Assembly (NCBI RefSeq): GCF_027924605.1
Contig: NZ_AP027042.1
Location: 4,937,524-5,001,523, forward strand
From: Dyella sp. GSA-30
Lineage (GTDB): Bacteria; Pseudomonadota; Gammaproteobacteria; Xanthomonadales; Rhodanobacteraceae
DNA length: 64,000 nucleotides
Direction of reading: 5' to 3'
This document shows, in pieces, positions 1 to 64,000 of this stretch. Positions within the stretch are counted from its first letter, which is position 1; every line of letters begins with the position of its first letter. The position numbers and the translations under genes were made by a program. The notes under the pieces are model-generated. The model did no database searches and was not told the origin of the DNA. It was given only the letters and a program-made list of their open reading frames with translations.

Positions 1-527
1 TCATCCGCGGCGGGCCGGTCGAACGTGCGGCTCATGAAGACGCGCAGGCTCTCGGGAAAGCCGTTCTCACGGTCGCGATCCAGGGCAAAAGCAAACTCGG
101 GAGCGTACTTGTCGACTTCGACAAAGCCATGGCGGCCGTAGAACGGCGCATTCCAGGGCACGTCGCGCAGGGTGCCCAGGTCGATCTTTCGATAACCGGC
201 GGCGCGCGCCCAATCGCAAGCGTGCTCCAGCAGGGCCGCGCCAATGCCGCGGCGGCCCCAGGTCGGCAGCACGTCGATCTCGGCAATGCCGATACTGTCG
301 CCGCCCTCTTCCACGTCCAGGCAGACGAAACCAACCAGCTCATCAGCGTCGCTGATAGCTACCCAGACCAGGCCTCGCGCAATGGCGTCGCCCAGGATGT
401 CCGGCGGCAGTTCGATCGCCGAATACGCCGGCCACGCGGCGTGTCCACGAAACATTTCGACGGCACTGCGCTCGATGGCGCAGAGGGTGCCGACTTGGGA
501 AGGTTGAGCGCGCTCGATGCGGAACAT
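1..527 (-). CDS. GNAT family N-acetyltransferase (3' end outside window)
   Basis: The protein reads from an ATG at 527 to the window edge without a stop, so about 175 residues are visible and the C-terminus is missing. The GNAT fold is recognised from the beta4 strand IDVLPTW (about 84-90), the acetyl-CoA pyrophosphate loop GRRGIGAALL (91-100, matching R-x-x-G-x-G/A) and the late NAPFYGRHGF segment (116-125). GNAT enzymes move an acetyl group from acetyl-CoA to an amine; the substrate cannot be told. It lies on the same strand as lolB but beyond a terminator hairpin, so it is probably transcribed on its own. In many Xanthomonadales ispE is expected next to lolB, so this neighbour is a local difference. 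Confidence 0.85.
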   Translation of the reverse strand, partial: MFRIERAQPSQVGTLCAIERSAVEMFRGHAAWPAYSAIELPPDILGDAIARGLVWVAISDADELVGFVCLDVEEGGDSIGIAEIDVLPTWGRRGIGAALLEHACDWARAAGYRKIDLGTLRDVPWNAPFYGRHGFVEVDKYAPEFAFALDRDRENGFPESLRVFMSRTFDRPAAD

Positions 528-574
528 AGATGTGAAATTGTCCGCTGCGCGGCCTGTAAAGAGGGAAGAGTAAA

Positions 575-607
575 GAGGAAAAGCCGTAGTTGCACGGCTT
601 TTCCCTC
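575..607 (-). terminator. Hairpin terminator after lolB
   Basis: Arms at 575-587 and 594-607 pair as gaggaaaagccgt with acggcttttccctc (one bulged base) around the loop agttgc. On the minus strand the stem is followed by a pyrimidine-rich tract. It sits 16 bases past the lolB stop and separates lolB from the acetyltransferase gene. Confidence 0.7.
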
Positions 608-623
608 TGCTGCATGAGCAACG

Positions 624-1238
624 TTACCGCGGTGCCAGTTGCCAGCTCTCGATGGAAAGCTTCACCTTGAACGGCGCCTTGTCCGCGAATACCTTCTTCG
701 GCAACGCCGGCTGACGGGTCGTGTCCCATTCGCGGTAGTCGACATTCCAGCCGTCCTGCTGCAGCAGCGACGGCAGGCGGTCCTGGCCGAAGCTCAGTTC
801 GGCCGGGCCGCCATCGGCACGCAGACCAAGCACCCAGGCCCGCAGCTCGCGCAACGGCACTTCCCAGCCCAGAGCCCGGCGCAGCAGCGCTTCGGCATCC
901 GGGCCGTTGATCGGACCGCCGTCCATGCCTTCGAGCAAGGCCTCGTCCGGGCTGCCCGTCAAACGAAAGCTCTTGCCGAAGGGGCCACGGATGGTGAACA
1001 CGTAGTGCTGACCATCCTGCACCCAGGTGATGTCGCCACTGCCGCTGGTCTTGCTATCGGAGACGGCGATGCGGCCTTCCAGCGTCCAATGATCCGTACC
1101 GGCCAACGCCTGCTCGCGTGTCTGCTGCTCGTTGAGCATGCCGGCATCGCCGGGCGTGCGTACGACGGCCTTGGGCACGCAGGCGGCCAGCAGCAGCGAC
1201 AACAGCGCGGCTGCGCCCAGACGTTGGATCGACTTCAT
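624..1238 (-). CDS. lolB: Outer-membrane lipoprotein insertion protein LolB
   Basis: This 204-residue lipoprotein matches LolB in length (E. coli about 207) and layout. It has a hydrophobic signal ending in the lipobox LLAAC with Cys20, then a single domain beginning WTLEGRIAVSD, the usual start of the LolB fold, and rich in short beta strands. LolB is the outer-membrane receptor that takes lipoproteins from LolA and inserts them into the inner leaflet. The start at 1238 is chosen because the codon overlaps the stop of the upstream TPR lipoprotein gene (ATGA, 1235-1238) and is followed at once by the signal peptide. The two genes form a translationally coupled pair closed by a hairpin. Confidence 0.93.
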   Translation of the reverse strand: MKSIQRLGAAALLSLLLAACVPKAVVRTPGDAGMLNEQQTREQALAGTDHWTLEGRIAVSDSKTSGSGDITWVQDGQHYVFTIRGPFGKSFRLTGSPDEALLEGMDGGPINGPDAEALLRRALGWEVPLRELRAWVLGLRADGGPAELSFGQDRLPSLLQQDGWNVDYREWDTTRQPALPKKVFADKAPFKVKLSIESWQLAPR

Positions 1239-2974
1239 GGATTCAGACGCTTCAAGGTGTCGTGCAGGCTGGTGTTCTGCGGGTCGATCTTGCGCACCTC
1301 GTCGAACACCCGCCGCGCGTCCTCCTGCTTGCCCTGGCGCCACAACACCTCGCCAAGATGCACGCCGACGTCGGCGTCCTTATGGCTTTGCCAGGCGCTG
1401 TTCAAGGCTTTTTCGGCCTGATCGAGATGGCCCAGACGGTACTGCACCCAGCCCCAGGAATCGGTGACCGCCGGATCGTTGGGCTTGGCCGTGCGCGCGG
1501 TCTGGATCAGCTGCTCAGCCTCGGGCAGATCGCGATTGGCGTCCGCCAGCGTGAAACCCAGCGCATTGCTCGCATCGGCGTCGCCGGGCTTGATCTGCAG
1601 CAGGCGACGCAGATCGTCGATCGCCTGGTCGGTCTGGCCACCCGAGGCATACGCAAGACCCCTGCCGTAGAGCAGACCCGGATCGTCCGGCGCAATCTGC
1701 AGGGCACGGCTGTAGGCCGCCTCCGCCTTGGCATATTGCTGCTCGCGCATGTACAGCTCGGCATCGACCTCGTAGGCACGACGCAGCTGCGCCGGCTGGT
1801 CGAGGTAATCGGTCTGCATTTCCTCCAGCTGCGCATGGGCTTCGGCTGAGCGTCCCAACTCAAGCAGCAGCACGGCACTGCGCAAGTCGGCGTCGAAGGC
1901 GTGTTCGTCGTCATCCGGGACCTGGCCGTACCACTTCAGCGCATCGTCCTTCTGCCCCTGCATTTCGGCCAGCTGGCCAAGCAGATAGGCGCTGTCGTTG
2001 CGAACGTCGTCGGGCGAATGCTGCAGCTGATTGTAAAGACGACTGAGCGTGCGGGTGTCGTTGGCATGCGCCGCCAGAGCGGCACGCAGCTGAAACGTAT
2101 CGGCGTTCTGCGGACCGTTGTCGAGCAGCTTGCCGGCGCTGGCGTAATCGCCGTTCTGCCCCAGCAGACTCGCATAGGCCAGGCGCAGACGGATGTTCTT
2201 GGGCGCCTTGGCGATGGCCTTCTGGAACATCGCCTGGGCGCCCTTGCGATCGCCGGCCTTGTACTTGAGCTGTGCGGCCCATGCATAGGCATCGGCATTT
2301 TCGAAGCGCTTTACCGCCGCATCGGCAATCTGCTGTGCGTAGGCCGTACGACCCAAGCGGTCACCCAGCTCGCTCATGGCCAGCCAGGCCTGCGCATCGC
2401 CGGGAGGCAGGCGCTGCGGGGTTGCCAGGGTCTCCAGCAGATTCGACGACTGCGCCGGATCGCGCCCGCCGACCAGTACACGGCCGAACTGGCGCCAGGC
2501 ATCGATGTCGCCCGAGCTGGTGAGAATCTCGAGCTGACGCTGCGCCTCGGCGGTATCGCCCTGCCCCAATGCCAGCTGGGCCCGGGCCTGGGCCAGCTCG
2601 GCCGGCTTGGCACCCAGGGCTTGCCAGCGGGCGATCGCACGCTGGGCGGCGGCATCGTCACGGATGGCGATGGCCATCCCGGCCGCCTGCTCGGCGACAT
2701 GAGGGTCGTCCGAGAGCAGCATGGCCCGGTCGTAGGCCGCCGATGCGTCCTTGAGATCGGTACGCGTCAATGCCATCTCACCCACCATGAGCTGCGCGAG
2801 CAGATCATGATCGGCGTCGGGCGTCGCCACGACCAGATGATCCAGGGGCTGACTGGACGCCGTCCGACTTGGGCCCGTGCGATTGGGCATTGCAGTACAA
2901 CCCACCAGGGCCAACACTATGACGCTCGCCCCAAAATGCCGCAGTTGCTTGAACTTGGCCGACCTGCTCAGCAC
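1235..2974 (-). CDS. TPR-repeat lipoprotein upstream of lolB
   Basis: The 579-residue product begins with a lipoprotein signal, lipobox ALVGC with Cys26. The rest is tetratricopeptide repeats: regular 34-residue helical pairs such as VAEQAAGMAIAIRDDAAAQR, and clear consensus units near residues 400-470 (AKAEAAYSRALQIAPDDPGL) and near the C-terminus. It is therefore a lipid-anchored periplasmic scaffold; partners are unknown. The gene shares ATGA with lolB and is divergent from hemA across 106 bases, an arrangement common in Xanthomonadales. A role in envelope assembly with LolB is only inferred from coupling. The start at 2974 is the first ATG and gives a complete signal peptide. Confidence 0.88.
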   Translation of the reverse strand: MLSRSAKFKQLRHFGASVIVLALVGCTAMPNRTGPSRTASSQPLDHLVVATPDADHDLLAQLMVGEMALTRTDLKDASAAYDRAMLLSDDPHVAEQAAGMAIAIRDDAAAQRAIARWQALGAKPAELAQARAQLALGQGDTAEAQRQLEILTSSGDIDAWRQFGRVLVGGRDPAQSSNLLETLATPQRLPPGDAQAWLAMSELGDRLGRTAYAQQIADAAVKRFENADAYAWAAQLKYKAGDRKGAQAMFQKAIAKAPKNIRLRLAYASLLGQNGDYASAGKLLDNGPQNADTFQLRAALAAHANDTRTLSRLYNQLQHSPDDVRNDSAYLLGQLAEMQGQKDDALKWYGQVPDDDEHAFDADLRSAVLLLELGRSAEAHAQLEEMQTDYLDQPAQLRRAYEVDAELYMREQQYAKAEAAYSRALQIAPDDPGLLYGRGLAYASGGQTDQAIDDLRRLLQIKPGDADASNALGFTLADANRDLPEAEQLIQTARTAKPNDPAVTDSWGWVQYRLGHLDQAEKALNSAWQSHKDADVGVHLGEVLWRQGKQEDARRVFDEVRKIDPQNTSLHDTLKRLNP

Positions 2975-3080
2975 ACTATTCTCCGTTGGACCTTCTATTC
3001 CGGTCAGTTCGACGTCCGGACCGGGACATCAAGCCTAGTTTACGCCGCCCGGTACCCGTCGCAGCCACTTATTTCATGCC

Positions 3081-4358
3081 ATGACGCTGATCGCCCTAGG
3101 GCTCAACCACCTCACCGCGCCGGTCAGCCTGCGCGAGCAGGTGGCGTTCGATTCGGACGCCGCGGGCAAGGCCTTGCATGACCTGCGTCAGCAGCCCGGC
3201 GTGGAAGAGGCGATGATCCTCTCCACCTGCAATCGCACCGAACTTTACGTCAGCGTCAAGGCCGGAGCGGAGAGCGCACCGCAGGTATGGTTGAGTCAGC
3301 ATCATCAGCTGACCCCGGGCAAGCTCGACGAGTTCCTTTACCGGCATGACGAGGACGATGCGGTCCGCCATATGTTCCGCGTCGCCACCGGGCTGGACTC
3401 GATGGTGCTGGGCGAACCGCAAATTCTTGGGCAGGTGAAAGACGCGTATCAAATGGCGCGCGACGCCCAGTCGCTTGGCGCGCCGATGGATCGCCTGCTG
3501 CAGCACACCTTTGCCGTAGCCAAGCGCGTGCGCACCGACACGCGCATCGGCGCGCATACGGTGTCGGTCGCCTTTACCGCCGTTCGCCTGGCCGAGCAGG
3601 TATTTACCGACCTGCGCCAGGCCTGCGTGCTGTTGATCGGCGCCGGCGACACGGTAGAACTGGCGGCCCGTCACCTGGTCGACAAGCAGGTGCGCCGGTT
3701 GATCGTCGCCAATCGCACGCTGGAAAACGCGCAGGAGCTGGCCGGCCGCCACGGCGGTTATGCCATCGCACTGCAGGATCTGCCGCAGCACCTGGCCGAG
3801 GCCGACATCGTCATTTCCTCCACCGCCTCGCGTGTTCCGGTGGTAACGCGTGCCATGGTCGAAAAAGCCATCAAGGCTCGCCGGCACAAGCCCGTTTTCA
3901 TGGTCGACATCGCCGTACCGCGCGACATAGAGGAAGGCGTCGGCAAACTCGACGACGTCTATCTCTATGGTATCGACGACCTGAAACAGGTGATCGACGA
4001 CAACCGTCGCTCGCGTGAAGCCGCCGCGCGCGAGGCCGATGCGATCATCGACCTGCAGGTCGAACGCTATATGGCCTGGCGCCGCGCATTGAACGTGCGC
4101 AACCCGGCCATGGACATGCGCCAGCATGCGGAAACCTACCGTGACGAAGTGCTGGCCAAGGCGCAGGCGATGCTGGCACGCGGACGTCCGCCGGAGGAAG
4201 CGCTCACTTTCCTTGCCAATACGCTGACCAACAAATTGCTGCATCATCCCAGTGCGCGCCTGCGCGAAGCCGCATTGAATGGCGACATGGACTTGCTGCA
4301 TGCCGCGGGGCGGCTGTACGGCCTGAACGACACACCAGAAGCGAGTACCGAGGAGTGA
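3081..4358 (+). CDS. hemA: Glutamyl-tRNA reductase HemA
   Basis: The 425-residue protein catalyses NADPH-dependent reduction of glutamyl-tRNA to glutamate-1-semialdehyde, the first committed step of C5-pathway haem synthesis. Visible family marks are the catalytic Cys50 in [10 protein letters not shown], the [17 protein letters not shown] signature (about 105-121), the nucleotide-binding loop LIGAGDTVE (about 189-197) and the C-terminal dimerisation helices. Length fits the family (about 420). It starts about 106 bases from the divergent lipoprotein gene and is followed 64 bases later by prfA, the standard hemA-prfA order in gammaproteobacteria. The spacer between them is purine/pyrimidine-rich with weak inverted repeats. 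Confidence 0.97.
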
Positions 4359-4422
4359 GAAACGAGAAAGAACTGCCGATCCACTTTCTCGCCTCTTACC
4401 CCCTCCCTCTCGCTGCTGCCCC

Positions 4423-5499
4423 ATGACGCCATCCATTCGCCGCAAACTCGAAGCCCTTGCCGAACGCCACGAAGAAGTCGGGCTGTTACTAAGCCAGCCG
4501 GATGTGCTGGGCGACAACACACGCTTTCGCGAGCTCTCGCGCGAGTACGCACAGTTGGAGCCGGTGACCGCGTCGCTGCGCGAACACGACCAGGCCGAGC
4601 GCGAACTTTCCGATGCGCGTTCCATGCTGGACGATCCCGATATGCGCGAAATGGCGGTCGAGGATATCGATCGCCTCGAACAGCGCCTGGTCGAACTCGA
4701 TAGCGAACTGCAGATCCTGTTGTTGCCGAAAGATCCACGCGACGAAGCGAATCTGTTCCTCGAAGTGCGTGCCGGCACCGGCGGCGACGAGGCGGCGATC
4801 TTTGCCGGCGATCTGTTTCGCATGTATGCGCGTTACGCCGAACGCCGCCGCTGGCACGTGGAAATCCTGAGCGAACACCCCGGCGAGCACGGCGGTTACA
4901 AGGAAATCGTCGCGCGCGTCGAAGGCGCAGGCGCGTATTCCAAGCTGAAGTTCGAATCGGGCACGCATCGCGTGCAGCGCGTACCGGAAACCGAATCGCA
5001 GGGGCGTATCCATACCTCAGCCGCGACAGTAGCGATCCTGCCCGAGCTGGACGATATCGCCGATATCGAGCTGCGCGATGCCGACCTGAAAGTCGACACC
5101 TTCCGTGCATCGGGCGCCGGTGGCCAGCACGTCAACAAGACCGACTCGGCCATTCGCATCACCCATCTGCCCAGTGGCATCGTGGTGGAATGCCAGGACG
5201 AGCGCAGCCAGCACAAAAACCGCGCCCGCGCGATGAGTCTGCTCAAGGCACGCCTGCTCGACGATGAGCGCAGCAAGCAGGCCGCCGCCCAGGCCGAATC
5301 GCGTCGTCTGCAGGTGGGCTCGGGGGACCGCAGCCAGCGTATCCGCACCTATAACTTCCCGCAGGGCCGTATCACCGATCACCGCATCAACCTGACCCTG
5401 TATCGTCTGCCCGAAGTGCTTCAGGGCGATATGGACGAACTGATCGATACGCTGACCCGCGAACATCAGGCGGACGAGCTGAAAACGCTGACGGGTTAG
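4423..5499 (+). CDS. prfA: Peptide chain release factor 1
   Basis: This 358-residue class I release factor recognises UAA and UAG and triggers peptidyl-tRNA hydrolysis. The codon-reading P-x-T motif appears as PET at 188-190, and the catalytic GGQ loop is at 233-235 within [16 protein letters not shown]. The presence of P-x-T rather than the RF2 S-P-F motif assigns RF1. Length is normal. It follows hemA; the usual third gene prmC (the methyltransferase that modifies the GGQ glutamine) is not next to it and is not in the window. The next gene, 107 bases on, is a GT41 glycosyltransferase. Confidence 0.97.
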
Positions 5500-5606
5500 G
5501 GGTAAAGAGTGCAGCAGTTCACCGCCCCTGTGCCTCGCTCCTGCCCTCTTGCTCCCGACACCCCAAAAAGCTTGGCCCGGAACCCGACCTGCGCTAGCGT
5601 GCGCGC

Positions 5607-7715
5607 ATGAACCGTACCGCATCACCTCCCGATTCCAGGCAGCGAGTCGCCGACCTCATCGAGCGCGGCGCCATCGCCGAAGCCGAAATGGCCGCTGCCG
5701 AGTTGCGCGCACAATTTCCCGGCGATGCCGAGTATGCGCGCATGCACGGGCTGGCCTTGTTCCAACTGGGACGCAAGGACGAAGCGCTGGCTGCGCTGAA
5801 ACGCGCGACCGAGCTGGCACCAGAACATGTCGACGCGTTCTGCAATCTCGCCACGGTGATGGTCGAGAGCGGTCAAGCCAATGCGGCGATCGAACTGCTG
5901 CGCAACACCTTGAAGAAATCGCCCGGACATCCGGGCATCCTGCTTACGCTCGGCAATGCATTGATGGCCGCGGCGCGCTATGCGCAAGCACGCGAGTCGT
6001 ATGCGATGGCCACGCACGGCGCGCCGGAGCACCCCGGACTGCGACTGAATCTTGCCGCGGCCGAACTGGAGCTGGGCAACACTGACCAGGCCATCAAGCA
6101 CATCGAAGAAGCCCTGCATCTGGACTCGACTTTCGACGTTGCCTATGAACTGCTCGGCATGGTGTATCGCGCGCAGGGACGGCGAGCCGAGGCGGCACAG
6201 GCTTTTCTGCACGCCGAGCAACTGTCCCCCGAGAACCCGCGCTACCCGCTGCAAGCCGGTATCGCGCTGGATGACTCCGGCCAGTTGGAAGCAGCCGGTC
6301 AGGCCTATGCGCGCGCGCTGCGCCTGGATGCATCGTCAGGTCTCGCGCTGAGCCAGTTGGTGTTTACCAAGCGTCGGCTATGCGACTGGATCGACCTGGA
6401 GGAACTGAGCACCCGGCTTCATCGCGCCGTGGCCGAGCAACGCCAGGGCATCACACCTTTCTCCTTTCTGGCTGAAGCGGGGACGCCTGCGGAACAGCTG
6501 CGTTGCGCAACCACGTTTGCCAAACACACGGAAACGCAGATCGACCCGCTGCGACGCCAGCTGGCCTTTAGCTATCCGAGCTTGAAAGCCACCTCGGCCT
6601 GGCGCGTCGGCTTCGTCTCGAATGGATTTGGCGAGCATCCGATTGGCCGTCAGATCGTGACGCTGATCGAAACCTTGCGCGGCGACGATTTGGATATCCA
6701 CCTGTTTGCCACCACGCCCAGCGACGACAGCCCGATTCGCCAGCGGTTGGAAGCCGCAGCCAAGGTGCACGACATCACCCGCCTGGGCGTGGCCGAAACC
6801 GCCGAGCGCATCCACACGGCGGATATCGAAATCCTGTTCGATCTGCGCACCTTCGGCAGTGGCTCGAACATCGACCTGTTCGAATTGCAGCCAGCGCCGA
6901 TCCAGGTCAATTGGCTGGGCTTTCCCGCCACGTCCGGCGCACCATGGATGGATTACCTGATTGCCGATACCGTGGTGCTGCCCACCCCCATGCGCAAGCA
7001 TTTCAGCGAGAAGCTGATTCGTTTGCCGCGCTGCTTCATTCCCTGCGATCCCGCTGCCGACATTGCCGATGCACCTTCGCGTGCCGCCTGCGGCCTGCCC
7101 GAACAAGGCACCGTGTTCGCCAGTTTCAACAGCAGCTACAAGCTCGACCCGACCACGTTCGCGCGCTTCATGCTGATCCTGCAGCATGTGCCCGACAGCG
7201 TGCTGTGGCTGCAGACCGGCCCCGACGGCACCGACCGTCGTCTGCGTGCGGCCGCGCAGGCGCTCGATATCGTGCCCGAGCGCGTGATCTTCATGCCTAA
7301 ACTACGGCACGACGAATATCTTGCGCGATATGCACATGTCGACCTGTTTCTGGACACGACGCCATACAACGCACAGGCGACAGCCATCGATGCCTTGCGC
7401 GCGGGCTGCCCGATGCTGACGCTCCCCGGCGCCAGTCTGGCCGGACGTGTCGGCGCGAGCCTGCTGTTTCATGCGGGCCTGCCGGAGCTGATCGCCGAAG
7501 ACGAAGAAAGTTTTGTCGGCATCGCGACCGAGCTCGGCAACGATCCGGACGCTTTGAAGGTGGTACGCCAACATCTGCTTAAGAGCCGCGCAAAGCATCC
7601 GCTGTTCGACATCGACGCATTCGCCGCCGATTTCCGTCGCGCGATCCAGGGCATGAGCGCACGTCACCGCATCGGCAGGCCGCCGGCGGATATCGATCTG
7701 GGAGGGTTGCTGTGA
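5607..7715 (+). CDS. TPR-containing GT41 (SPINDLY/OGT-type) glycosyltransferase
   Basis: The 702-residue protein joins an N-terminal run of TPR units (about residues 10-270) to a catalytic region of the O-GlcNAc transferase/SPINDLY family. Catalytic landmarks are WRVGFVSNGFGEHPIGRQIV (about 331-350), PIQVNWLGFPATSGAPWMDY (about 431-450), FASFNSSYKLDPTTF (about 505) and TPYNAQATAIDALRAGCPML (about 585-604), the donor-binding region. Family members transfer GlcNAc or fucose from nucleotide sugars to Ser/Thr. No signal peptide is visible, so it should act in the cytoplasm; the acceptor is unknown. The stop overlaps the next start (GTGA), so it is coupled to the PPK2 gene. Bacterial GT41 genes often glycosylate flagellins, but no flagellin gene is here. 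Confidence 0.88.
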   Translation: MNRTASPPDSRQRVADLIERGAIAEAEMAAAELRAQFPGDAEYARMHGLALFQLGRKDEALAALKRATELAPEHVDAFCNLATVMVESGQANAAIELLRNTLKKSPGHPGILLTLGNALMAAARYAQARESYAMATHGAPEHPGLRLNLAAAELELGNTDQAIKHIEEALHLDSTFDVAYELLGMVYRAQGRRAEAAQAFLHAEQLSPENPRYPLQAGIALDDSGQLEAAGQAYARALRLDASSGLALSQLVFTKRRLCDWIDLEELSTRLHRAVAEQRQGITPFSFLAEAGTPAEQLRCATTFAKHTETQIDPLRRQLAFSYPSLKATSAWRVGFVSNGFGEHPIGRQIVTLIETLRGDDLDIHLFATTPSDDSPIRQRLEAAAKVHDITRLGVAETAERIHTADIEILFDLRTFGSGSNIDLFELQPAPIQVNWLGFPATSGAPWMDYLIADTVVLPTPMRKHFSEKLIRLPRCFIPCDPAADIADAPSRAACGLPEQGTVFASFNSSYKLDPTTFARFMLILQHVPDSVLWLQTGPDGTDRRLRAAAQALDIVPERVIFMPKLRHDEYLARYAHVDLFLDTTPYNAQATAIDALRAGCPMLTLPGASLAGRVGASLLFHAGLPELIAEDEESFVGIATELGNDPDALKVVRQHLLKSRAKHPLFDIDAFAADFRRAIQGMSARHRIGRPPADIDLGGLL

Positions 7716-8494
7716 GCAAACGAGACAAGGCCTATGAAAAGGCCATGGAAGAACTGCAGTTCGAGCTGGCCGGACTGAATCGCTACCTGCGCCGCAGCGG
7801 TCAGCGGCTTGCGGTGATTTTCGAAGGTCGCGACGCCGCTGGCAAAGGCGGCACGATCAAGCGCATCACCGAAAGCATGGACACGCACAACTACCGCATC
7901 GTGGCCTTGTCCAAGCCAAGCGAGGAAGAAGCGACGCAGTGGTACTTCCAGCGTTACATATCGCACCTGCCGTCGGCCGGCGAATTCGTGCTGTTCGACC
8001 GGAGCTGGTACAACCGCGCGGTAGTCGAACCGGCGATGGGCTTTTGTAGCAAGGAACAATACGAGGCGTTTCTCGGCCAGGTACCGACCTTCGAAAAGCT
8101 GCTGACCGACGACGGCATCATCCTGATCAAGTACTGGCTCGCGGTGGATCAGGAGGAGCAGGAAAAGCGCTTCAAGGATCGCGCGGAAGACCCGCTCAAG
8201 CGCTGGAAGCTTTCGCCGGTCGATATCGCCGCGCGCAAGAAATACAAGGAAATCGGCGAACTGCGCGACGTCATGATCGAGCGCACGCACGCCGCAGCGG
8301 CGCCCTGGTTCGTGGTGGACTTCAACGATCAGAAGCGCGGGCGCGTCAACCTGATCCGGCACTTGCTCGAACAGGTGCCGCGACATGACGCAAAGATCCC
8401 CGAGATGAAGCTCGACAAGCTCAAGCACAAGCCTCGCCAGGAACATGTCACTGATAAGGCGCTATGGGTGCCTGATGCGTTCGGCCGGCTCTAG
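7712..8494 (+). CDS. Polyphosphate kinase 2 family protein
   Basis: The 260-residue protein is a PPK2-type P-loop kinase. Walker A is GRDAAGKGG (39-47), Walker B is FVLFDRSWYNRA (from 92), and the lid region EEQEKRFKDRAEDPLKRWK carries the family's basic residues. Such enzymes phosphorylate NDPs or NMPs with polyphosphate, or the reverse; length and a single domain fit the one-domain class, but nucleotide preference cannot be read from the sequence. It starts with GTG overlapping the stop of the glycosyltransferase by 4 bases, which implies translational coupling. A shared role with that enzyme, for example regenerating nucleotides, is only a guess. It ends before a REP-type palindrome. Confidence 0.92.
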   Translation: MSKRDKAYEKAMEELQFELAGLNRYLRRSGQRLAVIFEGRDAAGKGGTIKRITESMDTHNYRIVALSKPSEEEATQWYFQRYISHLPSAGEFVLFDRSWYNRAVVEPAMGFCSKEQYEAFLGQVPTFEKLLTDDGIILIKYWLAVDQEEQEKRFKDRAEDPLKRWKLSPVDIAARKKYKEIGELRDVMIERTHAAAAPWFVVDFNDQKRGRVNLIRHLLEQVPRHDAKIPEMKLDKLKHKPRQEHVTDKALWVPDAFGRL

Positions 8495-8540
8495 ATCAGT
8501 TCCGACCGAAGCGAGCCACTAGCACCTCAGGTTCTCCCAT

Positions 8541-8667
8541 CGTCATTCCGGCGCAGGCCGGGACCCAGTGACTTTGTGATCGGTTATCGCGAGAGCAAAC
8601 AAGCATCTGCTCTATCGCGAAAACCTAAAACCGAAGCCACTGGGTCCCGGCCTGCGCCGGGATGACG
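8541..8667. repeat. REP-type long palindrome between convergent genes
   Basis: Two 30-base arms (8541-8570 and 8638-8667) pair with a single G.T-type mismatch. Each arm begins or ends with the cgtcattccgg core common in Xanthomonadales intergenic repeats. A second, imperfect stem (tcgcga...tcgcga) lies inside. It is the only notable element of the 232-base gap between PPK2 and the convergent thioredoxin gene and could act as a bidirectional terminator. Confidence 0.8.
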
Positions 8668-8726
8668 AGTAGGAAGGGCTGTCGAAACAAAAAATGCCGC
8701 TGCCAATAAATAGCGCGTGATAAACG

Positions 8727-9206
8727 TTATTTCTTGCCCAACCCTATCGCTTCACCGAGCGACTGCTCGTTAACCGTGCCCACAAAGCGCTTGGCAACCT
8801 TGCCATCCGGCCCGATCAACCAGGTCGTCGGCAAGCCACGAGGCTCATCGAAATCGGGTAGTGGCTTGTCCAATGGCACCTGCGCCACCGGATAAACCAC
8901 CGGGTGCTTGACCAGGAAGGCCTGGATATCGGCTTTTTCGCTGTCGTCGTAGGCCAGGCCGATAGCGGCGACCTTATCCTTGTGATCGGCGACGAACTTG
9001 GAAATGTCGGGCATCTCCTTGATGCACGGCACGCACCATGTCGCCCAGTAATTGACGATCACCCACTTGCCACGCTCGGCAGCAAGATCGAAGGTCTTGC
9101 CATCGAGCGTGGTGACCTTGAGCTTGGGTTGTGCCGGCATCTCGGCGTGAGCCGGCGCGGCCAGCAGCAGGGCAGCAGCGAGGGCAATAGGTGCAAACAG
9201 CTTCAT
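8727..9206 (-). CDS. Exported TlpA-like thiol:disulfide oxidoreductase
   Basis: The 159-residue protein has a cleavable signal peptide (about 1-21, ending APAHA) followed by a thioredoxin fold. The redox motif is WCVPC with Cys58 and Cys61, the cis-proline loop is RGLPTTW, and the beta3-like strand after CxxC matches the TlpA/ResA/AhpC-TSA group. Such periplasmic proteins reduce disulfides, often during cytochrome c maturation; the target here is not known. The start codon overlaps the stop of the upstream yihY-like gene (TGATG at 9204-9208), so the two are co-translated. Confidence 0.9.
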   Translation of the reverse strand: MKLFAPIALAAALLLAAPAHAEMPAQPKLKVTTLDGKTFDLAAERGKWVIVNYWATWCVPCIKEMPDISKFVADHKDKVAAIGLAYDDSEKADIQAFLVKHPVVYPVAQVPLDKPLPDFDEPRGLPTTWLIGPDGKVAKRFVGTVNEQSLGEAIGLGKK

Positions 9207-10498
9207 CAGGGGTATTCCTCAGACTCGGATTCGGATGCGCAAAGCGTTGACGATGGGGACGATGGATAGGCCTTTTCAAGCCGGGTACCCAGCTCACCCG
9301 ATAGCGTCTTGGCAACACGCTCGAGCACATTGACCAGTTCTTCCGGCAACGCCAGACCCAACGCCGCCACTTTCTCAACCGGCTGCAATGGCAGGCGATA
9401 ACTGCTGTGACCATACACCCTGAGCAGATCAGCACTGTCGAGACTGCGACTGAGCAACCAACCGCCGGATTCGCCGCGACGGATCAGGTCCGCGCGCTGC
9501 AGGTCCTCGAAATAATCCGCGATCGCCGACGTATGAAGATACGGGGCGCGTGCGCGTATCGTCTCCGGCTCCACTTCGCATCCGCTGCGCTGGCCGTCGA
9601 CAAAGAATTTCAACACCACCAGCAATCCGAGAAACTCATCGCCTTGCGGCAGCGCTTCGCTGGGCGGCTGATAATCGAAGGCGGAAATCGAGGCGGAAAT
9701 CGAGGCGCCCAGGATCACGATCACCCAGGAGAGATAGATCCACAGCAGCAGGATCGGCAGCGCCGCCAACGCACCATAAATCTGGTCATAGGTGTGCGCA
9801 TTGCGCACAAACAAGGTAAAGCCCCAGCGCACGATTTCGAACAGCACCGCGCCGATAACCGCACCGATACCTGCCTTGCGCCATGGCACGCGACGGTTCG
9901 GAATGAACGTGTACATCAGCCACAGAATCAGCAGGGTCAGCACGAACGGCAAGGTGCCGATCAGGCGGCTGCCGATGGTCTGGCGAAACTGGCCCACGGC
10001 ATCGTTCAACAACGGCAAGGCCGTGACGTACGAGGTCACGGCAATACTGCCGGCCATGAAAATCGGCCCCAGCGTCAATGCAGCCCAATACAAGAGAATG
10101 CGCGAGGTCCAGCGACGCGGGCGCTGCACGCGCCATACGCGATTGAGGCGCTCTTCGATACTGATCATCATCGACACGGCGCTGAACAGCATGACCAGGA
10201 TGCTGATGCCGGTCAGCCCGCGTGCGTTGTCCGCAAACTTCTGCAAGGCATCCTGGACTTCGGTGGCGGCCGTCGGCACGAAGTTCTGGAATACGAAATT
10301 GATCAGGGTGACGCGCGCATCGGCGAACATCGGAAAGGCGGCAAACACGGTCAGCACTGCCACGGTCAACGGCACCAGCGAAACCAGTGTCGTATAAGAC
10401 AAGGCACCGGCGGTTTCGAAACACTTGTCGTCGACGAAACGGTGCCAGAGAAAGCGACCAAAACTCAGCAAGCGCGCGCGGTCGAAACGAAAAGCCAT
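9206..10498 (-). CDS. YihY/UPF0761 family inner-membrane protein
   Basis: The 430-residue protein has six predicted membrane helices within residues 30-290 and the family hallmarks FVDDKCFETAGALSYTTLVSLVP near the N-terminus and YGALAALPILLLWIYLSW before the last helix. A soluble C-terminal tail of about 140 residues follows, in which part resembles a small winged-helix (YFEDLQRADLIRRGESGGW). The family was formerly called RNase BN or BrkB; its function is not settled. The start at 10498 is preferred over one five codons upstream because AAGGA lies seven bases before it. It overlaps the TlpA-like gene downstream. Confidence 0.9.
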   Translation of the reverse strand: MAFRFDRARLLSFGRFLWHRFVDDKCFETAGALSYTTLVSLVPLTVAVLTVFAAFPMFADARVTLINFVFQNFVPTAATEVQDALQKFADNARGLTGISILVMLFSAVSMMISIEERLNRVWRVQRPRRWTSRILLYWAALTLGPIFMAGSIAVTSYVTALPLLNDAVGQFRQTIGSRLIGTLPFVLTLLILWLMYTFIPNRRVPWRKAGIGAVIGAVLFEIVRWGFTLFVRNAHTYDQIYGALAALPILLLWIYLSWVIVILGASISASISAFDYQPPSEALPQGDEFLGLLVVLKFFVDGQRSGCEVEPETIRARAPYLHTSAIADYFEDLQRADLIRRGESGGWLLSRSLDSADLLRVYGHSSYRLPLQPVEKVAALGLALPEELVNVLERVAKTLSGELGTRLEKAYPSSPSSTLCASESESEEYP

Positions 10499-10501
10499 TG
10501 A

Positions 10502-11562
<1,061 letters not shown>

Positions 11563-11629
11563 TTTCACTTCCGCGCCTCGAACGGTCGCGACTTCAGTCG
11601 CGACCAACCGTAACGCAACCAAAAACCAC

Positions 11630-12415
11630 CTACCCAAACACGACCATGCTCTGCCGCGCCAAGGCCACCGGCTCACCGCCAGGCCCCCATAGCACGATGC
11701 CCTGACTGGTATAGCCATCTATCGCGGCATCCAGTTGCGCATCCACGCGCCAGCCTTCGCACGGCATATCGCGCTTGTCCGTCAGCAATTCAAGCATCCA
11801 GGTCAACGAACTCCCGGGTGCTGGCTTGGAGAGCAACGACAAGGCGAGCGGAGGAATAAAATCCGCAAAGGCGATGATCTGCACTTCATCCGCCGGACCT
11901 TCGTCTTTCAAGGTCAGCTCGACCGAACTGGTCGTCTTGCGGCCGCCGCTATACGGCAGGTCGCCGCGCAACCAGCGTGCGGTGAAATGCTGGGTAAACG
12001 CCGGCGTCAGGCCCGGAACAAAAGGGAGCACAGTCGCACCGGCACCGGCATCGACCGGCGGGCGCTGCGGCAAGATGCGTACGACTGACTCGCGCGCGAT
12101 GCCGAAGATGGCGATCACCAGGCATAGCGTCTGATCGCCATCGACAATACGTCCTTCCAGTTGCAGCGTGTTCTTGCCCTCACGCAACAGCTTCGCCTGC
12201 ATCTTCACGCGACCGGCAGGCACCGGCGCTAGAAACGTGACCTGCACGGTACGCAAGGGCATCGTGGCCGGCACAAGCTCGCGCATGGCGCGTATGACCA
12301 GCGCCGCCTGCAGACCGCCGAATGCGCTGCGGCCCTGTAGCCAGTCCTCGCCGAACTCAGCCGTCCAATGCTCGCCATTGCGCGCAACGGTGGCCATGAC
12401 TTCACTAAATCGCAT
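11630..12415 (-). CDS. Acyl-CoA thioesterase, TesB-like double hotdog
   Basis: The 261-residue protein has two hotdog halves. FGGLQAALVIRAM (about 34-46) is the first-hotdog helix and PLRTVQVTFLAPVPAGRV (about 54-71) the first long strand; the second half shows a matching FADFIPPLALSLL helix region. Such enzymes hydrolyse acyl-CoA to free acid and CoA. The start at 12415 has AGGA eight bases upstream. It lies 25 bases downstream of aidB on the same strand, so a two-gene unit linked to acyl-CoA metabolism is likely. Confidence 0.85.
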   Translation of the reverse strand: MRFSEVMATVARNGEHWTAEFGEDWLQGRSAFGGLQAALVIRAMRELVPATMPLRTVQVTFLAPVPAGRVKMQAKLLREGKNTLQLEGRIVDGDQTLCLVIAIFGIARESVVRILPQRPPVDAGAGATVLPFVPGLTPAFTQHFTARWLRGDLPYSGGRKTTSSVELTLKDEGPADEVQIIAFADFIPPLALSLLSKPAPGSSLTWMLELLTDKRDMPCEGWRVDAQLDAAIDGYTSQGIVLWGPGGEPVALARQSMVVFG

Positions 12416-12440
12416 GATCAAATCCTGTTCTCAGACTGTC

Positions 12441-14078
12441 CTACACCCAGGCTCTCGCGATCAACGCAGGCGCGTCGATACCTCGCGGCAGCGTACCGTA
12501 AACGCGGCCGCCCTCGCCGAGCCGGCTGGCGATAAATGCCTCGGCCACCAGCGTATTGCCCGACGCCAGCAACAGCCTGGCCTGCAGCGCCAGCGCCATG
12601 TCCTGTGCGATCTGGCGTGCGCGATAAGCTAGCGCGTCGTGATCGTCGAGGTTCCGCCTGAGTCGGTCGACCAATGCGGCAAGCCGCGTATCGCCATGGC
12701 CTCCATCGAGCTCGTCGAAGAATACCTCGATCACGCCGGGCTCCTTGGCCAGCGCGCGCAGGACATCCAGACATTGCACGTTGCCAGAGCCCTCCCAGAT
12801 CGAGTTGACCGGCGCTTCGCGATACAGGCGCGGCAGGATGGTGTCTTCGATATAGCCGGCGCCACCCATGCATTCGGCCGCTTCGTTGATCATCGCCGGC
12901 GCACGCTTGCAGATCCAATATTTGCCGACGGCCGTCACCAGTCGAGCGAACTTGTGCTCGTGCTCGTCGTGTGCGTGATCCAGCGCATGACCCATGCGCA
13001 ATGTCAAAGCCAGCGCGGCTTCACTTTCCAGGGCAAGGTCGGCCAACACGTTCTGCATCAACGGCTGGTCGCTAAGCAGCTGGCCGCCTACCTTGCGATA
13101 CGAGCAATGATGTACGGCCTGGGTGAGTGCCTGGCGCATCAGCGCACTGGAACCGAGCATGCAGTCAAAGCGCGTCATCGCGACCATCTCGATGATGGTT
13201 GGAACACCCCGTCCTTCCTCTCCGACCATCCACGCCAACGCACCGCGGAATTCAACTTCGCTGGACGCATTCGACCAGTTGCCCAGCTTGTTCTTGAGCC
13301 GCTGGATATAGAACTGGTTGCGTTCGCCATCGGGGCGATGACGCGGCAACAAAAAGCAGGTCAGGCCTTTGTCGGTCTGCGCGAGGGTCAGGAAGGCGTC
13401 GCACATCGGTGCGGAACAAAACCATTTGTGTCCGACCAGTTCATAAGCCTGACCGCGGCCGGGCGTACTCACCGGATAGGCACGGGTCGTGTTGGCGCGA
13501 ACATCGGTGCCGCCTTGCTTCTCGGTCATCGCCATACCGATGGTGACACCTGCCTTCTCGCTCATCGGCACATTGCGTGGATCGTATTGGCGGGAAAGTA
13601 TCTTCGGCTGCCAGAGACCGGCAAGCTCCGGTTGCAGGCGCAACGCAGGCACGCTGGCAAAGGTCATGGTGAGCGGACAGCCGCTGCCGATCTCAGCCTG
13701 TGCATGCAGATAGTAGAGGCCGGCGCGAGTTACATGACCTGACTCGCGCGAACTGTCCCAGGGCATAGCCACCAGACCATGCTCGATCGCTGTGCGCATG
13801 AGCTGGTGATAAGCGGGATGGAACTCGACCAGGTCGATACGATGGCCGTAGCGATCATGACTTTTGAAGACCGGCTTGTTTTCGTTGGCCAGGAACCCCG
13901 CACTCATCAACGGGCCACCAGCCAAGGTGCCATAGTGCTCCAGTTCCGTCTCGGCGTTGCTACCGTATCGCCGCAGCCACTCCTGCAATGACCGGTCCCG
14001 CAAATAGAGGTTGCTACCTTCCAGCGGCGGGACCTGGTTAGTTACTTCGTGCGTTTCGGCATATTGGCTAAAATTCAT
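12441..14078 (-). CDS. aidB: AidB-like acyl-CoA dehydrogenase family protein
   Basis: The 545-residue protein aligns with AidB along its length. Shared segments are the N-terminal PLEGSNLYLRD, LHAQAEIGSGCPLTMTFA, the FAD-region GMAMTEKQGGTDVRANTTRA, MTRFDCMLGSSALMRQA and the C-terminal AECMGGAGYIED and REAPVNSIWEGSGN, the last carrying the dehydrogenase active-site region. AidB is part of the adaptive response to alkylating agents in E. coli, binds DNA and has weak isovaleryl-CoA dehydrogenase activity. The start at 14078 matches the AidB N-terminus; longer reads upstream lack homology. No Ada operator could be identified. Confidence 0.88.
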   Translation of the reverse strand: MNFSQYAETHEVTNQVPPLEGSNLYLRDRSLQEWLRRYGSNAETELEHYGTLAGGPLMSAGFLANENKPVFKSHDRYGHRIDLVEFHPAYHQLMRTAIEHGLVAMPWDSSRESGHVTRAGLYYLHAQAEIGSGCPLTMTFASVPALRLQPELAGLWQPKILSRQYDPRNVPMSEKAGVTIGMAMTEKQGGTDVRANTTRAYPVSTPGRGQAYELVGHKWFCSAPMCDAFLTLAQTDKGLTCFLLPRHRPDGERNQFYIQRLKNKLGNWSNASSEVEFRGALAWMVGEEGRGVPTIIEMVAMTRFDCMLGSSALMRQALTQAVHHCSYRKVGGQLLSDQPLMQNVLADLALESEAALALTLRMGHALDHAHDEHEHKFARLVTAVGKYWICKRAPAMINEAAECMGGAGYIEDTILPRLYREAPVNSIWEGSGNVQCLDVLRALAKEPGVIEVFFDELDGGHGDTRLAALVDRLRRNLDDHDALAYRARQIAQDMALALQARLLLASGNTLVAEAFIASRLGEGGRVYGTLPRGIDAPALIARAWV

Positions 14079-14195
14079 TCCGGCATCTCGCGCAACGAAC
14101 GATCGAGGGCGAGTTTCCATGATTCGGCCAACATGGCAAGCGGGAATTTGCCTGGTTGTGCCCACCCGCCATGACAACGGGTGGGCACAGCAGAA

Positions 14196-15338
14196 CTACC
14201 GACCTTCGAAAGCTGCACGCACAGCCGCGCCTGCGTCCAGCAAACCAGCGCCGCAACCGCGCCTGCAGGGAGAGGCCATTGGCCGAGCGGAGGCCTTGAG
14301 ATATTCAGCAGCCTTATCCGGCGTCAATGTAGGCCGGACCGAATACATCATGGCAACTGTCCCGGCCACCTGCGCGGCAGCACCCTCGGTGCCGGCGAGG
14401 GATTGGTAGTTTCCTCGCACCGGCCCTCGCTGCCCCGAGTTATAGGTGACGAGCAGATAGTTGTCTAATTGCGTGGAGCCAGCCGTTCCTCCAGGAGCAC
14501 TCAGCGACACCTTATCCCCATAGCTGGAATATCGGGCAAGCCCGCCCTGACGATCGGCAGCAGCCACTACCACTACACCCGGACAATTGGCTGGATTGAT
14601 CAATGCAACATCATCGGCCTCGTTGTGTGCCGGCACTACAACTGTCGCGCCACGACTCCGTGCATCGACAATAGCCTCGCCAAGGTATTGCGGGCATGGA
14701 CCATGCGAGGCCGGTCCAACAATGATGGTCTTGGCCGGGTTGGCATTGGCAGGTACGCCGAAAACCCGGCCGCCCGAGGCCCAGATAATGGCGTCGGCAA
14801 TATCCACCTCCTTGCCACCGCATGCACCGACCGCACGCACAGGAACGATCTTCGCGCCAGGGGCTACCCCGGTAATGCCGACGCCATTGTTGGCCGCAGC
14901 AGCCGCTACTCCCGCGTATACCGTTCCAATCCATCGCGATACGGACGCCTGTTGCAAGCCGCACTCACCTGCGTCGCGCCAGTCTCCCGGATCGGAAGGA
15001 TCGTCATCCAGGCCATCGCCGTCGCGCGAGTCATCAGCATCGCTGTAGAAATCATAGCCGGGCAGAAGCTGTGATCGCAGGTCTTCATGATCGGTCACAC
15101 CGCTATCGATCACAGCAATAACCGAGCCCTCACCGTGCGTATACCGCCAGGCATCCTCCACTCGAATGCCAACCTTGGGATCATGCAAGTTCCACTGCCT
15201 GGCCCAGAAGGGGTCATCGGCCGCCGCAAACGCAGTCGCTTCGTGCTGCACCTTGCTTTCCCGCGCCATCGTCCCTGATGCGGCACCCATCCCCATGATG
15301 GCCGCAGTTATAGCTGCAAGCTGAATCTTCGTATTCAT
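14196..15338 (-). CDS. Exported subtilisin-fold (S8) pseudoprotease A
   Basis: The 380-residue protein has a signal peptide (about 1-25) and a full subtilase core of the Xanthomonas/Lysobacter type: DPFWARQWNL, SVIAVIDSGVTDHEDL, NNGVGITGVAPGAKIVPVRA, GVVVVAAADRQGGLARYSSYG, LSAPGG. Asp78 of the triad is kept. The His motif H-G-T-H-V-A-G reads I-G-T-V-Y-A-G (Ile137), and the Ser motif G-T-S-M-A-A-P-H reads G-T-E-G-A-A-A-Q (Glu318). Asn239 is at or near the oxyanion position. The reading frame is intact and surrounding fold residues are conserved, so this looks like a maintained non-catalytic protein. It is the downstream member of a tandem pair with pseudoprotease B, 93 bases away. Confidence 0.88.
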   Translation of the reverse strand: MNTKIQLAAITAAIMGMGAASGTMARESKVQHEATAFAAADDPFWARQWNLHDPKVGIRVEDAWRYTHGEGSVIAVIDSGVTDHEDLRSQLLPGYDFYSDADDSRDGDGLDDDPSDPGDWRDAGECGLQQASVSRWIGTVYAGVAAAAANNGVGITGVAPGAKIVPVRAVGACGGKEVDIADAIIWASGGRVFGVPANANPAKTIIVGPASHGPCPQYLGEAIVDARSRGATVVVPAHNEADDVALINPANCPGVVVVAAADRQGGLARYSSYGDKVSLSAPGGTAGSTQLDNYLLVTYNSGQRGPVRGNYQSLAGTEGAAAQVAGTVAMMYSVRPTLTPDKAAEYLKASARPMASPCRRGCGAGLLDAGAAVRAAFEGR

Positions 15339-15431
15339 CGATCTTCCTTAATCAACGGATGTCATGTGCCGGCTTAATGCCTGAGGTGAATACCTATGGG
15401 CCAACCCCCGGCGGGTCTGTCTGTATCCTGT

Positions 15432-16580
15432 TCAGCGGCTATCCCTGGCAGCCTCAACGGCACTCCCCGCGTCCAGCAAACCCGTGCCGCATCCGGTACA
15501 TGGCGCAGACATGGGGCGGGCTGTGTCCATGAGAATGTCGCGCACATCAAGCGGATCGAGCGAAGGATTGGCCGCACGCATCAGCGCGGCAACACCGGCG
15601 ACATGCGCTGCGGCCATGGCGGTACCGTGATGCGTGGTGTACAGAAAATTCGTCGACCCATCCCAACTGGGCTTGGTTGTCGACCAGATGTCGTCATCAA
15701 TGAAACGGCCATTGCCACCTGGCGCGCTCAAATGAATCAAACGCCCTGCATTGGAATACTGTGCGAGTGCTCCGCTGCGATCCGCTGCCGCTACCGCCAG
15801 GACGCCCGAGCAACTGGTCGGTGACCGCTCAGCTGGATCTTCGCCGTCATCGCCAGCACCTACAATGACCAGAGCGCCGAGGCTGCGCGCCAGTCGTATG
15901 GCGTCGGCGCTATAGCGATCGCATGGCCATGGCCCGGTGCTTTCGACAACGATGACACTGGCCGGATGAGGATTGTCCGGCACGCCATTGATTGTGCCGC
16001 CTGCAGCCCAGACGATGCCGTCACCCATATCGACCGCTGTACCGCCGCAGCGGCCTGCGACACGTACCGGCAGGATCTTCGCTTCCGGTGCGATTCCGGC
16101 GACACCCTCTCCATTATCGGCTCTCGCAGCAATGATGCCCGATAGATGCGTGCCGAAGTTCACACATGGCCCCGGCTCCCATTCACCGACTTCCGATGGA
16201 TCGTCGTCGCGCCCATCGCCATCTTCTGACAGTTGGATACTGGTCACGAAATCGAAGCCTGGAAGCACCTGTCCCTCCAGGTCGGGATGCCCGGATATGC
16301 CTGTCCCCACGACGGCGACAACACTCCCCGCCCCGCGACTAATGGGCCACGCGCCCTGCACGCCAATACCCCCAGCCAAATCATGCAAAGCCCACTGCAA
16401 GTGCCACAGCGGGTCGGCCGGAACCGCTTTTCCAGCGATATCCGGCGTTACGGCTATGGGTTCGGACTGTGTCCGATAGGCATCTGCATTTGGTATCGAT
16501 CGCCCCTGCGTTGCTGCCGCCATGACTGCGCATCCCATGGCAAGCGCGATGGCGCAGGTCTTCCTTTTATGTTCCATCAT
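15432..16580 (-). CDS. Exported subtilisin-fold (S8) pseudoprotease B, all catalytic residues replaced
   Basis: The 382-residue protein begins with a basic/hydrophobic signal segment (about 1-25) and has the S8 core: DPLWHLQWALHDLAGGIG, PGFDFVTS, NGEGVAGIAPEAKILPVRVAG, GVLAVAAADRSGALAQYSNAG, LSAPGGNG, AHVAGVAALMRAANPSL. Every active-site position differs from a protease: Asp is Gly92 (VVAVVGTGI), His is Phe142 (NFGTHLSG), oxyanion Asn is Asp244 (GAGDDGED) and Ser is Ala321 (HHGTAMAAAHVAG). The frame is open. The start at 16580 or 16577 follows GGGAG and AAAGGAG. It shares domain order and C-terminal cysteine motif (SAPCTGCGTGLLDAGSAV) with neighbour A, so the two are paralogues. The function must be binding or structural. 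Confidence 0.88.
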   Translation of the reverse strand: MMEHKRKTCAIALAMGCAVMAAATQGRSIPNADAYRTQSEPIAVTPDIAGKAVPADPLWHLQWALHDLAGGIGVQGAWPISRGAGSVVAVVGTGISGHPDLEGQVLPGFDFVTSIQLSEDGDGRDDDPSEVGEWEPGPCVNFGTHLSGIIAARADNGEGVAGIAPEAKILPVRVAGRCGGTAVDMGDGIVWAAGGTINGVPDNPHPASVIVVESTGPWPCDRYSADAIRLARSLGALVIVGAGDDGEDPAERSPTSCSGVLAVAAADRSGALAQYSNAGRLIHLSAPGGNGRFIDDDIWSTTKPSWDGSTNFLYTTHHGTAMAAAHVAGVAALMRAANPSLDPLDVRDILMDTARPMSAPCTGCGTGLLDAGSAVEAARDSR

Positions 16581-16945
16581 ATGCTCCCGTTCTCCTTTGA
16601 CTGGCACATCGAAATGTGCAACTAAAGGCTAATCTCCTGTTTAATCGGCTGGTATCGGCGCGTACTGCAAACGCCCCACACCTCGCGGGGAAAGAGAACT
16701 TAGGCCATCGCCAGGAGCCGATCAGATACGACGTACGGGGTGGCAGTGACATCGGACAGGTCATGACATGACGTCGCAACGAGCCACACAAAAATGCCAA
16801 ATGGCGGGGAATGCGATTCTGGCGCCGTCATGTATCGCCTCTACCTCGCCTATAACTTCCGCGCCATCCGAGCAAGGCCAAGGTCAGCTGGAACACTCGA
16901 CGCCACGGGGCTAAACTGCCGCAACCCCGGACCTGGCCTTTCTTC
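16581..16945. other. Intergenic region, no gene seen
   Basis: This stretch separates pseudoprotease B from the plus-strand asparaginase-like gene. It must hold both promoters. I see no convincing coding frame, tRNA or long palindrome; short frames here lack ribosome sites and typical codon use. Confidence 0.6.
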
Positions 16946-17431
16946 ATGCAGCATCTGACTATCGTCACCACTGGCGGCACCATCGACAAGATCTATTTCG
17001 ACGACAAGTCGGACTACAAGATTGGTGCGCCGCAGATCGGCGAAATCCTCACCCAGTTGGGCGTTGCATTTCAGTTCGACGTCATTCCGATCCTGCGCAA
17101 GGACAGCCTGCACATGGCCGACGAAGATCGGTCCCTGGTTCGCTCCACCATCGAAGCACAGCCACATCGCCACGTGCTGGTGACCCATGGCACCGACACC
17201 ATGGTCGAGACCGCTCGCGAACTGGCGCAGGTCAAGGGCAAGGTCATTGTCCTGACCGGGGCACTCAACCCGGCCCGGTTTCAGGGCTCGGATGCCGTGT
17301 TCAATATCGGCTGTGCCGTCGCTGCCGTACAGACCCTGCCTGACGGCGTATATATCACGATGAACGGACGCGTTTGGGATCCGTTGAAAGTTCGCAAGAA
17401 TCGCGACGCGAACCGGTTCGAGGAAGCCTGA
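16946..17431 (+). CDS. Single-domain asparaginase-like protein
   Basis: The 161-residue protein matches only the N-terminal domain of type I/II asparaginases. It has the first threonine signature TTGGTIDK (about 8-15) and the second VTHGTDTMVETA (about 79-90), which hold the nucleophilic Thr and the Thr-Asp pair. Full enzymes are about 330 residues and complete their active site with the C-terminal domain of a partner subunit; that domain is absent and no second half follows. Proteins of this short form are widespread, so it is probably complete rather than broken, but activity on asparagine is uncertain. No signal peptide is seen. Confidence 0.8.
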   Translation: MQHLTIVTTGGTIDKIYFDDKSDYKIGAPQIGEILTQLGVAFQFDVIPILRKDSLHMADEDRSLVRSTIEAQPHRHVLVTHGTDTMVETARELAQVKGKVIVLTGALNPARFQGSDAVFNIGCAVAAVQTLPDGVYITMNGRVWDPLKVRKNRDANRFEEA

Positions 17432-17495
17432 TATCTCCGTCTTACGGCGGGAAACAGCTTGCCAGCCGGACAATCATGCAACCCCTGGAATAGAA

Positions 17496-17517
17496 CGGGC
17501 CGAATATATTCGGCCCG
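17496..17517 (-). terminator. Perfect palindrome after metalloprotease A gene
   Basis: Arms cgggccgaa and ttcggcccg flank tata, a 22-base perfect palindrome about 20 bases past the stop of the M4 gene. It lies between that gene and the end of the convergent asparaginase-like gene, so it may serve both strands. Confidence 0.7.
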
Positions 17518-17536
17518 CCTGTATAAAATCCCTTTC

Positions 17537-19042
17537 TCAGCGCTTGCAGGAGACTCCGACTGCCAGGAAAGCGTCGAGTACAGCTGCCGGATTCAGACCA
17601 AGATCATTGGTGGCATGTTGGACACCACAGGCACCATCCTCAAAAGTTTCGTTCGCCCTCCAATACAGCATGTTGGCGCGAGCGAATGCCTTGAACGCCT
17701 TTTCCGGATCCCAGCCATCGCTCTCGGATAACAAGCAAAACGCCTTGTTGTAGATGCCGCTGGAAAAATGGACACCGATACCATCACGGTATTTACTCAG
17801 ATGGTCGATCGACGTTCCATCGCGTACAGGCTGACACATATATCGCAACGCCCTCCCGGAAGCCTTGAAGATACTGCCCCCTACTAGATAGTCAGTCTTG
17901 CCCTGATCGAACCACTTGGCAGCTTCACCAGCCATGTCCGAGAACGCCTCATTCATACCTCCGGACTCCCCGCGATATAGCAGGCCGGACTGTTGCTCGG
18001 TAAAGCCGTGACTCACCTCATGAGCCATCACATCCAGACTTACGAGAGGGTAGTACGTGCCATCTCCATCCCCAAACAGCGTCTCCTGCCCATTCCATGC
18101 AGCATTACCCTCGTTTCTGCCCACGTGCACTATCAATTTCAGTGCACTCTTTAATGGCCGAATACCCAGATAATCGCCATACATTCGAAATACCACGCCA
18201 CCGGCGTGGTGCGCGTCATTGATTGGACCATACGCGCCATTCACCGCATCACCCTCGCTATTGCCACAAGGAAAACGCCATTCCTGGGGCTTCGGCCGAA
18301 TGTTCCGGATGGTACTTCCCGTGTTGTGTGCATGATACGTGACGACATCGGGTGTGTTCGTCGTGCAATAACCGCCTTCCTGCTTGACCTGCAATGCAGG
18401 CCGGCCGACTCCGTAAAAGTATCGACCAACTTTTTCGTTCCCCCCGGGGCCAGAAGCTTCCGCCGTTGTCATGCCTTCCCAGCGTTGCAGTATTTCACCG
18501 GTATCCGCATCGATGATGGCTGTAGGACGACTACCGCCTGATACATGCGAAACAAGGTACGCAAGGCGCGCCTTGCCATCGTCTTCGGCATAGACGTAAA
18601 GGGCGATGTCTCGATCTTCCCAGTTCGTCGCCGTTGCGCCAGTTTCCTTGCGCCAAAGGGCTCGGGCGGCAGCTTCGCTCAAGCGTGGCTGCACCTTAGG
18701 AATATCGCCTGCCAAATCAACGAATACATCGCCACGCTTGGAAACGATCGTATCCCTTGTGGCTACTTCGACCGTAACATCCGCTCCCAGGACCGGTATC
18801 CCTTGCCATCGCTGTTGCAAGCGCAGCGTGCGCGTCCCATGCGCCGTCGGCGCGTCCCGCAAGGCAACCAGCTGGCTATCCGCCTCCAGGCCGAGGCCGC
18901 CCGCCAAGCTTTCAACGTGCATCGGCACTAGGGACGGGACCGCAATTTGCTCGACCTGCAACTTCGTCGCTGCCATTGCCGACGAACTACCGAGCAACAT
19001 CGCAGCAGCAAGAGACAGCCGCCTCTGCAAGCTTTCTTCCAT
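17537..19042 (-). CDS. Secreted M4 (thermolysin-like) metalloprotease A
   Basis: The 501-residue precursor has a signal peptide, an FTP-like pro-domain (LQQRWQGIPVLGADVTVEV), a PepSY-type stretch (KARLAYLVSHVSGGSRPTAI) and the M4 catalytic domain. Zinc ligands are in HEVSHGFTEQ (His341 and His345) with Glu342 as general base and the third ligand in GGMNEAFSDMAGE; the C-terminal domain holds GVHFSSGIYNKAF with the transition-state histidine. Four or more cysteines suggest disulfides. The mature enzyme should be an extracellular endopeptidase. The start at 19042 follows GGGAGAG with nine-base spacing. It is a tandem paralogue of metalloprotease B upstream. Confidence 0.92.
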   Translation of the reverse strand: MEESLQRRLSLAAAMLLGSSSAMAATKLQVEQIAVPSLVPMHVESLAGGLGLEADSQLVALRDAPTAHGTRTLRLQQRWQGIPVLGADVTVEVATRDTIVSKRGDVFVDLAGDIPKVQPRLSEAAARALWRKETGATATNWEDRDIALYVYAEDDGKARLAYLVSHVSGGSRPTAIIDADTGEILQRWEGMTTAEASGPGGNEKVGRYFYGVGRPALQVKQEGGYCTTNTPDVVTYHAHNTGSTIRNIRPKPQEWRFPCGNSEGDAVNGAYGPINDAHHAGGVVFRMYGDYLGIRPLKSALKLIVHVGRNEGNAAWNGQETLFGDGDGTYYPLVSLDVMAHEVSHGFTEQQSGLLYRGESGGMNEAFSDMAGEAAKWFDQGKTDYLVGGSIFKASGRALRYMCQPVRDGTSIDHLSKYRDGIGVHFSSGIYNKAFCLLSESDGWDPEKAFKAFARANMLYWRANETFEDGACGVQHATNDLGLNPAAVLDAFLAVGVSCKR

Positions 19043-19376
19043 GGTGGCACTCTCCCATTTCATCACTGACATCCTGCCAACCCCCAACGAGTCGGCCATC
19101 AGATGCCGAATCAGGCTAGTTGCCTGGCAGGCAGACAGCACTTCCCGCTCAACGCCTACTTATGTCAGGCAAGTAATGCTTCGTTAGTGCGAGTTTAGGC
19201 ATGACTTAAAGATGTGCTGGAGGATGCACCGGCGGGCCCACAGATTGCGCTGTTCGAAACGGATTGCGGACCGTTAGAACCCGTCCAACCATTGTCGGCT
19301 CAATAAGTCGGGCCGACCCAAAGGGCCGGCTCGACAATGAACGGCATAAACCTGTTCGCCGCTTACCGGGTACGAC
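19043..19376. other. Region between the two metalloprotease genes
   Basis: This 334-base gap holds the promoter and leader of metalloprotease A and, at its right end, the terminator hairpin of metalloprotease B. Base composition is less GC-rich than the genes around it. No coding frame is convincing. The separate terminator and long leader suggest the tandem genes are transcribed independently. Confidence 0.55.
19291..19338 (-). terminator. Hairpin after metalloprotease B gene
   Basis: Outer arms attgtcg (19291-19297) and cgacaat (19332-19338) enclose an inner stem gccgaccc/gggccggc (one mismatch) with loop aaa. It is about 40 bases beyond the stop of metalloprotease B on the minus strand. 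Confidence 0.6.
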
Positions 19377-20891
19377 TCAGCGCTTGCAAACCACACCGAC
19401 CGCTTTGAAAGCGTCGACAACATCCGACGATTTCAGCCCCAGATCAGTAGCTGCGCTGACTACCCCACAGGCACCGCCATCGAAGGTCTCGCTGGCCTTC
19501 CAATACAGCATATTGGCGCGGGCAAAAGCCTTGAAGGCTTTCTCGGGATTCCAGTCGTCGCTCTTGACCAGTTCGCAATATGCCTTGTTGTAGACACCGC
19601 TCGAATAGTGCACATCCAGGCCGTTGTAGTACTTGCTTGCATGGTCGATCGACCTACCGTCGCGCCTCGGCTCGCACATGTAACGCAGGGCGCTGTTTTT
19701 TGCCTTGACGATATCGGCACCCACCATCTGGTCGCTTTCTCCACGATCGAACCACTCGGCCGCATCGCCCGCCATGTCGGAGAACGCTTCGTTCATTCCG
19801 CCCGACTGCCGGGAGTAGACCAAGCCTGAGTTCTGCTCGGTGAAGCCGTGACTGACCTCATGTGCAATGACATCGAGGCCAACCAGCGGATAAAACGCCG
19901 ATTGCCCATCGCCGAAAGCCATTTGCCGGCCATTCCAGAACGCGTTCTCGTAGTTCCTTCCATAGTGCACCATCAAGGCCAGGCGCGCCTTGAGCGGCGA
20001 GGCATCCAGGTAGGAGCGGTACATGTCGAACACGACCTGGCCAAAATGATGCGCGTCGTTGATCGGGCCATAGCCGCCGTTGACAGCATCACCTTGGCTG
20101 GTCGGGCAAAGGAATTGCCAGATCGCGCCGCTGCCAAGATTGGTCGAGTTCTTTAAATGGTATGTGGCCACGTTCTCCGTTTCGGTGCTGCAGTACGCGC
20201 CGCTTTGTTTGACGTTCAAAGCGGCCAGACCGCTCTCTCCATAGATGTAACGCCCGGTTTTTTCGTTACCGCCTGGCCCATGTGCTTCGGCGTGCGTCAA
20301 ACCTTCCCACTGTTCAAGCACTTCACCGGTGTCGGCATCCATGATGGCAGTGGGCCGCGATGGATGTTCGCCGCCGACAAAATAGGACAAGTGATAAGCC
20401 AACCTTGCCTTGCCATTCTCTTGCGGGTAGATCATGAGCGTGGCATCACGAGGCTCGACCGTGGCATTGACCGCCGCGATCGATTGTTTGCGCAGTAGAT
20501 CCATGGCCTGCATCGAGCTGAGTTTTGGCTGCATGCGCGGCAGATCGGTAGCCAGACCGACGTAGACATCGCCTTGTTGCCGCGTCACCACGTCACCGTC
20601 GCCGGCTTCGACAGTCGCGGTGGCGCCGAAGATGGGGATCCCACGCCAGGTCTGTTGCATGCGCACGGTACGCGTGCCATGGACGGTCGGCGCCGAACGT
20701 GTCACCTCAAGGCGGCTGAAACTTTCCAGGCCCATATTGCCGGCAAGGTCCGCTACCGTTACCGGAGCTGCGGATTTGAACGACATCTTGCCTATTTCTT
20801 TTTTTTCCGCCGCCTGCGCGGACGAGGCCAACATGGCCAAAACGATAGCCAACCCCAGCTGGGAACGCGCCATCCTTAGTACGTTGCTCAT
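19377..20891 (-). CDS. Secreted M4 (thermolysin-like) metalloprotease B
   Basis: The 504-residue precursor repeats the plan of metalloprotease A: signal peptide ending SSAQA, FTP-like region (MQQTWRGIPIFGATATVEA), PepSY-like region, and M4 domain with HEVSHGFTEQ (His344, His348), GGMNEAFSDMAGD and VHYSSGVYNKAYC. All catalytic and zinc residues are present. The two proteins are close over the catalytic domain (both have NDAHH, YGRNYENAFWNG or its equivalent, and KAFARANMLYW), so they arose by tandem duplication. The start at 20891 is supported by AGGAAAGG just upstream. Confidence 0.92.
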   Translation of the reverse strand: MSNVLRMARSQLGLAIVLAMLASSAQAAEKKEIGKMSFKSAAPVTVADLAGNMGLESFSRLEVTRSAPTVHGTRTVRMQQTWRGIPIFGATATVEAGDGDVVTRQQGDVYVGLATDLPRMQPKLSSMQAMDLLRKQSIAAVNATVEPRDATLMIYPQENGKARLAYHLSYFVGGEHPSRPTAIMDADTGEVLEQWEGLTHAEAHGPGGNEKTGRYIYGESGLAALNVKQSGAYCSTETENVATYHLKNSTNLGSGAIWQFLCPTSQGDAVNGGYGPINDAHHFGQVVFDMYRSYLDASPLKARLALMVHYGRNYENAFWNGRQMAFGDGQSAFYPLVGLDVIAHEVSHGFTEQNSGLVYSRQSGGMNEAFSDMAGDAAEWFDRGESDQMVGADIVKAKNSALRYMCEPRRDGRSIDHASKYYNGLDVHYSSGVYNKAYCELVKSDDWNPEKAFKAFARANMLYWKASETFDGGACGVVSAATDLGLKSSDVVDAFKAVGVVCKR

Positions 20892-21088
20892 AGCCTTTCC
20901 TCTCGTTGATTCGCGATAAGTCGAGCTGTCGATGGACATCGACAAACCAGACGCAAACCAGACTAGAGCGAGCAGAACGGACGCCATATCCGCGCGGCGC
21001 CACTATCGTGGGTCAGGAAAAACCAATGACTATGCGCAATAAAACGTTGGTCGGCACAAACCTATTCCCCAGCCGTTCCAGAGAACCT

Positions 21089-21646
21089 TTACAGCATGCC
21101 AGTCTCAAGCTTGGCAGCATCGGACATCATCGAATGATTCCACGGCGGGTCGAACACCAGGTCGACATCCGCTTCGGACACGGTGGGAATCAATTCGAGT
21201 TTGGTACGCGCATCGTCGATGAGGATGTCGCCCATGCCACAACCGGGCGCGGTCAGCGTCATCTTTACGTACACCTTGCGCTGCTGTTCGGCGGCCGCCT
21301 CGACACTCACATCGTAGACGAGGCCCAGCTCGACGACATTGATCGGAATTTCCGGATCGAACACCGTGCGCAGTTGCTGCCACACGAGTTTTTCAACATC
21401 GGCGTCCGAGGCGTTATCGGCCAGCTCCAGTGGCGGCAACGGCTCCTTGCCCAATGCATCGGCGTCATTGCCGGCAATGCGGAACAGGTTGCCTTCGACG
21501 TACACGGTGAAGCTGCCGCCCAGGGCCTGCGTGATATAGCCGATCTGGCCGGCCGGCAGCACCACCGGCTCGCCTTGCGGCACCATGATGGCTGCGCAGT
21601 CGCGCTCCAACGTGAAAGGCTCGCTGCTTAGACTGAAACCGCTCAT
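21089..21646 (-). CDS. sufT: Putative Fe-S cluster assembly protein SufT
   Basis: The 185-residue protein has an N-terminal region typical of bacterial SufT (ERDCAAIMVPQGEPVVLPAG) fused to a DUF59/MIP18 domain (ADVEKLVWQQLRTVFDPEIPINVVELGLVYDV, then LTAPGCGMGDIL with the conserved Cys). SufT assists maturation of iron-sulfur proteins. Here it stands alone; no sufBCDS genes are in the window. The start at 21646 (MSGFSLSSEPF) is chosen because the longer upstream read shows no homology. It is divergent from a small membrane-protein gene. Confidence 0.87.
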   Translation of the reverse strand: MSGFSLSSEPFTLERDCAAIMVPQGEPVVLPAGQIGYITQALGGSFTVYVEGNLFRIAGNDADALGKEPLPPLELADNASDADVEKLVWQQLRTVFDPEIPINVVELGLVYDVSVEAAAEQQRKVYVKMTLTAPGCGMGDILIDDARTKLELIPTVSEADVDLVFDPPWNHSMMSDAAKLETGML

Positions 21647-21840
21647 GCCAACCCTGTTCGATACCTTGATGTAGACGTAGCCGGATGCCACGCCAAGCCG
21701 CCTATTATGCGCCCGGCGACAGGGGCTTCCCAATGGAAATCGGGCCAGCGCCATGCTTTCTCAAGGTGCGCAGGCCCCATCGCCGGGCCGATTACCTGTC
21801 ATGCACGTTATGATGCCGGTTTTGCCCCAGGGACAGCCGG

Positions 21841-21888
21841 ATGTCAGAAACCCCTATTCGCCTCGCCTTGGCCGGACCGTTGCAATGA
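21841..21888 (+). CDS. Possible 15-codon leader ORF
   Basis: A short frame (ATG TCA GAA ... CAA TGA, product MSETPIRLALAGPLQ) ends in TGA that overlaps the ATG of the next gene as ATGA. GGGAC lies just upstream of its start. The exact overlap suggests coupled translation, but a chance frame or a longer N-terminus of the membrane protein cannot be excluded. Confidence 0.3.
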   Translation: MSETPIRLALAGPLQ

Positions 21889-22331
21889 GCGCGCGTCGCT
21901 TGCTGGGCTTCGTTTTTGCCTTGATCTGCACAGCGATGATCGGCCTGGCCGCGGGGGCGATCTGGCTGGTGCCTACGATCCTGGTGAGCAAGCTGATGCC
22001 TTGGCTGGCCATCCCGATCGGCTGGATCCTGGGCCGCATCGTTCGCGGCTGGGTCAATCCGGGAGGACGCACCGGCGCTGCCGTGCTTGCAGGCCTTGCG
22101 ATGATCGTAGCCTCGGCTTATCTGGTGGTACTGGTCGCCGGAGCACGTATCGCCGGCTCACTGGGCCTGGGTTTCTTCGACACGCTGCGCGTGGCGGGCA
22201 TTGGCTTGCTGACCGATATCGCCCGGATGACGCTTACGGGTGGCGATATCGTCTGGTACTCGGCCGGCACGGTTCTAGCGGTCATGGGCGCCCTCCACCG
22301 AGGCCGAGCGGCGGCGCCCTCGAGCAGCTAG
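21885..22331 (+). CDS. Small integral membrane protein, function unknown
   Basis: The 148-residue product has four hydrophobic helices (LLGFVFALICTAMIGLAAGA; ILVSKLMPWLAIPIGWILG; AAVLAGLAMIVASAYLVVLV; a C-terminal helix IVWYSAGTVLAVMGAL). I do not recognise the family; the helix pattern resembles small permease-like proteins of Xanthomonadales. The start at 21885 overlaps the stop of the candidate leader. The stop overlaps the stop of the convergent pntB gene (ctag). Confidence 0.65.
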   Translation: MSARRLLGFVFALICTAMIGLAAGAIWLVPTILVSKLMPWLAIPIGWILGRIVRGWVNPGGRTGAAVLAGLAMIVASAYLVVLVAGARIAGSLGLGFFDTLRVAGIGLLTDIARMTLTGGDIVWYSAGTVLAVMGALHRGRAAAPSSS

Positions 22332-23758
22332 GTGTCGAGTGTTTTCAAGGCCGCGACCAGCGCACCGGCAGCAGCCTGCCCGTCGCCATAGAGCATGCGC
22401 GCGTTATCGGCGTAGAACAGCGCGTTCTCGATACCGGCAAAACCGGTGCCCTTGCCCCGTTTGACCACGATCACCTGACGGGCGTCGGCGACATCCAGAA
22501 TCGGCATGCCGTAGATCGGCGATGCCGGGTCCGTTTTGGCCAACGGGTTGACCACATCGTTGGCGCCAATGACCAGAGCCACATCGGTGGCGTGAAACTC
22601 CGGGTTGATGTCGTCCATATCGGCAATCAGGTCGTAAGGCACGCCGGCCTCGGCCAGCAGGACGTTCATGTGCCCCGGCATGCGCCCAGCCACCGGGTGA
22701 ATGGCGAATTTCACCTTCACCCCGCGCGCGATCAGCAACTGCGCGAATTCCCACACCTTGTGCTGAGCCTGGGCCACGGCCATGCCATAACCGGGCACGA
22801 TGACGACGCGCTCGGCGTAGGCCATCATCACGGCCGCATCGGACGCTTCGATCGGCTTCTGCGCCCCCTCGATCGCCTGGGCCACGCCGCCGCCGGCGCC
22901 GAAATTGCCGAACAATACGTTGCCGATCGAGCGATTCATGGCCTTGGCCATGAGCTGGGTCAGCAAGGTACCCGCCGCGCCGACTACCGTACCGGCGATG
23001 ATCATCGCCTCGTTCTGCAGCACGAAGCCCTCGAACGCCACCGCCAGACCGGTAAAAGCGTTATAGAGCGAGATCACCACCGGCATATCGGCGCCGCCGA
23101 TCGGCAGGGTCATCATCAGGCCGAACAGCAACGCCAGCGCAAAAAACGCTCCGATCAACGGCAGGGTCAAGTGGCCCGACGCCAGCAACGCACCGATCAC
23201 CACGGCGCCGGCCAGTACCAACATGTTGACGACGCGCTGCCCCGGGAACACGAAACGCCGGTCCAGCCAGCCCTGTAACTTGGCGAAGGCAATCAATGAA
23301 CCGGAAAAGCTCACTGCACCGATCAAAGCACCCAGGACGGCCAATGCAAGTTGCGGCGTGGAGGGCGCCGAGCCGCCATTGGCGGTGAACTGGCCGCCAT
23401 CGATCATGACGACTGAACGGCCGGCATAGCCGATCAGCTCGGCCGCGCCGATCGCGGCCGCTGCGCCGCCGCCCATACCGTTATAGAGCGCCACCATCTG
23501 CGGCATGGCCGTCATGGCCACTCGCCGCCCCGACCACCAGGCCGCGGCGACGCCGATCAGTACGGCAGCCAGCATCAATCCGCGGTTATGCAGATCCGGC
23601 AAAGCGAAAGTTGCTACGACGGCCAGCAGCATCCCTACGCCCGCCCACACGATGCCGCCCCGCGCCGTGCGCGGCGAGCTCATGCGTTTCAGGCCCAGAA
23701 TGAACAGTAATGCAGCGAGGAAATAGCAGGCTTTGATCAGGTCCGGCAGCCAGGCCAT
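22328..23758 (-). CDS. pntB: NAD(P) transhydrogenase subunit beta
   Basis: The 476-residue protein has eight to nine membrane helices in the first 280 residues and the NADP-binding domain III at the C-terminus, with VIVPGYGMAVAQAQHKVWEF, HPVAGRMPGHMNVLLAEAGVPYD and NDVVNP as clear marks. With the two alpha polypeptides it forms the proton-translocating transhydrogenase that drives NADP reduction by NADH. The start overlaps the pntAB stop as TGATG. In contrast to the usual compact operon, pntAA is about 2.2 kb upstream behind other genes. Confidence 0.95.
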   Translation of the reverse strand: MAWLPDLIKACYFLAALLFILGLKRMSSPRTARGGIVWAGVGMLLAVVATFALPDLHNRGLMLAAVLIGVAAAWWSGRRVAMTAMPQMVALYNGMGGGAAAAIGAAELIGYAGRSVVMIDGGQFTANGGSAPSTPQLALAVLGALIGAVSFSGSLIAFAKLQGWLDRRFVFPGQRVVNMLVLAGAVVIGALLASGHLTLPLIGAFFALALLFGLMMTLPIGGADMPVVISLYNAFTGLAVAFEGFVLQNEAMIIAGTVVGAAGTLLTQLMAKAMNRSIGNVLFGNFGAGGGVAQAIEGAQKPIEASDAAVMMAYAERVVIVPGYGMAVAQAQHKVWEFAQLLIARGVKVKFAIHPVAGRMPGHMNVLLAEAGVPYDLIADMDDINPEFHATDVALVIGANDVVNPLAKTDPASPIYGMPILDVADARQVIVVKRGKGTGFAGIENALFYADNARMLYGDGQAAAGALVAALKTLDT

Positions 23759-24066
23759 CACTTGGCCCCCTCGCTGCCCGGCTTGGGCTTGCTGGTCTTG
23801 AACATTTCCAGCATCCGCTCAGTCACCACGTAGCCGCCGGCGGCGTTCCCCGCGCCCAGCAGCACCCCGGCGAAACCTATCGCGATTTCGAACGAAGTTT
23901 CGGCATGCCCTAGCGCAATCATGGCTCCGACCAGCACAATGCCGTGGATGAAATTCGACCCGGACATCAAAGGTGTGTGCAGAATCACCGGTACTCGCGC
24001 GATGATCTCGTAACCGGTGAATGCGGCGAGCATGAAGATATATAGCGCCAGGAACCCGTCGATCAT
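23758..24066 (-). CDS. pntAB: NAD(P) transhydrogenase alpha-2 membrane subunit
   Basis: This 102-residue protein has three hydrophobic helices and the family segment GYEIIARVPVILHTPLMSGSNFIHGIVLVGA, equal to the membrane part of PntA when alpha is split. It is coupled to pntB by a TGATG overlap. Its start lies about 10 bases from the first frame of the divergent sigma-factor region, so the promoter must lie within 24067-24160. Confidence 0.95.
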   Translation of the reverse strand: MIDGFLALYIFMLAAFTGYEIIARVPVILHTPLMSGSNFIHGIVLVGAMIALGHAETSFEIAIGFAGVLLGAGNAAGGYVVTERMLEMFKTSKPKPGSEGAK

Positions 24067-24159
24067 GACCCCTCCGTGCCGAACCCCCGTGGTTCGGCCA
24101 TCATACGGTCGCAGGTCAACGCGCGCGAGCCTGCCGCGTTGATGTCGGGGGACGAATCA

Positions 24160-24795
24160 ATGGAGTCTCAGGATGCGCGATCCGACGACGACGCGGACGA
24201 CGACGCCATGAACAGCGCAGTCTCCGCTCTCGACACGGACCTGATGACCGACGACGCCCGAGCGGCGCCGGCGACGCTGGACGCTTTCCTGAGCCAGGTG
24301 GAACGGCGTGCGTTCCGGCTGGCCGAGTTGAACCTGGGCAACCGCGAGGATGCCCTGGACGCCGTACAGGACGCGATGTTGCGTCTGGTCAAGCACTACC
24401 GCGACAAACCCGCGCAGGAATGGACGCCGCTGTTCTGGGGCATCCTGCGCCGCCGTATCGTGGACCTGCAGCGCCGCCGCAAGGTCCGCTCCATCATGGT
24501 CGGCTGGCTGGGTGGCGGCCGCGATGATGACGGCGATGAACTACCAAGTTGGGACCCGGCCGATAACGGCCCGGGTCCGATGGACCGACTGCAGGATGCA
24601 CAGTCGTATGCGGACATGGCGGCAGCCGTGAAAAAACTGCCACAGCGCCAGCGCGAGGCTTTCATGCTGCGCGTGCTGGAAGGCCTGGACGTCGCCGAGA
24701 CGGCACAGGCTATGGGCTGTTCCGAAGGCAGCGTGAAAACCCATCTGTCGCGCGCGATGCAACATTTGCGCGATCAATTGGAGGAATGGCGATGA
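24160..24795 (+). CDS. ECF-type RNA polymerase sigma factor
   Basis: The 211-residue protein has sigma region 2 (LDAFLSQVERRAFRLAELNLGNREDALDAVQDAMLRLVKHY) and region 4 (KKLPQRQREAFMLRVLEGLDVAETAQAMGCSEGSVKTHLSRAMQHL), with no regions 1 or 3, as in extracytoplasmic-function sigma factors. The acidic N-terminal extension is uncertain: the start at 24160 has GGGGGAC seven bases upstream and is preferred over several other ATGs. The stop overlaps the next gene as ATGA. The downstream membrane protein is in the place of an anti-sigma factor. Confidence 0.85.
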   Translation: MESQDARSDDDADDDAMNSAVSALDTDLMTDDARAAPATLDAFLSQVERRAFRLAELNLGNREDALDAVQDAMLRLVKHYRDKPAQEWTPLFWGILRRRIVDLQRRRKVRSIMVGWLGGGRDDDGDELPSWDPADNGPGPMDRLQDAQSYADMAAAVKKLPQRQREAFMLRVLEGLDVAETAQAMGCSEGSVKTHLSRAMQHLRDQLEEWR

Positions 24796-25202
24796 ACGCG
24801 CCAAAACATTCCATCGATCATCGGTCTCTCGAGCAGCGCGCCCGCGCGCTTTATCGCGAGGCATCGCACACCATCGACCCGGCCACCGCCGGTCGACTGC
24901 GCGCAGCGCGCCGCACCGCGCTCGAAGCCGCCCAAAAGCCTGCGCAACCACGCGGGGTACGCATGCTGCTGCCGACCGGTGCACTCGCTGCGGTCGCACT
25001 GGCCGTGCTGATGGCCTGGTCGCCGCTGCAAAATCGCGGCAACGATGCCTTGCAGGCGCAGATGAATATCGCCAGGGCTATCGATGCCGACAGCGACCTG
25101 CCGCCCGATCCGGATAAAGCCGACCCTGGCATGGTTCAGAACCTCGACTTCTACGATTGGCTGGCATCCAATAACAACTCATCCTCTCAGGCGAATCGGT
25201 AA
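24792..25202 (+). CDS. DUF3619-like membrane protein, possible anti-sigma factor
   Basis: The 136-residue protein has a cytoplasmic N-terminal helical part (LEQRARALYREASHTIDPATAGRLRAAR), one membrane helix (LLPTGALAAVALAVLMAW, about 60-77) and a short periplasmic tail ending in DFYDWLASNN. This layout fits the DUF3619 proteins coupled to ECF sigma genes, which are thought to act as anti-sigma factors. The link is by context (ATGA overlap with the sigma gene), not by a zinc-binding motif, which is absent. Confidence 0.7.
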   Translation: MNAPKHSIDHRSLEQRARALYREASHTIDPATAGRLRAARRTALEAAQKPAQPRGVRMLLPTGALAAVALAVLMAWSPLQNRGNDALQAQMNIARAIDADSDLPPDPDKADPGMVQNLDFYDWLASNNNSSSQANR

Positions 25203-25204
25203 GC

Positions 25205-25714
25205 ATGCCATTGCGTCGTTTCGCCTTGTCGCTGTGCCTGGTAACGCTGCTCGCAGGCACAGCGGCGCCTCTGTGGGCACAAGCCGGACCACCTCCCGGC
25301 CAGGGCCAGGCGGCACCACGCCCCTGGAACAGCCTGTCGCCCGCCGAACGCGACATGCTGTCACCGATGGGGCCACAGTGGGACTCACTCAAGCCGGAAC
25401 GCCAGCAGCGCCTGCTGGAACGCGCTCAAGGCTGGAACCGGCTTCCGCCTGACCAGCGGCAGGAAGTGCGCGACCGCATCGCACAATGGCAACAGATGAC
25501 CCCCGAGCAGCGAGATCAGGCGCGCGAAAACATGCGCCGTTTCCAGCAACTGCCGCCCGAACAGCGCCAGCAACTGCACAACGCGTTCAAGCGCTTCCAG
25601 GAACTGCCACCCGACCGACGGGAGCAGTTGATCAAGCAGTTCCAGCAACAGCGTCCTGGAGGGCATCCGCCAGGGAGCATGGGACATCCTGGCGGCGGGC
25701 CGCCCAGGCATTGA
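25205..25714 (+). CDS. DUF3106 exported protein
   Basis: The 169-residue protein has a signal peptide (1-26) and a Gln/Arg/Pro-rich helical body made of short repeats of the form W..L.P..R..., for example WNSLSPAERDML, WDSLKPERQQRL, WNRLPPDQRQEV, FQQLPPEQRQQL, FQELPPDRREQL, spaced about 20 residues apart. This is the DUF3106 pattern, reminiscent of periplasmic stress proteins of the Spy/CpxP kind. It starts two bases after the DUF3619 stop and ends the sigma operon before a strong terminator. It may be the envelope effector of the sigma factor; that is inference. Confidence 0.82.
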   Translation: MPLRRFALSLCLVTLLAGTAAPLWAQAGPPPGQGQAAPRPWNSLSPAERDMLSPMGPQWDSLKPERQQRLLERAQGWNRLPPDQRQEVRDRIAQWQQMTPEQRDQARENMRRFQQLPPEQRQQLHNAFKRFQELPPDRREQLIKQFQQQRPGGHPPGSMGHPGGGPPRH

Positions 25715-25730
25715 CGAATAAGATGAAGAA

Positions 25731-25754
25731 AGCCGCGATATTCGCGGCTTTTTT
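25731..25754 (+). terminator. Rho-independent terminator of the ECF sigma operon
   Basis: Stem agccgcga/tcgcggct with loop tat, followed by six T residues (25749-25754). It lies 17 bases past the DUF3106 stop. Confidence 0.9.
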
Positions 25755-25798
25755 ATGTGGGCTTGTCGTTCCGGCATGCGCCAGTCTGGGCCGTGACT

Positions 25799-26176
25799 TC
25801 TCGACAAGCGATGCGAAGCGAGCGGTCAGCTCTTCGGGCCCCTCGGGAGCCGAGTGAGGTTTGGACGATCAGGCCCCGAAGGGGGACTCGGCATGGACGC
25901 CGAGTCCTTTTCGACAGGACATGGATGTCCTGTCGAAAAGCCCGGCCAAACCTCACGGTCCTGGAGCGCCGGAGGCGCGGAGGGGCGGCGTACTAGGGGT
26001 GTCCTTTCTTTGGTTATCTTTCTTTGGACAAGCAAAGAAAGTAACTCGCGCGCCGGCAGGCGGGCGAAACACGCCGCAGGCGACTTTCTAGCCGAAGCAC
26101 AGAACCAGAGCGATGCACACTCCAACGACAACCCAACACCGAAGCCACTGGATCCCGGCCTACGCCGGGATGACGA
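25799..26176. repeat. Structured intergenic element, type A copy 1
   Basis: This element is repeated at 49199-49617. Its left part is closed by an 11-bp stem (gtgaggtttgg 25854-25864 with ccaaacctcac 25946-25956) and contains three hairpins: cccc/gggg at 25874-25884, an 8-bp stem at 25885-25906 and a 15-bp stem at 25907-25940 with loop tgga. The right part has a stem gttatctttcttt/aaagaaagtaac (26013-26045), a hairpin with ggca loop (26051-26062) and a REP arm (26146-26175). Stems differ from the second copy by paired changes. The frames through it are proline/arginine-rich and not gene-like. It fills the gap between two convergent transcripts. Confidence 0.8.
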
Positions 26177-26189
26177 TGTAGCGGGAGTC

Positions 26190-26265
26190 GCGCAAACTTT
26201 TTCGTCACTGGCGAAATGACGATGCAGAGAAGCTGCGCGAGTTTTTCGCCCACTGGCGAAATGAG
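26190..26265. repeat. Imperfect 45-base tandem duplication
   Basis: Two copies of about 31 bases sharing tttttcg.c.cactggcgaaatga occur at 26190-26220 and 26235-26265, 45 bases apart. They lie just before the pntAA stop, next to the structured element. Confidence 0.65.
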
Positions 26266-26275
26266 GAGAAACTCA

Positions 26276-27376
26276 TCAGCCCTCGAAGCAAACGGTCCCC
26301 AACTTCACCACACAACTCTTACTCACCAACTCATCACCAAAATCAGGACTCAACACCCCATCACGCACCAACAACTCAGCAAAATTGAACACATTGCGCG
26401 CATACATCTCCGACGCATGCAACGGCGCCCCCGCCGGCAAATTCAACGGCCCAAGAATCGTCACCCCATGAAGCTCGACCCGCTCACCAGGCCGCGTCAG
26501 CTCACAATTGCCGCCACCCTCGGCCGCCAGATCGACAATCAAGGCGCCAGGTTTCATGCCTTCGACCATCGCGGCGGTAAGAATCTTCGGTGACGGACGC
26601 CCCGGCACCGCAGCCGTGGTCACGATCACATCGACCGACTTCACATGCTCGGCCAGCGCCTGCTGTTGCGCAGCGCGTTCCTCGGCGGAAAGCTCGCGTG
26701 CATAGCCGCCACTACCGGCAGCGCTGACGCCCAGCTGGACAAACTTCGCACCCAGCGACTCCACCTGTTCGCGCGTCTCCGGCCGCACGTCATAACCTTC
26801 GATCTGCGCACCCAGTCGGCGCGCCGTGGCGATTGCCTGCAGGCCGGCAACACCCGCTCCGATCACCAGCACGCGCGAGGGGCGGATAGTACCGGCGGCG
26901 GTCGTCAGCATCGGGAAAAATTTGGGCGCGGCTTCAGCGGCGATCAGCATCGCGCGATAACCGGCAACTGCCGCCTGCGAACTGAGCACATCCATCGCCT
27001 GCGCGCGCGTCGTGCGCGGCAACAGTTCCAGCGCAAAGGCGGTAATGCCCCGCTCGCCCATGGCGGCGATACGCTCCGCGGCACCATAGGGTCGCAACTG
27101 TCCGATCAACACACTGCCTGCGCGCAGGCGGGCTACCGTTGCATCGTCCGGCGGCAACACGCAGGCCAGCACATCCGCCTGCGCCAGAACTTCCGCAGCA
27201 TCGCCGAATTCGCCATCGACGTAGCTGGCATCGGGAAACCCGGCCGAAGCGCCGGCGCCATGCTCGAGCAAGACCCGAACCCCCTTGGCACGCAATTTCT
27301 TTGCAGTTTCCGGCGTAATCGCGACACGTCGCTCGCCAACGGCGGTTTCACGCAATGCGGCCACGGTGATCGGCAT
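26276..27376 (-). CDS. pntAA: NAD(P) transhydrogenase alpha-1 subunit
   Basis: The 366-residue soluble protein is domain I of the transhydrogenase. It has the alanine-dehydrogenase/PntA N-terminal fold (ETAVGERRVAITPETAKKL), the RQD-type loop region, and the NAD-binding fingerprint VLVIGAGVAGLQAIATARRLGA (about 168-189) followed by YDVRPETREQVESLGA. It binds NAD(H) and works with PntAB and PntB. The start at 27376 follows GGGAG with six-base spacing. It is on the same strand as pntAB-pntB but separated from them by an opposite-strand sigma operon and a repeat element, so it needs its own terminator or a long transcript. Confidence 0.94.
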   Translation of the reverse strand: MPITVAALRETAVGERRVAITPETAKKLRAKGVRVLLEHGAGASAGFPDASYVDGEFGDAAEVLAQADVLACVLPPDDATVARLRAGSVLIGQLRPYGAAERIAAMGERGITAFALELLPRTTRAQAMDVLSSQAAVAGYRAMLIAAEAAPKFFPMLTTAAGTIRPSRVLVIGAGVAGLQAIATARRLGAQIEGYDVRPETREQVESLGAKFVQLGVSAAGSGGYARELSAEERAAQQQALAEHVKSVDVIVTTAAVPGRPSPKILTAAMVEGMKPGALIVDLAAEGGGNCELTRPGERVELHGVTILGPLNLPAGAPLHASEMYARNVFNFAELLVRDGVLSPDFGDELVSKSCVVKLGTVCFEG

Positions 27377-27516
27377 CGGGGACTCCCTGCGGATGATTCG
27401 GGCCATCATAAGGCCTTAATGGACCGCGCTTGTACCCGGGGGGCACCTCGGGAGTAGACTGACCAGCCGCATACGGCATCGATACCCGGCGGGCAAGACG
27501 AGCTGGAGATCCATTG

Positions 27517-27936
27517 ATGTCCGTGCAGGTGAAATTCGATTCGCTGTCTCCCGATCCACTGCTGGCCAGGGCGCGTGCGGTACGCGAACGGGCTTACGCG
27601 CCCTATTCCAACTTTCTGGTGGGCGCCACCTTGCTCACTCACGACGGCCGCCACTTCGATGGCTGCAACGTGGAAAACGCGTCCTATGGCCTGTGCAATT
27701 GTGCCGAACGCACGGCGCTGTTTGCTGCGATCGCCGCAGGCTGCAAGCCCGGCGATTTCGCCGCCCTGGCGGTGATCGGCGACACGCCTGCGCCGATCGC
27801 GCCTTGCGGCGCCTGTCGCCAGGTGATGGCCGAACTCTGCAACCAGGAGATGCCCGTCATATTGGCCAATCTGCAGGGCGACGTGCAGTTGACCACGGTC
27901 GGCAAGCTGCTCCCAGGCTCGTTTCAATTGCCCTGA
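27517..27936 (+). CDS. cdd: Cytidine deaminase
   Basis: The 139-residue protein is a zinc-dependent homotetrameric cytidine deaminase. The catalytic C-A-E motif lies in NCAERTALFAA and the two further cysteine ligands in PCGACRQVMAEL; YAPYSNFLVGA and GCNVENASYGL are family signatures. It converts cytidine and deoxycytidine to uridine forms in pyrimidine salvage. The start at 27517 is preferred over the TTG three bases before. It is divergent from pntAA. Confidence 0.94.
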   Translation: MSVQVKFDSLSPDPLLARARAVRERAYAPYSNFLVGATLLTHDGRHFDGCNVENASYGLCNCAERTALFAAIAAGCKPGDFAALAVIGDTPAPIAPCGACRQVMAELCNQEMPVILANLQGDVQLTTVGKLLPGSFQLP

Positions 27937-28011
27937 GTCCGATGAGACCTGGAGTCATCGGACGTGAGCCGATGAACTGCTAGCATGACCGCTTTGAGAT
28001 CGAGTCACGCC

Positions 28012-28581
28012 ATGCTTTCTGCTCTCGAGTTGCTACAACAGCGCCATTCGGCACCCTCGCGCCAGCTCGGCGAACCCGCGCCCGACGATGCGACCTTGCG
28101 CACGCTGCTGGAAGCGGCCATCCGAGTGCCCGACCACAGCAAGCTCGAGCCGTTCCGGCTGGTGCTGCTACGCGGCGACGCCAAGCTGCATTTTGGCGAA
28201 CGCCTGGCCGAGATCGCCATTCGCCGCAATCCGGACCTGCCTGAGTCCAAGCGCGAAAAAGAGCGCTTGCGCTACACCTTTGCGCCGCTCGTGGTGATAG
28301 TGATTTCGCACGTGCACCCTGAAAGCACGGTGCCTGTCATCGAGCAACAGTTCGCCGCCGCCTGCGTCGCACACAACTTGCTGCTCGGCACCTATGCCCT
28401 TGGCTACGGCGCGCAGTGGCTGACCGGCTGGGCGGCGTACGATCGCGAAGCGGCCGCGCTACTTGACCTCAAGGACAACGAACAAGTCGTTGGCTTCGTG
28501 CATATCGGCACGCCGGATATCGATATCCCCGATCGCGATCGCCCCGTGCTCGACGATCTGATCTCGACCTGGGCACCATGA
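28012..28581 (+). CDS. YdjA-like nitroreductase
   Basis: The 189-residue FMN-dependent protein resembles YdjA-type minimal nitroreductases: N-terminal ALELLQQRHSAPSRQLGEPAP, the APD-like RVPDHSKLEPFRLVLLRG, and the C-terminal GYGAQWLTGWAAYD and VVGFVHIGTP. The start at 28012 aligns with the YdjA N-terminus; an ATG 27 bases upstream is possible. The physiological substrate is unknown. It overlaps the exonuclease gene by four bases (ATGA). Confidence 0.88.
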   Translation: MLSALELLQQRHSAPSRQLGEPAPDDATLRTLLEAAIRVPDHSKLEPFRLVLLRGDAKLHFGERLAEIAIRRNPDLPESKREKERLRYTFAPLVVIVISHVHPESTVPVIEQQFAAACVAHNLLLGTYALGYGAQWLTGWAAYDREAAALLDLKDNEQVVGFVHIGTPDIDIPDRDRPVLDDLISTWAP

Positions 28582-29477
28582 GCGAGGCAAGCCCCATCGT
28601 TCATCTCGTTGACGGAAGCCTGTATGTCTTCCGTGCCTGGCACTCCATGCCCGACGAGTTCACCGACGTCGACGGACACCCGATCAACGCGGTGCACGGG
28701 TTTACGCGGTTCTTGTGCGAACTGCTGGAAAAGACCAAACCGGAACATATCGCGGTGGCCTTCGATGCATCGCTGACTACCTCGTTCCGCAACGCGATCT
28801 ATCCGAAATACAAGGCCAACCGCGAGCTGCCGCCACCCGACCTCGAACGGCAGTTCGTCGTGTGCCGCGAGATTGCCGAGGCGCTCGGCCTGCCTGTACT
28901 GATCGACCATAGCTACGAAGCGGACGATCTTATCGGCAGCGCGCTGTGGGGACTGCGCGCGCATGGATTCCGCGCCGTCATCGTTTCGGCCGATAAAGAT
29001 TTCGGTCAGCTGCTGGGCGAACACGACGAACAGTGGGACTACGCGCGCAACCTGCGCTGGGGCCCGGCCGGCGTACTGGAAAAACTCGGCGTGCATCCGC
29101 ACCAGGTCGCCGACTATCTGGCCTTGTGCGGGGACGCCGTCGACAACATCCCCGGCGTACCGGGCGTCGGCGCCAAGACGGCAGCGGCCTTGCTCATGCA
29201 TTTCGGCAGCCTCGACGCCCTGCTCGACCGCGTCGACGAAGTGGCTTTTCTGCGCATTCGTGGCGCTGCGTCTTGTGCGGCGAAGCTCAAGGAGCATGCC
29301 GAGATGGCACGCCTATATCGCCGTCTTACACGTATCGCGCTTGATGTGCCCGTTGCATCACATGCCGACGCCTTGCTTCGCCAGGATAGCGAATGGGCAA
29401 AACTGGAAGTCATCAGTGAACGACTTCGCTTTGGCCCACTGACGCGTTCGCGACTGCGCGCCTTGACGGCCCGTTAA
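28578..29477 (+). CDS. 5'-3' exonuclease (Pol I N-terminal domain family)
   Basis: The 299-residue protein is a stand-alone homologue of the 5' nuclease domain of DNA polymerase I. Metal-binding acidic residues are visible in VHLVDGSLYVFRA (Asp12), VAFDAS, YEADDLIGS, VSADKDFGQLL and GDAVDNIPGVPGVGAKTAAALL, the last also holding the helix-hairpin-helix. It may remove RNA primers or flaps; it is longer than E. coli Xni (about 251) and I do not assign that symbol. It is coupled to the nitroreductase gene by ATGA. Confidence 0.9.
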   Translation: MSEASPIVHLVDGSLYVFRAWHSMPDEFTDVDGHPINAVHGFTRFLCELLEKTKPEHIAVAFDASLTTSFRNAIYPKYKANRELPPPDLERQFVVCREIAEALGLPVLIDHSYEADDLIGSALWGLRAHGFRAVIVSADKDFGQLLGEHDEQWDYARNLRWGPAGVLEKLGVHPHQVADYLALCGDAVDNIPGVPGVGAKTAAALLMHFGSLDALLDRVDEVAFLRIRGAASCAAKLKEHAEMARLYRRLTRIALDVPVASHADALLRQDSEWAKLEVISERLRFGPLTRSRLRALTAR

Positions 29478-29481
29478 TCGA

Positions 29482-30123
29482 TCAATCCTCGGCACCCAAC
29501 TGGCGCAGTGCGTTCGCGGACTGATCATTGCCTTGCTTCAATGCCACGGCGAGCGCCGTACTACCGTGCGCATCGACATGATTGATATCTGCGCCCTTGG
29601 CGACAAGAGCTGGCAGCAAATCCAGTCGCCCGAATAGGGTTGCGAACGAGAGAGCCGTTTCACCCGCGTTATTGGTCTGATCAATCGGGCAATGTGCATC
29701 GATCAGGATATGCGCGACCTCCACGTGCCCTTTGTACAACGCCCCCATCAAGCCCGTGTTGCCATTGCGATCGCCGAGGCAGGCATTAGCTCCAATGCTC
29801 AACAGATAGCGCAAGGCGTCGGGTTGATTGTTGTAGGCGGCAAGAACGACCGCGCTGTAGCCGCTCGATGTTTGACTATCGATCGGATAATGCGCCTCGT
29901 AGAGCGCTTGCAGGATATCGATGCGACCGACACGCGCGGCATCGAACCATTCTGAATCGTAGCGATGAGCATCGACCCACTGCGCCTGTGGTTTGGGGAT
30001 GTTCTGTATGTGGTCTGCGTGTGCCATCAGACGCAACGAGGGGAAGCAGAACCACACGCCTACCGCGACTAGTGCAACGACGATAGGGGTAATCACGAAC
30101 CAGGTTCGGCGATGTCTAAACAT
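29482..30123 (-). CDS. ankB: Membrane-anchored ankyrin-repeat protein, AnkB type
   Basis: The 213-residue protein has one N-terminal membrane helix (FVITPIVVALVAVGVWFCF) and about four ankyrin repeats (EWFDAARVGRIDILQALYEA, GYSAVVLAAYNNQPDALRYLL, NTGLMGALYKGHVEVAHILI, ETALSFATLFGRLDLLPALV). In Pseudomonas aeruginosa AnkB is encoded after katB and is needed for full KatB activity; the same order here supports the name. The start at 30123 has AAGGAG with eight-base spacing. The ankyrin part should face the periplasm, where the catalase is exported. Confidence 0.85.
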   Translation of the reverse strand: MFRHRRTWFVITPIVVALVAVGVWFCFPSLRLMAHADHIQNIPKPQAQWVDAHRYDSEWFDAARVGRIDILQALYEAHYPIDSQTSSGYSAVVLAAYNNQPDALRYLLSIGANACLGDRNGNTGLMGALYKGHVEVAHILIDAHCPIDQTNNAGETALSFATLFGRLDLLPALVAKGADINHVDAHGSTALAVALKQGNDQSANALRQLGAED

Positions 30124-30202
30124 GGCCAATACTCCTTGAAGCCTTCGTTAATAGCGGGCGAAACGATAACGGCGCCCCAAAGGCCTCGAAACGTCCCCTA
30201 CT

Positions 30203-30309
30203 CGTCATTCCGGCGGAGGCCGGAATCCATTCCTCAGCGCAAACGCTTGCCAAATGCCACCTGACAAGCAAGGACTGAGGAATGGATCCCGGCCTACGCC
30301 GGGATGACG
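30203..30309. repeat. REP-type palindrome inside katB-ankB
   Basis: Arms of 35 bases (30203-30237 and 30275-30309) pair with three mismatches and carry the same cgtcattccgg core as the palindrome at 8541. It occupies most of the space between katB and ankB and could reduce read-through from katB or protect the katB mRNA end. Confidence 0.8.
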
Positions 30310-30338
30310 ATGGAAACTGAGGCCTTATAGGGCTCTCA

Positions 30339-31880
30339 TCAATCCGCGAGCTTTTCGGCGGCAGCTTTCACGCGCGACAGGTCGGCGTGCGTCGCCTTGA
30401 CCAGTCGCGTGCCATAGTCCGCATCGGCCTTGTAAAAGTACGACAGCATTGCGTACTTATTGGCATCGTTAGTGACCTGGTTGAGGTCGTTGCTGAGTGC
30501 CACGATCAGGTCGTTCTTTTCCTGTGCCGGCAGCGCCTTGTAGTACTCGCCTGCTTGCACGAAGTTGCGCGGCTTGCTGATTGCCTGCTGCTGCGTGGTG
30601 CCGGACAATTCCGTGCGCACCAGTTTGGCCGACGGGTCCTCGGAGACTTCGTTGATACTGGACGGCTCGTAGTTGATTTCGCCCTTGCGACCGCTGATGC
30701 TCATCGCGCCGTCCTGGTCTCCATTGTTCACCGCAACAGCCGGCTTGTTCACCGGGATGCTGAGGTAGTTGGCGCCCAGGCGATAGATCTGCGTGTCGGC
30801 ATACGCGAACAGCCGGCCCTGCAACATGCGATCTTCCGATGCTTCGATACCGGGCACCATGCGCGACGGCGCGAACGCCGATTCCTCGGTACTTTCGAAG
30901 AAGTTGTCCGGCACGCGATTGAGCGTCGTCGTACCGATCTTCTGCTCCGGTACGCCCGGCCAGATCTTGGTGTCATCGAGCGCATTGAAGTCGAACTTGG
31001 CTAGATCCTTAGGCTCCAGCACCTGAATATACAGGTCCCACTTCGGGTGATCGCCTGCCTTGATGCTCTTGTAGAGGTCATTGGTGTAGTGATTCCAGTC
31101 GGCGGCAAGAGAGGCCGACACTTCCTGCGGCCGCAGACTATGCAGACCCTGCCGGCTCTTCCAGTGGAATTTCACGTAATGCACCTGGCCCTGTGCATTG
31201 ACCAGCTTGAACGCATGCACGCCGAAGCCATCCATATGGCGATAATTGTCCGGCATGCCTTCGCTGGAATAGAGTCGTGTCAGCATCGCCGTTGCCTCGG
31301 GCGTATGCGCGAAGAAATCGAAAGCCAGGTTGGCATCCTGCACGCCAGTTACTGCGCTCGGCTTGTTCGCATGCACGAAATCCGGGAACTTGATCGCATC
31401 GCGGATAAAAAAGATCGGCATATTGTTGCCTACCAGATCCCAGTTACCTTGCTGCGTATAGAACTTGATCGCGAAACCACGCGGGTCGCGGGCCTGCTCC
31501 GGGGAGCCACGAAAGTTCATCACGGTGGAGAAACGCGCGAACACCGGCGTGCTGGTACCGGGCACGAAGACCTTGGCCTTACTCAGCGACGAAATATCGG
31601 CGCTGGGTTCGAACACGCCAAATGCGCCGGTGCCACGTGCATGCACGACACGTTCTGGAATACGCTCGCGATCAAAACGCTGCAGCTTTTCGATCAGACG
31701 CGAGTCCTGCAATAGTGTCGGGCCATTGGGGCCAGCGGTTTGCGAGTTCTGGTTATCGCCGACGGGAATGCCTGCGTCGCTGGTCAGGTGGGCATCCTGC
31801 GCACTGACCGCAAAAGCTATGCTCAATGGAAGCGCCAGCAGAACACTAGTGCGAGCAAAGTTTTTTTTTGTGGTTTTCAT
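30339..31880 (-). CDS. katB: Exported monofunctional catalase KatB
   Basis: The 513-residue clade-type small-subunit catalase has a signal peptide (1-28, ending AVSAQ), the distal haem His in RIPERVVHARGTGAFGVFE, the Asn-side segment FFIRDAIKFPDFVHANKP, and the proximal Tyr in GRLFAYADTQIYRLGANY. It decomposes hydrogen peroxide in the periplasm. The start at 31880 gives a basic N-region. A half-site resembling OxyR binding lies about 90 bases upstream. ankB follows in the same direction after a palindrome. Confidence 0.95.
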   Translation of the reverse strand: MKTTKKNFARTSVLLALPLSIAFAVSAQDAHLTSDAGIPVGDNQNSQTAGPNGPTLLQDSRLIEKLQRFDRERIPERVVHARGTGAFGVFEPSADISSLSKAKVFVPGTSTPVFARFSTVMNFRGSPEQARDPRGFAIKFYTQQGNWDLVGNNMPIFFIRDAIKFPDFVHANKPSAVTGVQDANLAFDFFAHTPEATAMLTRLYSSEGMPDNYRHMDGFGVHAFKLVNAQGQVHYVKFHWKSRQGLHSLRPQEVSASLAADWNHYTNDLYKSIKAGDHPKWDLYIQVLEPKDLAKFDFNALDDTKIWPGVPEQKIGTTTLNRVPDNFFESTEESAFAPSRMVPGIEASEDRMLQGRLFAYADTQIYRLGANYLSIPVNKPAVAVNNGDQDGAMSISGRKGEINYEPSSINEVSEDPSAKLVRTELSGTTQQQAISKPRNFVQAGEYYKALPAQEKNDLIVALSNDLNQVTNDANKYAMLSYFYKADADYGTRLVKATHADLSRVKAAAEKLAD

Positions 31881-31972
31881 GAACCATCCTTATCGTTGGG
31901 GATACGCCGGGGCGCACCGTATTAGCCGTCATTGGCTGGAAACCAGTCTAATTGATTCTTCGCATAAGTCCG

Positions 31973-31987
31973 ATAGCTCATCGCTAT
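31973..31987 (-). promoter_or_regulatory. Candidate OxyR half-site upstream of katB
   Basis: ATAG-N7-CTAT is present once, the core of the OxyR ATAG-N7-CTAT-N7-ATAG-N7-CTAT array; the second half is not well matched. Position about 93 bases before the katB start is suitable. Confidence 0.35.
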
Positions 31988-32077
31988 AACGTGACACGCT
32001 ACGCTTCTGACAACGATTGAGCGATCGACGCAAGACAGTCATCATGGCGAGTGCCGCATAACGCTCAAGGACTTTGC

Positions 32078-32635
32078 ATGAACACATCGACGCACGCTAT
32101 TCCCGCCGACGCCAATGCACCGGTCGAAACACTTTTCCAGGGCCGCTGGTTGAGTCTGCGCAAACGTGGACGCTGGGAATATGCCGAACGCAACAACCCT
32201 GGCGGCGCGGTCATCATTCTGGCGGTGACGCCGGAGGACAAGGTGCTGTTCGTCGAGCAATATCGCGTGGCGATCCAGAAACACACCATCGAAATGCCGG
32301 CCGGTCTGGTCGGTGATCTGGCCGATCAGCTTGACGAAGGCGCCCTGCTCGCCGCCAGTCGCGAACTGGAAGAAGAAACCGGCTATCGCTGCGAGCGCGT
32401 GGAATTCGTGCACGAGGGCCCGTCATCATCCGGCATGAGCACTGAGATGATCACCTTCGCCCGTGCCCATGGGCTGACCCGGGTCGGACCCGGTGGTGGC
32501 GATGAAAGCGAGAACATCGTGGTGCACGAGGTCCCACGCACCGAGGCCGGAGCCTGGCTGTTCGCGCGGGCACGCGAAGGCTATTCGATCGACCCCAAGC
32601 TGTTTGCAGGACTATGGTTTATCGAACATAATTAG
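32078..32635 (+). CDS. Nudix hydrolase, ADP-ribose pyrophosphatase-like
   Basis: The 185-residue protein carries a Nudix box ending E-x7-RELEEETGY (about 99-115), with a short insertion before it (GDLADQLDE) as in some NudF-like enzymes. The N-terminal WLSLRKRGRWEYAERNNPGGAV and FVEQYRVAIQKHTIEMPAGL fit nucleotide-sugar/ADP-ribose hydrolases. The substrate remains a guess. The start at 32078 follows AAGGAC. It is divergent from katB. Confidence 0.87.
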   Translation: MNTSTHAIPADANAPVETLFQGRWLSLRKRGRWEYAERNNPGGAVIILAVTPEDKVLFVEQYRVAIQKHTIEMPAGLVGDLADQLDEGALLAASRELEEETGYRCERVEFVHEGPSSSGMSTEMITFARAHGLTRVGPGGGDESENIVVHEVPRTEAGAWLFARAREGYSIDPKLFAGLWFIEHN

Positions 32636-32810
32636 TGAGTTAGACGCAAATCCTTGAGATCAGGAGTGAAAGTGGCGCGCCAATCATGCGACTGGCGCAA
32701 ACCTGCTTCTCACTTCCGGCAACTCTTCGCTAAAGTCCTGACACTTCCTGCCGATGTCATGAGAGACCCCGCCTACGCGGCTAACTTTTGACTTTGGAGG
32801 AAGTCTGCCC

Positions 32811-33173
32811 ATGAAGCGCTTCATCGTTTCCGCCGCCCTGATCCTGGCCCCACTGGCCGCCCACGCCGCTTGCGCTCCCACCGATTTCGCCATCCAGGAT
32901 TTCAAGATGAAGGCCACCGGCTCCGGCCAGGGCGTTCGTCTGAGCCTGAGCGGCCAGTTGGTCAATCACTGTGCCGAGGCCGCTGCCGCGCAGGTGAAGA
33001 TCGAAGCCAAGGACTCCGACGGCAAGGTTCTGCAAGCCAAGCAGGGCTGGCCGGCCGGCACCACGAACATTGCACCGGGCCAGTCGGTCGAATTCGACCT
33101 GGGCCGTTTGTTCCGCTATCAGACCGACATGCAGAACTACACCGTCGGCGTCACGGACGTGCGCACCTGGTAA
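32811..33173 (+). CDS. Small secreted protein, unknown
   Basis: The 120-residue product has a signal peptide (about 1-19, ending AAHA) and a compact beta-rich domain (FKMKATGSGQGVRLSLSGQLVNHC, VKIEAKDSDGKVLQAKQGW, PGQSVEFDLGRLF) with two cysteines that may form a disulfide. The pattern resembles Ig-like domains that describe interaction of a periplasmic protein with a ligand, but I do not recognise the family. AGGAGG-like GGAGGAA upstream supports the start, and a strong terminator follows. Confidence 0.75.
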   Translation: MKRFIVSAALILAPLAAHAACAPTDFAIQDFKMKATGSGQGVRLSLSGQLVNHCAEAAAAQVKIEAKDSDGKVLQAKQGWPAGTTNIAPGQSVEFDLGRLFRYQTDMQNYTVGVTDVRTW

Positions 33174-33210
33174 GTGTTGTTGCTGTATGGCTGTTCCGCG
33201 AGAATATTCA

Positions 33211-33236
33211 GGCCCCGGATTCCGGGGCCTTTTTTT
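33211..33236 (+). terminator. Rho-independent terminator of the small secreted protein gene
   Basis: Stem ggccccgga/tccggggcc directly followed by seven T residues. It lies 38 bases after the stop and just before the convergent DJ-1 gene. Confidence 0.92.
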
Positions 33237-33245
33237 GCCCGGCGC

Positions 33246-34241
33246 TCAGCTCGCCGCCGTCTGGATCGTCACTTCCAGATCGTATTCCTTCGCCGAGGAG
33301 CCTGGCGTGGTCTGAAATTGCATGGTCACGTGGCGGCCTTCCTGTAATCGGGTCCACCGATAGGTGTTGCCCTCGCGCGTCCAGCCGGTGATGCCATTGA
33401 CGCCCTTGCCCATGCGATCGAGCAAACCCTTGGCATCGGTGGCTGAGCTCACGTGATAACGCGCCTGCCATTGAGTCTCGTCGCCGAATGCGCTGAGCTG
33501 GTCGATCTTCATGTCTTTCGGCCACTGCACCGCATCGTGCAGCTCGGCGGGAATGTAGCGATCGGCCATGCGCGAGCGCACAAAACCGCCGTCGCTTTTC
33601 CAGTCATATTCCAGATGCATGGCGACGGTCTTGGCCTCGTCGAGGCCGTGCAACCGGGCCACCACATGCAGAGCCGCGTCGATACCCGAGGACAGCCCTG
33701 CCGAGGTGATCACCTTGCCGTTATCGGCCCAACGCACATCCTTGATCACATCTACCTTGGGATAACGCTTGGCCAGGCTGGCGATGCTCGGGTTGAACGT
33801 GGTCGCCTTGAGGCCATCGAGAACGCCCGAGCTGCCCAGAATGAACGCCCCCGTGCACACCGAAAGAACATAGTGCGAGCTGTCCGTGTGCTTGCGAATG
33901 AAGTCGAGAATACGCGGGTCTTTCTGTGCATCGCCGGTATCACCGCCCGGCACCAGCAGCACGTCGAATGGCGGCGCGTCAGCAAAACTCGCATCGGGCG
34001 TCACGGTAAGCCCCATCGCGGTCTTCACCGGCTTGCCGTCGGGCGATAGCGTCACCACGCCGAACCCGGCTGTACCGAAGACTTCGTAGGGACCGGCGAA
34101 ATCGATGATCTCCACGCCGTCGAACAGCACGATACCGACCCGGACTTGCGGCTGCGAATGCGCCTCGTGCTCGGCCAGCACGGGCAACGCGAAAAACGCC
34201 GCAAACAGCAACACGAAAAGACGGAACGAAAGCCTGCGCAT
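33246..34241 (-). CDS. Exported DJ-1/PfpI-family protein
   Basis: The 331-residue protein has a signal peptide (MRRLSFRLFVLLFAAFFALP, cleaved near AEHEA) and a DJ-1/PfpI domain with the nucleophile-elbow cysteine in SVCTGAFILG and the strands VGIVLFDGVEIIDFAGPYEVFG and FDVLLVPGGDTG. The last 110 residues form an extra region of unknown fold. The DJ-1 part is similar to the sensory domain of the GlxA-type regulator encoded 84 bases upstream on the same strand, so the two genes likely form an operon. Its location in the periplasm is inferred from the signal. Enzyme activity is not predictable. Confidence 0.85.
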   Translation of the reverse strand: MRRLSFRLFVLLFAAFFALPVLAEHEAHSQPQVRVGIVLFDGVEIIDFAGPYEVFGTAGFGVVTLSPDGKPVKTAMGLTVTPDASFADAPPFDVLLVPGGDTGDAQKDPRILDFIRKHTDSSHYVLSVCTGAFILGSSGVLDGLKATTFNPSIASLAKRYPKVDVIKDVRWADNGKVITSAGLSSGIDAALHVVARLHGLDEAKTVAMHLEYDWKSDGGFVRSRMADRYIPAELHDAVQWPKDMKIDQLSAFGDETQWQARYHVSSATDAKGLLDRMGKGVNGITGWTREGNTYRWTRLQEGRHVTMQFQTTPGSSAKEYDLEVTIQTAAS

Positions 34242-34325
34242 ACCTGACCCCTTGGCAAGAAACGCCGGCACGATACGAAAAAACCATACGCAAATGCGGA
34301 CGCGCAGCACGCCTATCCGGACAAA

Positions 34326-35318
34326 TCAAACGGTGCCGAAACGCTCGCGGTAATCGCGTGGCGACACACCCAGCTGGCGTGCGAAGGCGCGACGCATGGC
34401 CTCATCGGAAGCGAACCCGCATTCGGCAGCGATGCGCTTGATCTCCTTGGCCGTGCTTTCGAGCAAAGGCTTGGCCGCTTCGATGCGCTGCTGCTCGACA
34501 TATTTCTGCGGGGTTGTGCCGAACGTGGCGTGGAACCGACGCGTGAACTGACGCGGGCTGATATGCAGGCGCGCCGCCAACAAGTCGACATCCAGACGCG
34601 CTTGCAGATTCGCCGCGATCCAGGCCGCCAGCTGCTCGAACTGATCGGGCAGATCCTGGGCCTGCAACTGGCTGCTGAACTGGCTTTGCCCACCCGAACG
34701 CTTGCTGGCCATGACCATGCGCTTGGCCACCTTCAGCGCCAGCGCATGGCCATGATCGGCAGCCACCATCGCCAGCGCCAGATCCATGCCGGCGGTGATG
34801 CCGGCCGAGGTCCAGACCTCACCATCGCGGGTATAGATCGCATCGGACTCGACGCGCACCTTCGGATAGCGCGTACGTAGCTCGTGCAAGTCGCTCCAGT
34901 GCGTAGTGGCCTGACGCCCGTCCAGCACGCCGGCTTCGGCGAGCAACAGCGCACCGCTACATACGGATGCCACCCGACGGACGCGAGCGGCACTCAGCCT
35001 CAGCCACTCGACCAGGGCCGCATCGGCGCGTGCGCAGTCCAGCGCGTCACCCATGCCGCCGCAGACCAGCAAGGTGTCGGTGCTATCCGGAAGCGACCCG
35101 CAGGGCATATCGGGCAACAACCGCATGCCGGCGGCCATCGTAATCGGCTCGTCGCGCATAGCTACGATGTGCAGGCGATACAAGGGCCATCGACCGGGAT
35201 GGTCGTCCTGCGCCTGGCGGCTGGCCAGTGCAAACACTTCGAGCGGGCCGCTGATATCCAGCGACTGTGCGCCTGCGTAGACCAACATGCAGACGATCTT
35301 GGGCGATGCTTCTTGCAT
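34326..35318 (-). CDS. GlxA-type AraC-family transcriptional regulator
   Basis: The 330-residue protein joins an N-terminal DJ-1/PfpI-like domain (VCMLVYAGAQSLDISGPLEVFA, TLLVCGGMG, SVCSGALLLAEAGVLDG) to a C-terminal AraC DNA-binding domain with two helix-turn-helix units (LLAARLHISPRQFTRRFHATFG and IKRIAAECGFASDEAMRRAFARQLGVSPRDYRERF). It should control nearby genes in response to a small ligand; the adjacent exported DJ-1 gene is the most likely target. The start at 35318 matches the family N-terminus. Confidence 0.9.
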   Translation of the reverse strand: MQEASPKIVCMLVYAGAQSLDISGPLEVFALASRQAQDDHPGRWPLYRLHIVAMRDEPITMAAGMRLLPDMPCGSLPDSTDTLLVCGGMGDALDCARADAALVEWLRLSAARVRRVASVCSGALLLAEAGVLDGRQATTHWSDLHELRTRYPKVRVESDAIYTRDGEVWTSAGITAGMDLALAMVAADHGHALALKVAKRMVMASKRSGGQSQFSSQLQAQDLPDQFEQLAAWIAANLQARLDVDLLAARLHISPRQFTRRFHATFGTTPQKYVEQQRIEAAKPLLESTAKEIKRIAAECGFASDEAMRRAFARQLGVSPRDYRERFGTV

Positions 35319-35380
35319 GGTACCGAGCCAGCCTGGGTGGCCGGTACGGTAAATGGAAACCATCACAATCGCCAACCGGC

Positions 35381-35412
35381 GATGCCTCGCCACCTGAAGG
35401 TGGCGAGGCATC
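35381..35412 (-). terminator. Strong hairpin after the one-haem protein gene
   Basis: A perfect 14-bp stem (gatgcctcgccacc/ggtggcgaggcatc) with tgaa loop sits eight bases beyond the stop of the cytochrome-like gene. There is no long T run, so termination strength is uncertain; it also lies upstream of the glxA-like gene. Confidence 0.7.
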
Positions 35413-35419
35413 GGTCAGA

Positions 35420-36757
35420 TTACTGTACCTCTTCGACCGATTGGTCACGCTCGATCTTGTAGACCTTCTGCGGTGTATCGGTCTTGAGCAGTTTCAGACG
35501 CTTGACGCCGGCCTGCTTGCAGACATTGACGCCATTGGCGAAGACACCGCCCTGGTTGCACTTCCAATTGTAGAAATTGGCAATGCCATCGGCCAACTGC
35601 AGGCTGTAGTCGGTGCTGAGCGCACCGGCATCAAATGGATGGCCAGCCATTTCGTTCTGGAACCAGCGCATCCATTCCTTCGAACCGACCGGCGGCGGGT
35701 TGGACTGGAAGCTCGGATTCAAAGGCGCCAGCTGCGGACTCTCGGCGGTCATGTGGCAGCTCATGCAGGCGCTGACCGGGTTGTCCACCGGGCCATCGAG
35801 GCGGCCGTTCCAGCCCAGGTGGGTCGGCGGCAGCTCCGGCTTGGCATTGATGGCGGTCTGCTTCAGATCCGGATTGATCTTGGTCACCGTCGGCTGCTTA
35901 TTGGTGTAGGTGTCCTGGTTGTTTTCCGGATCGTTACCCCACATCACGCCCACCGGAACCAGGTTGTCCCAGCCCGGCTTGCCGGTCTTGGCGCCGTTGT
36001 ACTGGAACGTGCCGAAAATCCAGCCGGTCCCCGGAATGCGCGAGTCGCGCACGGCAAAGTCCATCTGGATCAGGGCTACTTCCTTGACCGAGCGATCGGA
36101 CGAGTTGAAGGTGTTGGTGATGTAGGCCTGCCACAGCACCGGATTGACCAGGAACGGCACCTGCTTGAGGTCGACGTCGGCGAACAGCGGCTTACACACC
36201 ACCGTACCGTCGTGGAAGCTGTTGGGCTGGGTGGTGTAGGTGGGGTCCGGGTTCTGCGGGTCTTTCCACACCTCGCCAAAGGTAAAGCCACCGATATCGT
36301 TGTAGATACCCACGGCATAAGTCTGGCCGGTGGTGGTCTGAGTCGGAGCCAGCTGCTTGACCTGGATCTGCGCTTCCTTGGTCAGGCCGTGGATGCCTTC
36401 ACGACCCAGGGGACCGTAATGCTGCCAGGGTGCGTGATACCAGGCGCGCACCTTGTTCTTTTCGACGTACCAATCGTTCTCGACATTGCCTTCCAGGCAG
36501 TAAGCCTTGACGGCTTCGGCATAAGGGCGCCATTTTTCAAAATCGTTGGTCAATGGACTGGGCAATAGCTTGAAAAAGGCTGGCGGCACCTTGCTGGGCA
36601 ATGCCTTGGGGTAGTTCTGACTCAGGGTGAAAGTCGGCCCCTTATAAGTCGATGGGGCTTGATAACCATAATCGGGAAACGTGCCTGCATTTGCGCTGCC
36701 CACTAGCAACGTTAGCGCAGCGATAATGCCCAGAGCACCGCCTTTAGCGAGTTGCAT
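35420..36757 (-). CDS. Exported one-haem protein of unknown family
   Basis: The 445-residue protein has a signal peptide (1-24, ending SANA) and one CxxCH haem c site, CMSCH, near residue 335. It has several Trp-, Tyr- and Pro-rich segments (YHAPWQHYGPLGREGIHGL, SFHDGTVVCKPLFADVDL, GTGWIFGTFQYNG) and six further cysteines. It is too long for a plain cytochrome c and I do not recognise the family. It is monocistronic: a long leader lies upstream and a hairpin downstream. Periplasmic electron transfer or a haem-dependent enzyme are possible. Confidence 0.8.
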   Translation of the reverse strand: MQLAKGGALGIIAALTLLVGSANAGTFPDYGYQAPSTYKGPTFTLSQNYPKALPSKVPPAFFKLLPSPLTNDFEKWRPYAEAVKAYCLEGNVENDWYVEKNKVRAWYHAPWQHYGPLGREGIHGLTKEAQIQVKQLAPTQTTTGQTYAVGIYNDIGGFTFGEVWKDPQNPDPTYTTQPNSFHDGTVVCKPLFADVDLKQVPFLVNPVLWQAYITNTFNSSDRSVKEVALIQMDFAVRDSRIPGTGWIFGTFQYNGAKTGKPGWDNLVPVGVMWGNDPENNQDTYTNKQPTVTKINPDLKQTAINAKPELPPTHLGWNGRLDGPVDNPVSACMSCHMTAESPQLAPLNPSFQSNPPPVGSKEWMRWFQNEMAGHPFDAGALSTDYSLQLADGIANFYNWKCNQGGVFANGVNVCKQAGVKRLKLLKTDTPQKVYKIERDQSVEEVQ

Positions 36758-37096
36758 AATCCACCTCCTTGAAGCATTGAATTACTCCTCATGCCGCCAT
36801 TACGCGGCACACCGGGTTATCCGGAAAACAGCCAAGCCCCGGATCGGCCAAAAGCAATCCTCCGGCAATGACGCCGGCCAGATCGAATAATGATAACTAC
36901 CGAAAATCCCCAACCGACCGAATGCGCCGGCCTTGCATCGGCCCGCCTTTGTCAGCGAGCAGCCGATTACCCTAATGGCGGGATAGTAGATAAAGGCGGC
37001 AATAAAAGAAATAGACGAGTCGACAAAATAAAAAAAGGCCGGGGCACGTCCCTGTCGACGATACCCCGGCCTCAACGCACAAAATGTGCAATACGA
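36758..37096. other. AT-richer intergenic region
   Basis: This 339-base gap contains the leader and promoter of the one-haem protein gene on its left and the terminator of the chemotaxis operon on its right (37030-37071). The part around 36985-37036 is unusually A-rich for this genome. No coding frame is convincing. Confidence 0.6.
37030..37071 (-). terminator. Rho-independent terminator of the second chemotaxis operon
   Basis: On the minus strand an 8-bp stem ggccgggg/ccccggcc (37064-37071 with 37037-37044) is followed by a run of seven T residues (the A run at 37030-37036). It is 26 bases past the stop of the last gene. Confidence 0.93.
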
Positions 37097-37402
37097 TTAA
37101 TGCAGTACGAATAACTTGTCGAAACCGGCCACTCGCAGGGTGCCCCGCAATTCGGTGCCGGCATTGACGATACGAATCTCCGCACGCTCCCCGCCGGCAT
37201 GCTCGCGCAGCAGCAGAAGCATGCCCAGCGCGGAACTATCCATGCTGTTCACCTCGCCCAGGTCGATCACATAGCTGCGTGCCGGTGCCTTGACGCCCAG
37301 GCAGGCGTCGTGGAAATCCCGGTGCACAGAGAAATCGAAGTTCTCGCCCATCTGCAAGGTCAGGCAGTCCAGCTCGGTGTCGTGATGAATGGTCAGGCTC
37401 AT
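37097..37402 (-). CDS. STAS-domain protein, last gene of the chemotaxis operon
   Basis: This 101-residue protein is a single STAS domain: the strand SLTIHHDTELDCLTLQMGE, the phosphorylatable serine region DLGEVNSMDSSALGMLLLL and the last helix VAGFDKLFVLH match SpoIIAA-like anti-sigma antagonists. Such proteins switch partners when a Ser in the D-S-S motif is phosphorylated; no matching kinase is seen. A second STAS gene opens the same operon at 46956. The start at 37402 excludes the upstream frame, which overlaps the MCP gene. Confidence 0.86.
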   Translation of the reverse strand: MSLTIHHDTELDCLTLQMGENFDFSVHRDFHDACLGVKAPARSYVIDLGEVNSMDSSALGMLLLLREHAGGERAEIRIVNAGTELRGTLRVAGFDKLFVLH

Positions 37403-37431
37403 GGCTGTAATGCCTCTCAAAACAAATCGGT

Positions 37432-38607
37432 TTAGAACAATTCGATCTCGCCGGCGTCCATCGTGCTCTGCAAGGCAGGACCACGTGACCGCAGCTTGGC
37501 TTTCTCGCGCTGCACGGCAAGGCGTGAGCGCACCTGCTGGGCGCGTTCGACCAGCACATGAGCGTCGATCGGGTCGCAGGCCAGCGCCTCGATATCGCGC
37601 GTGCACTCGGCCGTGACTTCCTGCAGCTCGACCAGGCGGGTACGCGTCTGGTTGAGCAGCTGGCTGAGAATGTCTTCGAACTGCAGCGAGCGGATCGTGG
37701 TCGACACGTCGTTACCCAGGCCACGGTTGATCTCGACAACCTGGTCGGCAACCACGCTGGTGCGCGCGTCGCTTTCGGTCACGTGGGCCATCATCGCGTC
37801 GATACCGCCCTTGGCCGACAGCGCCACGTTCAGGTCCTGGGATGCCATCGTGCCGACCAGCTCGCGCAGATGGTCCATCGCGGCGCGGGCGCGCTCGACG
37901 TGGCTGCCGATCTGTTCGTTGAACTGGTTGGAGTTGCTGGCGAGGTTGCGGATTTCGCCCGCAACCACCGCGAAACCACGGCCGGATTCGCCTGCCCGCG
38001 CCGCTTCGATGGCGGCATTCAAGGCCAGCAGGTTGGTTTCTTCGGCAATCGTGTTGACGTTCTTCAACAGGCCGAACACCGCGTCCATTTCCTTGGCCAT
38101 GCCGTCGATGCGGTAGACGATGCGCAGGCTCTCGCGCGACAGCTGCACGATCAGGCCGACGAAGTGCTCCAGCAGGTCGCCGGTGCGTGCGGCAAAGTCC
38201 TGCACCGACACTCCGCCGTTCTGCACATCGATGATCTGCTTGAGCAGCGACTGCTGCATGCCGGTCTTCTGCGACAGGCCGTCAAAGCCACCGCCAAGTT
38301 CCGAGACCGCGTCGCGCAGCAGGTCCATCGCCTGATGCAGTTCGCGCGAGGCGTGGCCCATTTCGTCCACCAGCGCGCCACGCACGTCTTCGAGTGCCTC
38401 GCGTACCGGCGCGGAGTCGATGATCGGGGCCTCGGTCACCACCGGAGCGTTGCGCCGCGTCTCGACGATCCACACTGCCGTGAGCGCGATGACCAGCACC
38501 GGTGCCAACCAGGCGGGATGCCAGAACAGGCAGAGCAGCAACGCGGCCGCACTGGCGACAAAGCCGTACAGTGGCCGCGAGGCGATCGATGAAGGAATGA
38601 CTGACAT
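37432..38607 (-). CDS. Methyl-accepting chemotaxis-like protein with GEIELF tail
   Basis: The 391-residue protein has two close N-terminal membrane helices ([32 protein letters not shown]) and a cytoplasmic signalling domain with the hairpin tip [37 protein letters not shown]. There is no periplasmic sensing domain, so it may sense the cytoplasm or membrane. Its C-terminus is DAGEIELF, almost identical to the end of CheD (KGEVELF) in the same operon. The start at 38607 is 14 bases after the cheB stop, in the same direction. Confidence 0.88.
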
Positions 38608-38621
38608 GGGCTTGTCCGAAC

Positions 38622-39719
38622 TCAAGTGACCGCGCGGGCAGCGCGGGCGACGGGTTGACGCGCCATCTCGAGGAGGCGCGCAGCGATATTTTCCAGGGGC
38701 AGCATTTCGCTGGCGGCGCCCATCTTCCAGGCGGCGCCGGGCATGCCCCATACGACCGAACTGGCCTCGTCCTGCACCAGCGTGGGAGCGCCGCATTCGC
38801 GCAGCTCGGCCAGGCCACGTGCACCGTCGTCGCCCATGCCGGTCAGCAAGGCGGCGATGGCCGGTGCGCCGACACTGGCGGCCACCGAACGGAACAGCAC
38901 GTCGACACTGGGTTTATGACGATTTACCGGCGGCCCGTTGTGCAGACGGCAGACGTAGCGTGCGCCGTCCCACATCACCAGCAGATGCTGGCTGCCCGGT
39001 GCGATGTAAGCATGGCCGTGCTGGATGGGCTGGCCATCGCGCGCTTCGCACACGCGCATTGCCGAGCAGTTGTCCATGCGCTGGGCGAACGGGCCACTGA
39101 ACGCGGCCGGAATGTGTTGCGTAATCAGGATCGGCGGCGCATCCGGCGGCATCGATTCAAGCACGACACGGATGGCTTCGGTGCCGCCGGTCGACGCGCC
39201 GATCGCGATAATGCGTGTGCCGCCCCTTGAATCCGCGGTCTGGGCGCGGGGCAGCACGGCATCCGCGCTCAAACGCGGCGGCACGTCCAGTTTGCGTACG
39301 GCACTGCGCATCTTTGGCCGCGCCAGGGCGGCCAGTTTCACCTTGGCGCAGATCTCCTGCGCACCCTCGGCAAACGTGCTGGCCAGGTCGTTGCTGGGTT
39401 TGGTGAAGAAGTCGACCGCACCCAGCTCCAATGCCTTGAGCGTCACTTCGGCGCCTTGCTGGGTCAGCGAAGACACCATCACCACCGGCATCGGGCGCAG
39501 GCGCATCAGGTTCTCGAGGAAGGTCAGGCCGTCCATGCGCGGCATCTCGACGTCCAGCGTCAGCACATCGGGCTCGAGCTGCTTGATCTTTTCGCGCGCG
39601 ATCAACGGGTCGGCGGCCACACCCACCACCTCGATCCCCGGATCGCAGGCGAGCATGGTCGACAACAGTTTCCGCACCAGGGCGGAATCGTCGACGATTA
39701 GTACACGCACTCTAGCCAT
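38622..39719 (-). CDS. cheB: Protein-glutamate methylesterase/deamidase CheB
   Basis: The 365-residue protein has a receiver domain with Asp56 in [12 protein letters not shown] and a CheB methylesterase domain with the catalytic Ser in [12 protein letters not shown], His in [12 protein letters not shown] and Asp in [11 protein letters not shown]. It removes methyl groups from receptors. The 15-residue tail is alanine/arginine-rich. In the motCD-cheA cluster of this window cheB is missing, so this copy is the only one seen. Confidence 0.96.
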
Positions 39720-39819
39720 TAATGCTTACTCGCCTTTGCCTTAAGAGGTGAAAACGTCTCGAAGAACCGGGTCCTGCATGGCGAATGCGAGCCTTTCCTC
39801 CTCGCCTCGCCGCCCTTTC

Positions 39820-40467
39820 CTAGAACAGCTCCACTTCTCCCTTTATCGGATCGTTTGCCAAACGCTTGAGGTAATGCTTCTCGGTGTCGACCAGGCGACT
39901 TTCCTGCAGCCCATGCATCAAGCGCACGCGTACGCGCCCTGTCTGCGGGAAGTACTGAACCTGGCGTGGGTGCACGTCGCCGACGTCCTCGGCCACCAGA
40001 TTGAGCTTTTCCGTCTCGATATAGCGGCGAACGAAGGCGATATTGCGTCGACCTATATCGGTCATCTGCGCCAACACGCGGCCGCCGCCAAAGATCTTTA
40101 CTTCAAGATCGTTGCGATGCCCGCCGGCCTTCAGGATGCGGTTGATCAGTTGCTCCATCGCGTCGTTGCCGTAGCGCGCAGCGCGACTGACCGTGGACGA
40201 CCAGCTATCGCGGTCACCGACCGGCTCGGGCAACATGAAATGGTTCATGCCGCCGATCTGACGTTGGCGGTCGCGAATGCAGGCCGATACGCAGGAGCCC
40301 AGCACGGTCGAGATCATTTCGTCCTGATCGCTGACGTAGTACTCGCCCGGCAGGATTTTCGCAGTCATGCATGACTGCGTCGGATCCCAGTACCGACGCA
40401 CATGCTCGAAGCCGGGCAACACGTTCTGTGCCGTGGCAGGTCGGCGACTGGCCATGACTTCGCTCAT
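39820..40467 (-). CDS. cheD: Chemoreceptor glutamine deamidase CheD
   Basis: The 215-residue protein has the CheD core with Cys in VLGSCVSACIRD, His in GGMNHFMLPEP and Thr/Ser residues of the catalytic triad. It deamidates receptor glutamines. It ends with IKGEVELF, a tail shared with the receptor 37432-38607. The start at 40467 overlaps the cheR stop (ATGA). Confidence 0.94.
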   Translation of the reverse strand: MSEVMASRRPATAQNVLPGFEHVRRYWDPTQSCMTAKILPGEYYVSDQDEMISTVLGSCVSACIRDRQRQIGGMNHFMLPEPVGDRDSWSSTVSRAARYGNDAMEQLINRILKAGGHRNDLEVKIFGGGRVLAQMTDIGRRNIAFVRRYIETEKLNLVAEDVGDVHPRQVQYFPQTGRVRVRLMHGLQESRLVDTEKHYLKRLANDPIKGEVELF

Positions 40468-41342
40468 GTGTCGCGCTTCCGGTAGATCGTGCGACCGACC
40501 AGATCGAAGTCGTCGCTCAGGCCATACATCGACTCCGAATGACCGAGGAATAGATAACCGCCCGGCGGCAACAGGCTCGCATAGCGCGCGAACAGGCGCT
40601 GCTTGGTCGGCTTGTCGAAATAGATCACCACGTTGCGGCAGAAAATCGCGTCGAACGGCCCTTGCATCGGCCAGTCGTGCAACAGGTTCAGCGGCTGAAT
40701 AGTCACCAGTTCGCGCAAGCGCGGATGGACGCAAGCCAGGCCTTCGTAGGCGCCTTCGCCGCGCAGGAACCAGCGCCGGCGACGCTCAGGGCTGACGCCA
40801 CCGAGCTTGTCCACCGAGTACACACCCTTGCGTGCTGCTTCCAAGGCCTGCGGCGACAGATCGGTAGCGAGAATTTTCGCGTCGATATGGCTGCCGTGCT
40901 GCTCAAGGGCCTCAGCCAGCACCATCGCCAATGCATACGGCTCTTCGCCGGTGGAACAACCGGCCGACCAGATCCGCAGACGATCGTCATGACGCTTTTT
41001 CTGCTGCAGCCACAGCGGCAGCTGCGTTTCGATCAGAAAGTCGTAATGGTGCATCTCGCGAAAGAACGAGGTGACGTTCGTGCTGATCGCACTGGCCAGC
41101 TCGCCCAACTCGCTTTCCGGATCGCGCCGCAGGATCTCGCAATAGCTGGCGAATTCTTTCAGGCGCAGCGCACGCAGACGGCGCAATAGACGCCCCTGGA
41201 CCAGCTGACGCTTGTGTTCGCCAAGCGAGATGCCGCAATGCTCCAGCACGAACTCGCGCAGGAAACGAAACTCCGCATCACCCAGGCTCGGTCCACCGAT
41301 GCCCGCATTGGCAACGCTCTCATCGGTGGCCGGCACGGACAT
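40464..41342 (-). CDS. cheR: Chemotaxis methyltransferase CheR
   Basis: The 292-residue SAM-dependent enzyme methylates receptor glutamates. It has the N-terminal helical domain (FRFLREFVLEHCGISLGEHKRQLVQGRLLRRLR), the SAM-binding segment IWSAGCSTGEEPYALAMVL and the FCRNVVIYFDKPTKQRLF motif. It is coupled to cheD by ATGA and lies four bases after the MCP gene. The MCP ends in VWKEF, like the pentapeptide that tethers CheR in enterics. Confidence 0.95.
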   Translation of the reverse strand: MSVPATDESVANAGIGGPSLGDAEFRFLREFVLEHCGISLGEHKRQLVQGRLLRRLRALRLKEFASYCEILRRDPESELGELASAISTNVTSFFREMHHYDFLIETQLPLWLQQKKRHDDRLRIWSAGCSTGEEPYALAMVLAEALEQHGSHIDAKILATDLSPQALEAARKGVYSVDKLGGVSPERRRRWFLRGEGAYEGLACVHPRLRELVTIQPLNLLHDWPMQGPFDAIFCRNVVIYFDKPTKQRLFARYASLLPPGGYLFLGHSESMYGLSDDFDLVGRTIYRKRDT

Positions 41343-41345
41343 GGC

Positions 41346-43070
41346 TTAGAACTCCTTCCACACACCGCTGTCGGCGGCTTCGGCAGCGGCCGCCCGCGGG
41401 GCGGGCCTGGCCGGCGCACCGCTGCGCACAGCGGCAAATACGGCTTCGGTCTCCGCGGCAACAGCCGTCGTGCGCGCCTTCTGCGTGGGTACCGGTGCAT
41501 AGTCGGCATCGTCACCGAGCTGGAAGAAGCCCACCTGACGTGTCAGCTCGGTGGCCTGCTCCTGCATCGCACGTGCGGCGGCAGCGGCCTCTTCCACCAA
41601 CGCGGCGTTCTGCTGGGTCATCTCGTCCATCTGCAGCACGGCGTGATTGACCTGATCGATGCCGGCAGACTGTTCCTGGCTGGCCGCGGCGATTTCAGCA
41701 ACGATGTCGGTCACCTTCTTCACGCTGTCGACGATCTCGGCCAGCGCCTTGCCTGACTGATCGACCAGCTCGGAGCCGGTGCGCACCTTGGCGGCACTGT
41801 CGTTGATGAGACCCTTGATCTCCTTGGCTGCACCCGCGCTGCGCTGCGCGAGGTTGCGCACTTCGGTCGCCACCACCGCAAAACCGCGACCCTGTTCGCC
41901 CGCACGTGCCGCCTCGACCGCGGCATTCAGCGCCAACAGATTGGTCTGGAACGCGATCTCGTCGATCAGACTCACAATGTCAGCGATCTTGCGGCTGGAG
42001 GTATTGATCTCGCGCATCGCGCCGACCGCCTGGGCGACTACTTCGCCGCCGCGTTCGGCCTGTTCGCGAGCACCGCGAGCCAACTGGTTCGCATGGCTGG
42101 CGTTCTCGGCGTTCTGCTTCACCGTCGAGGTCATTTCCTCCATCGACGAAGCGGTTTCTTCCAGGCTCGACGCCTGTTCCTGCGTGCGCTGGCTGAGATC
42201 GTCGTTACCGCGCGAAATCTGCTGCGCTGCCGTGCTGACTGAACCCGAACCGTGCCGCACTTCGTTGACGATCGTGCTCAAGCGCTCATCCATCGTGCGG
42301 AAGGCTCCGAGCAACTTGCCCAGCTCATCGGTGCGATCGACGGTGATCTTGTGGCCCAGCTTGCCGTCGGCAATGGCGTGCGCAATGCCCACCGTGCGGT
42401 TGAGCGTGTTGATGATCGAGCGGATCACCAGGGCGGCGACAAGCAAGGCGATAAACAGGCCAGCGATCAGGGACGTCAGGCTCACCGCACGAATCAGCTT
42501 GTAGCGCGACACTTGTTGCTCGTAAATGCTCATCGCTTCAGCACGCTGCAGCTCGTTGAGCTTGGCCATACGTGCCTGGCGATCCATCAGCATCGGGCGA
42601 AGCTGCATTTCCAGGATATCGGCTGCGCTGGCATCGCCCTGCTTGAGCGCATCGAGCGTGTCCTGCTTGGCCTGGTTGTAGTCGGCATCCGTCTCATGCA
42701 TCTTCTTGTATTCCTTGGCGATGACATCGCTCATCGGAATCTCGTCGAAGTGCTTGCGCAGATCCGCAAAACCTTCCTGCAGCTTGTCGTACTCGGCCAG
42801 CTTCTGTTTCAGCGCGTCGGGCTTGCTGACCTGGTTGGCCGCCTCACCCAGCACGATGAAAGACATCAGCGCCTGCTGTCCGATACGGCTGAGCAACTGT
42901 GCCGGCACCACTTCCTGTTCGTAGATCTGCTTCATGCCGTCGTTCTGCAGGCTCATCGAACCCAGGCCGATCACAGCGCCGCCGATCAGCATCACCGCGA
43001 GCAAGCCCATGACACCGTACAGACGCATGCGAACCGATAAGGAAGGGAGTTTGAAAGTGAACTTCTTCAT
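41346..43070 (-). CDS. Methyl-accepting chemotaxis protein with VWKEF tail
   Basis: The 574-residue receptor has an N-terminal membrane helix, a four-helix-bundle-type periplasmic sensor (about 35-185), a second membrane helix (SLIAGLFIALLVAALVIRSI), a HAMP domain and the signalling domain with tip [40 protein letters not shown]. After an alanine-rich linker it ends in VWKEF, matching the x-W-x-x-F pentapeptide that recruits CheR and CheB. The ligand is unknown. Confidence 0.94.
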   Translation of the reverse strand: MKKFTFKLPSLSVRMRLYGVMGLLAVMLIGGAVIGLGSMSLQNDGMKQIYEQEVVPAQLLSRIGQQALMSFIVLGEAANQVSKPDALKQKLAEYDKLQEGFADLRKHFDEIPMSDVIAKEYKKMHETDADYNQAKQDTLDALKQGDASAADILEMQLRPMLMDRQARMAKLNELQRAEAMSIYEQQVSRYKLIRAVSLTSLIAGLFIALLVAALVIRSIINTLNRTVGIAHAIADGKLGHKITVDRTDELGKLLGAFRTMDERLSTIVNEVRHGSGSVSTAAQQISRGNDDLSQRTQEQASSLEETASSMEEMTSTVKQNAENASHANQLARGAREQAERGGEVVAQAVGAMREINTSSRKIADIVSLIDEIAFQTNLLALNAAVEAARAGEQGRGFAVVATEVRNLAQRSAGAAKEIKGLINDSAAKVRTGSELVDQSGKALAEIVDSVKKVTDIVAEIAAASQEQSAGIDQVNHAVLQMDEMTQQNAALVEEAAAAARAMQEQATELTRQVGFFQLGDDADYAPVPTQKARTTAVAAETEAVFAAVRSGAPARPAPRAAAAEAADSGVWKEF

Positions 43071-43106
43071 TGCTGATCCAATTGATGACCGGAACGAGGA
43101 ACTGCG

Positions 43107-43631
43107 TTAAGCCACGGCTTTTACGTCGGTGACCGCGGGCAAGGCGGCCTCGAGCATCTGCGCATCCTGCGGCTGCAACAGCTTGTCCACGTCCAGCAGC
43201 AAGACCATGCGCTGCCCGACCGAGGTCAGTCCCTTCAGATATTCGGTGTCCACAGCCGTGCCCATATCTGGCACCGGCTTGATCGCGCCGCCTTCGACGT
43301 CCAGCACGTCCGACACGCCATCGACCACGACGCCGAAATGGCGCCCGGCGACGGTGATGATCACGGTGACGGTCGTGGCGTTGTATTCCTCGCGTGCCAG
43401 CCCGAAGCGCAGGCGCAGATCGAGCACCGGCACGATCGCGCCACGCAGGTTGAGCACGCCCAGCACATAGGAAGGCGCTTGCGGAATGCGCGTCACCGGG
43501 GTCCAACCGCGGATTTCGCGTACGGCCAGAATGTCGATCGCGTATTCCTCCTGGGCGAGGTTTACGGTGAGGTATTGCGTGACGGCCGATTCAACGGCTT
43601 GGACTTGAGACAGGCTGGCTGTTTGGCTCAT
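43107..43631 (-). CDS. cheW: Chemotaxis coupling protein CheW (second cluster)
   Basis: The 174-residue protein is a CheW domain: YLTVNLAQEEYAIDILAVREIRGW, APSYVLGVLNLRGAIVPVLDLRLRFGL and VVVDGVSDVLDV. It bridges receptors to CheA. The start at 43631 gives MSQTASLSQ; an ATG two codons upstream is possible. A 650-base repeat region separates it from cheA upstream. Confidence 0.93.
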   Translation of the reverse strand: MSQTASLSQVQAVESAVTQYLTVNLAQEEYAIDILAVREIRGWTPVTRIPQAPSYVLGVLNLRGAIVPVLDLRLRFGLAREEYNATTVTVIITVAGRHFGVVVDGVSDVLDVEGGAIKPVPDMGTAVDTEYLKGLTSVGQRMVLLLDVDKLLQPQDAQMLEAALPAVTDVKAVA

Positions 43632-43766
43632 ATGCATTCCAGGACGGGACCCCTCTATGTATGGGGTATCGGCAGAGGGGCTGGGAGCTTGAACGCGTGC
43701 GGGGAGTTTTTTTGCGCTTTTTTGGCCGGGGGTGCCGACTCCCACTCTCTCGCGCCACCTCACCTT

Positions 43767-44170
43767 CGTCATTCCGGCGTAGGCCGGAAGCGCTTTACAA
43801 CAGCGAAGCTGGTCACCCAGTGGCGCCAGTGCTCGGTTCTTGCCTGGGTGTTCGGGCGATCTGGCCGCTTACGCAGCGGGCGTTTCGAACGCCTGCCGGC
43901 GTCCGAGTCACTTTCTCTTTGCTGGCCCACGCTTGCGCGTAGCGCATGCGAACGGCGAAGCCGGCCCGGAGGGCGGAGGACCTTTAGGTCCGGAGTAAAG
44001 AGAAAGTAACCAAAGAGAGAATGGCCTTTAGAGCCAAGGCTCTGAGCAGCATTGAGAGATACAACCGTTCGTGCCGCCTACTCGAATCGATAGGGGACAC
44101 TTCTGGCGCTTCTGAGGTGCGCCGGAGCTGTGCGCGAGGCTTCGTGGCGGTGAGGACTTAAAGCGTTCAT
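43767..44170. repeat. Structured intergenic element, type B copy 1
   Basis: It starts with a REP core cgtcattccggcgtaggccg. The structured core has a hairpin acgcc-tgcc-ggcgt (43889-43902) and a long stem gtcactttctcttt (43907-43920) with aaagagaaagtaac (43997-44010) that encloses GC-rich hairpins, including ggacc-ttta-ggtcc (43978-43991). A tail of about 150 bases (44011-44162) is nearly identical to that in copy 2 at 48651-49022. The core is also found, reversed, in type A elements. Confidence 0.82.
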
Positions 44171-44194
44171 CCTCTCACCCTTGCCTACCCCTCT

Positions 44195-44247
44195 CGTCAT
44201 TCCGGCGCAGGCCGGAGGCGCTTTTCAACAGCGAAGCTGGTCATCCA
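44195..44247. repeat. REP-type direct repeat beyond the type B element
   Basis: cgtcattccggcgcaggccg followed by gaggcgcttttcaacagcga and agctggtca repeats the sequence at 43767-43819 with about five differences, in the same orientation. The pair brackets the structured element. Confidence 0.75.
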
Positions 44248-44284
44248 TGCCTCAGCGCCTCCGCTTGCGAAGCCTTGTCCGAAC

Positions 44285-46258
44285 TCAAGCTGCCTTTTTA
44301 CGCCCCTGCATGCGTACCAGGCCAAGCACATCCACGATCAACGCCACCGAACCGTCCGACAGAATCGTTGCGCCGGAAATGCCGTTGACGCGGCGGAAGT
44401 TGGCTTCGAGCGACTTGACGACGGCCTGCTGCTGGCCGATCAACTCATCGATAAACAGACCGACGCGCGAACCTTCACCCTCGACAACAACCACCAAGCC
44501 CTCGTCGATCATCGTGCGTGCGCCGGCAATGCCGAACACTTCGTGCAGGCGAATGACCGGCAGATAGCCGTCGCGGAAACGGAACAGCTCCCCGCCGCCG
44601 GCCACGCTACGGATGGCATCGCCGCGCAGCTGTATCGACTCGACGATCGATACCAGCGGCACGATGTAACGCTCGTCGCCGACAGCAGCAGTAAGGCCAT
44701 CGATGATCGCCAGCGTCAATGGCAGGGTGATGGTGAAGACCGTGCCCTTGCCCTCGGTACTGCGGATGGCGACGGTGCCGCCCAGGTCCACCACGTTACG
44801 ACGGACCACATCCATGCCCACGCCACGACCCGATAGATCGGTGGTCGCCGCGGCGGTGGAGAAGCCCGGCTGGAAGATCAGCTCGGCAACGGCGTCGTCA
44901 CCCAGGTTGTCGCCCGAGGCGATCAGGCCGCGCTGGATGGCCTTGTTGATGATGGCCTGGCGATTGAGACCCGCACCATCGTCGCTGACTTCGACCACGA
45001 TCGAGCCACCGCGGTGAAAGGCTTCCAGCCGCAGCGTGCCGGTATCGCCCTTACCCGCAGCACGCCGACGGTCGGGTGACTCCAGGCCATGGTCGATCGC
45101 ATTGCGCACCAGGTGCACCAACGGATCGCCGATTTTTTCCAGCACGGTCTTGTCGAGCTCGGTCTGCTCGCCGACCAGATCCAGCTTGACCTGCTTGCCG
45201 AGCTTGTTGCTCAGGTCACGTACCAGACGCGGGAAACGACTGAAGACCGAGCCGATGGGCAACATGCGGATGCCCATCACGCTTTCCTGCAAAGCGCGCG
45301 TGTGACGGGCGAGTTGCGCCAGGCCCTGACGCAGATGTTCCAGGCGCGACATATCGAAGTCGTCGCGGAACGGATCGAGCATGGATTGTGTGATCACCAG
45401 CTCGCCGACAAGATCGATCAGGCTGTCGATCTTGTCGATACCGACACGTACCGAGCTGGTTTCGTTATTCGTGGTCGCTTCGCGGACTGCGCGCGGTGCC
45501 GCTGGTGTTTCGTTTGCTGCGCGCGCCGCTGCGGGTACGGCGGCGGTTGCTGGCGCAACGGCGAGCAGCGGTTCGACCTTCAGGTCGCACTCGTCCTCTA
45601 CCCAGTCGAATACACCGGTGATGGCCGAGCGCTTCACCGGCGCATGCAAGGTGATGCGCCAGGACAAGTGGCATTGCGACGGATCGAGCTTGGCCAGCTC
45701 CGGCAGCGCATCGCAGTTCGCGACCACTTCCAGACGCCCCAGCTCGGCCAGCTCGCGAATCATGCGAATGGGTTCGTTGCCACCGGCCAGCATGGTCGGA
45801 TGCGGGCGGAAATCGATCACCCAGGCATCGGCCTGGTCGCTGACCTCGGCCTTGGCCACAACGGCTACGCCGTGTCCCATCGCCGCTGCCAGCTCCTGCC
45901 GCACGCTTTCGCTGACCGCGTCCGCCAGCGGTTCGCCGGCCTGGGCACGATCGAACATGCCACGCAGGCAATCGACGGTGCGCAACAACAGCTCGACGAT
46001 GGCCGAGTCGACTGCACGCCGGCCGTCACGCAGTTCATCCAGCAGCGATTCGGCCTCGTGGGTAAAGGCCGCCATCTCCGGAAAACCGAAGGTCGCCGCA
46101 CCGCCCTTGATCGAGTGCGCGGCGCGGAAAATGCCGTGCACCAGCTCCGTGTCGCCACCGTCGTCCAACGACAGCAGCGCCGATTCCATGCTGGCGAGTC
46201 CTTCGAGGCTTTCGTCGAAGAAAGTCTGATGAAATTGCGCAAGGCTGACATTGGCCAT
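44285..46258 (-). CDS. cheA: Chemotaxis histidine kinase CheA (second cluster)
   Basis: The 657-residue kinase has an HPt domain with phospho-accepting His48 in RAAHSIKGGAATF, a P2-like CheY-binding domain (DGN-like GGNEPIRMIRELAELGRLEVVANC), the P3 dimerisation helix pair, the P4 ATPase with HLVRNAIDHGLE, DDGAGLN and GRGVGMDVV, and a CheW-like P5 domain. It differs clearly from the other CheA in this window, which lacks a classic P2. It lies four bases after the CheY-like gene. Confidence 0.96.
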   Translation of the reverse strand: MANVSLAQFHQTFFDESLEGLASMESALLSLDDGGDTELVHGIFRAAHSIKGGAATFGFPEMAAFTHEAESLLDELRDGRRAVDSAIVELLLRTVDCLRGMFDRAQAGEPLADAVSESVRQELAAAMGHGVAVVAKAEVSDQADAWVIDFRPHPTMLAGGNEPIRMIRELAELGRLEVVANCDALPELAKLDPSQCHLSWRITLHAPVKRSAITGVFDWVEDECDLKVEPLLAVAPATAAVPAAARAANETPAAPRAVREATTNNETSSVRVGIDKIDSLIDLVGELVITQSMLDPFRDDFDMSRLEHLRQGLAQLARHTRALQESVMGIRMLPIGSVFSRFPRLVRDLSNKLGKQVKLDLVGEQTELDKTVLEKIGDPLVHLVRNAIDHGLESPDRRRAAGKGDTGTLRLEAFHRGGSIVVEVSDDGAGLNRQAIINKAIQRGLIASGDNLGDDAVAELIFQPGFSTAAATTDLSGRGVGMDVVRRNVVDLGGTVAIRSTEGKGTVFTITLPLTLAIIDGLTAAVGDERYIVPLVSIVESIQLRGDAIRSVAGGGELFRFRDGYLPVIRLHEVFGIAGARTMIDEGLVVVVEGEGSRVGLFIDELIGQQQAVVKSLEANFRRVNGISGATILSDGSVALIVDVLGLVRMQGRKKAA

Positions 46259-46262
46259 GGGA

Positions 46263-46625
46263 TTAACCGAGCACGCGCTTGACCGTGGCCAGCAATTGCT
46301 CCGGATCGAACGGCTTCACCAGCCAGCCGGTCGCGCCGGCGGCCTTGCCTTCCATTTTCTTGTCGGTATGCGACTCGGTCGTCAGCATCAGGATCGGCAC
46401 GCCCTTGTATTCGGTCAGCGTACGCAGCTCGCGCACCATGCTGATCCCGTCCATTACCGGCATGTTGACGTCCGCCAACACCAGGTCGAAGCGCGAACCG
46501 CGCGCCGCATCCAGTGCCAGCTGGCCATTCTCGGCCTCGCTCACCTCATGACCGGCGCCGCGCAGGGTAAAAGCCACCATGCCACGCATCGACGCCGAAT
46601 CGTCCACCGCGAGAATCTTTGCCAT
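46263..46625 (-). CDS. CheY-like response regulator (second cluster)
   Basis: This 120-residue receiver domain has Asp8-Asp9 in AVDDS, phospho-acceptor Asp52 in LADVNMPVMDG, and the Thr/Lys pair in MLTTES and LVKPFDPEQL. It probably takes phosphate from the CheA encoded next to it. No output domain is present. Confidence 0.94.
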   Translation of the reverse strand: MAKILAVDDSASMRGMVAFTLRGAGHEVSEAENGQLALDAARGSRFDLVLADVNMPVMDGISMVRELRTLTEYKGVPILMLTTESHTDKKMEGKAAGATGWLVKPFDPEQLLATVKRVLG

Positions 46626-46647
46626 CGTCTACCTCGTCGAGCCGGCT

Positions 46648-46956
46648 TTATGCCGGCAGTTCCAATGTCTGTTCCAGCCCCAGCAGCGCGACCGCATCGC
46701 GCAGCGGCTCGCCCACGCCCTGCCAGTTCACCTGTCGCCCGGAGGCATAGGCCGCACGGCGAAAAGCCGCCAGCAACTGCACCGCCGCCGTATCGACACG
46801 CGTCGTGGCCGAGGCATCCAGCGTGCAGGAGGGGTGCTCCAGCGCCGCCATCAACTCGTCGCGCAGCGCCGGCAAGGCCGCCATCCGGCAATCTTCCGGA
46901 AGCTGCACCTTTTGATCCGTCGCGTCGCGTGACGCTTTTGTGCTCTTGCCCGCCAT
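46648..46956 (-). CDS. STAS-domain protein, first gene of the second chemotaxis operon
   Basis: This 102-residue protein has an STAS-like fold: VQLPEDCRMAALPALRDELMAAL, the central CTLDASATTRVDTAAVQLLAAFRR (with the S-T region) and the terminal helix PLRDAVALLGLEQTLEL. It resembles the single-domain sulfate transporter/anti-sigma antagonist proteins placed before cheY-cheA in several Proteobacteria. A FliA-type promoter is about 40 bases upstream. Confidence 0.83.
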   Translation of the reverse strand: MAGKSTKASRDATDQKVQLPEDCRMAALPALRDELMAALEHPSCTLDASATTRVDTAAVQLLAAFRRAAYASGRQVNWQGVGEPLRDAVALLGLEQTLELPA

Positions 46957-46995
46957 GACTGCTAGCTCGCTGCTGTTAGGCTGTCGTTGGTGTGC

Positions 46996-47022
46996 TTATC
47001 GGCGGTCTTGGCCCGGGCTTTA
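46996..47022 (-). promoter_or_regulatory. Sigma-28 (FliA) promoter of the second chemotaxis operon
   Basis: On the minus strand the sequence reads TAAAGCCC, 11 bases, GCCGATAA. The enteric consensus is TAAAGTTT-N11-GCCGATAA, so the -10 is perfect, the spacing exact and the -35 core intact. It ends about 40 bases before the STAS start and directs transcription of STAS-cheY-cheA and probably the rest of the operon. Confidence 0.85.
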
Positions 47023-47118
47023 GCGAATTGCCGAGCTCAAGTTATTGCGTCCCCCGCCGATGCAGTGGCCGCAACCCCTCATTGGTCTGCGATTAGCCCG
47101 AGCGTCACAGGAGCCTGT

Positions 47119-48288
47119 TTGATCATCCAACCCACCAGCCTTGCCGCCCTTACCTGGGCCGGCGCCGCCGCCGGCAGCACGGCTGACAGCTGGCGGATCG
47201 GTACCGTGCTGTCCGCGCGGCCACTGGGCGTGAGCCCGCAGGGGATGATGATCTTGCAGATCGGCGCGTTGGCGGTCGAAACCCAGTCGCCGAGCACGCA
47301 ATTGCCGCCGCAGTTCCAGGTGCGCGTCCTGAGCATGGGCGCCGAGCCGCTGCTGGAGGTGATGATCCCCTCCGGGCCGGAAACCTTCGTGCAGCAGGCC
47401 ATGCGTGAGCGCCTGCCACAGCAGAACGGCTATGCCCCGCTGCTGGCGACGCTCGATACCCTCGCGCAACGTCCGCAGGTACGCCAGTTGCCCTCTTCCA
47501 TCCGTACCGCATTGGCCTTGCTCGAAAACGCCATGCGCACGCCGGAAGAAATCAGCGACGGCCCTGGTTTGCGTGAAGCAGTCGCCCGCAGCGGCTTGTT
47601 TCTTGAAGCGCAGCTCGCCGATCCGATGGCCATGGGCGAGGCGCTGGGCGAAGAAGACTGGAAAGGTGCGCTGTTGCGCCTGGCTACCGCCCTGCAGACC
47701 GGCGGTTATGTCGGCAAGCCCTCGACCAATGGACCGGGCAACGCCCCGGATACCGCACCGCCGTTGCAGCACCGCGGTCTGCTGGCGCAACCTCGCGCGG
47801 CCGCGCCTGAAGAAGGCGATCCCTTGCTCGGCGACGATGCGCAAGATCTCCGCCCGCTACTCGATCGACTCAACACCGACGTGCATGCCGCGCTGGCCCG
47901 CCTCGAAGTGGCCCAACTGGAAACGGCGGCTACCTCGGTCTGGATGGTCGAGATACCGGTGCAAGGCAAGGACGGGCGCGACGTCGTGCAGCTGCAGTTG
48001 GAACAGGGCGCGACCAGCAGCGATCCTTCCACGTGGACGTTGGGTTTTGCGCTGGAACTGCCGAGCCTAGGCCCGGTGCAGGGCGAGGTTCAATTGCGCG
48101 GCCAACGCCTGAGTGTTCGGCTTTGGGCGCATATGGCATCCACTGTCGAAAAGCTCGATCGCCGTTTCGACATGCTGCGCGATCGTCTTGCCGCCAGCGG
48201 GCTGATTCTCGATCAGTTGAGCTGCCAGCATGGCATGCCGCAAACCGGGCAGTCCCGTAGCGCCGTACTACTGAAGACCATGGCATGA
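47119..48288 (+). CDS. FliK-like flagellar hook-length control C-domain protein
   Basis: The 389-residue protein has an N-terminal region with SWRIGTVLSARPLGVSPQGMMILQIG and a C-terminal FliK_C-like domain (WMVEIPVQGKDGRDVVQLQLEQ, FALELPSLGPVQGEVQLRGQRLSVRLWA, LRDRLAASGLILDQLSC). Its start is set at the TTG (47119) with CAGGAG five bases upstream, because the upstream codons have no family similarity. It overlaps the next gene by ATGA and is on the opposite strand to all flagellar genes in the window. It is not the gene next to fliD/fliH that normally encodes FliK, so it may be an FliK paralogue. Confidence 0.78.
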   Translation: MIIQPTSLAALTWAGAAAGSTADSWRIGTVLSARPLGVSPQGMMILQIGALAVETQSPSTQLPPQFQVRVLSMGAEPLLEVMIPSGPETFVQQAMRERLPQQNGYAPLLATLDTLAQRPQVRQLPSSIRTALALLENAMRTPEEISDGPGLREAVARSGLFLEAQLADPMAMGEALGEEDWKGALLRLATALQTGGYVGKPSTNGPGNAPDTAPPLQHRGLLAQPRAAAPEEGDPLLGDDAQDLRPLLDRLNTDVHAALARLEVAQLETAATSVWMVEIPVQGKDGRDVVQLQLEQGATSSDPSTWTLGFALELPSLGPVQGEVQLRGQRLSVRLWAHMASTVEKLDRRFDMLRDRLAASGLILDQLSCQHGMPQTGQSRSAVLLKTMA

Positions 48289-48542
48289 CCCAGGCACTCC
48301 CTCCTCCGCGTCGCAAGGTCAGCTTGCGTATCAGCCACAGCGAAGGGCCGGCACCGACGATGCCGCCTGAATCGCTGGAGCGTTTGCTTGCGCGGGCGCG
48401 GGATGCGGGGGTGCCGCTGCATCATGACCCACAGGTGGCGGCTGTGCTGGCTGCGCTGCGGTTGCGGGATGATGTGCCGGCGACGCTTTATGCGGCTGCG
48501 GCGGCGGTGCTTGGGTGTGTTTATGATGCGGCTGGGGAGTGA
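48285..48542 (+). CDS. Free FlhB C-terminal (FlhB-CTD/YscU-like) domain protein
   Basis: The 85-residue protein matches the cytoplasmic C-terminal half of FlhB-type export switches (LLARARDAGVPLHHDPQVAAVLAALRLRDDVPATLYAAAAAVLGCVYDA). It lacks the membrane domain and the N-P-T-H autocleavage site. Such free domains (FhlX type) are known in several bacteria. Coupled translation with the FliK-like gene (ATGA) fits the known physical interaction of FliK with the FlhB C-domain. Confidence 0.82.
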   Translation: MTQALPPPRRKVSLRISHSEGPAPTMPPESLERLLARARDAGVPLHHDPQVAAVLAALRLRDDVPATLYAAAAAVLGCVYDAAGE

Positions 48543-48650
48543 GTTGGGTTTTCGCTTCTCCTGCGCTGTGACTTAAAGCCGGTTTCGGCTGTGGTTGGTC
48601 CTCGCCTGTGTGTTCGCGCAATTTGACCGCTTACGTAGCCCCTCCTACTT

Positions 48651-49022
48651 CGTCATTCCGGCGTAGGCCGGAACCCAGTGGCGTCAGTGCTTGGTTCTTG
48701 CCTGAATGCTTTCGCGACCTGGCCGCTTACGCAGCGGGCGTTTCACTCGCCTGCCGGCGAGCGAGTCACTTTCTCTTTGCTGGCCCACGCTTGCGCGCAG
48801 CGCATGCGAACGGCGAAGCCGGCCCGCAGGGCGGAGGACCTTTAGGTCCGGAGTAAAGAGAAAGTAACCCAAGAGAAATGGCCTGTGGATCAAGAGCTCT
48901 GAGCAGCATTGAGAGATACAACCGTTCGTGCCGCCTACTCGAATCGTCAGGGGACACTTCTGGCGCTTCTGAGGTGCGCCGGATTGGTGTGCGAGGCGTC
49001 GTGGCGGTGAGGACTTAAAGCA
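48651..49022. repeat. Structured intergenic element, type B copy 2
   Basis: It aligns with copy 1 (43767-44170) from the REP core to the tail ending gaggacttaaagc. The hairpin is ctcgcc-tgcc-ggcgag (48746-48761), so its stem has changed by paired bases while the tgcc loop is kept. The long stem is 48765-48778 with 48855-48868. Confidence 0.82.
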
Positions 49023-49158
49023 CCCCCTCACCCTAACCCTCTCCCCCGGCGGAGCCAGGGGAGAGGGGACTGACTGAGGCGAGCCTCTGTGTTGCGCACT
49101 TGCGCCACCTGCTCCCTCTCCCCTGGCTTTGCCGGGGGCGAGGGCTGGGGTGAGGGGG
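49022..49158. repeat. C-rich inverted repeat
   Basis: Arms of about 45 bases at 49022-49067 and 49113-49158 are near-complements (accccctcaccctaaccctc and its partner). A related single copy lies at 62894-62939. Confidence 0.75.
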
Positions 49159-49198
49159 CCGGGTGCTCGCGGGAACATCACCAAAGTGCAGCTTTGCT

Positions 49199-49617
49199 CT
49201 CGACAAGCGATGCGCAGCGAGCGGTCAGCTCTTCGGGCCCCCTCGGGAGCCGAGTGAGGTTTGGACGATCAGGCCCCGAAGGGGGCATCGACAGGACGTC
49301 GATGCCTTTAGGACGGGACACGGATGTCCCGTCCTAAAGCCCGGCCAAACCTCACGGTCCGCAGGACGGCGGACTAGGGGTGTCCTTTCTTTGGTTAGCT
49401 TTCTTTACTCCGGGCCTTACGGCCCTCCGCCCTTCGGGCCGGCTAACGCCGTTCGCACTGCGTGCGTGGACAAGCAAAGAAAGTAACTCGGCGACCGGCA
49501 GGTCGGCGAAACACGCCAAAGGCGACTTTCTAGCCTAAACGCAGAACCAGAGCGATGCGCGCTCTCGCGACAACCAACCACCGAAGCCACTGGGTCCCCG
49601 CCTACGCGGGGATGACG
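49199..49617. repeat. Structured intergenic element, type A copy 2
   Basis: It aligns with copy 1 (25799-26176). The 11-bp closing stem is identical (49254-49264 with 49345-49355). The two inner hairpins have different stems: gcatcgac/gtcgatgc (49285-49305) and tttaggacgggaca/tgtcccgtcctaaa with loop cgga (49307-49338). It contains an extra 60-base GC-rich hairpin block (about 49408-49468) that is missing from copy 1 but matches the loop of type B elements in reverse. It ends with a REP arm (49588-49617). Confidence 0.82.
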
Positions 49618-49660
49618 AACAGGTGGGGGACCGGGCAAAACGTGCCGGGTCAAAGCACCC

Positions 49661-50032
49661 TCACGCCACACCATGCATCCGCCGAACCAACTCCGCCTCA
49701 TCCCGCGACAACCCACACCGCAAAACCAACTCATCCACACCCACACCCTCGCGCGCCAACTGCTGCGCCAAGGCATACGTCTGTGGCGAAGCGGCTGGAA
49801 CAGGCATATGCGCTCCATGACGCTCAAGATGTCGCTCGACGGATTCAAGGCGGCGTTCCAAACGACCGAGCATCATCACCAGCATCGAAGTCGGAACATC
49901 CGTGCCCGATGCGGAAAGACACTGCGCCAACTGGATGCGCAATCGCAACTGCTGACGCCACACCCAATAAAGCAACATCCCCTGTGCCGTCACCAACAAG
50001 ATCAGCGCGATCAGGCCAATCTCAATACCCAT
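49661..50032 (-). CDS. DUF2802 protein
   Basis: The 123-residue protein has one N-terminal membrane helix (IGLIALILLVTAQGMLLYWVW) followed by a helical stalk (LGRLERRLESVERHLERHG) and a C-terminal helix-turn-helix-like part (YALAQQLAREGVGVDELVLRCGLSRDEAELVRRMHG). DUF2802 proteins are found after cheW at the end of polar flagellar chemotaxis operons in Pseudomonas and relatives; the function is unknown. It starts two bases after the cheW stop. Confidence 0.82.
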   Translation of the reverse strand: MGIEIGLIALILLVTAQGMLLYWVWRQQLRLRIQLAQCLSASGTDVPTSMLVMMLGRLERRLESVERHLERHGAHMPVPAASPQTYALAQQLAREGVGVDELVLRCGLSRDEAELVRRMHGVA

Positions 50033-50034
50033 AC

Positions 50035-50508
50035 TCAATCCCCGTGCGCCGCCCCCTGCGGCAAACGGCATAGTTTGCGCACATCCAGCAGCGCAACGAA
50101 ACCCTGTTTCCAGGGAACGACGCCACGGACGGGGTCGTCGGTGCGTTGGGCGCGGCCCGATGGCGGGGCGGCCATGTCCGCTTCGTTCAAGGACAGCAGC
50201 TCGTCGACGGCGTCGACACGCACACCGACCTGATGGGATTCATGCGTCAACACCACGATGCGCGCCTGCGCAAGCGTGGTGGTCGAGGTATCCAGCCCCA
50301 GGCGCAGGCGACCGTCCAGGACTGGGACGATCTGGCCACGCAACTGCCGGATGCCAAGCAGATCCGAGGCCGATCCAGGCACGGGCGTAACGGCGCCGTC
50401 GCGCACGATTTCGCTGACCTGAGCCGACGGCGCGGCATAGGACTGACCAGCGAGGAAGAACACCAGCCACTGGGATGGAGTCTGTGCAACTTGGGCCACG
50501 GCGTTCAT
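50035..50508 (-). CDS. cheW: Chemotaxis coupling protein CheW (flagellar cluster)
   Basis: The 157-residue protein has the CheW strands WLVFFLAGQSYAAPSAQVSEIVRD, LLGIRQLRGQIVPVLDGRLRLGL and VGVRVDAVDELLSL. It couples receptors to the CheA of the same operon. In Pseudomonas this position is occupied by cheW behind parC-parP; those two genes are absent here. It starts two bases after the motD stop. Confidence 0.92.
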   Translation of the reverse strand: MNAVAQVAQTPSQWLVFFLAGQSYAAPSAQVSEIVRDGAVTPVPGSASDLLGIRQLRGQIVPVLDGRLRLGLDTSTTTLAQARIVVLTHESHQVGVRVDAVDELLSLNEADMAAPPSGRAQRTDDPVRGVVPWKQGFVALLDVRKLCRLPQGAAHGD

Positions 50509-50510
50509 GC

Positions 50511-51530
50511 TTATCCTTTGTTCTCCAGCTCCGGCGTTTGCAGCGCACTGATCGTCGCGGCGGCCGGGGCAGGTGCTGTGTCCTGGCCAGGGTTCACCGT
50601 GATCAGGCTCGGCAACGCAGGCAATGTGGCGGGTGCGGCCGCCGGCGTCGTGGAATCGGCCGGCTTCGGCGAAGACGGTGCATCGGCGATCGGGTGGTCC
50701 GCATCGCTGTAGAACCGACTCGGTGCGTTGCCGTCGCTCAATACGACGACCAGTACACGACGATTGCGGTTGCGGCCTTCTTCGCTAGTGTTATCGGCGG
50801 CCGGGCGAAACTGGCCCCAGCCGATGATTCCCAGGCGGCCGGGATCGACGCCCTTGTCGGCGAACAGGCGCGCCACGCTCGCTGCGCGTGCCGCGGACAG
50901 CTCCCAGTTGGACGGATACAAGGCCGTGTTGATCGGCTTGTCGTCGGTATAGCCCTCGACGCGCAGCGGATTGGGGAACGGCGAGAGGATCGCGCCGATC
51001 CGGCTCAGTACATCATCGGCGGAACTCGAAAGCTTGGCCACGCCGCTGGGAAACAGGATATCGGTGCGTATCTCGATCTCGAGATAGCTCTCCGTGCGAC
51101 GCATGGTGATCAGGCTCTTGTCGATCAACGGCTGCAGCGCGTGCTGCACCTCGCCCTGAATCTGTTCGAGGTTGTGCTGTTGCGCTCCGCCGGTGCGCTG
51201 CACGGTCGGCTGTTCGCCCTTTCCGGGTGTGGGCTGACGACGCAGCGGCAGTTCGATACGGCGTGCCGACGATGTGGCCGTCGACGATGCACCGGCATCG
51301 GGCACCGGCGCCAGTACGGACGGCGTGCGGCTCGGGGTCGCTTCCAGTCGCTTGCTGTTGCCGTTGAAGGCTTCGATGATCGACTGAGACAGCACGCGGT
51401 ACTTGCCCTCGTTTACCGCGGACATGGCATACATGACCACGAAGAACGCAAGCAGCAACGTAATCAGGTCGCCGTACGGAATCGCCCAGCGTTCGTGATT
51501 GACGTGCTCTTCGTGACGACGGCGTCTCAT
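50511..51530 (-). CDS. motD: Flagellar stator protein MotD (MotB family)
   Basis: The 339-residue protein has a single membrane helix with the proton-binding Asp in IPYGDLITLLLAFFVVMY, a proline-rich linker, and an OmpA-like peptidoglycan-binding domain (IRTDILFPSGVAKLSS, VEGYTDDKPI, NWELSAARAASVARLF, GWGQFRPAADNTSEEGRNRNRRV). The C-terminal extension is Ala/Pro-rich. With MotC it forms a second-type stator. It overlaps motC by ATGA. Confidence 0.94.
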   Translation of the reverse strand: MRRRRHEEHVNHERWAIPYGDLITLLLAFFVVMYAMSAVNEGKYRVLSQSIIEAFNGNSKRLEATPSRTPSVLAPVPDAGASSTATSSARRIELPLRRQPTPGKGEQPTVQRTGGAQQHNLEQIQGEVQHALQPLIDKSLITMRRTESYLEIEIRTDILFPSGVAKLSSSADDVLSRIGAILSPFPNPLRVEGYTDDKPINTALYPSNWELSAARAASVARLFADKGVDPGRLGIIGWGQFRPAADNTSEEGRNRNRRVLVVVLSDGNAPSRFYSDADHPIADAPSSPKPADSTTPAAAPATLPALPSLITVNPGQDTAPAPAAATISALQTPELENKG

Positions 51531-52267
51531 TGCAGATAACCCTGCAACTTGCTTTCGATCTGGCGTGGGTTATCACCCTGCGCGATCGATACCAGGCCTT
51601 CGATCACGATCTCGCGCATTTCGCTTTGCTTGTGCACCAGCCCTTTCAGACGCGCCGCCATCGGCAGCATCAGCAGGTTGGCCAGGCCGATGCCATAGAT
51701 GGTGGCAACGAACGCGGCGGCAATGCCATGGCCGAGCTTGCTCGGGTCGGCCAGGTTCTGCATCACCGCCATCAGGCCCATCACCGCGCCGATGATGCCG
51801 AGCGTCGGCGAATACGTCCCCGCGTTTTCGAACACCTTGCTGGCATCCAGGTCGATCTGTTCGCGCGTGCCCAGCTCGACTTCCAGCACGCCGCGAATCG
51901 CTTCGGGTTCGCTGCCATCGACCAGCAACTGCAGGCCCTTGCGCACAAAGCTGTCCTGCTCGGCGTTGATCTGCGGCTCAAGACCCAGCAGCCCCTGGCG
52001 ACGCGACAGCTCGCTCCAGCCGACGATGCGACTGATCAGATCGGCCGGTTGATGACGCGGCGGCTTGTAGACCATGGGCAGCATGCCACCGGCGCGCTTG
52101 AGCACCTTGCCTGGCGTCTGCACCAGCAAGGCGGCGATGGTGCCGAGGAATACGATCACGAAAGCAGCCGGATTCCACAGTGCCTCGAGCGTCGATCCCT
52201 TGAGGATCGTACCGATCGCGATCACCGCGAAGGCGAGGATGGTTCCGATGATGCTGACCAGATCCAT
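51527..52267 (-). CDS. motC: Flagellar stator protein MotC (MotA family)
   Basis: The 246-residue protein has four membrane helices, the family signature TYSPTLGIIGAVMGLMAVMQNL with the conserved proline of the ion channel, and a cytoplasmic loop with charged residues. It pairs with MotD. It starts three bases after the cheA stop and overlaps motD. Confidence 0.95.
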   Translation of the reverse strand: MDLVSIIGTILAFAVIAIGTILKGSTLEALWNPAAFVIVFLGTIAALLVQTPGKVLKRAGGMLPMVYKPPRHQPADLISRIVGWSELSRRQGLLGLEPQINAEQDSFVRKGLQLLVDGSEPEAIRGVLEVELGTREQIDLDASKVFENAGTYSPTLGIIGAVMGLMAVMQNLADPSKLGHGIAAAFVATIYGIGLANLLMLPMAARLKGLVHKQSEMREIVIEGLVSIAQGDNPRQIESKLQGYLQ

Positions 52268-52270
52268 GAC

Positions 52271-54142
52271 TTAAGCCGTTTCCTTCAAAGCGGTTGAAAG
52301 CAGTGCGCCGCCCTCGTCGGCCAGACCGGCCAGATCGAGCACCAGTGCCAGCCGTCCGTCGCCGGTCACGGTCGCACCGGCAATACCGGGCGTGTCGGCG
52401 AACAAGGGACCAAGCGGTTTGACCATGACGTCTTCGCGACCGATCACCGCGTGCACCAGGCAGCCGATGCGTTGATGACCGATGTGCACCACCACGACCT
52501 GGCGTGGCGGCGCAGCGCCGTGCGCACGTGCCCATGCGGACAGATCGCCCAACGGCAACGCACGGCCGCGATGTGCGGCGACACGACGCCCATCCAGCCA
52601 TTGATCCTGGCCTGCGGAAAGTTCGAATACTTCACTGACGTTGCTCAACGGCAGCGCAAACAGACGGTCACCCACGCCGACCATCAGCACGCGCTGGATC
52701 GCCAGCGTCAGCGGCACGGCCAGTTCCAGCTCACTGCCCTGGCCGAGCTTGGAGCGCACCTGCAAGGTGCCGCCGAGCTCGATGATGCGTGTCTTCACCA
52801 CGTCCATGCCGACGCCGCGGCCGGAGATGTCCGAAACCGTCGCTGCCGTGCTGAAGCCGGGGCGGAAGATCAATTCCAGCGATTCGACTTCGCTCAGGCG
52901 CGCGGCCTGATCTTCGTCGATAACGCCCTTCTCCACCGCCTTGGTCCGCAACACCTGCGGATTCATACCGCGGCCGTCGTCGGAAACGATGATGACGATC
53001 CGCTCGCCACGCTGGCTGGCCGAAAGCCGCACACGCCCCTTGCGCGGCTTGCCGGCGCGTTCGCGATCCTCTGGCATTTCCAGGCCGTGATCGACCGCAT
53101 TACGCAACAAATGCACGAGCGGATCGGCGAGTGCTTCGACCAGGCCACGATCGAGATCGGTGTCTTCGCCCTCGGTCACCAGCTCGATCTCTTTGCCGAG
53201 CTGACGCGCGAGATCGCGCACGATGCGTGGGAAGCGTTGAAACAGGCGCCCTACCGGCTGCATGCGCATGCCCAGTACCGCGCCTTGCAAATCATCGGCG
53301 ACACGATCGAGATCGCCCGCCGCCACTTCCAGAGTTTCGTCGCCGCTGCGCGAGGCAAGGCTCAGCAGGCGGTTACGTACCAGCACGAGTTCGCCGGCGC
53401 GATTGACCAGATCGTCGAGACGACCGGTATCGACACGCACGGTTTGCTCGGCCTGTACCGGAGCACGCGCAGGCGATTTCGGTGTGGGCTCAGCGACCGG
53501 CGGTGCTGCAACAGCCACCGGAGGCGGTGCCACTGCCGTGGGTGCCGCGCCCTTGCCATGCAGGCTGTCGAGCAGTGCCTCGAATTCATCGTCGCTGATT
53601 GCGGTCGATGCGGCGGGCGCGGGCGCAGGCGCCCCCGGTGCACCATTGCGGCCGTACAAACTATCCAGCAACGCCTCGAACTCGCTGTCGTCGATCGCGC
53701 CGCCTTCTTCCGTCAGTGCGGGCATCGGCGCTGCAACCGGCGCGGGTGCGGGCGCATGCGCTACGCCGCTTTGCAGGCGACGCAACAGGCTGGCAGCCGG
53801 CGCCGGCAAGGTGTCGCCTGAGCTCATCGCATCCATCTGCACGTTGAGCAGATCGAGCGCTTCGAGCAAGGCATCCATCTGCGCCGAGTCGAGCACCACT
53901 ACGCCGTTGCGCGCTTCGTTGAGCAGATCCTCGGCCTGATGGCACAACTGCACCATCGGGTCGATAGCCAGGAAGCCGGCGCCGCCCTTGACGGTGTGAA
54001 ACGCGCGAAAGACCGCATTGAGCAGTTCGGCATCGCGCGGCGACGCTTCCAGCTCAACCAGCTGTTCGCTCAAGCGTTGCAGCAACTCCCTGGCTTCGAC
54101 CAGGAAGTCATCGCGCAGCTCATCGTCCAAGGGTGAAGACAT
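52271..54142 (-). CDS. cheA: Chemotaxis histidine kinase CheA (flagellar cluster)
   Basis: The 623-residue kinase has an HPt domain with His49 in RAFHTVKGGAGF, then a long Ala/Pro-rich linker in place of a classical P2 domain, P3, P4 ATPase (HLLRNAVDHGLE, DDGRGMN, GRGVGMDVV) and a CheW-like P5. The linker contains two copies of DDxEFEALLDSLxG (151-164 and 184-197). Those repeats resemble the C-terminal CheY-binding helix of CheZ ([12 protein letters not shown]) and may serve as CheY docking sites. It starts 14 bases after cheZ. Confidence 0.95.
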   Translation of the reverse strand: MSSPLDDELRDDFLVEARELLQRLSEQLVELEASPRDAELLNAVFRAFHTVKGGAGFLAIDPMVQLCHQAEDLLNEARNGVVVLDSAQMDALLEALDLLNVQMDAMSSGDTLPAPAASLLRRLQSGVAHAPAPAPVAAPMPALTEEGGAIDDSEFEALLDSLYGRNGAPGAPAPAPAASTAISDDEFEALLDSLHGKGAAPTAVAPPPVAVAAPPVAEPTPKSPARAPVQAEQTVRVDTGRLDDLVNRAGELVLVRNRLLSLASRSGDETLEVAAGDLDRVADDLQGAVLGMRMQPVGRLFQRFPRIVRDLARQLGKEIELVTEGEDTDLDRGLVEALADPLVHLLRNAVDHGLEMPEDRERAGKPRKGRVRLSASQRGERIVIIVSDDGRGMNPQVLRTKAVEKGVIDEDQAARLSEVESLELIFRPGFSTAATVSDISGRGVGMDVVKTRIIELGGTLQVRSKLGQGSELELAVPLTLAIQRVLMVGVGDRLFALPLSNVSEVFELSAGQDQWLDGRRVAAHRGRALPLGDLSAWARAHGAAPPRQVVVVHIGHQRIGCLVHAVIGREDVMVKPLGPLFADTPGIAGATVTGDGRLALVLDLAGLADEGGALLSTALKETA

Positions 54143-54156
54143 CCGCTTGAGTTCCT

Positions 54157-54798
54157 TTAGAAACCGAATTCGCTAAGCAGACGATCAGCCTCGTCCTGGC
54201 TGTTGACCTTGGCCGCTGCAGCAGGCGCTTCGCCACCAGCCAATGCACCGGTGAGGCGAACCAGTTCCAGCAGGGACGATTCCACGCTACCGATAAAATG
54301 CGCGACCTTCTTGATGCGCTGACCGGAAAGATCCTGCCAGGACTGCGCTAGCACCATGTCGTTCAGACCATCGCGACTCGCGGCGGCAAATTCACGCGCC
54401 TGACGCGCCAGCACGGCACCGGCTTCGTTCTCGTCGCTCCACGCGAGGATTTCGATCGCGTTGGCTTCCAGCGCTTCGGCCTGCGGACGCATGCGTTCGG
54501 CGAAATCGAGGCTGCGATGCGCGGCCTGCGAACTCATTTCCAGTACATCGAGCAGGTTCTTGCGCGCATCGGCGACGCTATCGGGTACGCCTTCCAATGC
54601 CAGGTCGCTGCCGAGGCGGCGTACCGCTTCGTGCAGGTCGCGCGCCAGCAGGCCCAAGGCGCGGAACAGATGCTGTTCACGCTGGCGTGCCAGCGCATCG
54701 AGCGCCAGTTCGAAATCGGCGCGGTCGGCACTGTTGAGCAGCTGCTGCAGCTCGGTCGGCAAGGCGGTCTCGGAAAGTAGCAACGAAGAGGTGCTCAT
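54157..54798 (-). CDS. cheZ: CheY phosphatase CheZ
   Basis: The 213-residue protein has the long helical hairpin of CheZ with the catalytic pair Asp156 and Gln160 in [14 protein letters not shown], spaced as in E. coli (143 and 147), and the CheY-binding C-terminus [12 protein letters not shown]. It removes phosphate from CheY. The start overlaps the cheY stop. Confidence 0.95.
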
Positions 54799-55190
54799 GC
54801 GGTGGCTCCTTGCGCGGCGAGCCGCTCGAAGATTTTGTCGAGTTTTTCTTTCAGCGTGGCCGCGGTGAACGGCTTGACGATGTAGCCGTTCACGCCAGCC
54901 TGCGCGGCGGCGATGATCTGGTCGCGGTTGTTTTCCGCCGTCACCATCAGCACCGGCATGCCCTTCAACGAGGGCTCGGCGCGGATCGCGCGCAACAGGT
55001 CGATGCCGGTCATGTTGGGCATGTTCCAGTCGGTCACGACCAGGTCGAACGGCATCTCGCGCAGCATCGTCATGGCGTTATTGCCATCTTCGGCCTCCTG
55101 GATCAGCGGGTTGGAGAAACCCAGCTCGACCAGCAGGTTGCGCACGATGCGCCGCATGGTGGAAAAGTCGTCGACCACCAGGATTTTCAT
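54795..55190 (-). CDS. cheY: Chemotaxis response regulator CheY
   Basis: The 131-residue receiver has Asp7-Asp8, phospho-Asp54 in [10 protein letters not shown], Thr in MVTAEN and Lys in IVKPF. Phospho-CheY binds the flagellar switch. The start at 55190 is the family start; an upstream extension would run into the inverted spacer and is rejected. cheZ overlaps by ATGA. Confidence 0.96.
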
Positions 55191-55208
55191 GTTCTTGTCC
55201 AACGGGAG

Positions 55209-55322
55209 GGCTCCGGCTTGTAGGTTGGGAACGGGGAATAAGGAACAGGGAACGGAAAAGAAGGTTGCGGATAGCTGGAGGTCAGCGGCGGCGCTCGACC
55301 CTCCCCGCTCCCCGTTCCCCAT
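55209..55322. repeat. Low-complexity inverted spacer between fliA and cheY
   Basis: gggaacggggaa-type sequence at 55227-55258 is mirrored by ctccccgttccccatttccg at 55309-55328. The end of fliA lies within the right arm. Confidence 0.6.
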
Positions 55323-56058
55323 TTCCGGCGCCATCGCGCCAACCGGACATCCGTGCCCGTAACCGCACCAGCGCCTGGCCGTGGATCTGGCACACGCGCG
55401 ATTCAGTAACGCCGAGCACGGCGCCGATTTCTTTCAGGTTCAATTCCTGTTCGTAGTACAGCGACATCACCAGCTGCTCGCGTTCGGGCAGGCCGGAGAT
55501 CGAGTCGATCAGGGCCTCGCGCATGCCTTCCTGTTCGACGCGATCCTGCGGCTCCAGGCCATCCTGATCGACCACGTCCAGCGCAGCGCCGCCTTCGTCG
55601 TCATCCGGCGCGGTGAGGCTGAGCAGACGCGCGCTGGTCGCGTCGGCGAGAATCTGGTGGTACTCCTGCGCGGTGATGCCCATGCGCCGGATCACCTCGG
55701 CATCGATGGCATCAGCGCCGGTTTCGTTTTCGATCTGACGCACCACTTCGGTGACTTCGCGCAACTTGCGATGTACCGAGCGCGGCGTCCAGTCGGTCTT
55801 GCGCAACTCGTCGAGCATGGCGCCGCGGATGCGGATGCCGGCATAGGTCTCGAAGCTGGCCGAGCGATCGGTGGCGTAATTACGTGCGGCCTCGAGCAGG
55901 CCGATCATGCCCGCCTGCACCAGATCGTCCACGTCCACGCTCGACGGCAAACGCCCCATCAGGTGATAGGCGATACGCCGCACCAGAGGCGCGTGCTGAC
56001 GCACCATGTCTTCGGTGCTCTCGCGTTGCAGTTGCAGATATTCGGAAGCCACGCTCAT
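55282..56058 (-). CDS. fliA: Flagellar sigma factor FliA (sigma-28)
   Basis: The 258-residue protein has sigma regions 2 ([40 protein letters not shown]), 3 ([27 protein letters not shown]) and 4 ([48 protein letters not shown]). It directs late flagellar and chemotaxis genes, including the promoter at 46996-47022. The tail after RARMSGW (about 14 residues, rich in G/R/E) is encoded by the low-complexity spacer and is not conserved. The start overlaps the flhG stop. Confidence 0.96.
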
Positions 56059-57014
56059 CTCGCCCACCCATCCCCTGCCAGGCTTGGCTCCAACGCCGCC
56101 TGACCACCAAAGAAGGCAATCCGGTCGTGGTTGGGGTACTCGGGTTCACCCCATGTATCGACCGCACCTGCCAATTGCTTGAATCCCTGTGCCGACCGGC
56201 TGCCCGGGGCGGCATCGACCACCGCGCACTGGCGCCGGATCGCCCGGCGCAGGTACTCGTCGTGCGGGATCATCCCCATGAAGTCGAGCGCGACGTCGAG
56301 GAACCGGTCGCTGACCCGAGAAAGCTTTTCATACAAGTGCTTAGCCTCGCCGGCATGGCGCACCATATTGGCCACCACGCGGTAGCGGCGTACCCCGAAG
56401 TCGCGGCTGAGCACCTTGATCAGGGCGTAGGCATCGGTCAGCGAGGCCGGCTCGTCACAGACCACCAGGATGACGTCGTCGGCCGCGGCCGCGAACATGG
56501 CCACGCTGTCGGAGACGCCCGCGGCGGTATCGACCAGCAGGTATTGGGGCGGGCGCACCAGTTCGTCGAAGGCGCGGATCACCGCCGCATGCTCGCCATT
56601 GCTCAGCTGGGCCAGGCGCCGCGCGCCCGAACCGGCCGGAATGATCTTCAGGCCATGCGGCGCAGTCACCGCCAGCTCGTCCAGCGTGCAGCTGCCGTCG
56701 AGCAGGTGACCGATATGCCGCGACGGCGTCAGGCCGAGCAGCACGTCGACATTGGCCAGGCCCATGTCCGCGTCGAGCAGCATGGTCTCGTGCCCAGCCA
56801 TCGACAGCGCCATGCCCAGATTCACCGCGACGGTGGATTTGCCCACGCCGCCCTTGCCGCCGGCAATCGTGATCGCGCGAGTGCGCGGCCGCGGCACTGT
56901 CGAACTCAAACCCATCGCCTGATCTCCACGCAGATGTTCGCTGGCGTGCGCGTCGCGCGCACGCAGTGCCGCAAGGGCAGGAAACATCTGCCGCAATCCC
57001 CACGCCTGATTCAT
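56055..57014 (-). CDS. flhG: Flagellar number regulator FlhG/FleN
   Basis: The 319-residue MinD/ParA-type ATPase has the P-loop GGKGGVGKSTVAVNLG, switch II DTAAGVSD, and the N-terminal activation motif NQAWGLRQM, matching D/N-Q-A-x-x-L-R that stimulates the FlhF GTPase. It limits the number of polar flagella. The start at 57014 puts that motif at the N-terminus. It overlaps fliA and follows flhF. Confidence 0.95.
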   Translation of the reverse strand: MNQAWGLRQMFPALAALRARDAHASEHLRGDQAMGLSSTVPRPRTRAITIAGGKGGVGKSTVAVNLGMALSMAGHETMLLDADMGLANVDVLLGLTPSRHIGHLLDGSCTLDELAVTAPHGLKIIPAGSGARRLAQLSNGEHAAVIRAFDELVRPPQYLLVDTAAGVSDSVAMFAAAADDVILVVCDEPASLTDAYALIKVLSRDFGVRRYRVVANMVRHAGEAKHLYEKLSRVSDRFLDVALDFMGMIPHDEYLRRAIRRQCAVVDAAPGSRSAQGFKQLAGAVDTWGEPEYPNHDRIAFFGGQAALEPSLAGDGWAR

Positions 57015-57034
57015 CGCTAAGGTTCCCATGGGGT

Positions 57035-58462
57035 TCAAGCGCTCGCCAGGCTGAGGCCGAAACGATCGGCCATGGTGGTGTCTTCGGTAGTGCCGCTGGA
57101 TTTCAGCGCCTGCGCGGCACGGCAGACCAGTGCGCGCGCATCGGCGGCGGCAATGTCTTCAGGCACGCGCTGACCGTCGGTCACGTAGTCGAGCGGCAGG
57201 TGATGACGGATCAGCGTGGACAAGGCGCCACCAAGATTCGGTGTCTCGTCCAGCTTGGTCAGAATGCATGCCTGCGGCTTCAGCGGCAGGTAGGCGCGAA
57301 TGGTGGCGTCCAGAGCCTGTGCCTGCGTGTTGGCGGCCATCGCCACGCACACGCGCACGTCGCCTACGTCGTGCAGCAGCTCCATCTGCTGCTGCAGACG
57401 CGGATCGTTACCCGCCACACCGGCGGTGTCGACCAGCACGGCCTGGCGACCGCGCAATGAAGTAAGTACCTGGCGCAGGCTGACCGCGTCATGCGCGGGG
57501 AATACGCGCACGCCGAGCAGGCGACCGTAGTGTTCGAGTTGCGCGGCGGCACCGATGCGATAGTTGTCGGTACTGATCAGTGCGACCTGGCCGGCGCCAT
57601 GACGCAGGACGGCGCGCGCAGCCAGTTTGGCGATGGTGGTGGTCTTGCCGACGCCGGTCGGGCCGACCAGTGCGATCACGCCACCGGTCGCCGCCAGATC
57701 GCGGCCACTCACCGCAAGGCTGCGGCTCAGTACGCCCAACGGCAGGTAGCGCGCCTGTTCGGCACTGATCTGATCGGGGAGTTCATCGATCAACTTGCGC
57801 GCGACATCGGCTTCGATACCGAGCCGGGTCAGATCGCGCAGGATGCGCGCGCGCAGCGGATGGCGGCGCTCCATATCGTTCCAGGCCAGACTCGACAGCT
57901 GCGTTTCGAGCATCGAACGCAAGTCGCCCAGTTCGGCACGCATCCGGGCGCTGTCCTGCGCGGCGCGTTCGAGCATGGATTGAATCGGTGCCGGCTCGAC
58001 GCGCGGTGTGGGCTGCGCTTGTGCGACAGTTTCATAGGACTGCTGCGGCTCGGGACGCGCAACACGTTCCTGCGCCACGCTGATATCGCGCAACGCTGGC
58101 TGGCCGCGAGGCGCATCGTCGACCTCGGCGTGTGCGGATGCCGTCGCCGCCGGCTGCGTCACCGGTGCAGCCGGTGCATGAGCGGCTGCGATCGCCTGCT
58201 TGGCGCGCGTCAGCAACGGCGTGCGCTCGGGCTTCGGCGGCGTGGGCGCAACCACCGGCGCCTCCGGCCTGGCACCCGGCAACGGCGCACCGTGCCGCGC
58301 GGCTTCGCGCACCAGGGCTTCGTCGTAATCGACTGCCGCGATGATCTCGATGCCGTCATCAAGTCGACGCGTCGACAGAATCACCGCATCCGGCCCCTGC
58401 TCTTCGCGGACTTCGCGCATCGCCTGGCGCATGTCGGAGGCGACGAAACGTTTGATCTTCAT
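57035..58462 (-). CDS. flhF: Flagellar SRP-like GTPase FlhF
   Basis: The 475-residue protein has the B domain start MKIKRFVASDMRQAMREVREEQGPDAVILS, a long low-complexity linker (about 95-200), an N domain and the G domain with GPTGVGKTTTIAKLAA, DTAGV and TKLDE. It places the flagellum at the cell pole. The start at 58462 matches the family. The upstream 137-base gap to flhA has an inverted spacer. Confidence 0.95.
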   Translation of the reverse strand: MKIKRFVASDMRQAMREVREEQGPDAVILSTRRLDDGIEIIAAVDYDEALVREAARHGAPLPGARPEAPVVAPTPPKPERTPLLTRAKQAIAAAHAPAAPVTQPAATASAHAEVDDAPRGQPALRDISVAQERVARPEPQQSYETVAQAQPTPRVEPAPIQSMLERAAQDSARMRAELGDLRSMLETQLSSLAWNDMERRHPLRARILRDLTRLGIEADVARKLIDELPDQISAEQARYLPLGVLSRSLAVSGRDLAATGGVIALVGPTGVGKTTTIAKLAARAVLRHGAGQVALISTDNYRIGAAAQLEHYGRLLGVRVFPAHDAVSLRQVLTSLRGRQAVLVDTAGVAGNDPRLQQQMELLHDVGDVRVCVAMAANTQAQALDATIRAYLPLKPQACILTKLDETPNLGGALSTLIRHHLPLDYVTDGQRVPEDIAAADARALVCRAAQALKSSGTTEDTTMADRFGLSLASA

Positions 58463-58479
58463 GCTTACGCGCTCCGCGC

Positions 58480-58595
58480 TTGGAGGTGGGAGATGGGTAG
58501 CGGGAGCGCGACAACCGATGCGCCGCGCGAGCCTGCAAGCTGCTCGATACGTTTCATGCATGCGCCCCCATTACCCATCTCCCATCTCCGCTCTA
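58480..58595. repeat. Inverted low-complexity spacer between flhA and flhF
   Basis: ggaggtgggagatgggtagc near 58481-58500 is mirrored by ttacccatctcccatctccg near 58571-58590. It resembles the spacer at 55209-55322 in composition. Confidence 0.6.
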
Positions 58596-58599
58596 GAGG

Positions 58600-60690
58600 T
58601 TATCGACCCAGCGCCTGCACCAACCGAACCCGTCGGTTGTCAGGCACCTCGTTGTAAGCCAGTACGTGCAGGTTCTGTGCCACGTGGCGAGTGAAGCGCG
58701 CGAGCCATGGACGCAGCTGCGGCGGCACCAGCAGAACCGCTGGTTCACCGCTCTGATCCTGGCGTCGCGCGGCCTCGGCGACGCTCTGCTGGAGGCGGTC
58801 GGCCAGGCCCGGTTCGACCGCGGCGCCCGCCGCACCGGCGTTGCCGAGCGATCCGAGCAGGATCTGCTCCAGTTCCGGCGCCAGCGTGATGACGGGAATT
58901 TCGGTACCCAGGCCGGCGATCTCCTGAACGATCTGGCGACCCAGCGCGACACGCACGGCGGCGGTCAGCGTGCCGGGATCCTGACTCTGGCTGGCGTGCT
59001 CCGCCAAGGATTCGACGATGCTGCGCATATTGCGGATCGGCACCCGCTCGGCGAGCAGGTTCTGCAGCACCTTGACCACCACGCCGAGCGACAGGCGCTT
59101 GGGCACCAGGTCCTCGACCAGCTTCGGTGCGTTGGCCGCCAGGCGGTCCAGCAACTGTTGCACGTCCTGGTGGCTGAGCAGCTCGTGCGCATGGCCCTGC
59201 AGGATGTGTGAGAGATGCGTAGCGATCACGGTGGCCGGGTCGACCACGGTATAACCCAGGCTCTGTGCGTGATCGCGCTGCCCGGTTTCGATCCACACCG
59301 CTTCCAGGCCGAACGCCGGGTCCTGCGTGGCGATGCCTTGCAGGGTGCCGTGCACACGGCCCGGATTGATCGCCAGCAGGCGCTCGTTGTAAACCTCCGC
59401 CTCGCCCATCGGCACGCCCATCAGGGTGACGCGATACGCGTTGGGGCCGAGGTCGAGGTTGTCGCGGATATGCACCGCCGGCACCAGGAAACCCAGCTCC
59501 TGCGACAGCTTGCGGCGTACCGACTTGATCCGCCCCATCAGCTCGCCGCCCTGCGCCTTGTCGACCAGCGGGATCAGCCGGTAACCGACCTCCAGGCCGA
59601 CCGGATCGACACTGGCGACATCGTCCCAGCCCAGCTCCAGCTTTTCGCCAGGCACCGGTGCCGGCAAGGCATCGACCGGCGTCGCGGCGAGACGCTCTTC
59701 GGCTTCGTGCTTGCGCTTGATCATCAACCACGCCGCGCCGCCGCAGGTGCCGCCGAGCAACAGAAAAGCAACGTTGGGCATGCCGGGAATCAAGCCCATG
59801 ACGCAGAGCACCGCGCCGGCGACAGCCAGGGCACGCGGTTGGCCGAAGACCTGGCCGACCAGCTGCTTGCCCATGTCTTCGGAACGCGACACGCGCGTCA
59901 CGATGATCGCGGTGGCGATCGACAACATCAGCGAAGGCACCTGAGCCACCAGGCCGTCACCGATAGTCAGCAAGGTATAGGTACGTGCCGCTTCGCCGGC
60001 CGAAAGGCCGTGCTGCATCACGCCGACGAAAAAGCCGCCGACGATATTGATCAACAGAATCAGGATACCGGCGGTAGCGTCGCCGCGAACGAACTTCGAG
60101 GCACCGTCCATCGAGCCGTAGAAGTCCGCTTCCTCGCGCACTTCCTGGCGGCGTTCACGCGCCTGTTCCTGCGTCAACAAGCCGGCATTGAGGTCGGCGT
60201 CGATCGCCATCTGCTTGCCGGGCATCGAATCGAGGGTAAAACGCGCGGTCACTTCGGACACGCGCGTGGCGCCCTTGGTGATGACCACGAAGTTGATGAT
60301 GGTCAGGATCGCGAACACCACCAGACCGACGGCGAAATTGCCGCCGATGACGAACTCGCCGAACGCCTCGATCACCTTGCCGGCGGCGCCGGGGCCGTCA
60401 TGGCCGTGCAGCAACACCACGCGGGTAGAGGCGATATTCAGCGCCAGGCGCAGCAGGGTCGCCATCAGCACCACGGTGGGAAACGCGGCGAATTCCAGCG
60501 GTCGCATCACGTAGATCACCGCCAGCAGGATCACCAGCGACAGTGCGATGTTGAAGCTGAAGAGCATGTCCAGGATGAAGGGCGGCAGCGGCAACATCAT
60601 CATCGCCAGCATCGCCAGCATGATGATCGGCGCGCCGGCGCCCCTGCGTGTTGCTTGCTTCAGTGTATCGAGTGCACCAACGGCGGCCAT
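58600..60690 (-). CDS. flhA: Flagellar export gate protein FlhA
   Basis: The 696-residue protein has eight membrane helices in the first 330 residues, the FHIPEP signature region (MATLLRLALNIASTRVVLLHG, RVSEVTARFTLDSMPGKQMAIDADLNAGLL) and a large cytoplasmic domain. It is the proton-linked gate of the flagellar export apparatus. It begins 14 bases after flhB. Confidence 0.96.
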   Translation of the reverse strand: MAAVGALDTLKQATRRGAGAPIIMLAMLAMMMLPLPPFILDMLFSFNIALSLVILLAVIYVMRPLEFAAFPTVVLMATLLRLALNIASTRVVLLHGHDGPGAAGKVIEAFGEFVIGGNFAVGLVVFAILTIINFVVITKGATRVSEVTARFTLDSMPGKQMAIDADLNAGLLTQEQARERRQEVREEADFYGSMDGASKFVRGDATAGILILLINIVGGFFVGVMQHGLSAGEAARTYTLLTIGDGLVAQVPSLMLSIATAIIVTRVSRSEDMGKQLVGQVFGQPRALAVAGAVLCVMGLIPGMPNVAFLLLGGTCGGAAWLMIKRKHEAEERLAATPVDALPAPVPGEKLELGWDDVASVDPVGLEVGYRLIPLVDKAQGGELMGRIKSVRRKLSQELGFLVPAVHIRDNLDLGPNAYRVTLMGVPMGEAEVYNERLLAINPGRVHGTLQGIATQDPAFGLEAVWIETGQRDHAQSLGYTVVDPATVIATHLSHILQGHAHELLSHQDVQQLLDRLAANAPKLVEDLVPKRLSLGVVVKVLQNLLAERVPIRNMRSIVESLAEHASQSQDPGTLTAAVRVALGRQIVQEIAGLGTEIPVITLAPELEQILLGSLGNAGAAGAAVEPGLADRLQQSVAEAARRQDQSGEPAVLLVPPQLRPWLARFTRHVAQNLHVLAYNEVPDNRRVRLVQALGR

Positions 60691-60704
60691 CTGTCATCCG
60701 TCAA

Positions 60705-61844
60705 TCAATTGTCGCGATAAGGGCCCATCAGGTCCGGATCGACCTCGGGTCTTGGCGGCTCGGGCGGCGTCATGCCGTGTGTAACTGCCTGTTTCACCTG
60801 ATATACGTAGGCCAGCACCTGGGCGACGGCTACGTACAGGGAAGCAGGCACTTCCCGTCCGATATCGGTAGTCGCATACAAGGCGCGTGCCAACGGCGGC
60901 GCCTCGACCAACGGGATGCGATGACTGGCCGCAACAAGGCGGATCTGCTGCGCCAGAACGTCGACACCCTTGGCAATGACCTTGGGTGCACGCATGCGAC
61001 CGTCGTCGTATTGCAGGGCGACGGCAAAGTGCGTCGGGTTGACGATGACCACGTCGGCCTTGGGCAACTCCTGCATCATGCGGCGACGGGACATCTGCTG
61101 CTGCACCTGGCGGATACGCCCTTTCAACTCCGGGCTGCCGTCGGACTCCTTGTGTTCATCGCGCAGTTCCTGCTTGGTCATGCGCTGGCGGCGGGTGTAA
61201 TCGAAACGCTGCCAGATCGCATCGACACCGCCGATCAGGCCCAGCATCACGCCGAAGATCAATCCAGCGCGACCGAGCAACCCCAGTGACTGGGCAATAC
61301 CGGCACCCACCACGCCACGGCCGGTCTCCATGATCTCTGGCTGCCAGCTGTGAATCAGGATCAGCAAAGCACCACCGATCATCAGCAACTTGAGCAACGA
61401 CTTGCCCAGCTCGACCAGGCCGCGCATCGCGAAGATCTTGCCCAGGCCGGCGATCGGATCGAGTCGTTCGAACTTCGGTTGCAAGGCTTCTGCACTGAAA
61501 TTGAGGCCGCCGAGCAGGGTCGGCGCGCCAAGCGCGGCCAGCAGCGTCGCCACGGCAATCGGCGCGACGATAGCGACTGCCTCATGCAATGCGCCATACC
61601 AGGCATGCACGGGCAACTGACCGGCAAACAAGGCTTCGCGCGAATAGCTCAAGCCGAGCCGATAGATCGTACGTGCGTGCTCCATCGCATCGTGGCCGGT
61701 CGAAATCAGCGTCGCTACCGCCGCCAGCACCACCATCGAGCCGGACAGGTCGCGCGAGCGCGGCAGATCGCCCTTTTCGCGCGCTTCGCGAATACGTTTT
61801 TCGGACGGTTGTTCGGTGCGGTCTTCCTGTTCCTGGTCGGCCAT
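60705..61844 (-). CDS. flhB: Flagellar export switch protein FlhB
   Basis: The 379-residue protein has four membrane helices and a cytoplasmic C-domain with the autocleavage site N-P-T-H at about 269-272 in VIVNPTHFAVAL. It switches export from rod/hook to filament substrates with FliK. It starts four bases after fliR. A free C-domain homologue lies at 48285. Confidence 0.96.
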   Translation of the reverse strand: MADQEQEDRTEQPSEKRIREAREKGDLPRSRDLSGSMVVLAAVATLISTGHDAMEHARTIYRLGLSYSREALFAGQLPVHAWYGALHEAVAIVAPIAVATLLAALGAPTLLGGLNFSAEALQPKFERLDPIAGLGKIFAMRGLVELGKSLLKLLMIGGALLILIHSWQPEIMETGRGVVGAGIAQSLGLLGRAGLIFGVMLGLIGGVDAIWQRFDYTRRQRMTKQELRDEHKESDGSPELKGRIRQVQQQMSRRRMMQELPKADVVIVNPTHFAVALQYDDGRMRAPKVIAKGVDVLAQQIRLVAASHRIPLVEAPPLARALYATTDIGREVPASLYVAVAQVLAYVYQVKQAVTHGMTPPEPPRPEVDPDLMGPYRDN

Positions 61845-61848
61845 CGAG

Positions 61849-62619
61849 CTAGCCCCCGGCCAACTCGTGCATCAGCGACCAGGCCGATTCCTGGATCGCC
61901 TCAAATGCACCTGGCAGGCTGCGCAGCGACAGCCACAAAGCAATAAAGCCCAGCGACACGGTGATCGGAAAGCCCACCGCGAACAGATTCATCGACGGCG
62001 CAGCGCGGCTGATCGCGGCAAAACCGATATTGACCACCAGCAGCGACGTCATCGCCGGCAGCGCCACGCGTACCGCACCAGCAAAGAACTGTGTACCGAA
62101 CTGCGCGACCGCATGCAGGCCACTCGGGCCGATGGTCGCCGTGCCCGGTGGCAAGGTGTGAAAGCTGTCGGCGAGCAAGGCGATCAAATGCAGATGCCCG
62201 TCCATCGCCAGGAACAGCAGCGTCACCAGCAAACCATAGATCTGCCCTAACACCGCAGAGCTGCCACCAGCCAACGGATCGAACGACTCGGCAAAGCCGA
62301 GATTCATGCTCAGCGAAATGAACTGCGCGCCGAACGACACTGCCTGGAACGCCAGTTGCAGCACGAAGCCGATCGCCACGCCGATCAGCAACTGCGAAAC
62401 CATACTGGCCAGGCCTTCGCCGGTGAGCAGGTCGATATTCATCGGCGCCATCGGCGCCAATACCACGGTCAGCACCAGTGCGATAACCAGACGCACCTGC
62501 ATGGGGACCATCGTCGAACTGAAAATCGGCGCGACCAGGCACATGCCGCTGACTCGCCCGAACGCCCACAGCAAACCGCCCAGCCACGCCTGCAGCTGGA
62601 CCAGTTGCACGGTGGTCAC
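61849..62619 (-). CDS. fliR: Flagellar export protein FliR
   Basis: The 256-residue protein has about six membrane helices and the family segments WLGGLLWAFGRVSGMCLVAPIFSS, GAQFISLSMNLGFAESFDP and VALPAMTSLLVVNIGFAAISRAAPSMNLFAVGFP. The GTG start at 62619 overlaps the fliQ stop by four bases. Confidence 0.94.
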   Translation of the reverse strand: MTTVQLVQLQAWLGGLLWAFGRVSGMCLVAPIFSSTMVPMQVRLVIALVLTVVLAPMAPMNIDLLTGEGLASMVSQLLIGVAIGFVLQLAFQAVSFGAQFISLSMNLGFAESFDPLAGGSSAVLGQIYGLLVTLLFLAMDGHLHLIALLADSFHTLPPGTATIGPSGLHAVAQFGTQFFAGAVRVALPAMTSLLVVNIGFAAISRAAPSMNLFAVGFPITVSLGFIALWLSLRSLPGAFEAIQESAWSLMHELAGG

Positions 62620-62885
62620 TTCATCGCCCCGGGCAAGCCTTCGATCACATGCCGCGTGAACTGGACCAGCGTGCGCAACATCCACGGGCCGGTGATCAGG
62701 CCCACGCATGCCATCGCGATCAGCTTCGGAATGAAGCTCAGGGTCATTTCGTTGATCTGCGTCGCGGCCTGGATCACGCCGATCAGCAGGCCGACCGCCA
62801 ATGCGGTAAGCAACAGGGGGGCGGCAACTAGCATGGCAACGTAAAGAGCATGCTGGCCGAATTCGATGACTGATTCGGGGGTCAT
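62616..62885 (-). CDS. fliQ: Flagellar export protein FliQ
   Basis: The 89-residue protein has two membrane helices (ALYVAMLVAAPLLLTALAVGLLI and PKLIAMACVGLITGPWML) with the family motif QAATQINEMTLSFIPK between them. It is part of the helical export core with FliP and FliR. A C-rich palindrome separates it from fliP. Confidence 0.94.
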   Translation of the reverse strand: MTPESVIEFGQHALYVAMLVAAPLLLTALAVGLLIGVIQAATQINEMTLSFIPKLIAMACVGLITGPWMLRTLVQFTRHVIEGLPGAMK

Positions 62886-62893
62886 GCGAGAGC

Positions 62894-62939
62894 CCCCTTC
62901 ACCCCAACCCTCTCCCCCGGCTGAGCCAAGGGAGAGGGA
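62894..62939. repeat. C-rich palindrome between fliP and fliQ
   Basis: ccctctccc (62908-62916) pairs with gggagaggg (62930-62938) around ccggctgagccaa. The preceding cttcaccccaa extends similarity to the repeat at 49022-49158. Confidence 0.75.
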
Positions 62940-62958
62940 GCAAAAGCATGCCGGCACG

Positions 62959-63705
62959 TCATGTGTAGAAGCTCCCCGCCAGCGTTCCCATCAATAGAGA
63001 CCAGCCGTCGACAAGTACAAACAACATGATCTTGAACGGCAGCGAGATCGTTACTGGGGAGACCATCATCATGCCCATCGACATCAGCACGCTGGCTACT
63101 ACCAGGTCGATGATCAGGAAGGGAATGAACAACAGGAAGCCCATCTGGAAGGCGGTCTTGAGTTCGCTGGTCATGAATGCGGGCATCGCCACGCGCAGCG
63201 GCACGTCGTCCTTGCTGGCATAGGGCTTCTCGCCGGCAAGCTTGGTAAACAACTGCAGATCCGAGTCGCGCGTCTGATCGAGCATGAAGTGCTTGAACGG
63301 CGATGTCGTCGCCTGCAACGCCTGCTCGGCGGGCATGGTGCCGTCCATATACGGTTTGACGCCCTCCACGTAAGCGTGATTGAGCACCGGCGACATCACG
63401 AACAAGGTCAGGAACAACGACAGGCCAAGAATGATCTGGTTCGGCGGCGTCGCCTGCGTGCCCAGGGCCTGGCGCAGGAAGCCAAGCACGATCACGATGC
63501 GCGTGAACGAGGTCATCATCAGCAGCACGCCGGGGAGCATGGTGAGCACGGTCAACAGTGCCAGCACCTGCAAGGAGAGCGTCCAGTTCTGCGCGCCACC
63601 CGCGTTCTGCACGGTCAGCACCGGAATACCGGCGGCCTGCTGGGCGGATACGGCAAACGGCAGCAACATCAGCGCCAGCGCGAAAAGAAACTTCAAGGTC
63701 TTCAT
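62959..63705 (-). CDS. fliP: Flagellar export protein FliP
   Basis: The 248-residue protein has a signal-like N-terminus and three or four membrane helices, with the family segments [42 protein letters not shown] and [39 protein letters not shown]. The start overlaps the fliO stop (ATGA). Confidence 0.96.
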
Positions 63706-64000
63706 GCCTTGCGCTTCCAGCGGTTGAGCAGCTCGCCGAAATTCGGCACCTGCGGCGCAGCCGGCAGCGTCGCGGGCGCAACCTCGCCTTCGTACACGTG
63801 CAAGGTGCGCATGCCACCCTGACCGGTACCTACCAGCAAGCGCTTGCCATCGGCCTCGATAAGCATCAGGCGATCGCGCGCACCCACCGAGAAGACTTCC
63901 AGGCAGCGGATACGGCGACCGCCCGGCTGCGTGCGGCCCTGCATGCGACGCGTAAACCAGCCGGCGACCAGGATGACCGCGATAATGGCGCAGAGGCTGA
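63702..64000 (-). CDS. fliO: Flagellar protein FliO (5' end outside window)
   Basis: The visible part has a membrane helix ([14 protein letters not shown]), an arginine-rich linker ([13 protein letters not shown]) and the FliO domain ([30 protein letters not shown]) with a short tail. FliO assists assembly of the FliP ring. The N-terminus is beyond the window. Confidence 0.9.

Follow-up and report, generated by a model that had tools for sequence, protein, structure and literature searches.

A tandem pair of putative secreted subtilisin-fold pseudoproteases, probably kept for binding, in Dyella sp. GSA-30

Two adjacent genes in a 64,000 nt stretch of the Dyella sp. GSA-30 contig NZ_AP027042.1, referred to here as the window, encode proteins, P1 and P2, that are probably secreted subtilisin-fold pseudoproteases, devoid of a prodomain, kept for binding and likely to act together. 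Both are predicted to be non-catalytic, and retention for what would be a binding function is the most likely reason for their persistence. The pair and its surroundings are listed in Table 1.

Table 1. Features of the pseudoprotease pair and neighbouring genes (window coordinates)
Feature	Position	Strand	Remarks
AidB-type acyl-CoA dehydrogenase	12441-14177	-	
Hairpin, 14 bp	14157..14189	-	just past P2 stop; -30.2 kcal/mol, z -3.7; no T run
P2, pseudoprotease (predicted)	14196..15338	-	380 aa; PF00082, signal-like N-terminus, no prodomain
AAGGA, Shine-Dalgarno-like	15345..15349	-	upstream of P2; read from sequence
P1, pseudoprotease (predicted)	15432..16580	-	382 aa; PF00082, signal-like N-terminus, no prodomain
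AAAGGAG, Shine-Dalgarno-like	16592..16598	-	upstream of P1; read from sequence
Asparaginase-N-terminal-domain protein	16946-17431	+	161 aa
M4 metallopeptidase (thermolysin-type), tandem	17537-19141	-	HEVSH and NEAFSD intact
M4 metallopeptidase (thermolysin-type), tandem	19377-20987	-	HEVSH and NEAFSD intact

Sequence and predicted structure of P1 and P2

The P1 frame is open on the minus strand from an ATG at 16580, rather than the GTG at 16607 given in a program-made list of open reading frames, to a stop codon ending at 15432. Its product matches Pfam PF00082 at 1e-43, covering positions 1-279 of the 288 in the profile. Relative to active homologues P1 carries D92G, H142F, N244D and S321A, at the catalytic Asp and His, the oxyanion Asn and the catalytic Ser respectively (hereafter D/H/N/S), in the contexts VAVV[G]TG, [F]GTHLSG, VGAG[D]DG and HHGT[A]MAAAH. 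Similarly, P2, the next gene downstream, is 44-46% identical to P1 and matches PF00082 at 4e-34 (Pfam). Its catalytic His and Ser are replaced by Ile137 and Glu318, with Asp78 and Asn239 retained, giving D/I/N/E at the four positions as against G/F/D/A in P1. The Ser motif of P2, GT[E]GAAAQ, like that of P1, contains no replacement nucleophile, and neither protein has the complete triad and oxyanion Asn of an active S8 peptidase. Where active relatives have INxSLGG as the S1 strand, P1 has IVVESTG and P2 has IIVGPAS, and acidic residues, Glu213 and Asp244, have entered the pocket of P1.

In the active relatives of genus g11, the mature domain follows a segment ending GGELFEV...LPGVxxVEED. P1 and P2 lack this segment, and have only a signal-like stretch, judged as such by eye, and a short linker, together 53 and 39 residues; the absence of a prodomain is thus an alignment result, since Pfam I9 fails to pick up this segment in active relatives as well. 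The S8 prodomain acts as both folding helper and inhibitor. The N-terminal prodomain of an active S8 peptidase therefore appears to be missing from both proteins.

AlphaFold2 models, built from 25 sequences, have a mean pLDDT of 84.9 for P1 and 90.3 for P2. The closest solved structure is 5yl7 (Z 54.9 for P1 and 58.5 for P2; VIA-align), with StmPr1 giving Z 53.5 and 56.6, and these matches extend over 328-341 residues of the models. As the model alignment includes active homologues it favours a subtilase fold, and the models show fold rather than function. Both proteins are accordingly predicted to combine an S8 fold with loss of the residues essential for catalysis, and the sequence and structure matches rule out P1 being a chance open reading frame or a misalignment.

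All four D/H/N/S residues are intact in 84 of 84 aligned homologues, of which 58 came from the genome search (including paralogues from the same genome) and 26 from a genome-contig collection; they are also intact in 56 of 56 further S8 domain sequences, partly the same genes as the 84. As all of these keep the four residues, their loss from P1 cannot be attributed to family noise or chance. The initial annotation had described an intact P1 frame with exactly these four replacements and had proposed alignment to the S8 family and superposition of a predicted structure on subtilisin. Its numbering is correct with the ATG start, and both the PF00082 match, with losses seen in none of the 84 homologues, and the confident subtilase model (Z 54.9 to 5yl7) bear it out. 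The case was nevertheless understated, leaving unmentioned the location on the minus strand, the second copy and the absent prodomain.

The searches spanned 233 genomes of the family and 398 of the order, the best-scoring S8 genes being those read. Among the 233 family genomes P2 was the only relative more than 48% identical to P1, and no dead orthologue of either protein was found. A scan of the genome-contig collection with P1 gave no confirmed relative, which argues against a close orthologue there; with P1 and P2 together as queries it returned active S8 genes only, and nothing matching was found in viral contigs. Several active S8 paralogues are present in the same genome as the pair. Two more distant, lipoprotein-like paralogues, L007 and L009 (contig C1, near 621015 and 4041676), excluded from the homologue counts, have lipobox-like N-termini and keep Asp, His and Ser; Pro or Glu stands at the expected oxyanion Asn (IAAMPPDGN, VSAVDENLA), where the alignment is uncertain. 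Short S8 genes resembling these two score weakly in many relatives. In f2, a neighbouring family, four loci carry two or three tandem S8 genes, the short members of which were considered as further dead copies and rejected, all those read keeping D/H/N/S.

The locus and the origin of the pair

The gene order in the window is PntB, SufT, M4, M4, asparaginase-like, P1, P2, AidB, thioesterase-like, flavodoxin-like and YihY. At four g11 loci it is PntB, SufT, M4, active S8, asparaginase-like, acyl-CoA dehydrogenase, flavodoxin-like and YihY, PntB falling outside two of the four stretches read. The S8 gene adjoins the asparaginase-like gene in 23 of 23 g11 genomes, in single copy and with D/H/N/S intact. 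Based on this shared gene order, P1 and P2 take the place of the active g11 protease, although on the opposite side of the asparaginase-like gene, which indicates that a local rearrangement has occurred. The asparaginase-like gene itself is a highly stable marker, present in 221 of 233 family genomes at up to 96% identity. The acyl-CoA dehydrogenase of related genera at the position of AidB is only about 33% identical to it, which suggests a replacement or an insertion at this point. The M4 gene is tandemly duplicated in the window; most related genera have one at the locus, and genus g12 has two.

P1 and P2 are co-oriented and separated by 93 nt, each with a Shine-Dalgarno-like sequence upstream. 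A hairpin between the pair and the AidB gene is a possible end of the transcript; no sigma-70-like promoter emerged from a consensus scan.

In trees (FastTree and a reduced IQ-TREE run) P1 groups with P2, next to the g11 clade, and support for this is weak (SH 0.39; UFBoot 53). The two share a Pro-to-Ala change at 325 and eight changed cleft positions (p = 0.007). Together with the common absence of a prodomain, these favour a single ancestor, in which the protease at this locus would have lost both catalysis and prodomain before being duplicated. The pair appears to be specific to this lineage. An enzyme locus would in this way have become a non-enzyme pair, with single active proteases across g11 and two dead, prodomain-less copies here.

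Altered cleft, conserved fold and possible functions

The distribution of changes was assessed over the 68 positions at which active homologues show 90% conservation or more, and of which P1 retains 57 and P2 53. Of these, 24 form a cleft class, drawn from the S1 strand, the oxyanion motif and all three PROSITE S8 motifs, and 44 make up the remainder. P1 is changed at 10 of 24 cleft positions and 1 of 44 others (Fisher p = 6e-5), and P2 at 11 of 24 and 4 of 44 (p = 9e-4), these and the following p values being descriptive, since the cleft class was set after the alignment was seen; in leave-one-out comparisons no active homologue has more than four cleft changes. The enrichment persists without D/H/N/S (p = 0.003 for P1 and 0.002 for P2) and when the cleft is reduced to PROSITE motif positions (p = 0.005 and 0.02), but is not significant for PROSITE motif positions minus the triad (p = 0.14 and 0.09). 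Outside the triad, then, a large share of the signal lies in the S1 strand and oxyanion motif. Elsewhere, both proteins retain six cysteines and an acidic DGDGxDDDP loop, which, judging from the family, would bind calcium, and on the opposite side of the cleft the RCGG strand reads RCGG in P1 and ACGG in P2. Divergence between the two genes is 0.37, 0.35 and 0.65 at first, second and third codon positions, part of which may predate the loss of catalysis, and 75 of 105 fourfold sites differ, which is near saturation.

The main rival explanation is that the genes are dying, being protease copies that have drifted since losing their function and have yet to acquire a first stop codon. The pair was found in only one of the genomes searched, with no orthologue, its GC3 (0.61 for P1, 0.60 for P2) is below that of most neighbouring genes, and P2 has four conserved changes outside the cleft. 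By contrast, the fold positions have not drifted: 43 of 44 are retained in P1 and 40 of 44 in P2, where about 45% and 54% would be expected without constraint (4e-14 and 2e-7), a rough bound derived from fitted branch lengths, as the branch includes any time spent as an active enzyme. Some 380 codons also remain open in each copy. The cleft may be read as an internal clock, constraint having been lifted for long enough to change over 40% of its conserved positions while the fold was held, such that retention becomes visible from a single genome. Given the retained cysteines, acidic loop and confidently predicted fold, simple decay appears unlikely, a judgement drawn from the contrast within one genome of the genus. 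The proposal of the initial annotation that P1 is dead yet retained holds up on the clustering of changes in the cleft, the conserved fold elements, the open frames and the confident models. It had named relatives with intact triads, coupled with neutral decay of this gene, as evidence to the contrary; syntenic relatives with intact triads do exist, but P1 bears no sign of such decay. Its interpretation is supported in part, since the binding roles it went on to suggest, as inhibitor, decoy or chaperone, are conjectural, and a link to the M4 enzymes is weakened by the related genera that have M4 but no S8 here.

Other roles for a conserved but inactive fold can be envisaged. P1 and P2 might be decoys, titrating away inhibitors or prodomains before these can block the active subtilases of the genome, of which there are several; the general shape of the subtilase surface is preserved, as is one cleft wall, the RCGG strand. 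However, canonical inhibitors and prodomain tails occupy the subtilase cleft in the manner of a substrate, and the rewriting of the S1 strand in both proteins should weaken such binding, making this a rather doubtful reading. It is harder still to envisage the pair as chaperones, inhibitors or partners of the adjacent M4 metallopeptidases. The genes are neighbouring and co-oriented, both M4 enzymes have intact motifs, and M4 and S8 genes alike are duplicated here, but each M4 protein bears its own FTP propeptide motif and a divergent gene separates them from P1. Furthermore, several related genera (eight loci) have M4 at the locus without an S8 gene, and M4 is on that account unlikely to be an obligatory client. 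That either protein remains catalytic through a different set of residues is very improbable: the pocket is altered within a conserved fold and contains acidic residues (Glu213 and Asp244 in P1, Glu318 in P2), but P1 has none of the D/H/N/S residues, P2 has neither the His nor the Ser, and nothing stands in for the nucleophilic Ser.

The preferred explanation is instead that the copies have been kept because they provide a rigid scaffold, held by disulfide bonds and probably stabilised by calcium, that would bind something outside the inner membrane. Binding would most likely be to a protein or peptide, using either the remodelled face of the cleft or the surface, with P1 and P2 probably acting together in a putative complex. 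The pair may regulate a secreted protein or keep it sequestered, for instance an active subtilase of the same genome. Should a partner be found, the pair would join the small number of S8 pseudoproteases whose roles are known, and would show that a subtilase fold can persist, and must then be able to form, in the absence of a prodomain.

Comparison with known systems

The nearest relatives, the ~450 aa S8 proteases of g11 (for example L046 in genome G157 and L045 in G158), resemble P1 and P2 in their neighbourhood, in lacking a C-terminal domain and in sequence, with 44-50% identity in the catalytic domain. They differ in being single, active-site-intact genes with the prodomain segment. Likewise, Pro21717 of Pseudoalteromonas arctica (5yl7), StmPr1 of Stenotrophomonas maltophilia (9g8v) and AprV2/BprV of Dichelobacter nodosus match over the whole domain (Z 50-58, 40-44% identity), but are active proteases, their catalytic residues intact in the alignment. 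The mature domain of 5yl7 begins at precursor residue 145, indicating a long N-terminal prosegment, unlike P1 and P2.

S8 pseudoproteases are already known in CspA and CspC of Clostridioides difficile (PMC6636752, PMC12880746) and PIMMS2 of Plasmodium (PMC5520436); a literature search, to which subscription papers were mostly out of reach, found no bacterial subtilase pseudoenzyme besides Csp. PIMMS2, a subtilase-like pseudoenzyme that is likewise secreted or at the surface, has degenerate motifs around His and Ser and is required for function though presumed inactive; by contrast with P1 and P2 it is eukaryotic and single copy, and has a transmembrane segment and a long C-terminal extension (PMC5520436). 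CspA and CspC are, like the pair, two different dead bacterial S8 copies encoded together, with relatives in other families that are active (PMC6636752), and CspC:CspA forms a stable heterodimer of two pseudoproteases (PMC12880746). Csp proteins nevertheless retain a prodomain and have a jelly-roll insertion of ~130 aa (PMC6636752), and they function in spore germination with the active CspB, whereas P1 and P2 have secretion-type N-termini. P1 and P2 are not themselves Csp proteins, as they have no prodomain and their alignments of 328-341 residues are to S8 enzymes that carry no jelly-roll insertion. It is by analogy with CspC:CspA that a regulatory or sequestering role, and a possible P1-P2 complex, are favoured here. 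A bolder extension of the analogy, for now an improbable one, is that the pair represents an independently evolved Gram-negative regulator or receptor made of two pseudoproteases, a prodomain-less counterpart of CspC:CspA that would assemble into a hetero-oligomer, bind some ligand beyond the inner membrane and control secreted proteolysis.

Follow-up and report, generated by a model that had tools for sequence, protein, structure and literature searches.

The window, that is the whole stretch of 64,000 nucleotides of Dyella sp. GSA-30 that was analysed, carries two copies of a structured element, both on the + strand. Alignment of 17 copies from the same genome defines a unit of about 270-300 nucleotides, in which a 5′ part and the junction core are followed by a variable P4, by a tail hairpin (GTTA.CTTTCTTTGGACAAGCAAAGAAAGTAAC) and by additional hairpins, with inserts within the hairpins of several copies. 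According to this alignment and to profile matches, the whole unit of copy 1 extends from 25801 to 26091, between a DUF3106 gene (25205-25714, + strand) and a converging gene of the AlaDh/PNT family (26276-27409, − strand). Its tail hairpin (GTTA..CTTTCTTTG / CAAAGAAAG-TAAC), which is also present in distant genomes, is located at 26013-26045, and the final hairpins and end (GCGCGCCGGCAGGCGGGCG; CGCCGCAGGCG; CTAG) at 26046-26091, as deduced from the alignment of copies. Copy 2 (49200-49533; alignment and profile match L045 529-855) is located between a FliK-type gene (46987-48288, + strand) and the converging cheW-motB genes. Upstream of it, a tail-only remnant of its opposite-strand partner in a divergent pair was found at 48738-48876 (− strand; profile match L045 200..62, minus strand, model positions 183-250).

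Several additional sequences accompany these units. The tail-hairpin loop of copy 2 contains an extra hairpin-rich insert (ACTCCGGGCC..GCGTGCG) at about 49405-49466, which is common to several other copies of the genome. A dRS3-like palindrome (ATCCCGGCCTACGCCGGGATGACGA), whose loop is devoid of GGA, is found 3′ of the element end in most copies of this genome, in the window at about 26144-26176 and 49590-49620. A second dispersed palindrome (CCCTCACCCTAACCCTCTCCCC..GGCTTTGCCGGGGG..GAGGGTTGGGGTGAGGG) adjoins many element copies, in the spacer of the inverted pairs; it occurs at 49028-49160 of the window and in the left flanks of L039, L045, L046 and L049. Matches to Rfam miRNA families fell on a dispersed palindrome in the flanks, distinct from the element, and were discarded as chance. 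One element copy is adjoined by a TPP riboswitch (L043:1037-1135).

The two cores (copy 1, 25854-25956; copy 2, 49254-49355) have the coordinates and sequences given in the initial annotation. Each folds into a closed junction formed by an 11-bp closing stem P1, a small GC-rich hairpin and two arms, P2 and P3. Both segments of 102-103 nucleotides reach −64.4 kcal/mol (z-scores, −9.5 and −8.7), and none of 200 shuffled sequences was equally stable. With the covariance model R1, copy 1 is the top match in the genome (106.7 bits), and copy 2 scores 97.2 bits. The folding and the loop statistics place arm P2 of copy 1 at 25884-25907 with the loop ATGGAC (25893-25898), and arm P3 at 25908-25939 with the loop ATGGAT (25921-25926), both of the ANGGAX type; in copy 2, the folded loops are AGGAC (49293-49297) for P2 and ACGGAT (49320-49325) for P3. 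The near constancy of the closing stem and of the loops, which had been pointed out from the sequence of the two copies, was thus reproduced, the P1 stem being identical over its 11 bp. The same holds for the proposal of about six paired substitutions in the inner stems: three pairs differ in P2 (A-T to C-G, C-G to A-T, G-C to A-T) and three in P3 (T-A to A-T, C-G to G-C, A-T to G-C), all of them compensated.

The two window copies are part of a much larger set. A DNA search showed that the element is spread across the genome, and R1 detected 16 intact cores, including these two, in this 5.5-Mb single-contig Rhodanobacteraceae genome. A covariance model search of relatives had been proposed as a check on the two copies; performed with R1, it gave matches in 93 of 117 genomes of Rhodanobacteraceae, often with at least 30 copies each. 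The named matching records belong mostly to Dyella and Rhodanobacter, which are soil bacteria. At the level of the class, 33 of 321 genomes had R1 matches, many of them multicopy; these sequences are diverged and include other families, but the junction is retained in them, and in many cases the tail hairpin as well. In several draft genomes (G002, G003, G015, G027, G072) contigs often break off within the element. Multicopy inverted repeats are expected to have this effect, and the copy numbers of drafts are therefore underestimates. Searches of plasmid and phage sequences for the element yielded no match, and an origin from a plasmid or a phage was rejected on this basis.

We then analyzed how the stems vary. 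Among 30 diverse copies, double changes occurred at 27 of the 33 pairs, and 184 double-change cells were counted; shuffling gave 54 ± 6, and sliding the partners never gave more than 58. Further copies with uncompensated changes had been named as evidence that would speak against selection on pairing; the larger sample went the other way, since 97.4% of the stem cells pair in 133 distinct copies, versus 70 ± 3% in 200 simulations run along the tree and started from the consensus. The same copies contain 714 double-change cells, versus 107 ± 37 in these simulations (maximum 257). Conservation of the structure is close to certain.

The origin of the paired changes is a distinct issue. Watson-Crick pairs make up 96.3% of the stem cells and G-U pairs only 1.1%, so that wobble pairs are fewer than expected for selection on RNA alone. 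Moreover, stem types are mixed between copies (L051, for instance, combines a P2 of one type with a P3 of the other), which shows that the arms behave as modules. Because the stems are exchangeable and G-U pairs so rare, some of the paired changes are probably due to gene conversion or palindrome correction at the DNA level. Carried to its end, this line of thought would have gene conversion swapping whole hairpins and template switching perfecting the palindromes, with no selection on pairing. The orthologous copies of two Dyella species, whose stems differ at several positions at the same time, every change being fully paired, fit such a scheme, as do the mixed modules and the scarcity of G-U pairs. 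However, among close copies one-sided changes are numerous (35 versus 14 double changes), indicating that palindrome correction is not instantaneous; 40 different P2 stems exist; and the fixation of ANGGAX loops throughout the class is beyond the reach of such a process. A purely mutational origin appears somewhat unlikely to us for these reasons. The claim of the initial annotation that the paired changes reveal selection on base-pairing is supported, with limits: pairing is kept while the stem sequence turns over in about 25 genera and in other families of the class, but the two copies alone were insufficient to show it, the same stems being found in different copies as interchangeable modules.

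Contrary to the stems, the tips of the hairpins are almost invariant, and they carry the motif recognized by CsrA/RsmA. The P2 arm follows the pattern C-A-N-G-G-A-X-G. In the 133 distinct copies, A(N)GGA was found in 125 P2 loops, borne by 40 different stems, with A at position 1 in all 133, GGA at positions 3-5 in nearly all, and a closing C-G pair in 131; only N (T67 G37 C13 A12) and X (T110 C16 G6 A1) vary freely. The P3 loop shows A(N)GGA in 131 of the 133 copies, often without the N, and three copies of the genome (L047, L048, L053) have a 24-nucleotide palindromic insert in this loop, which lengthens the hairpin. Folding of individual sequences from other families of the class revealed A(N)GGA in about 35 of 36 cases per arm. 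Since R1 had been trained on GGA loops, the class was searched again with a second model, R2, in which the two loops were masked by N. A hand tally of the listed sense-strand matches with readable loops, antisense matches being excluded as shadows, gave GGA in 28 of 30 P2 loops and in 30 of 32 P3 loops. The loop conservation first noted from two copies extends to 133, while its identity with the CsrA/RsmA motif had gone unrecognized.

These loops correspond closely to what is established for the protein. Solution structures have shown that an ANGGAX hexaloop set directly on a stem is a high-affinity target of CsrA/RsmE, in which N and X are variable, and that AGGAX is weaker (PMC4005645). CsrA forms a homodimer, and paired sites are the usual case (PMC4333381). 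A single csrA gene is present in the genome, and over 51 residues its product is almost identical to CsrA chains of solved structure. In the element, paired GGA motifs are located in stem-borne apical loops, which is the feature of the Csr/Rsm-binding RNAs (clan CL00106) in the broad sense.

Comparison with Rfam points in the same direction. At the gathering threshold no family, CsrB and RsmX/Y/Z included, matched the window or 20 further distant loci. Below it, the best match to a window copy was TwoAYGGAY (RF01731, clan CL00106), with 37.9 bits and E=1e-4 for a gathering score of 43; this RNA is itself only predicted to bind CsrA (PMC4333381). In searches of 12 whole genomes with the TwoAYGGAY model, 25 matches were obtained in seven genomes, all of them element-bearing, and 22 of these matches were verified as element copies. 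No match was detected in four element-free and 14 control genomes, nor in G136 although this genome is rich in the element. Because the top score across the 12 genomes (42.7 bits) stayed under the gathering threshold of 43, we do not class the element as a member of TwoAYGGAY. RsmW, of the same clan, matches another element copy below its cut-off. Like TwoAYGGAY with its pair of A(Y)GGA(Y) hairpins, the element has A(N)GGA loops on both arms, and the TwoAYGGAY model finds its copies genome-wide; it differs in that N is often a purine (N = Y in only 80 of 133 P2 loops), in that its arms are enclosed in the P1 junction, and in that it is multicopy, dispersed, arranged in inverted pairs and followed by a tail of further hairpins.

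The known sponge RNAs offer a second comparison. CsrB/CsrC and RsmX/RsmY/RsmZ/RsmW likewise expose several GGA motifs in hairpin loops, and the CAGGANG context of the P3 loop is similar to the CsrB repeat. However, each of these RNAs comes from one gene devoted to it, under a promoter of its own, whereas the element is scattered over the genome in 16 to at least 34 copies with two core sites each. RsmU of Xanthomonas campestris, which we liken to the element by description, also sequesters RsmA, has GGA motifs in the same order and derives from a 3′ UTR, but it is one mRNA-derived sRNA and is not reported as a repeat (PMC7694677). Full-text searches of openly accessible papers found no published description of a repeat carrying CsrA sites; this is weak evidence. 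The repeat element mentioned with CsrA in a paper on Alcanivorax proved to be a CRISPR annotation.

The arrangement of the copies is that of a mobile-like repeat. Of 54 core pairs that are near neighbours, 51 are placed head to head (divergent), most of them with gaps of 77-364 bp, and several copies of the genome, copy 2 among them, have only the tail left of their partner on the other strand. In Dyella silvae (L143, L184), the inter-arm spacers show tandem expansions of TTTGGC, which suggest slippage. The gap between metI and metQ is occupied in two Dyella species and empty in 28 other genomes of the family, including that of the window. Both arms are present in D. tabacisoli, where the element has inserted inside the metI-metQ operon; in D. 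silvatica, one orthologous arm was seen before the contig ends. The orthologous arms of the two species show several stem differences, each of them paired. Inspection of this single site showed inverted-repeat-like ends, GGGTTGGGG(T/G)TGTCGC, with no clear duplication of the target. The intergenic location, the interspersion and the inverted pairs are shared with REP/BIME sequences and their RAYT enzymes; the unit of about 270 nucleotides, compared with some tens, and the lack of a linked RAYT are not. Indeed, no Y1/RAYT gene (PF01797) was found in the genome itself or in six of 12 element-rich genomes of the family, and none of 25 Y1 loci in other genomes bears the element. Hence RAYT/Y1 is not supported as the mover, and the link to a mobile enzyme considered in the initial annotation was not found, although a lineage-specific insertion was.

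Such features raise the possibility of a selfish MITE- or BIME-like DNA repeat with no role in RNA, moved in trans by an enzyme that recognizes single-stranded hairpins with GGA loops. The spread as inverted pairs and the lineage-specific insertion are equally expected of such an element, and its interspersed intergenic copies, its ends and its almost pure Watson-Crick stems agree with it. The distribution of Y1/RAYT genes, the lack of a clear target duplication and the absence from plasmids and phages argue against it. Besides, it leaves unexplained why N and X vary exactly as in CsrA targets and why the matching Rfam family is TwoAYGGAY, of the CsrA clan. We regard it as unlikely.

How the copies would be expressed was considered from their surroundings. 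All 16 copies of the genome are intergenic and eight lie between facing genes, according to a simple gene caller, whose placement of the genes flanking copy 1 was wrong. A scan of the two window regions for consensus sigma-70 promoters gave none. The element itself forms no intrinsic terminator, and no U-tract follows its hairpins. Read-through is therefore the likelier route of expression. The position of half of the copies between facing genes, together with the strength of the hairpins, might also suggest a 3′-end or bidirectional terminator, or an mRNA-stabilizing element between convergent genes. We hold this to be very improbable because of the missing U-tract and of the insertion inside the metI-metQ operon, and because termination does not need GGA loops.

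The best explanation of the data is that the sense RNA of the element binds CsrA/RsmA, as suggested by the loop pattern and by an independent curated model. The transcription, CsrA binding, sponge effect and mode of spread that we infer could be combined as follows. The junction is the core of a dispersed mobile-like chromosomal repeat, whose units often occur as head-to-head pairs. In RNA from the sense strand, ANGGAX loops would be displayed by two hairpins lying side by side, so that one molecule would offer paired sites to both RNA-binding faces of the CsrA/RsmA dimer. Once a copy is transcribed, in most cases through read-through that starts in a neighbouring gene, its hairpins would bind CsrA/RsmA. 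The numerous copies would jointly form a distributed sponge, and each one would also mark the transcript in which it lies. We consider it reasonably probable that the repeat core bears paired CsrA/RsmA sites functioning as a distributed sponge or as local sites in read-through transcripts. That a mobile or formerly mobile repeat has scattered these sites, its copies titrating CsrA and the neighbours of each insertion coming under CsrA control, is a more tentative proposal, which we put at somewhat less than even.

If true, sites bound by a global RNA regulator would be carried on a dispersed repeat, and a post-transcriptional regulon would have been built by a transposon-like element. With the landing motif of CsrA/RsmA at its hairpin tips, the element may represent a CsrA decoy distributed over many loci instead of one gene. 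According to a paper on Xanthomonas, homologues of the CsrB/RsmB decoys have not been found there and RsmA must be controlled otherwise (PMC3937308), with RsmU as one later exception (PMC7694677). With its paired CsrA sites, and occurring in most of the 117 family genomes as well as in further families of the class, the element is a concrete candidate for a missing antagonist in a related lineage.
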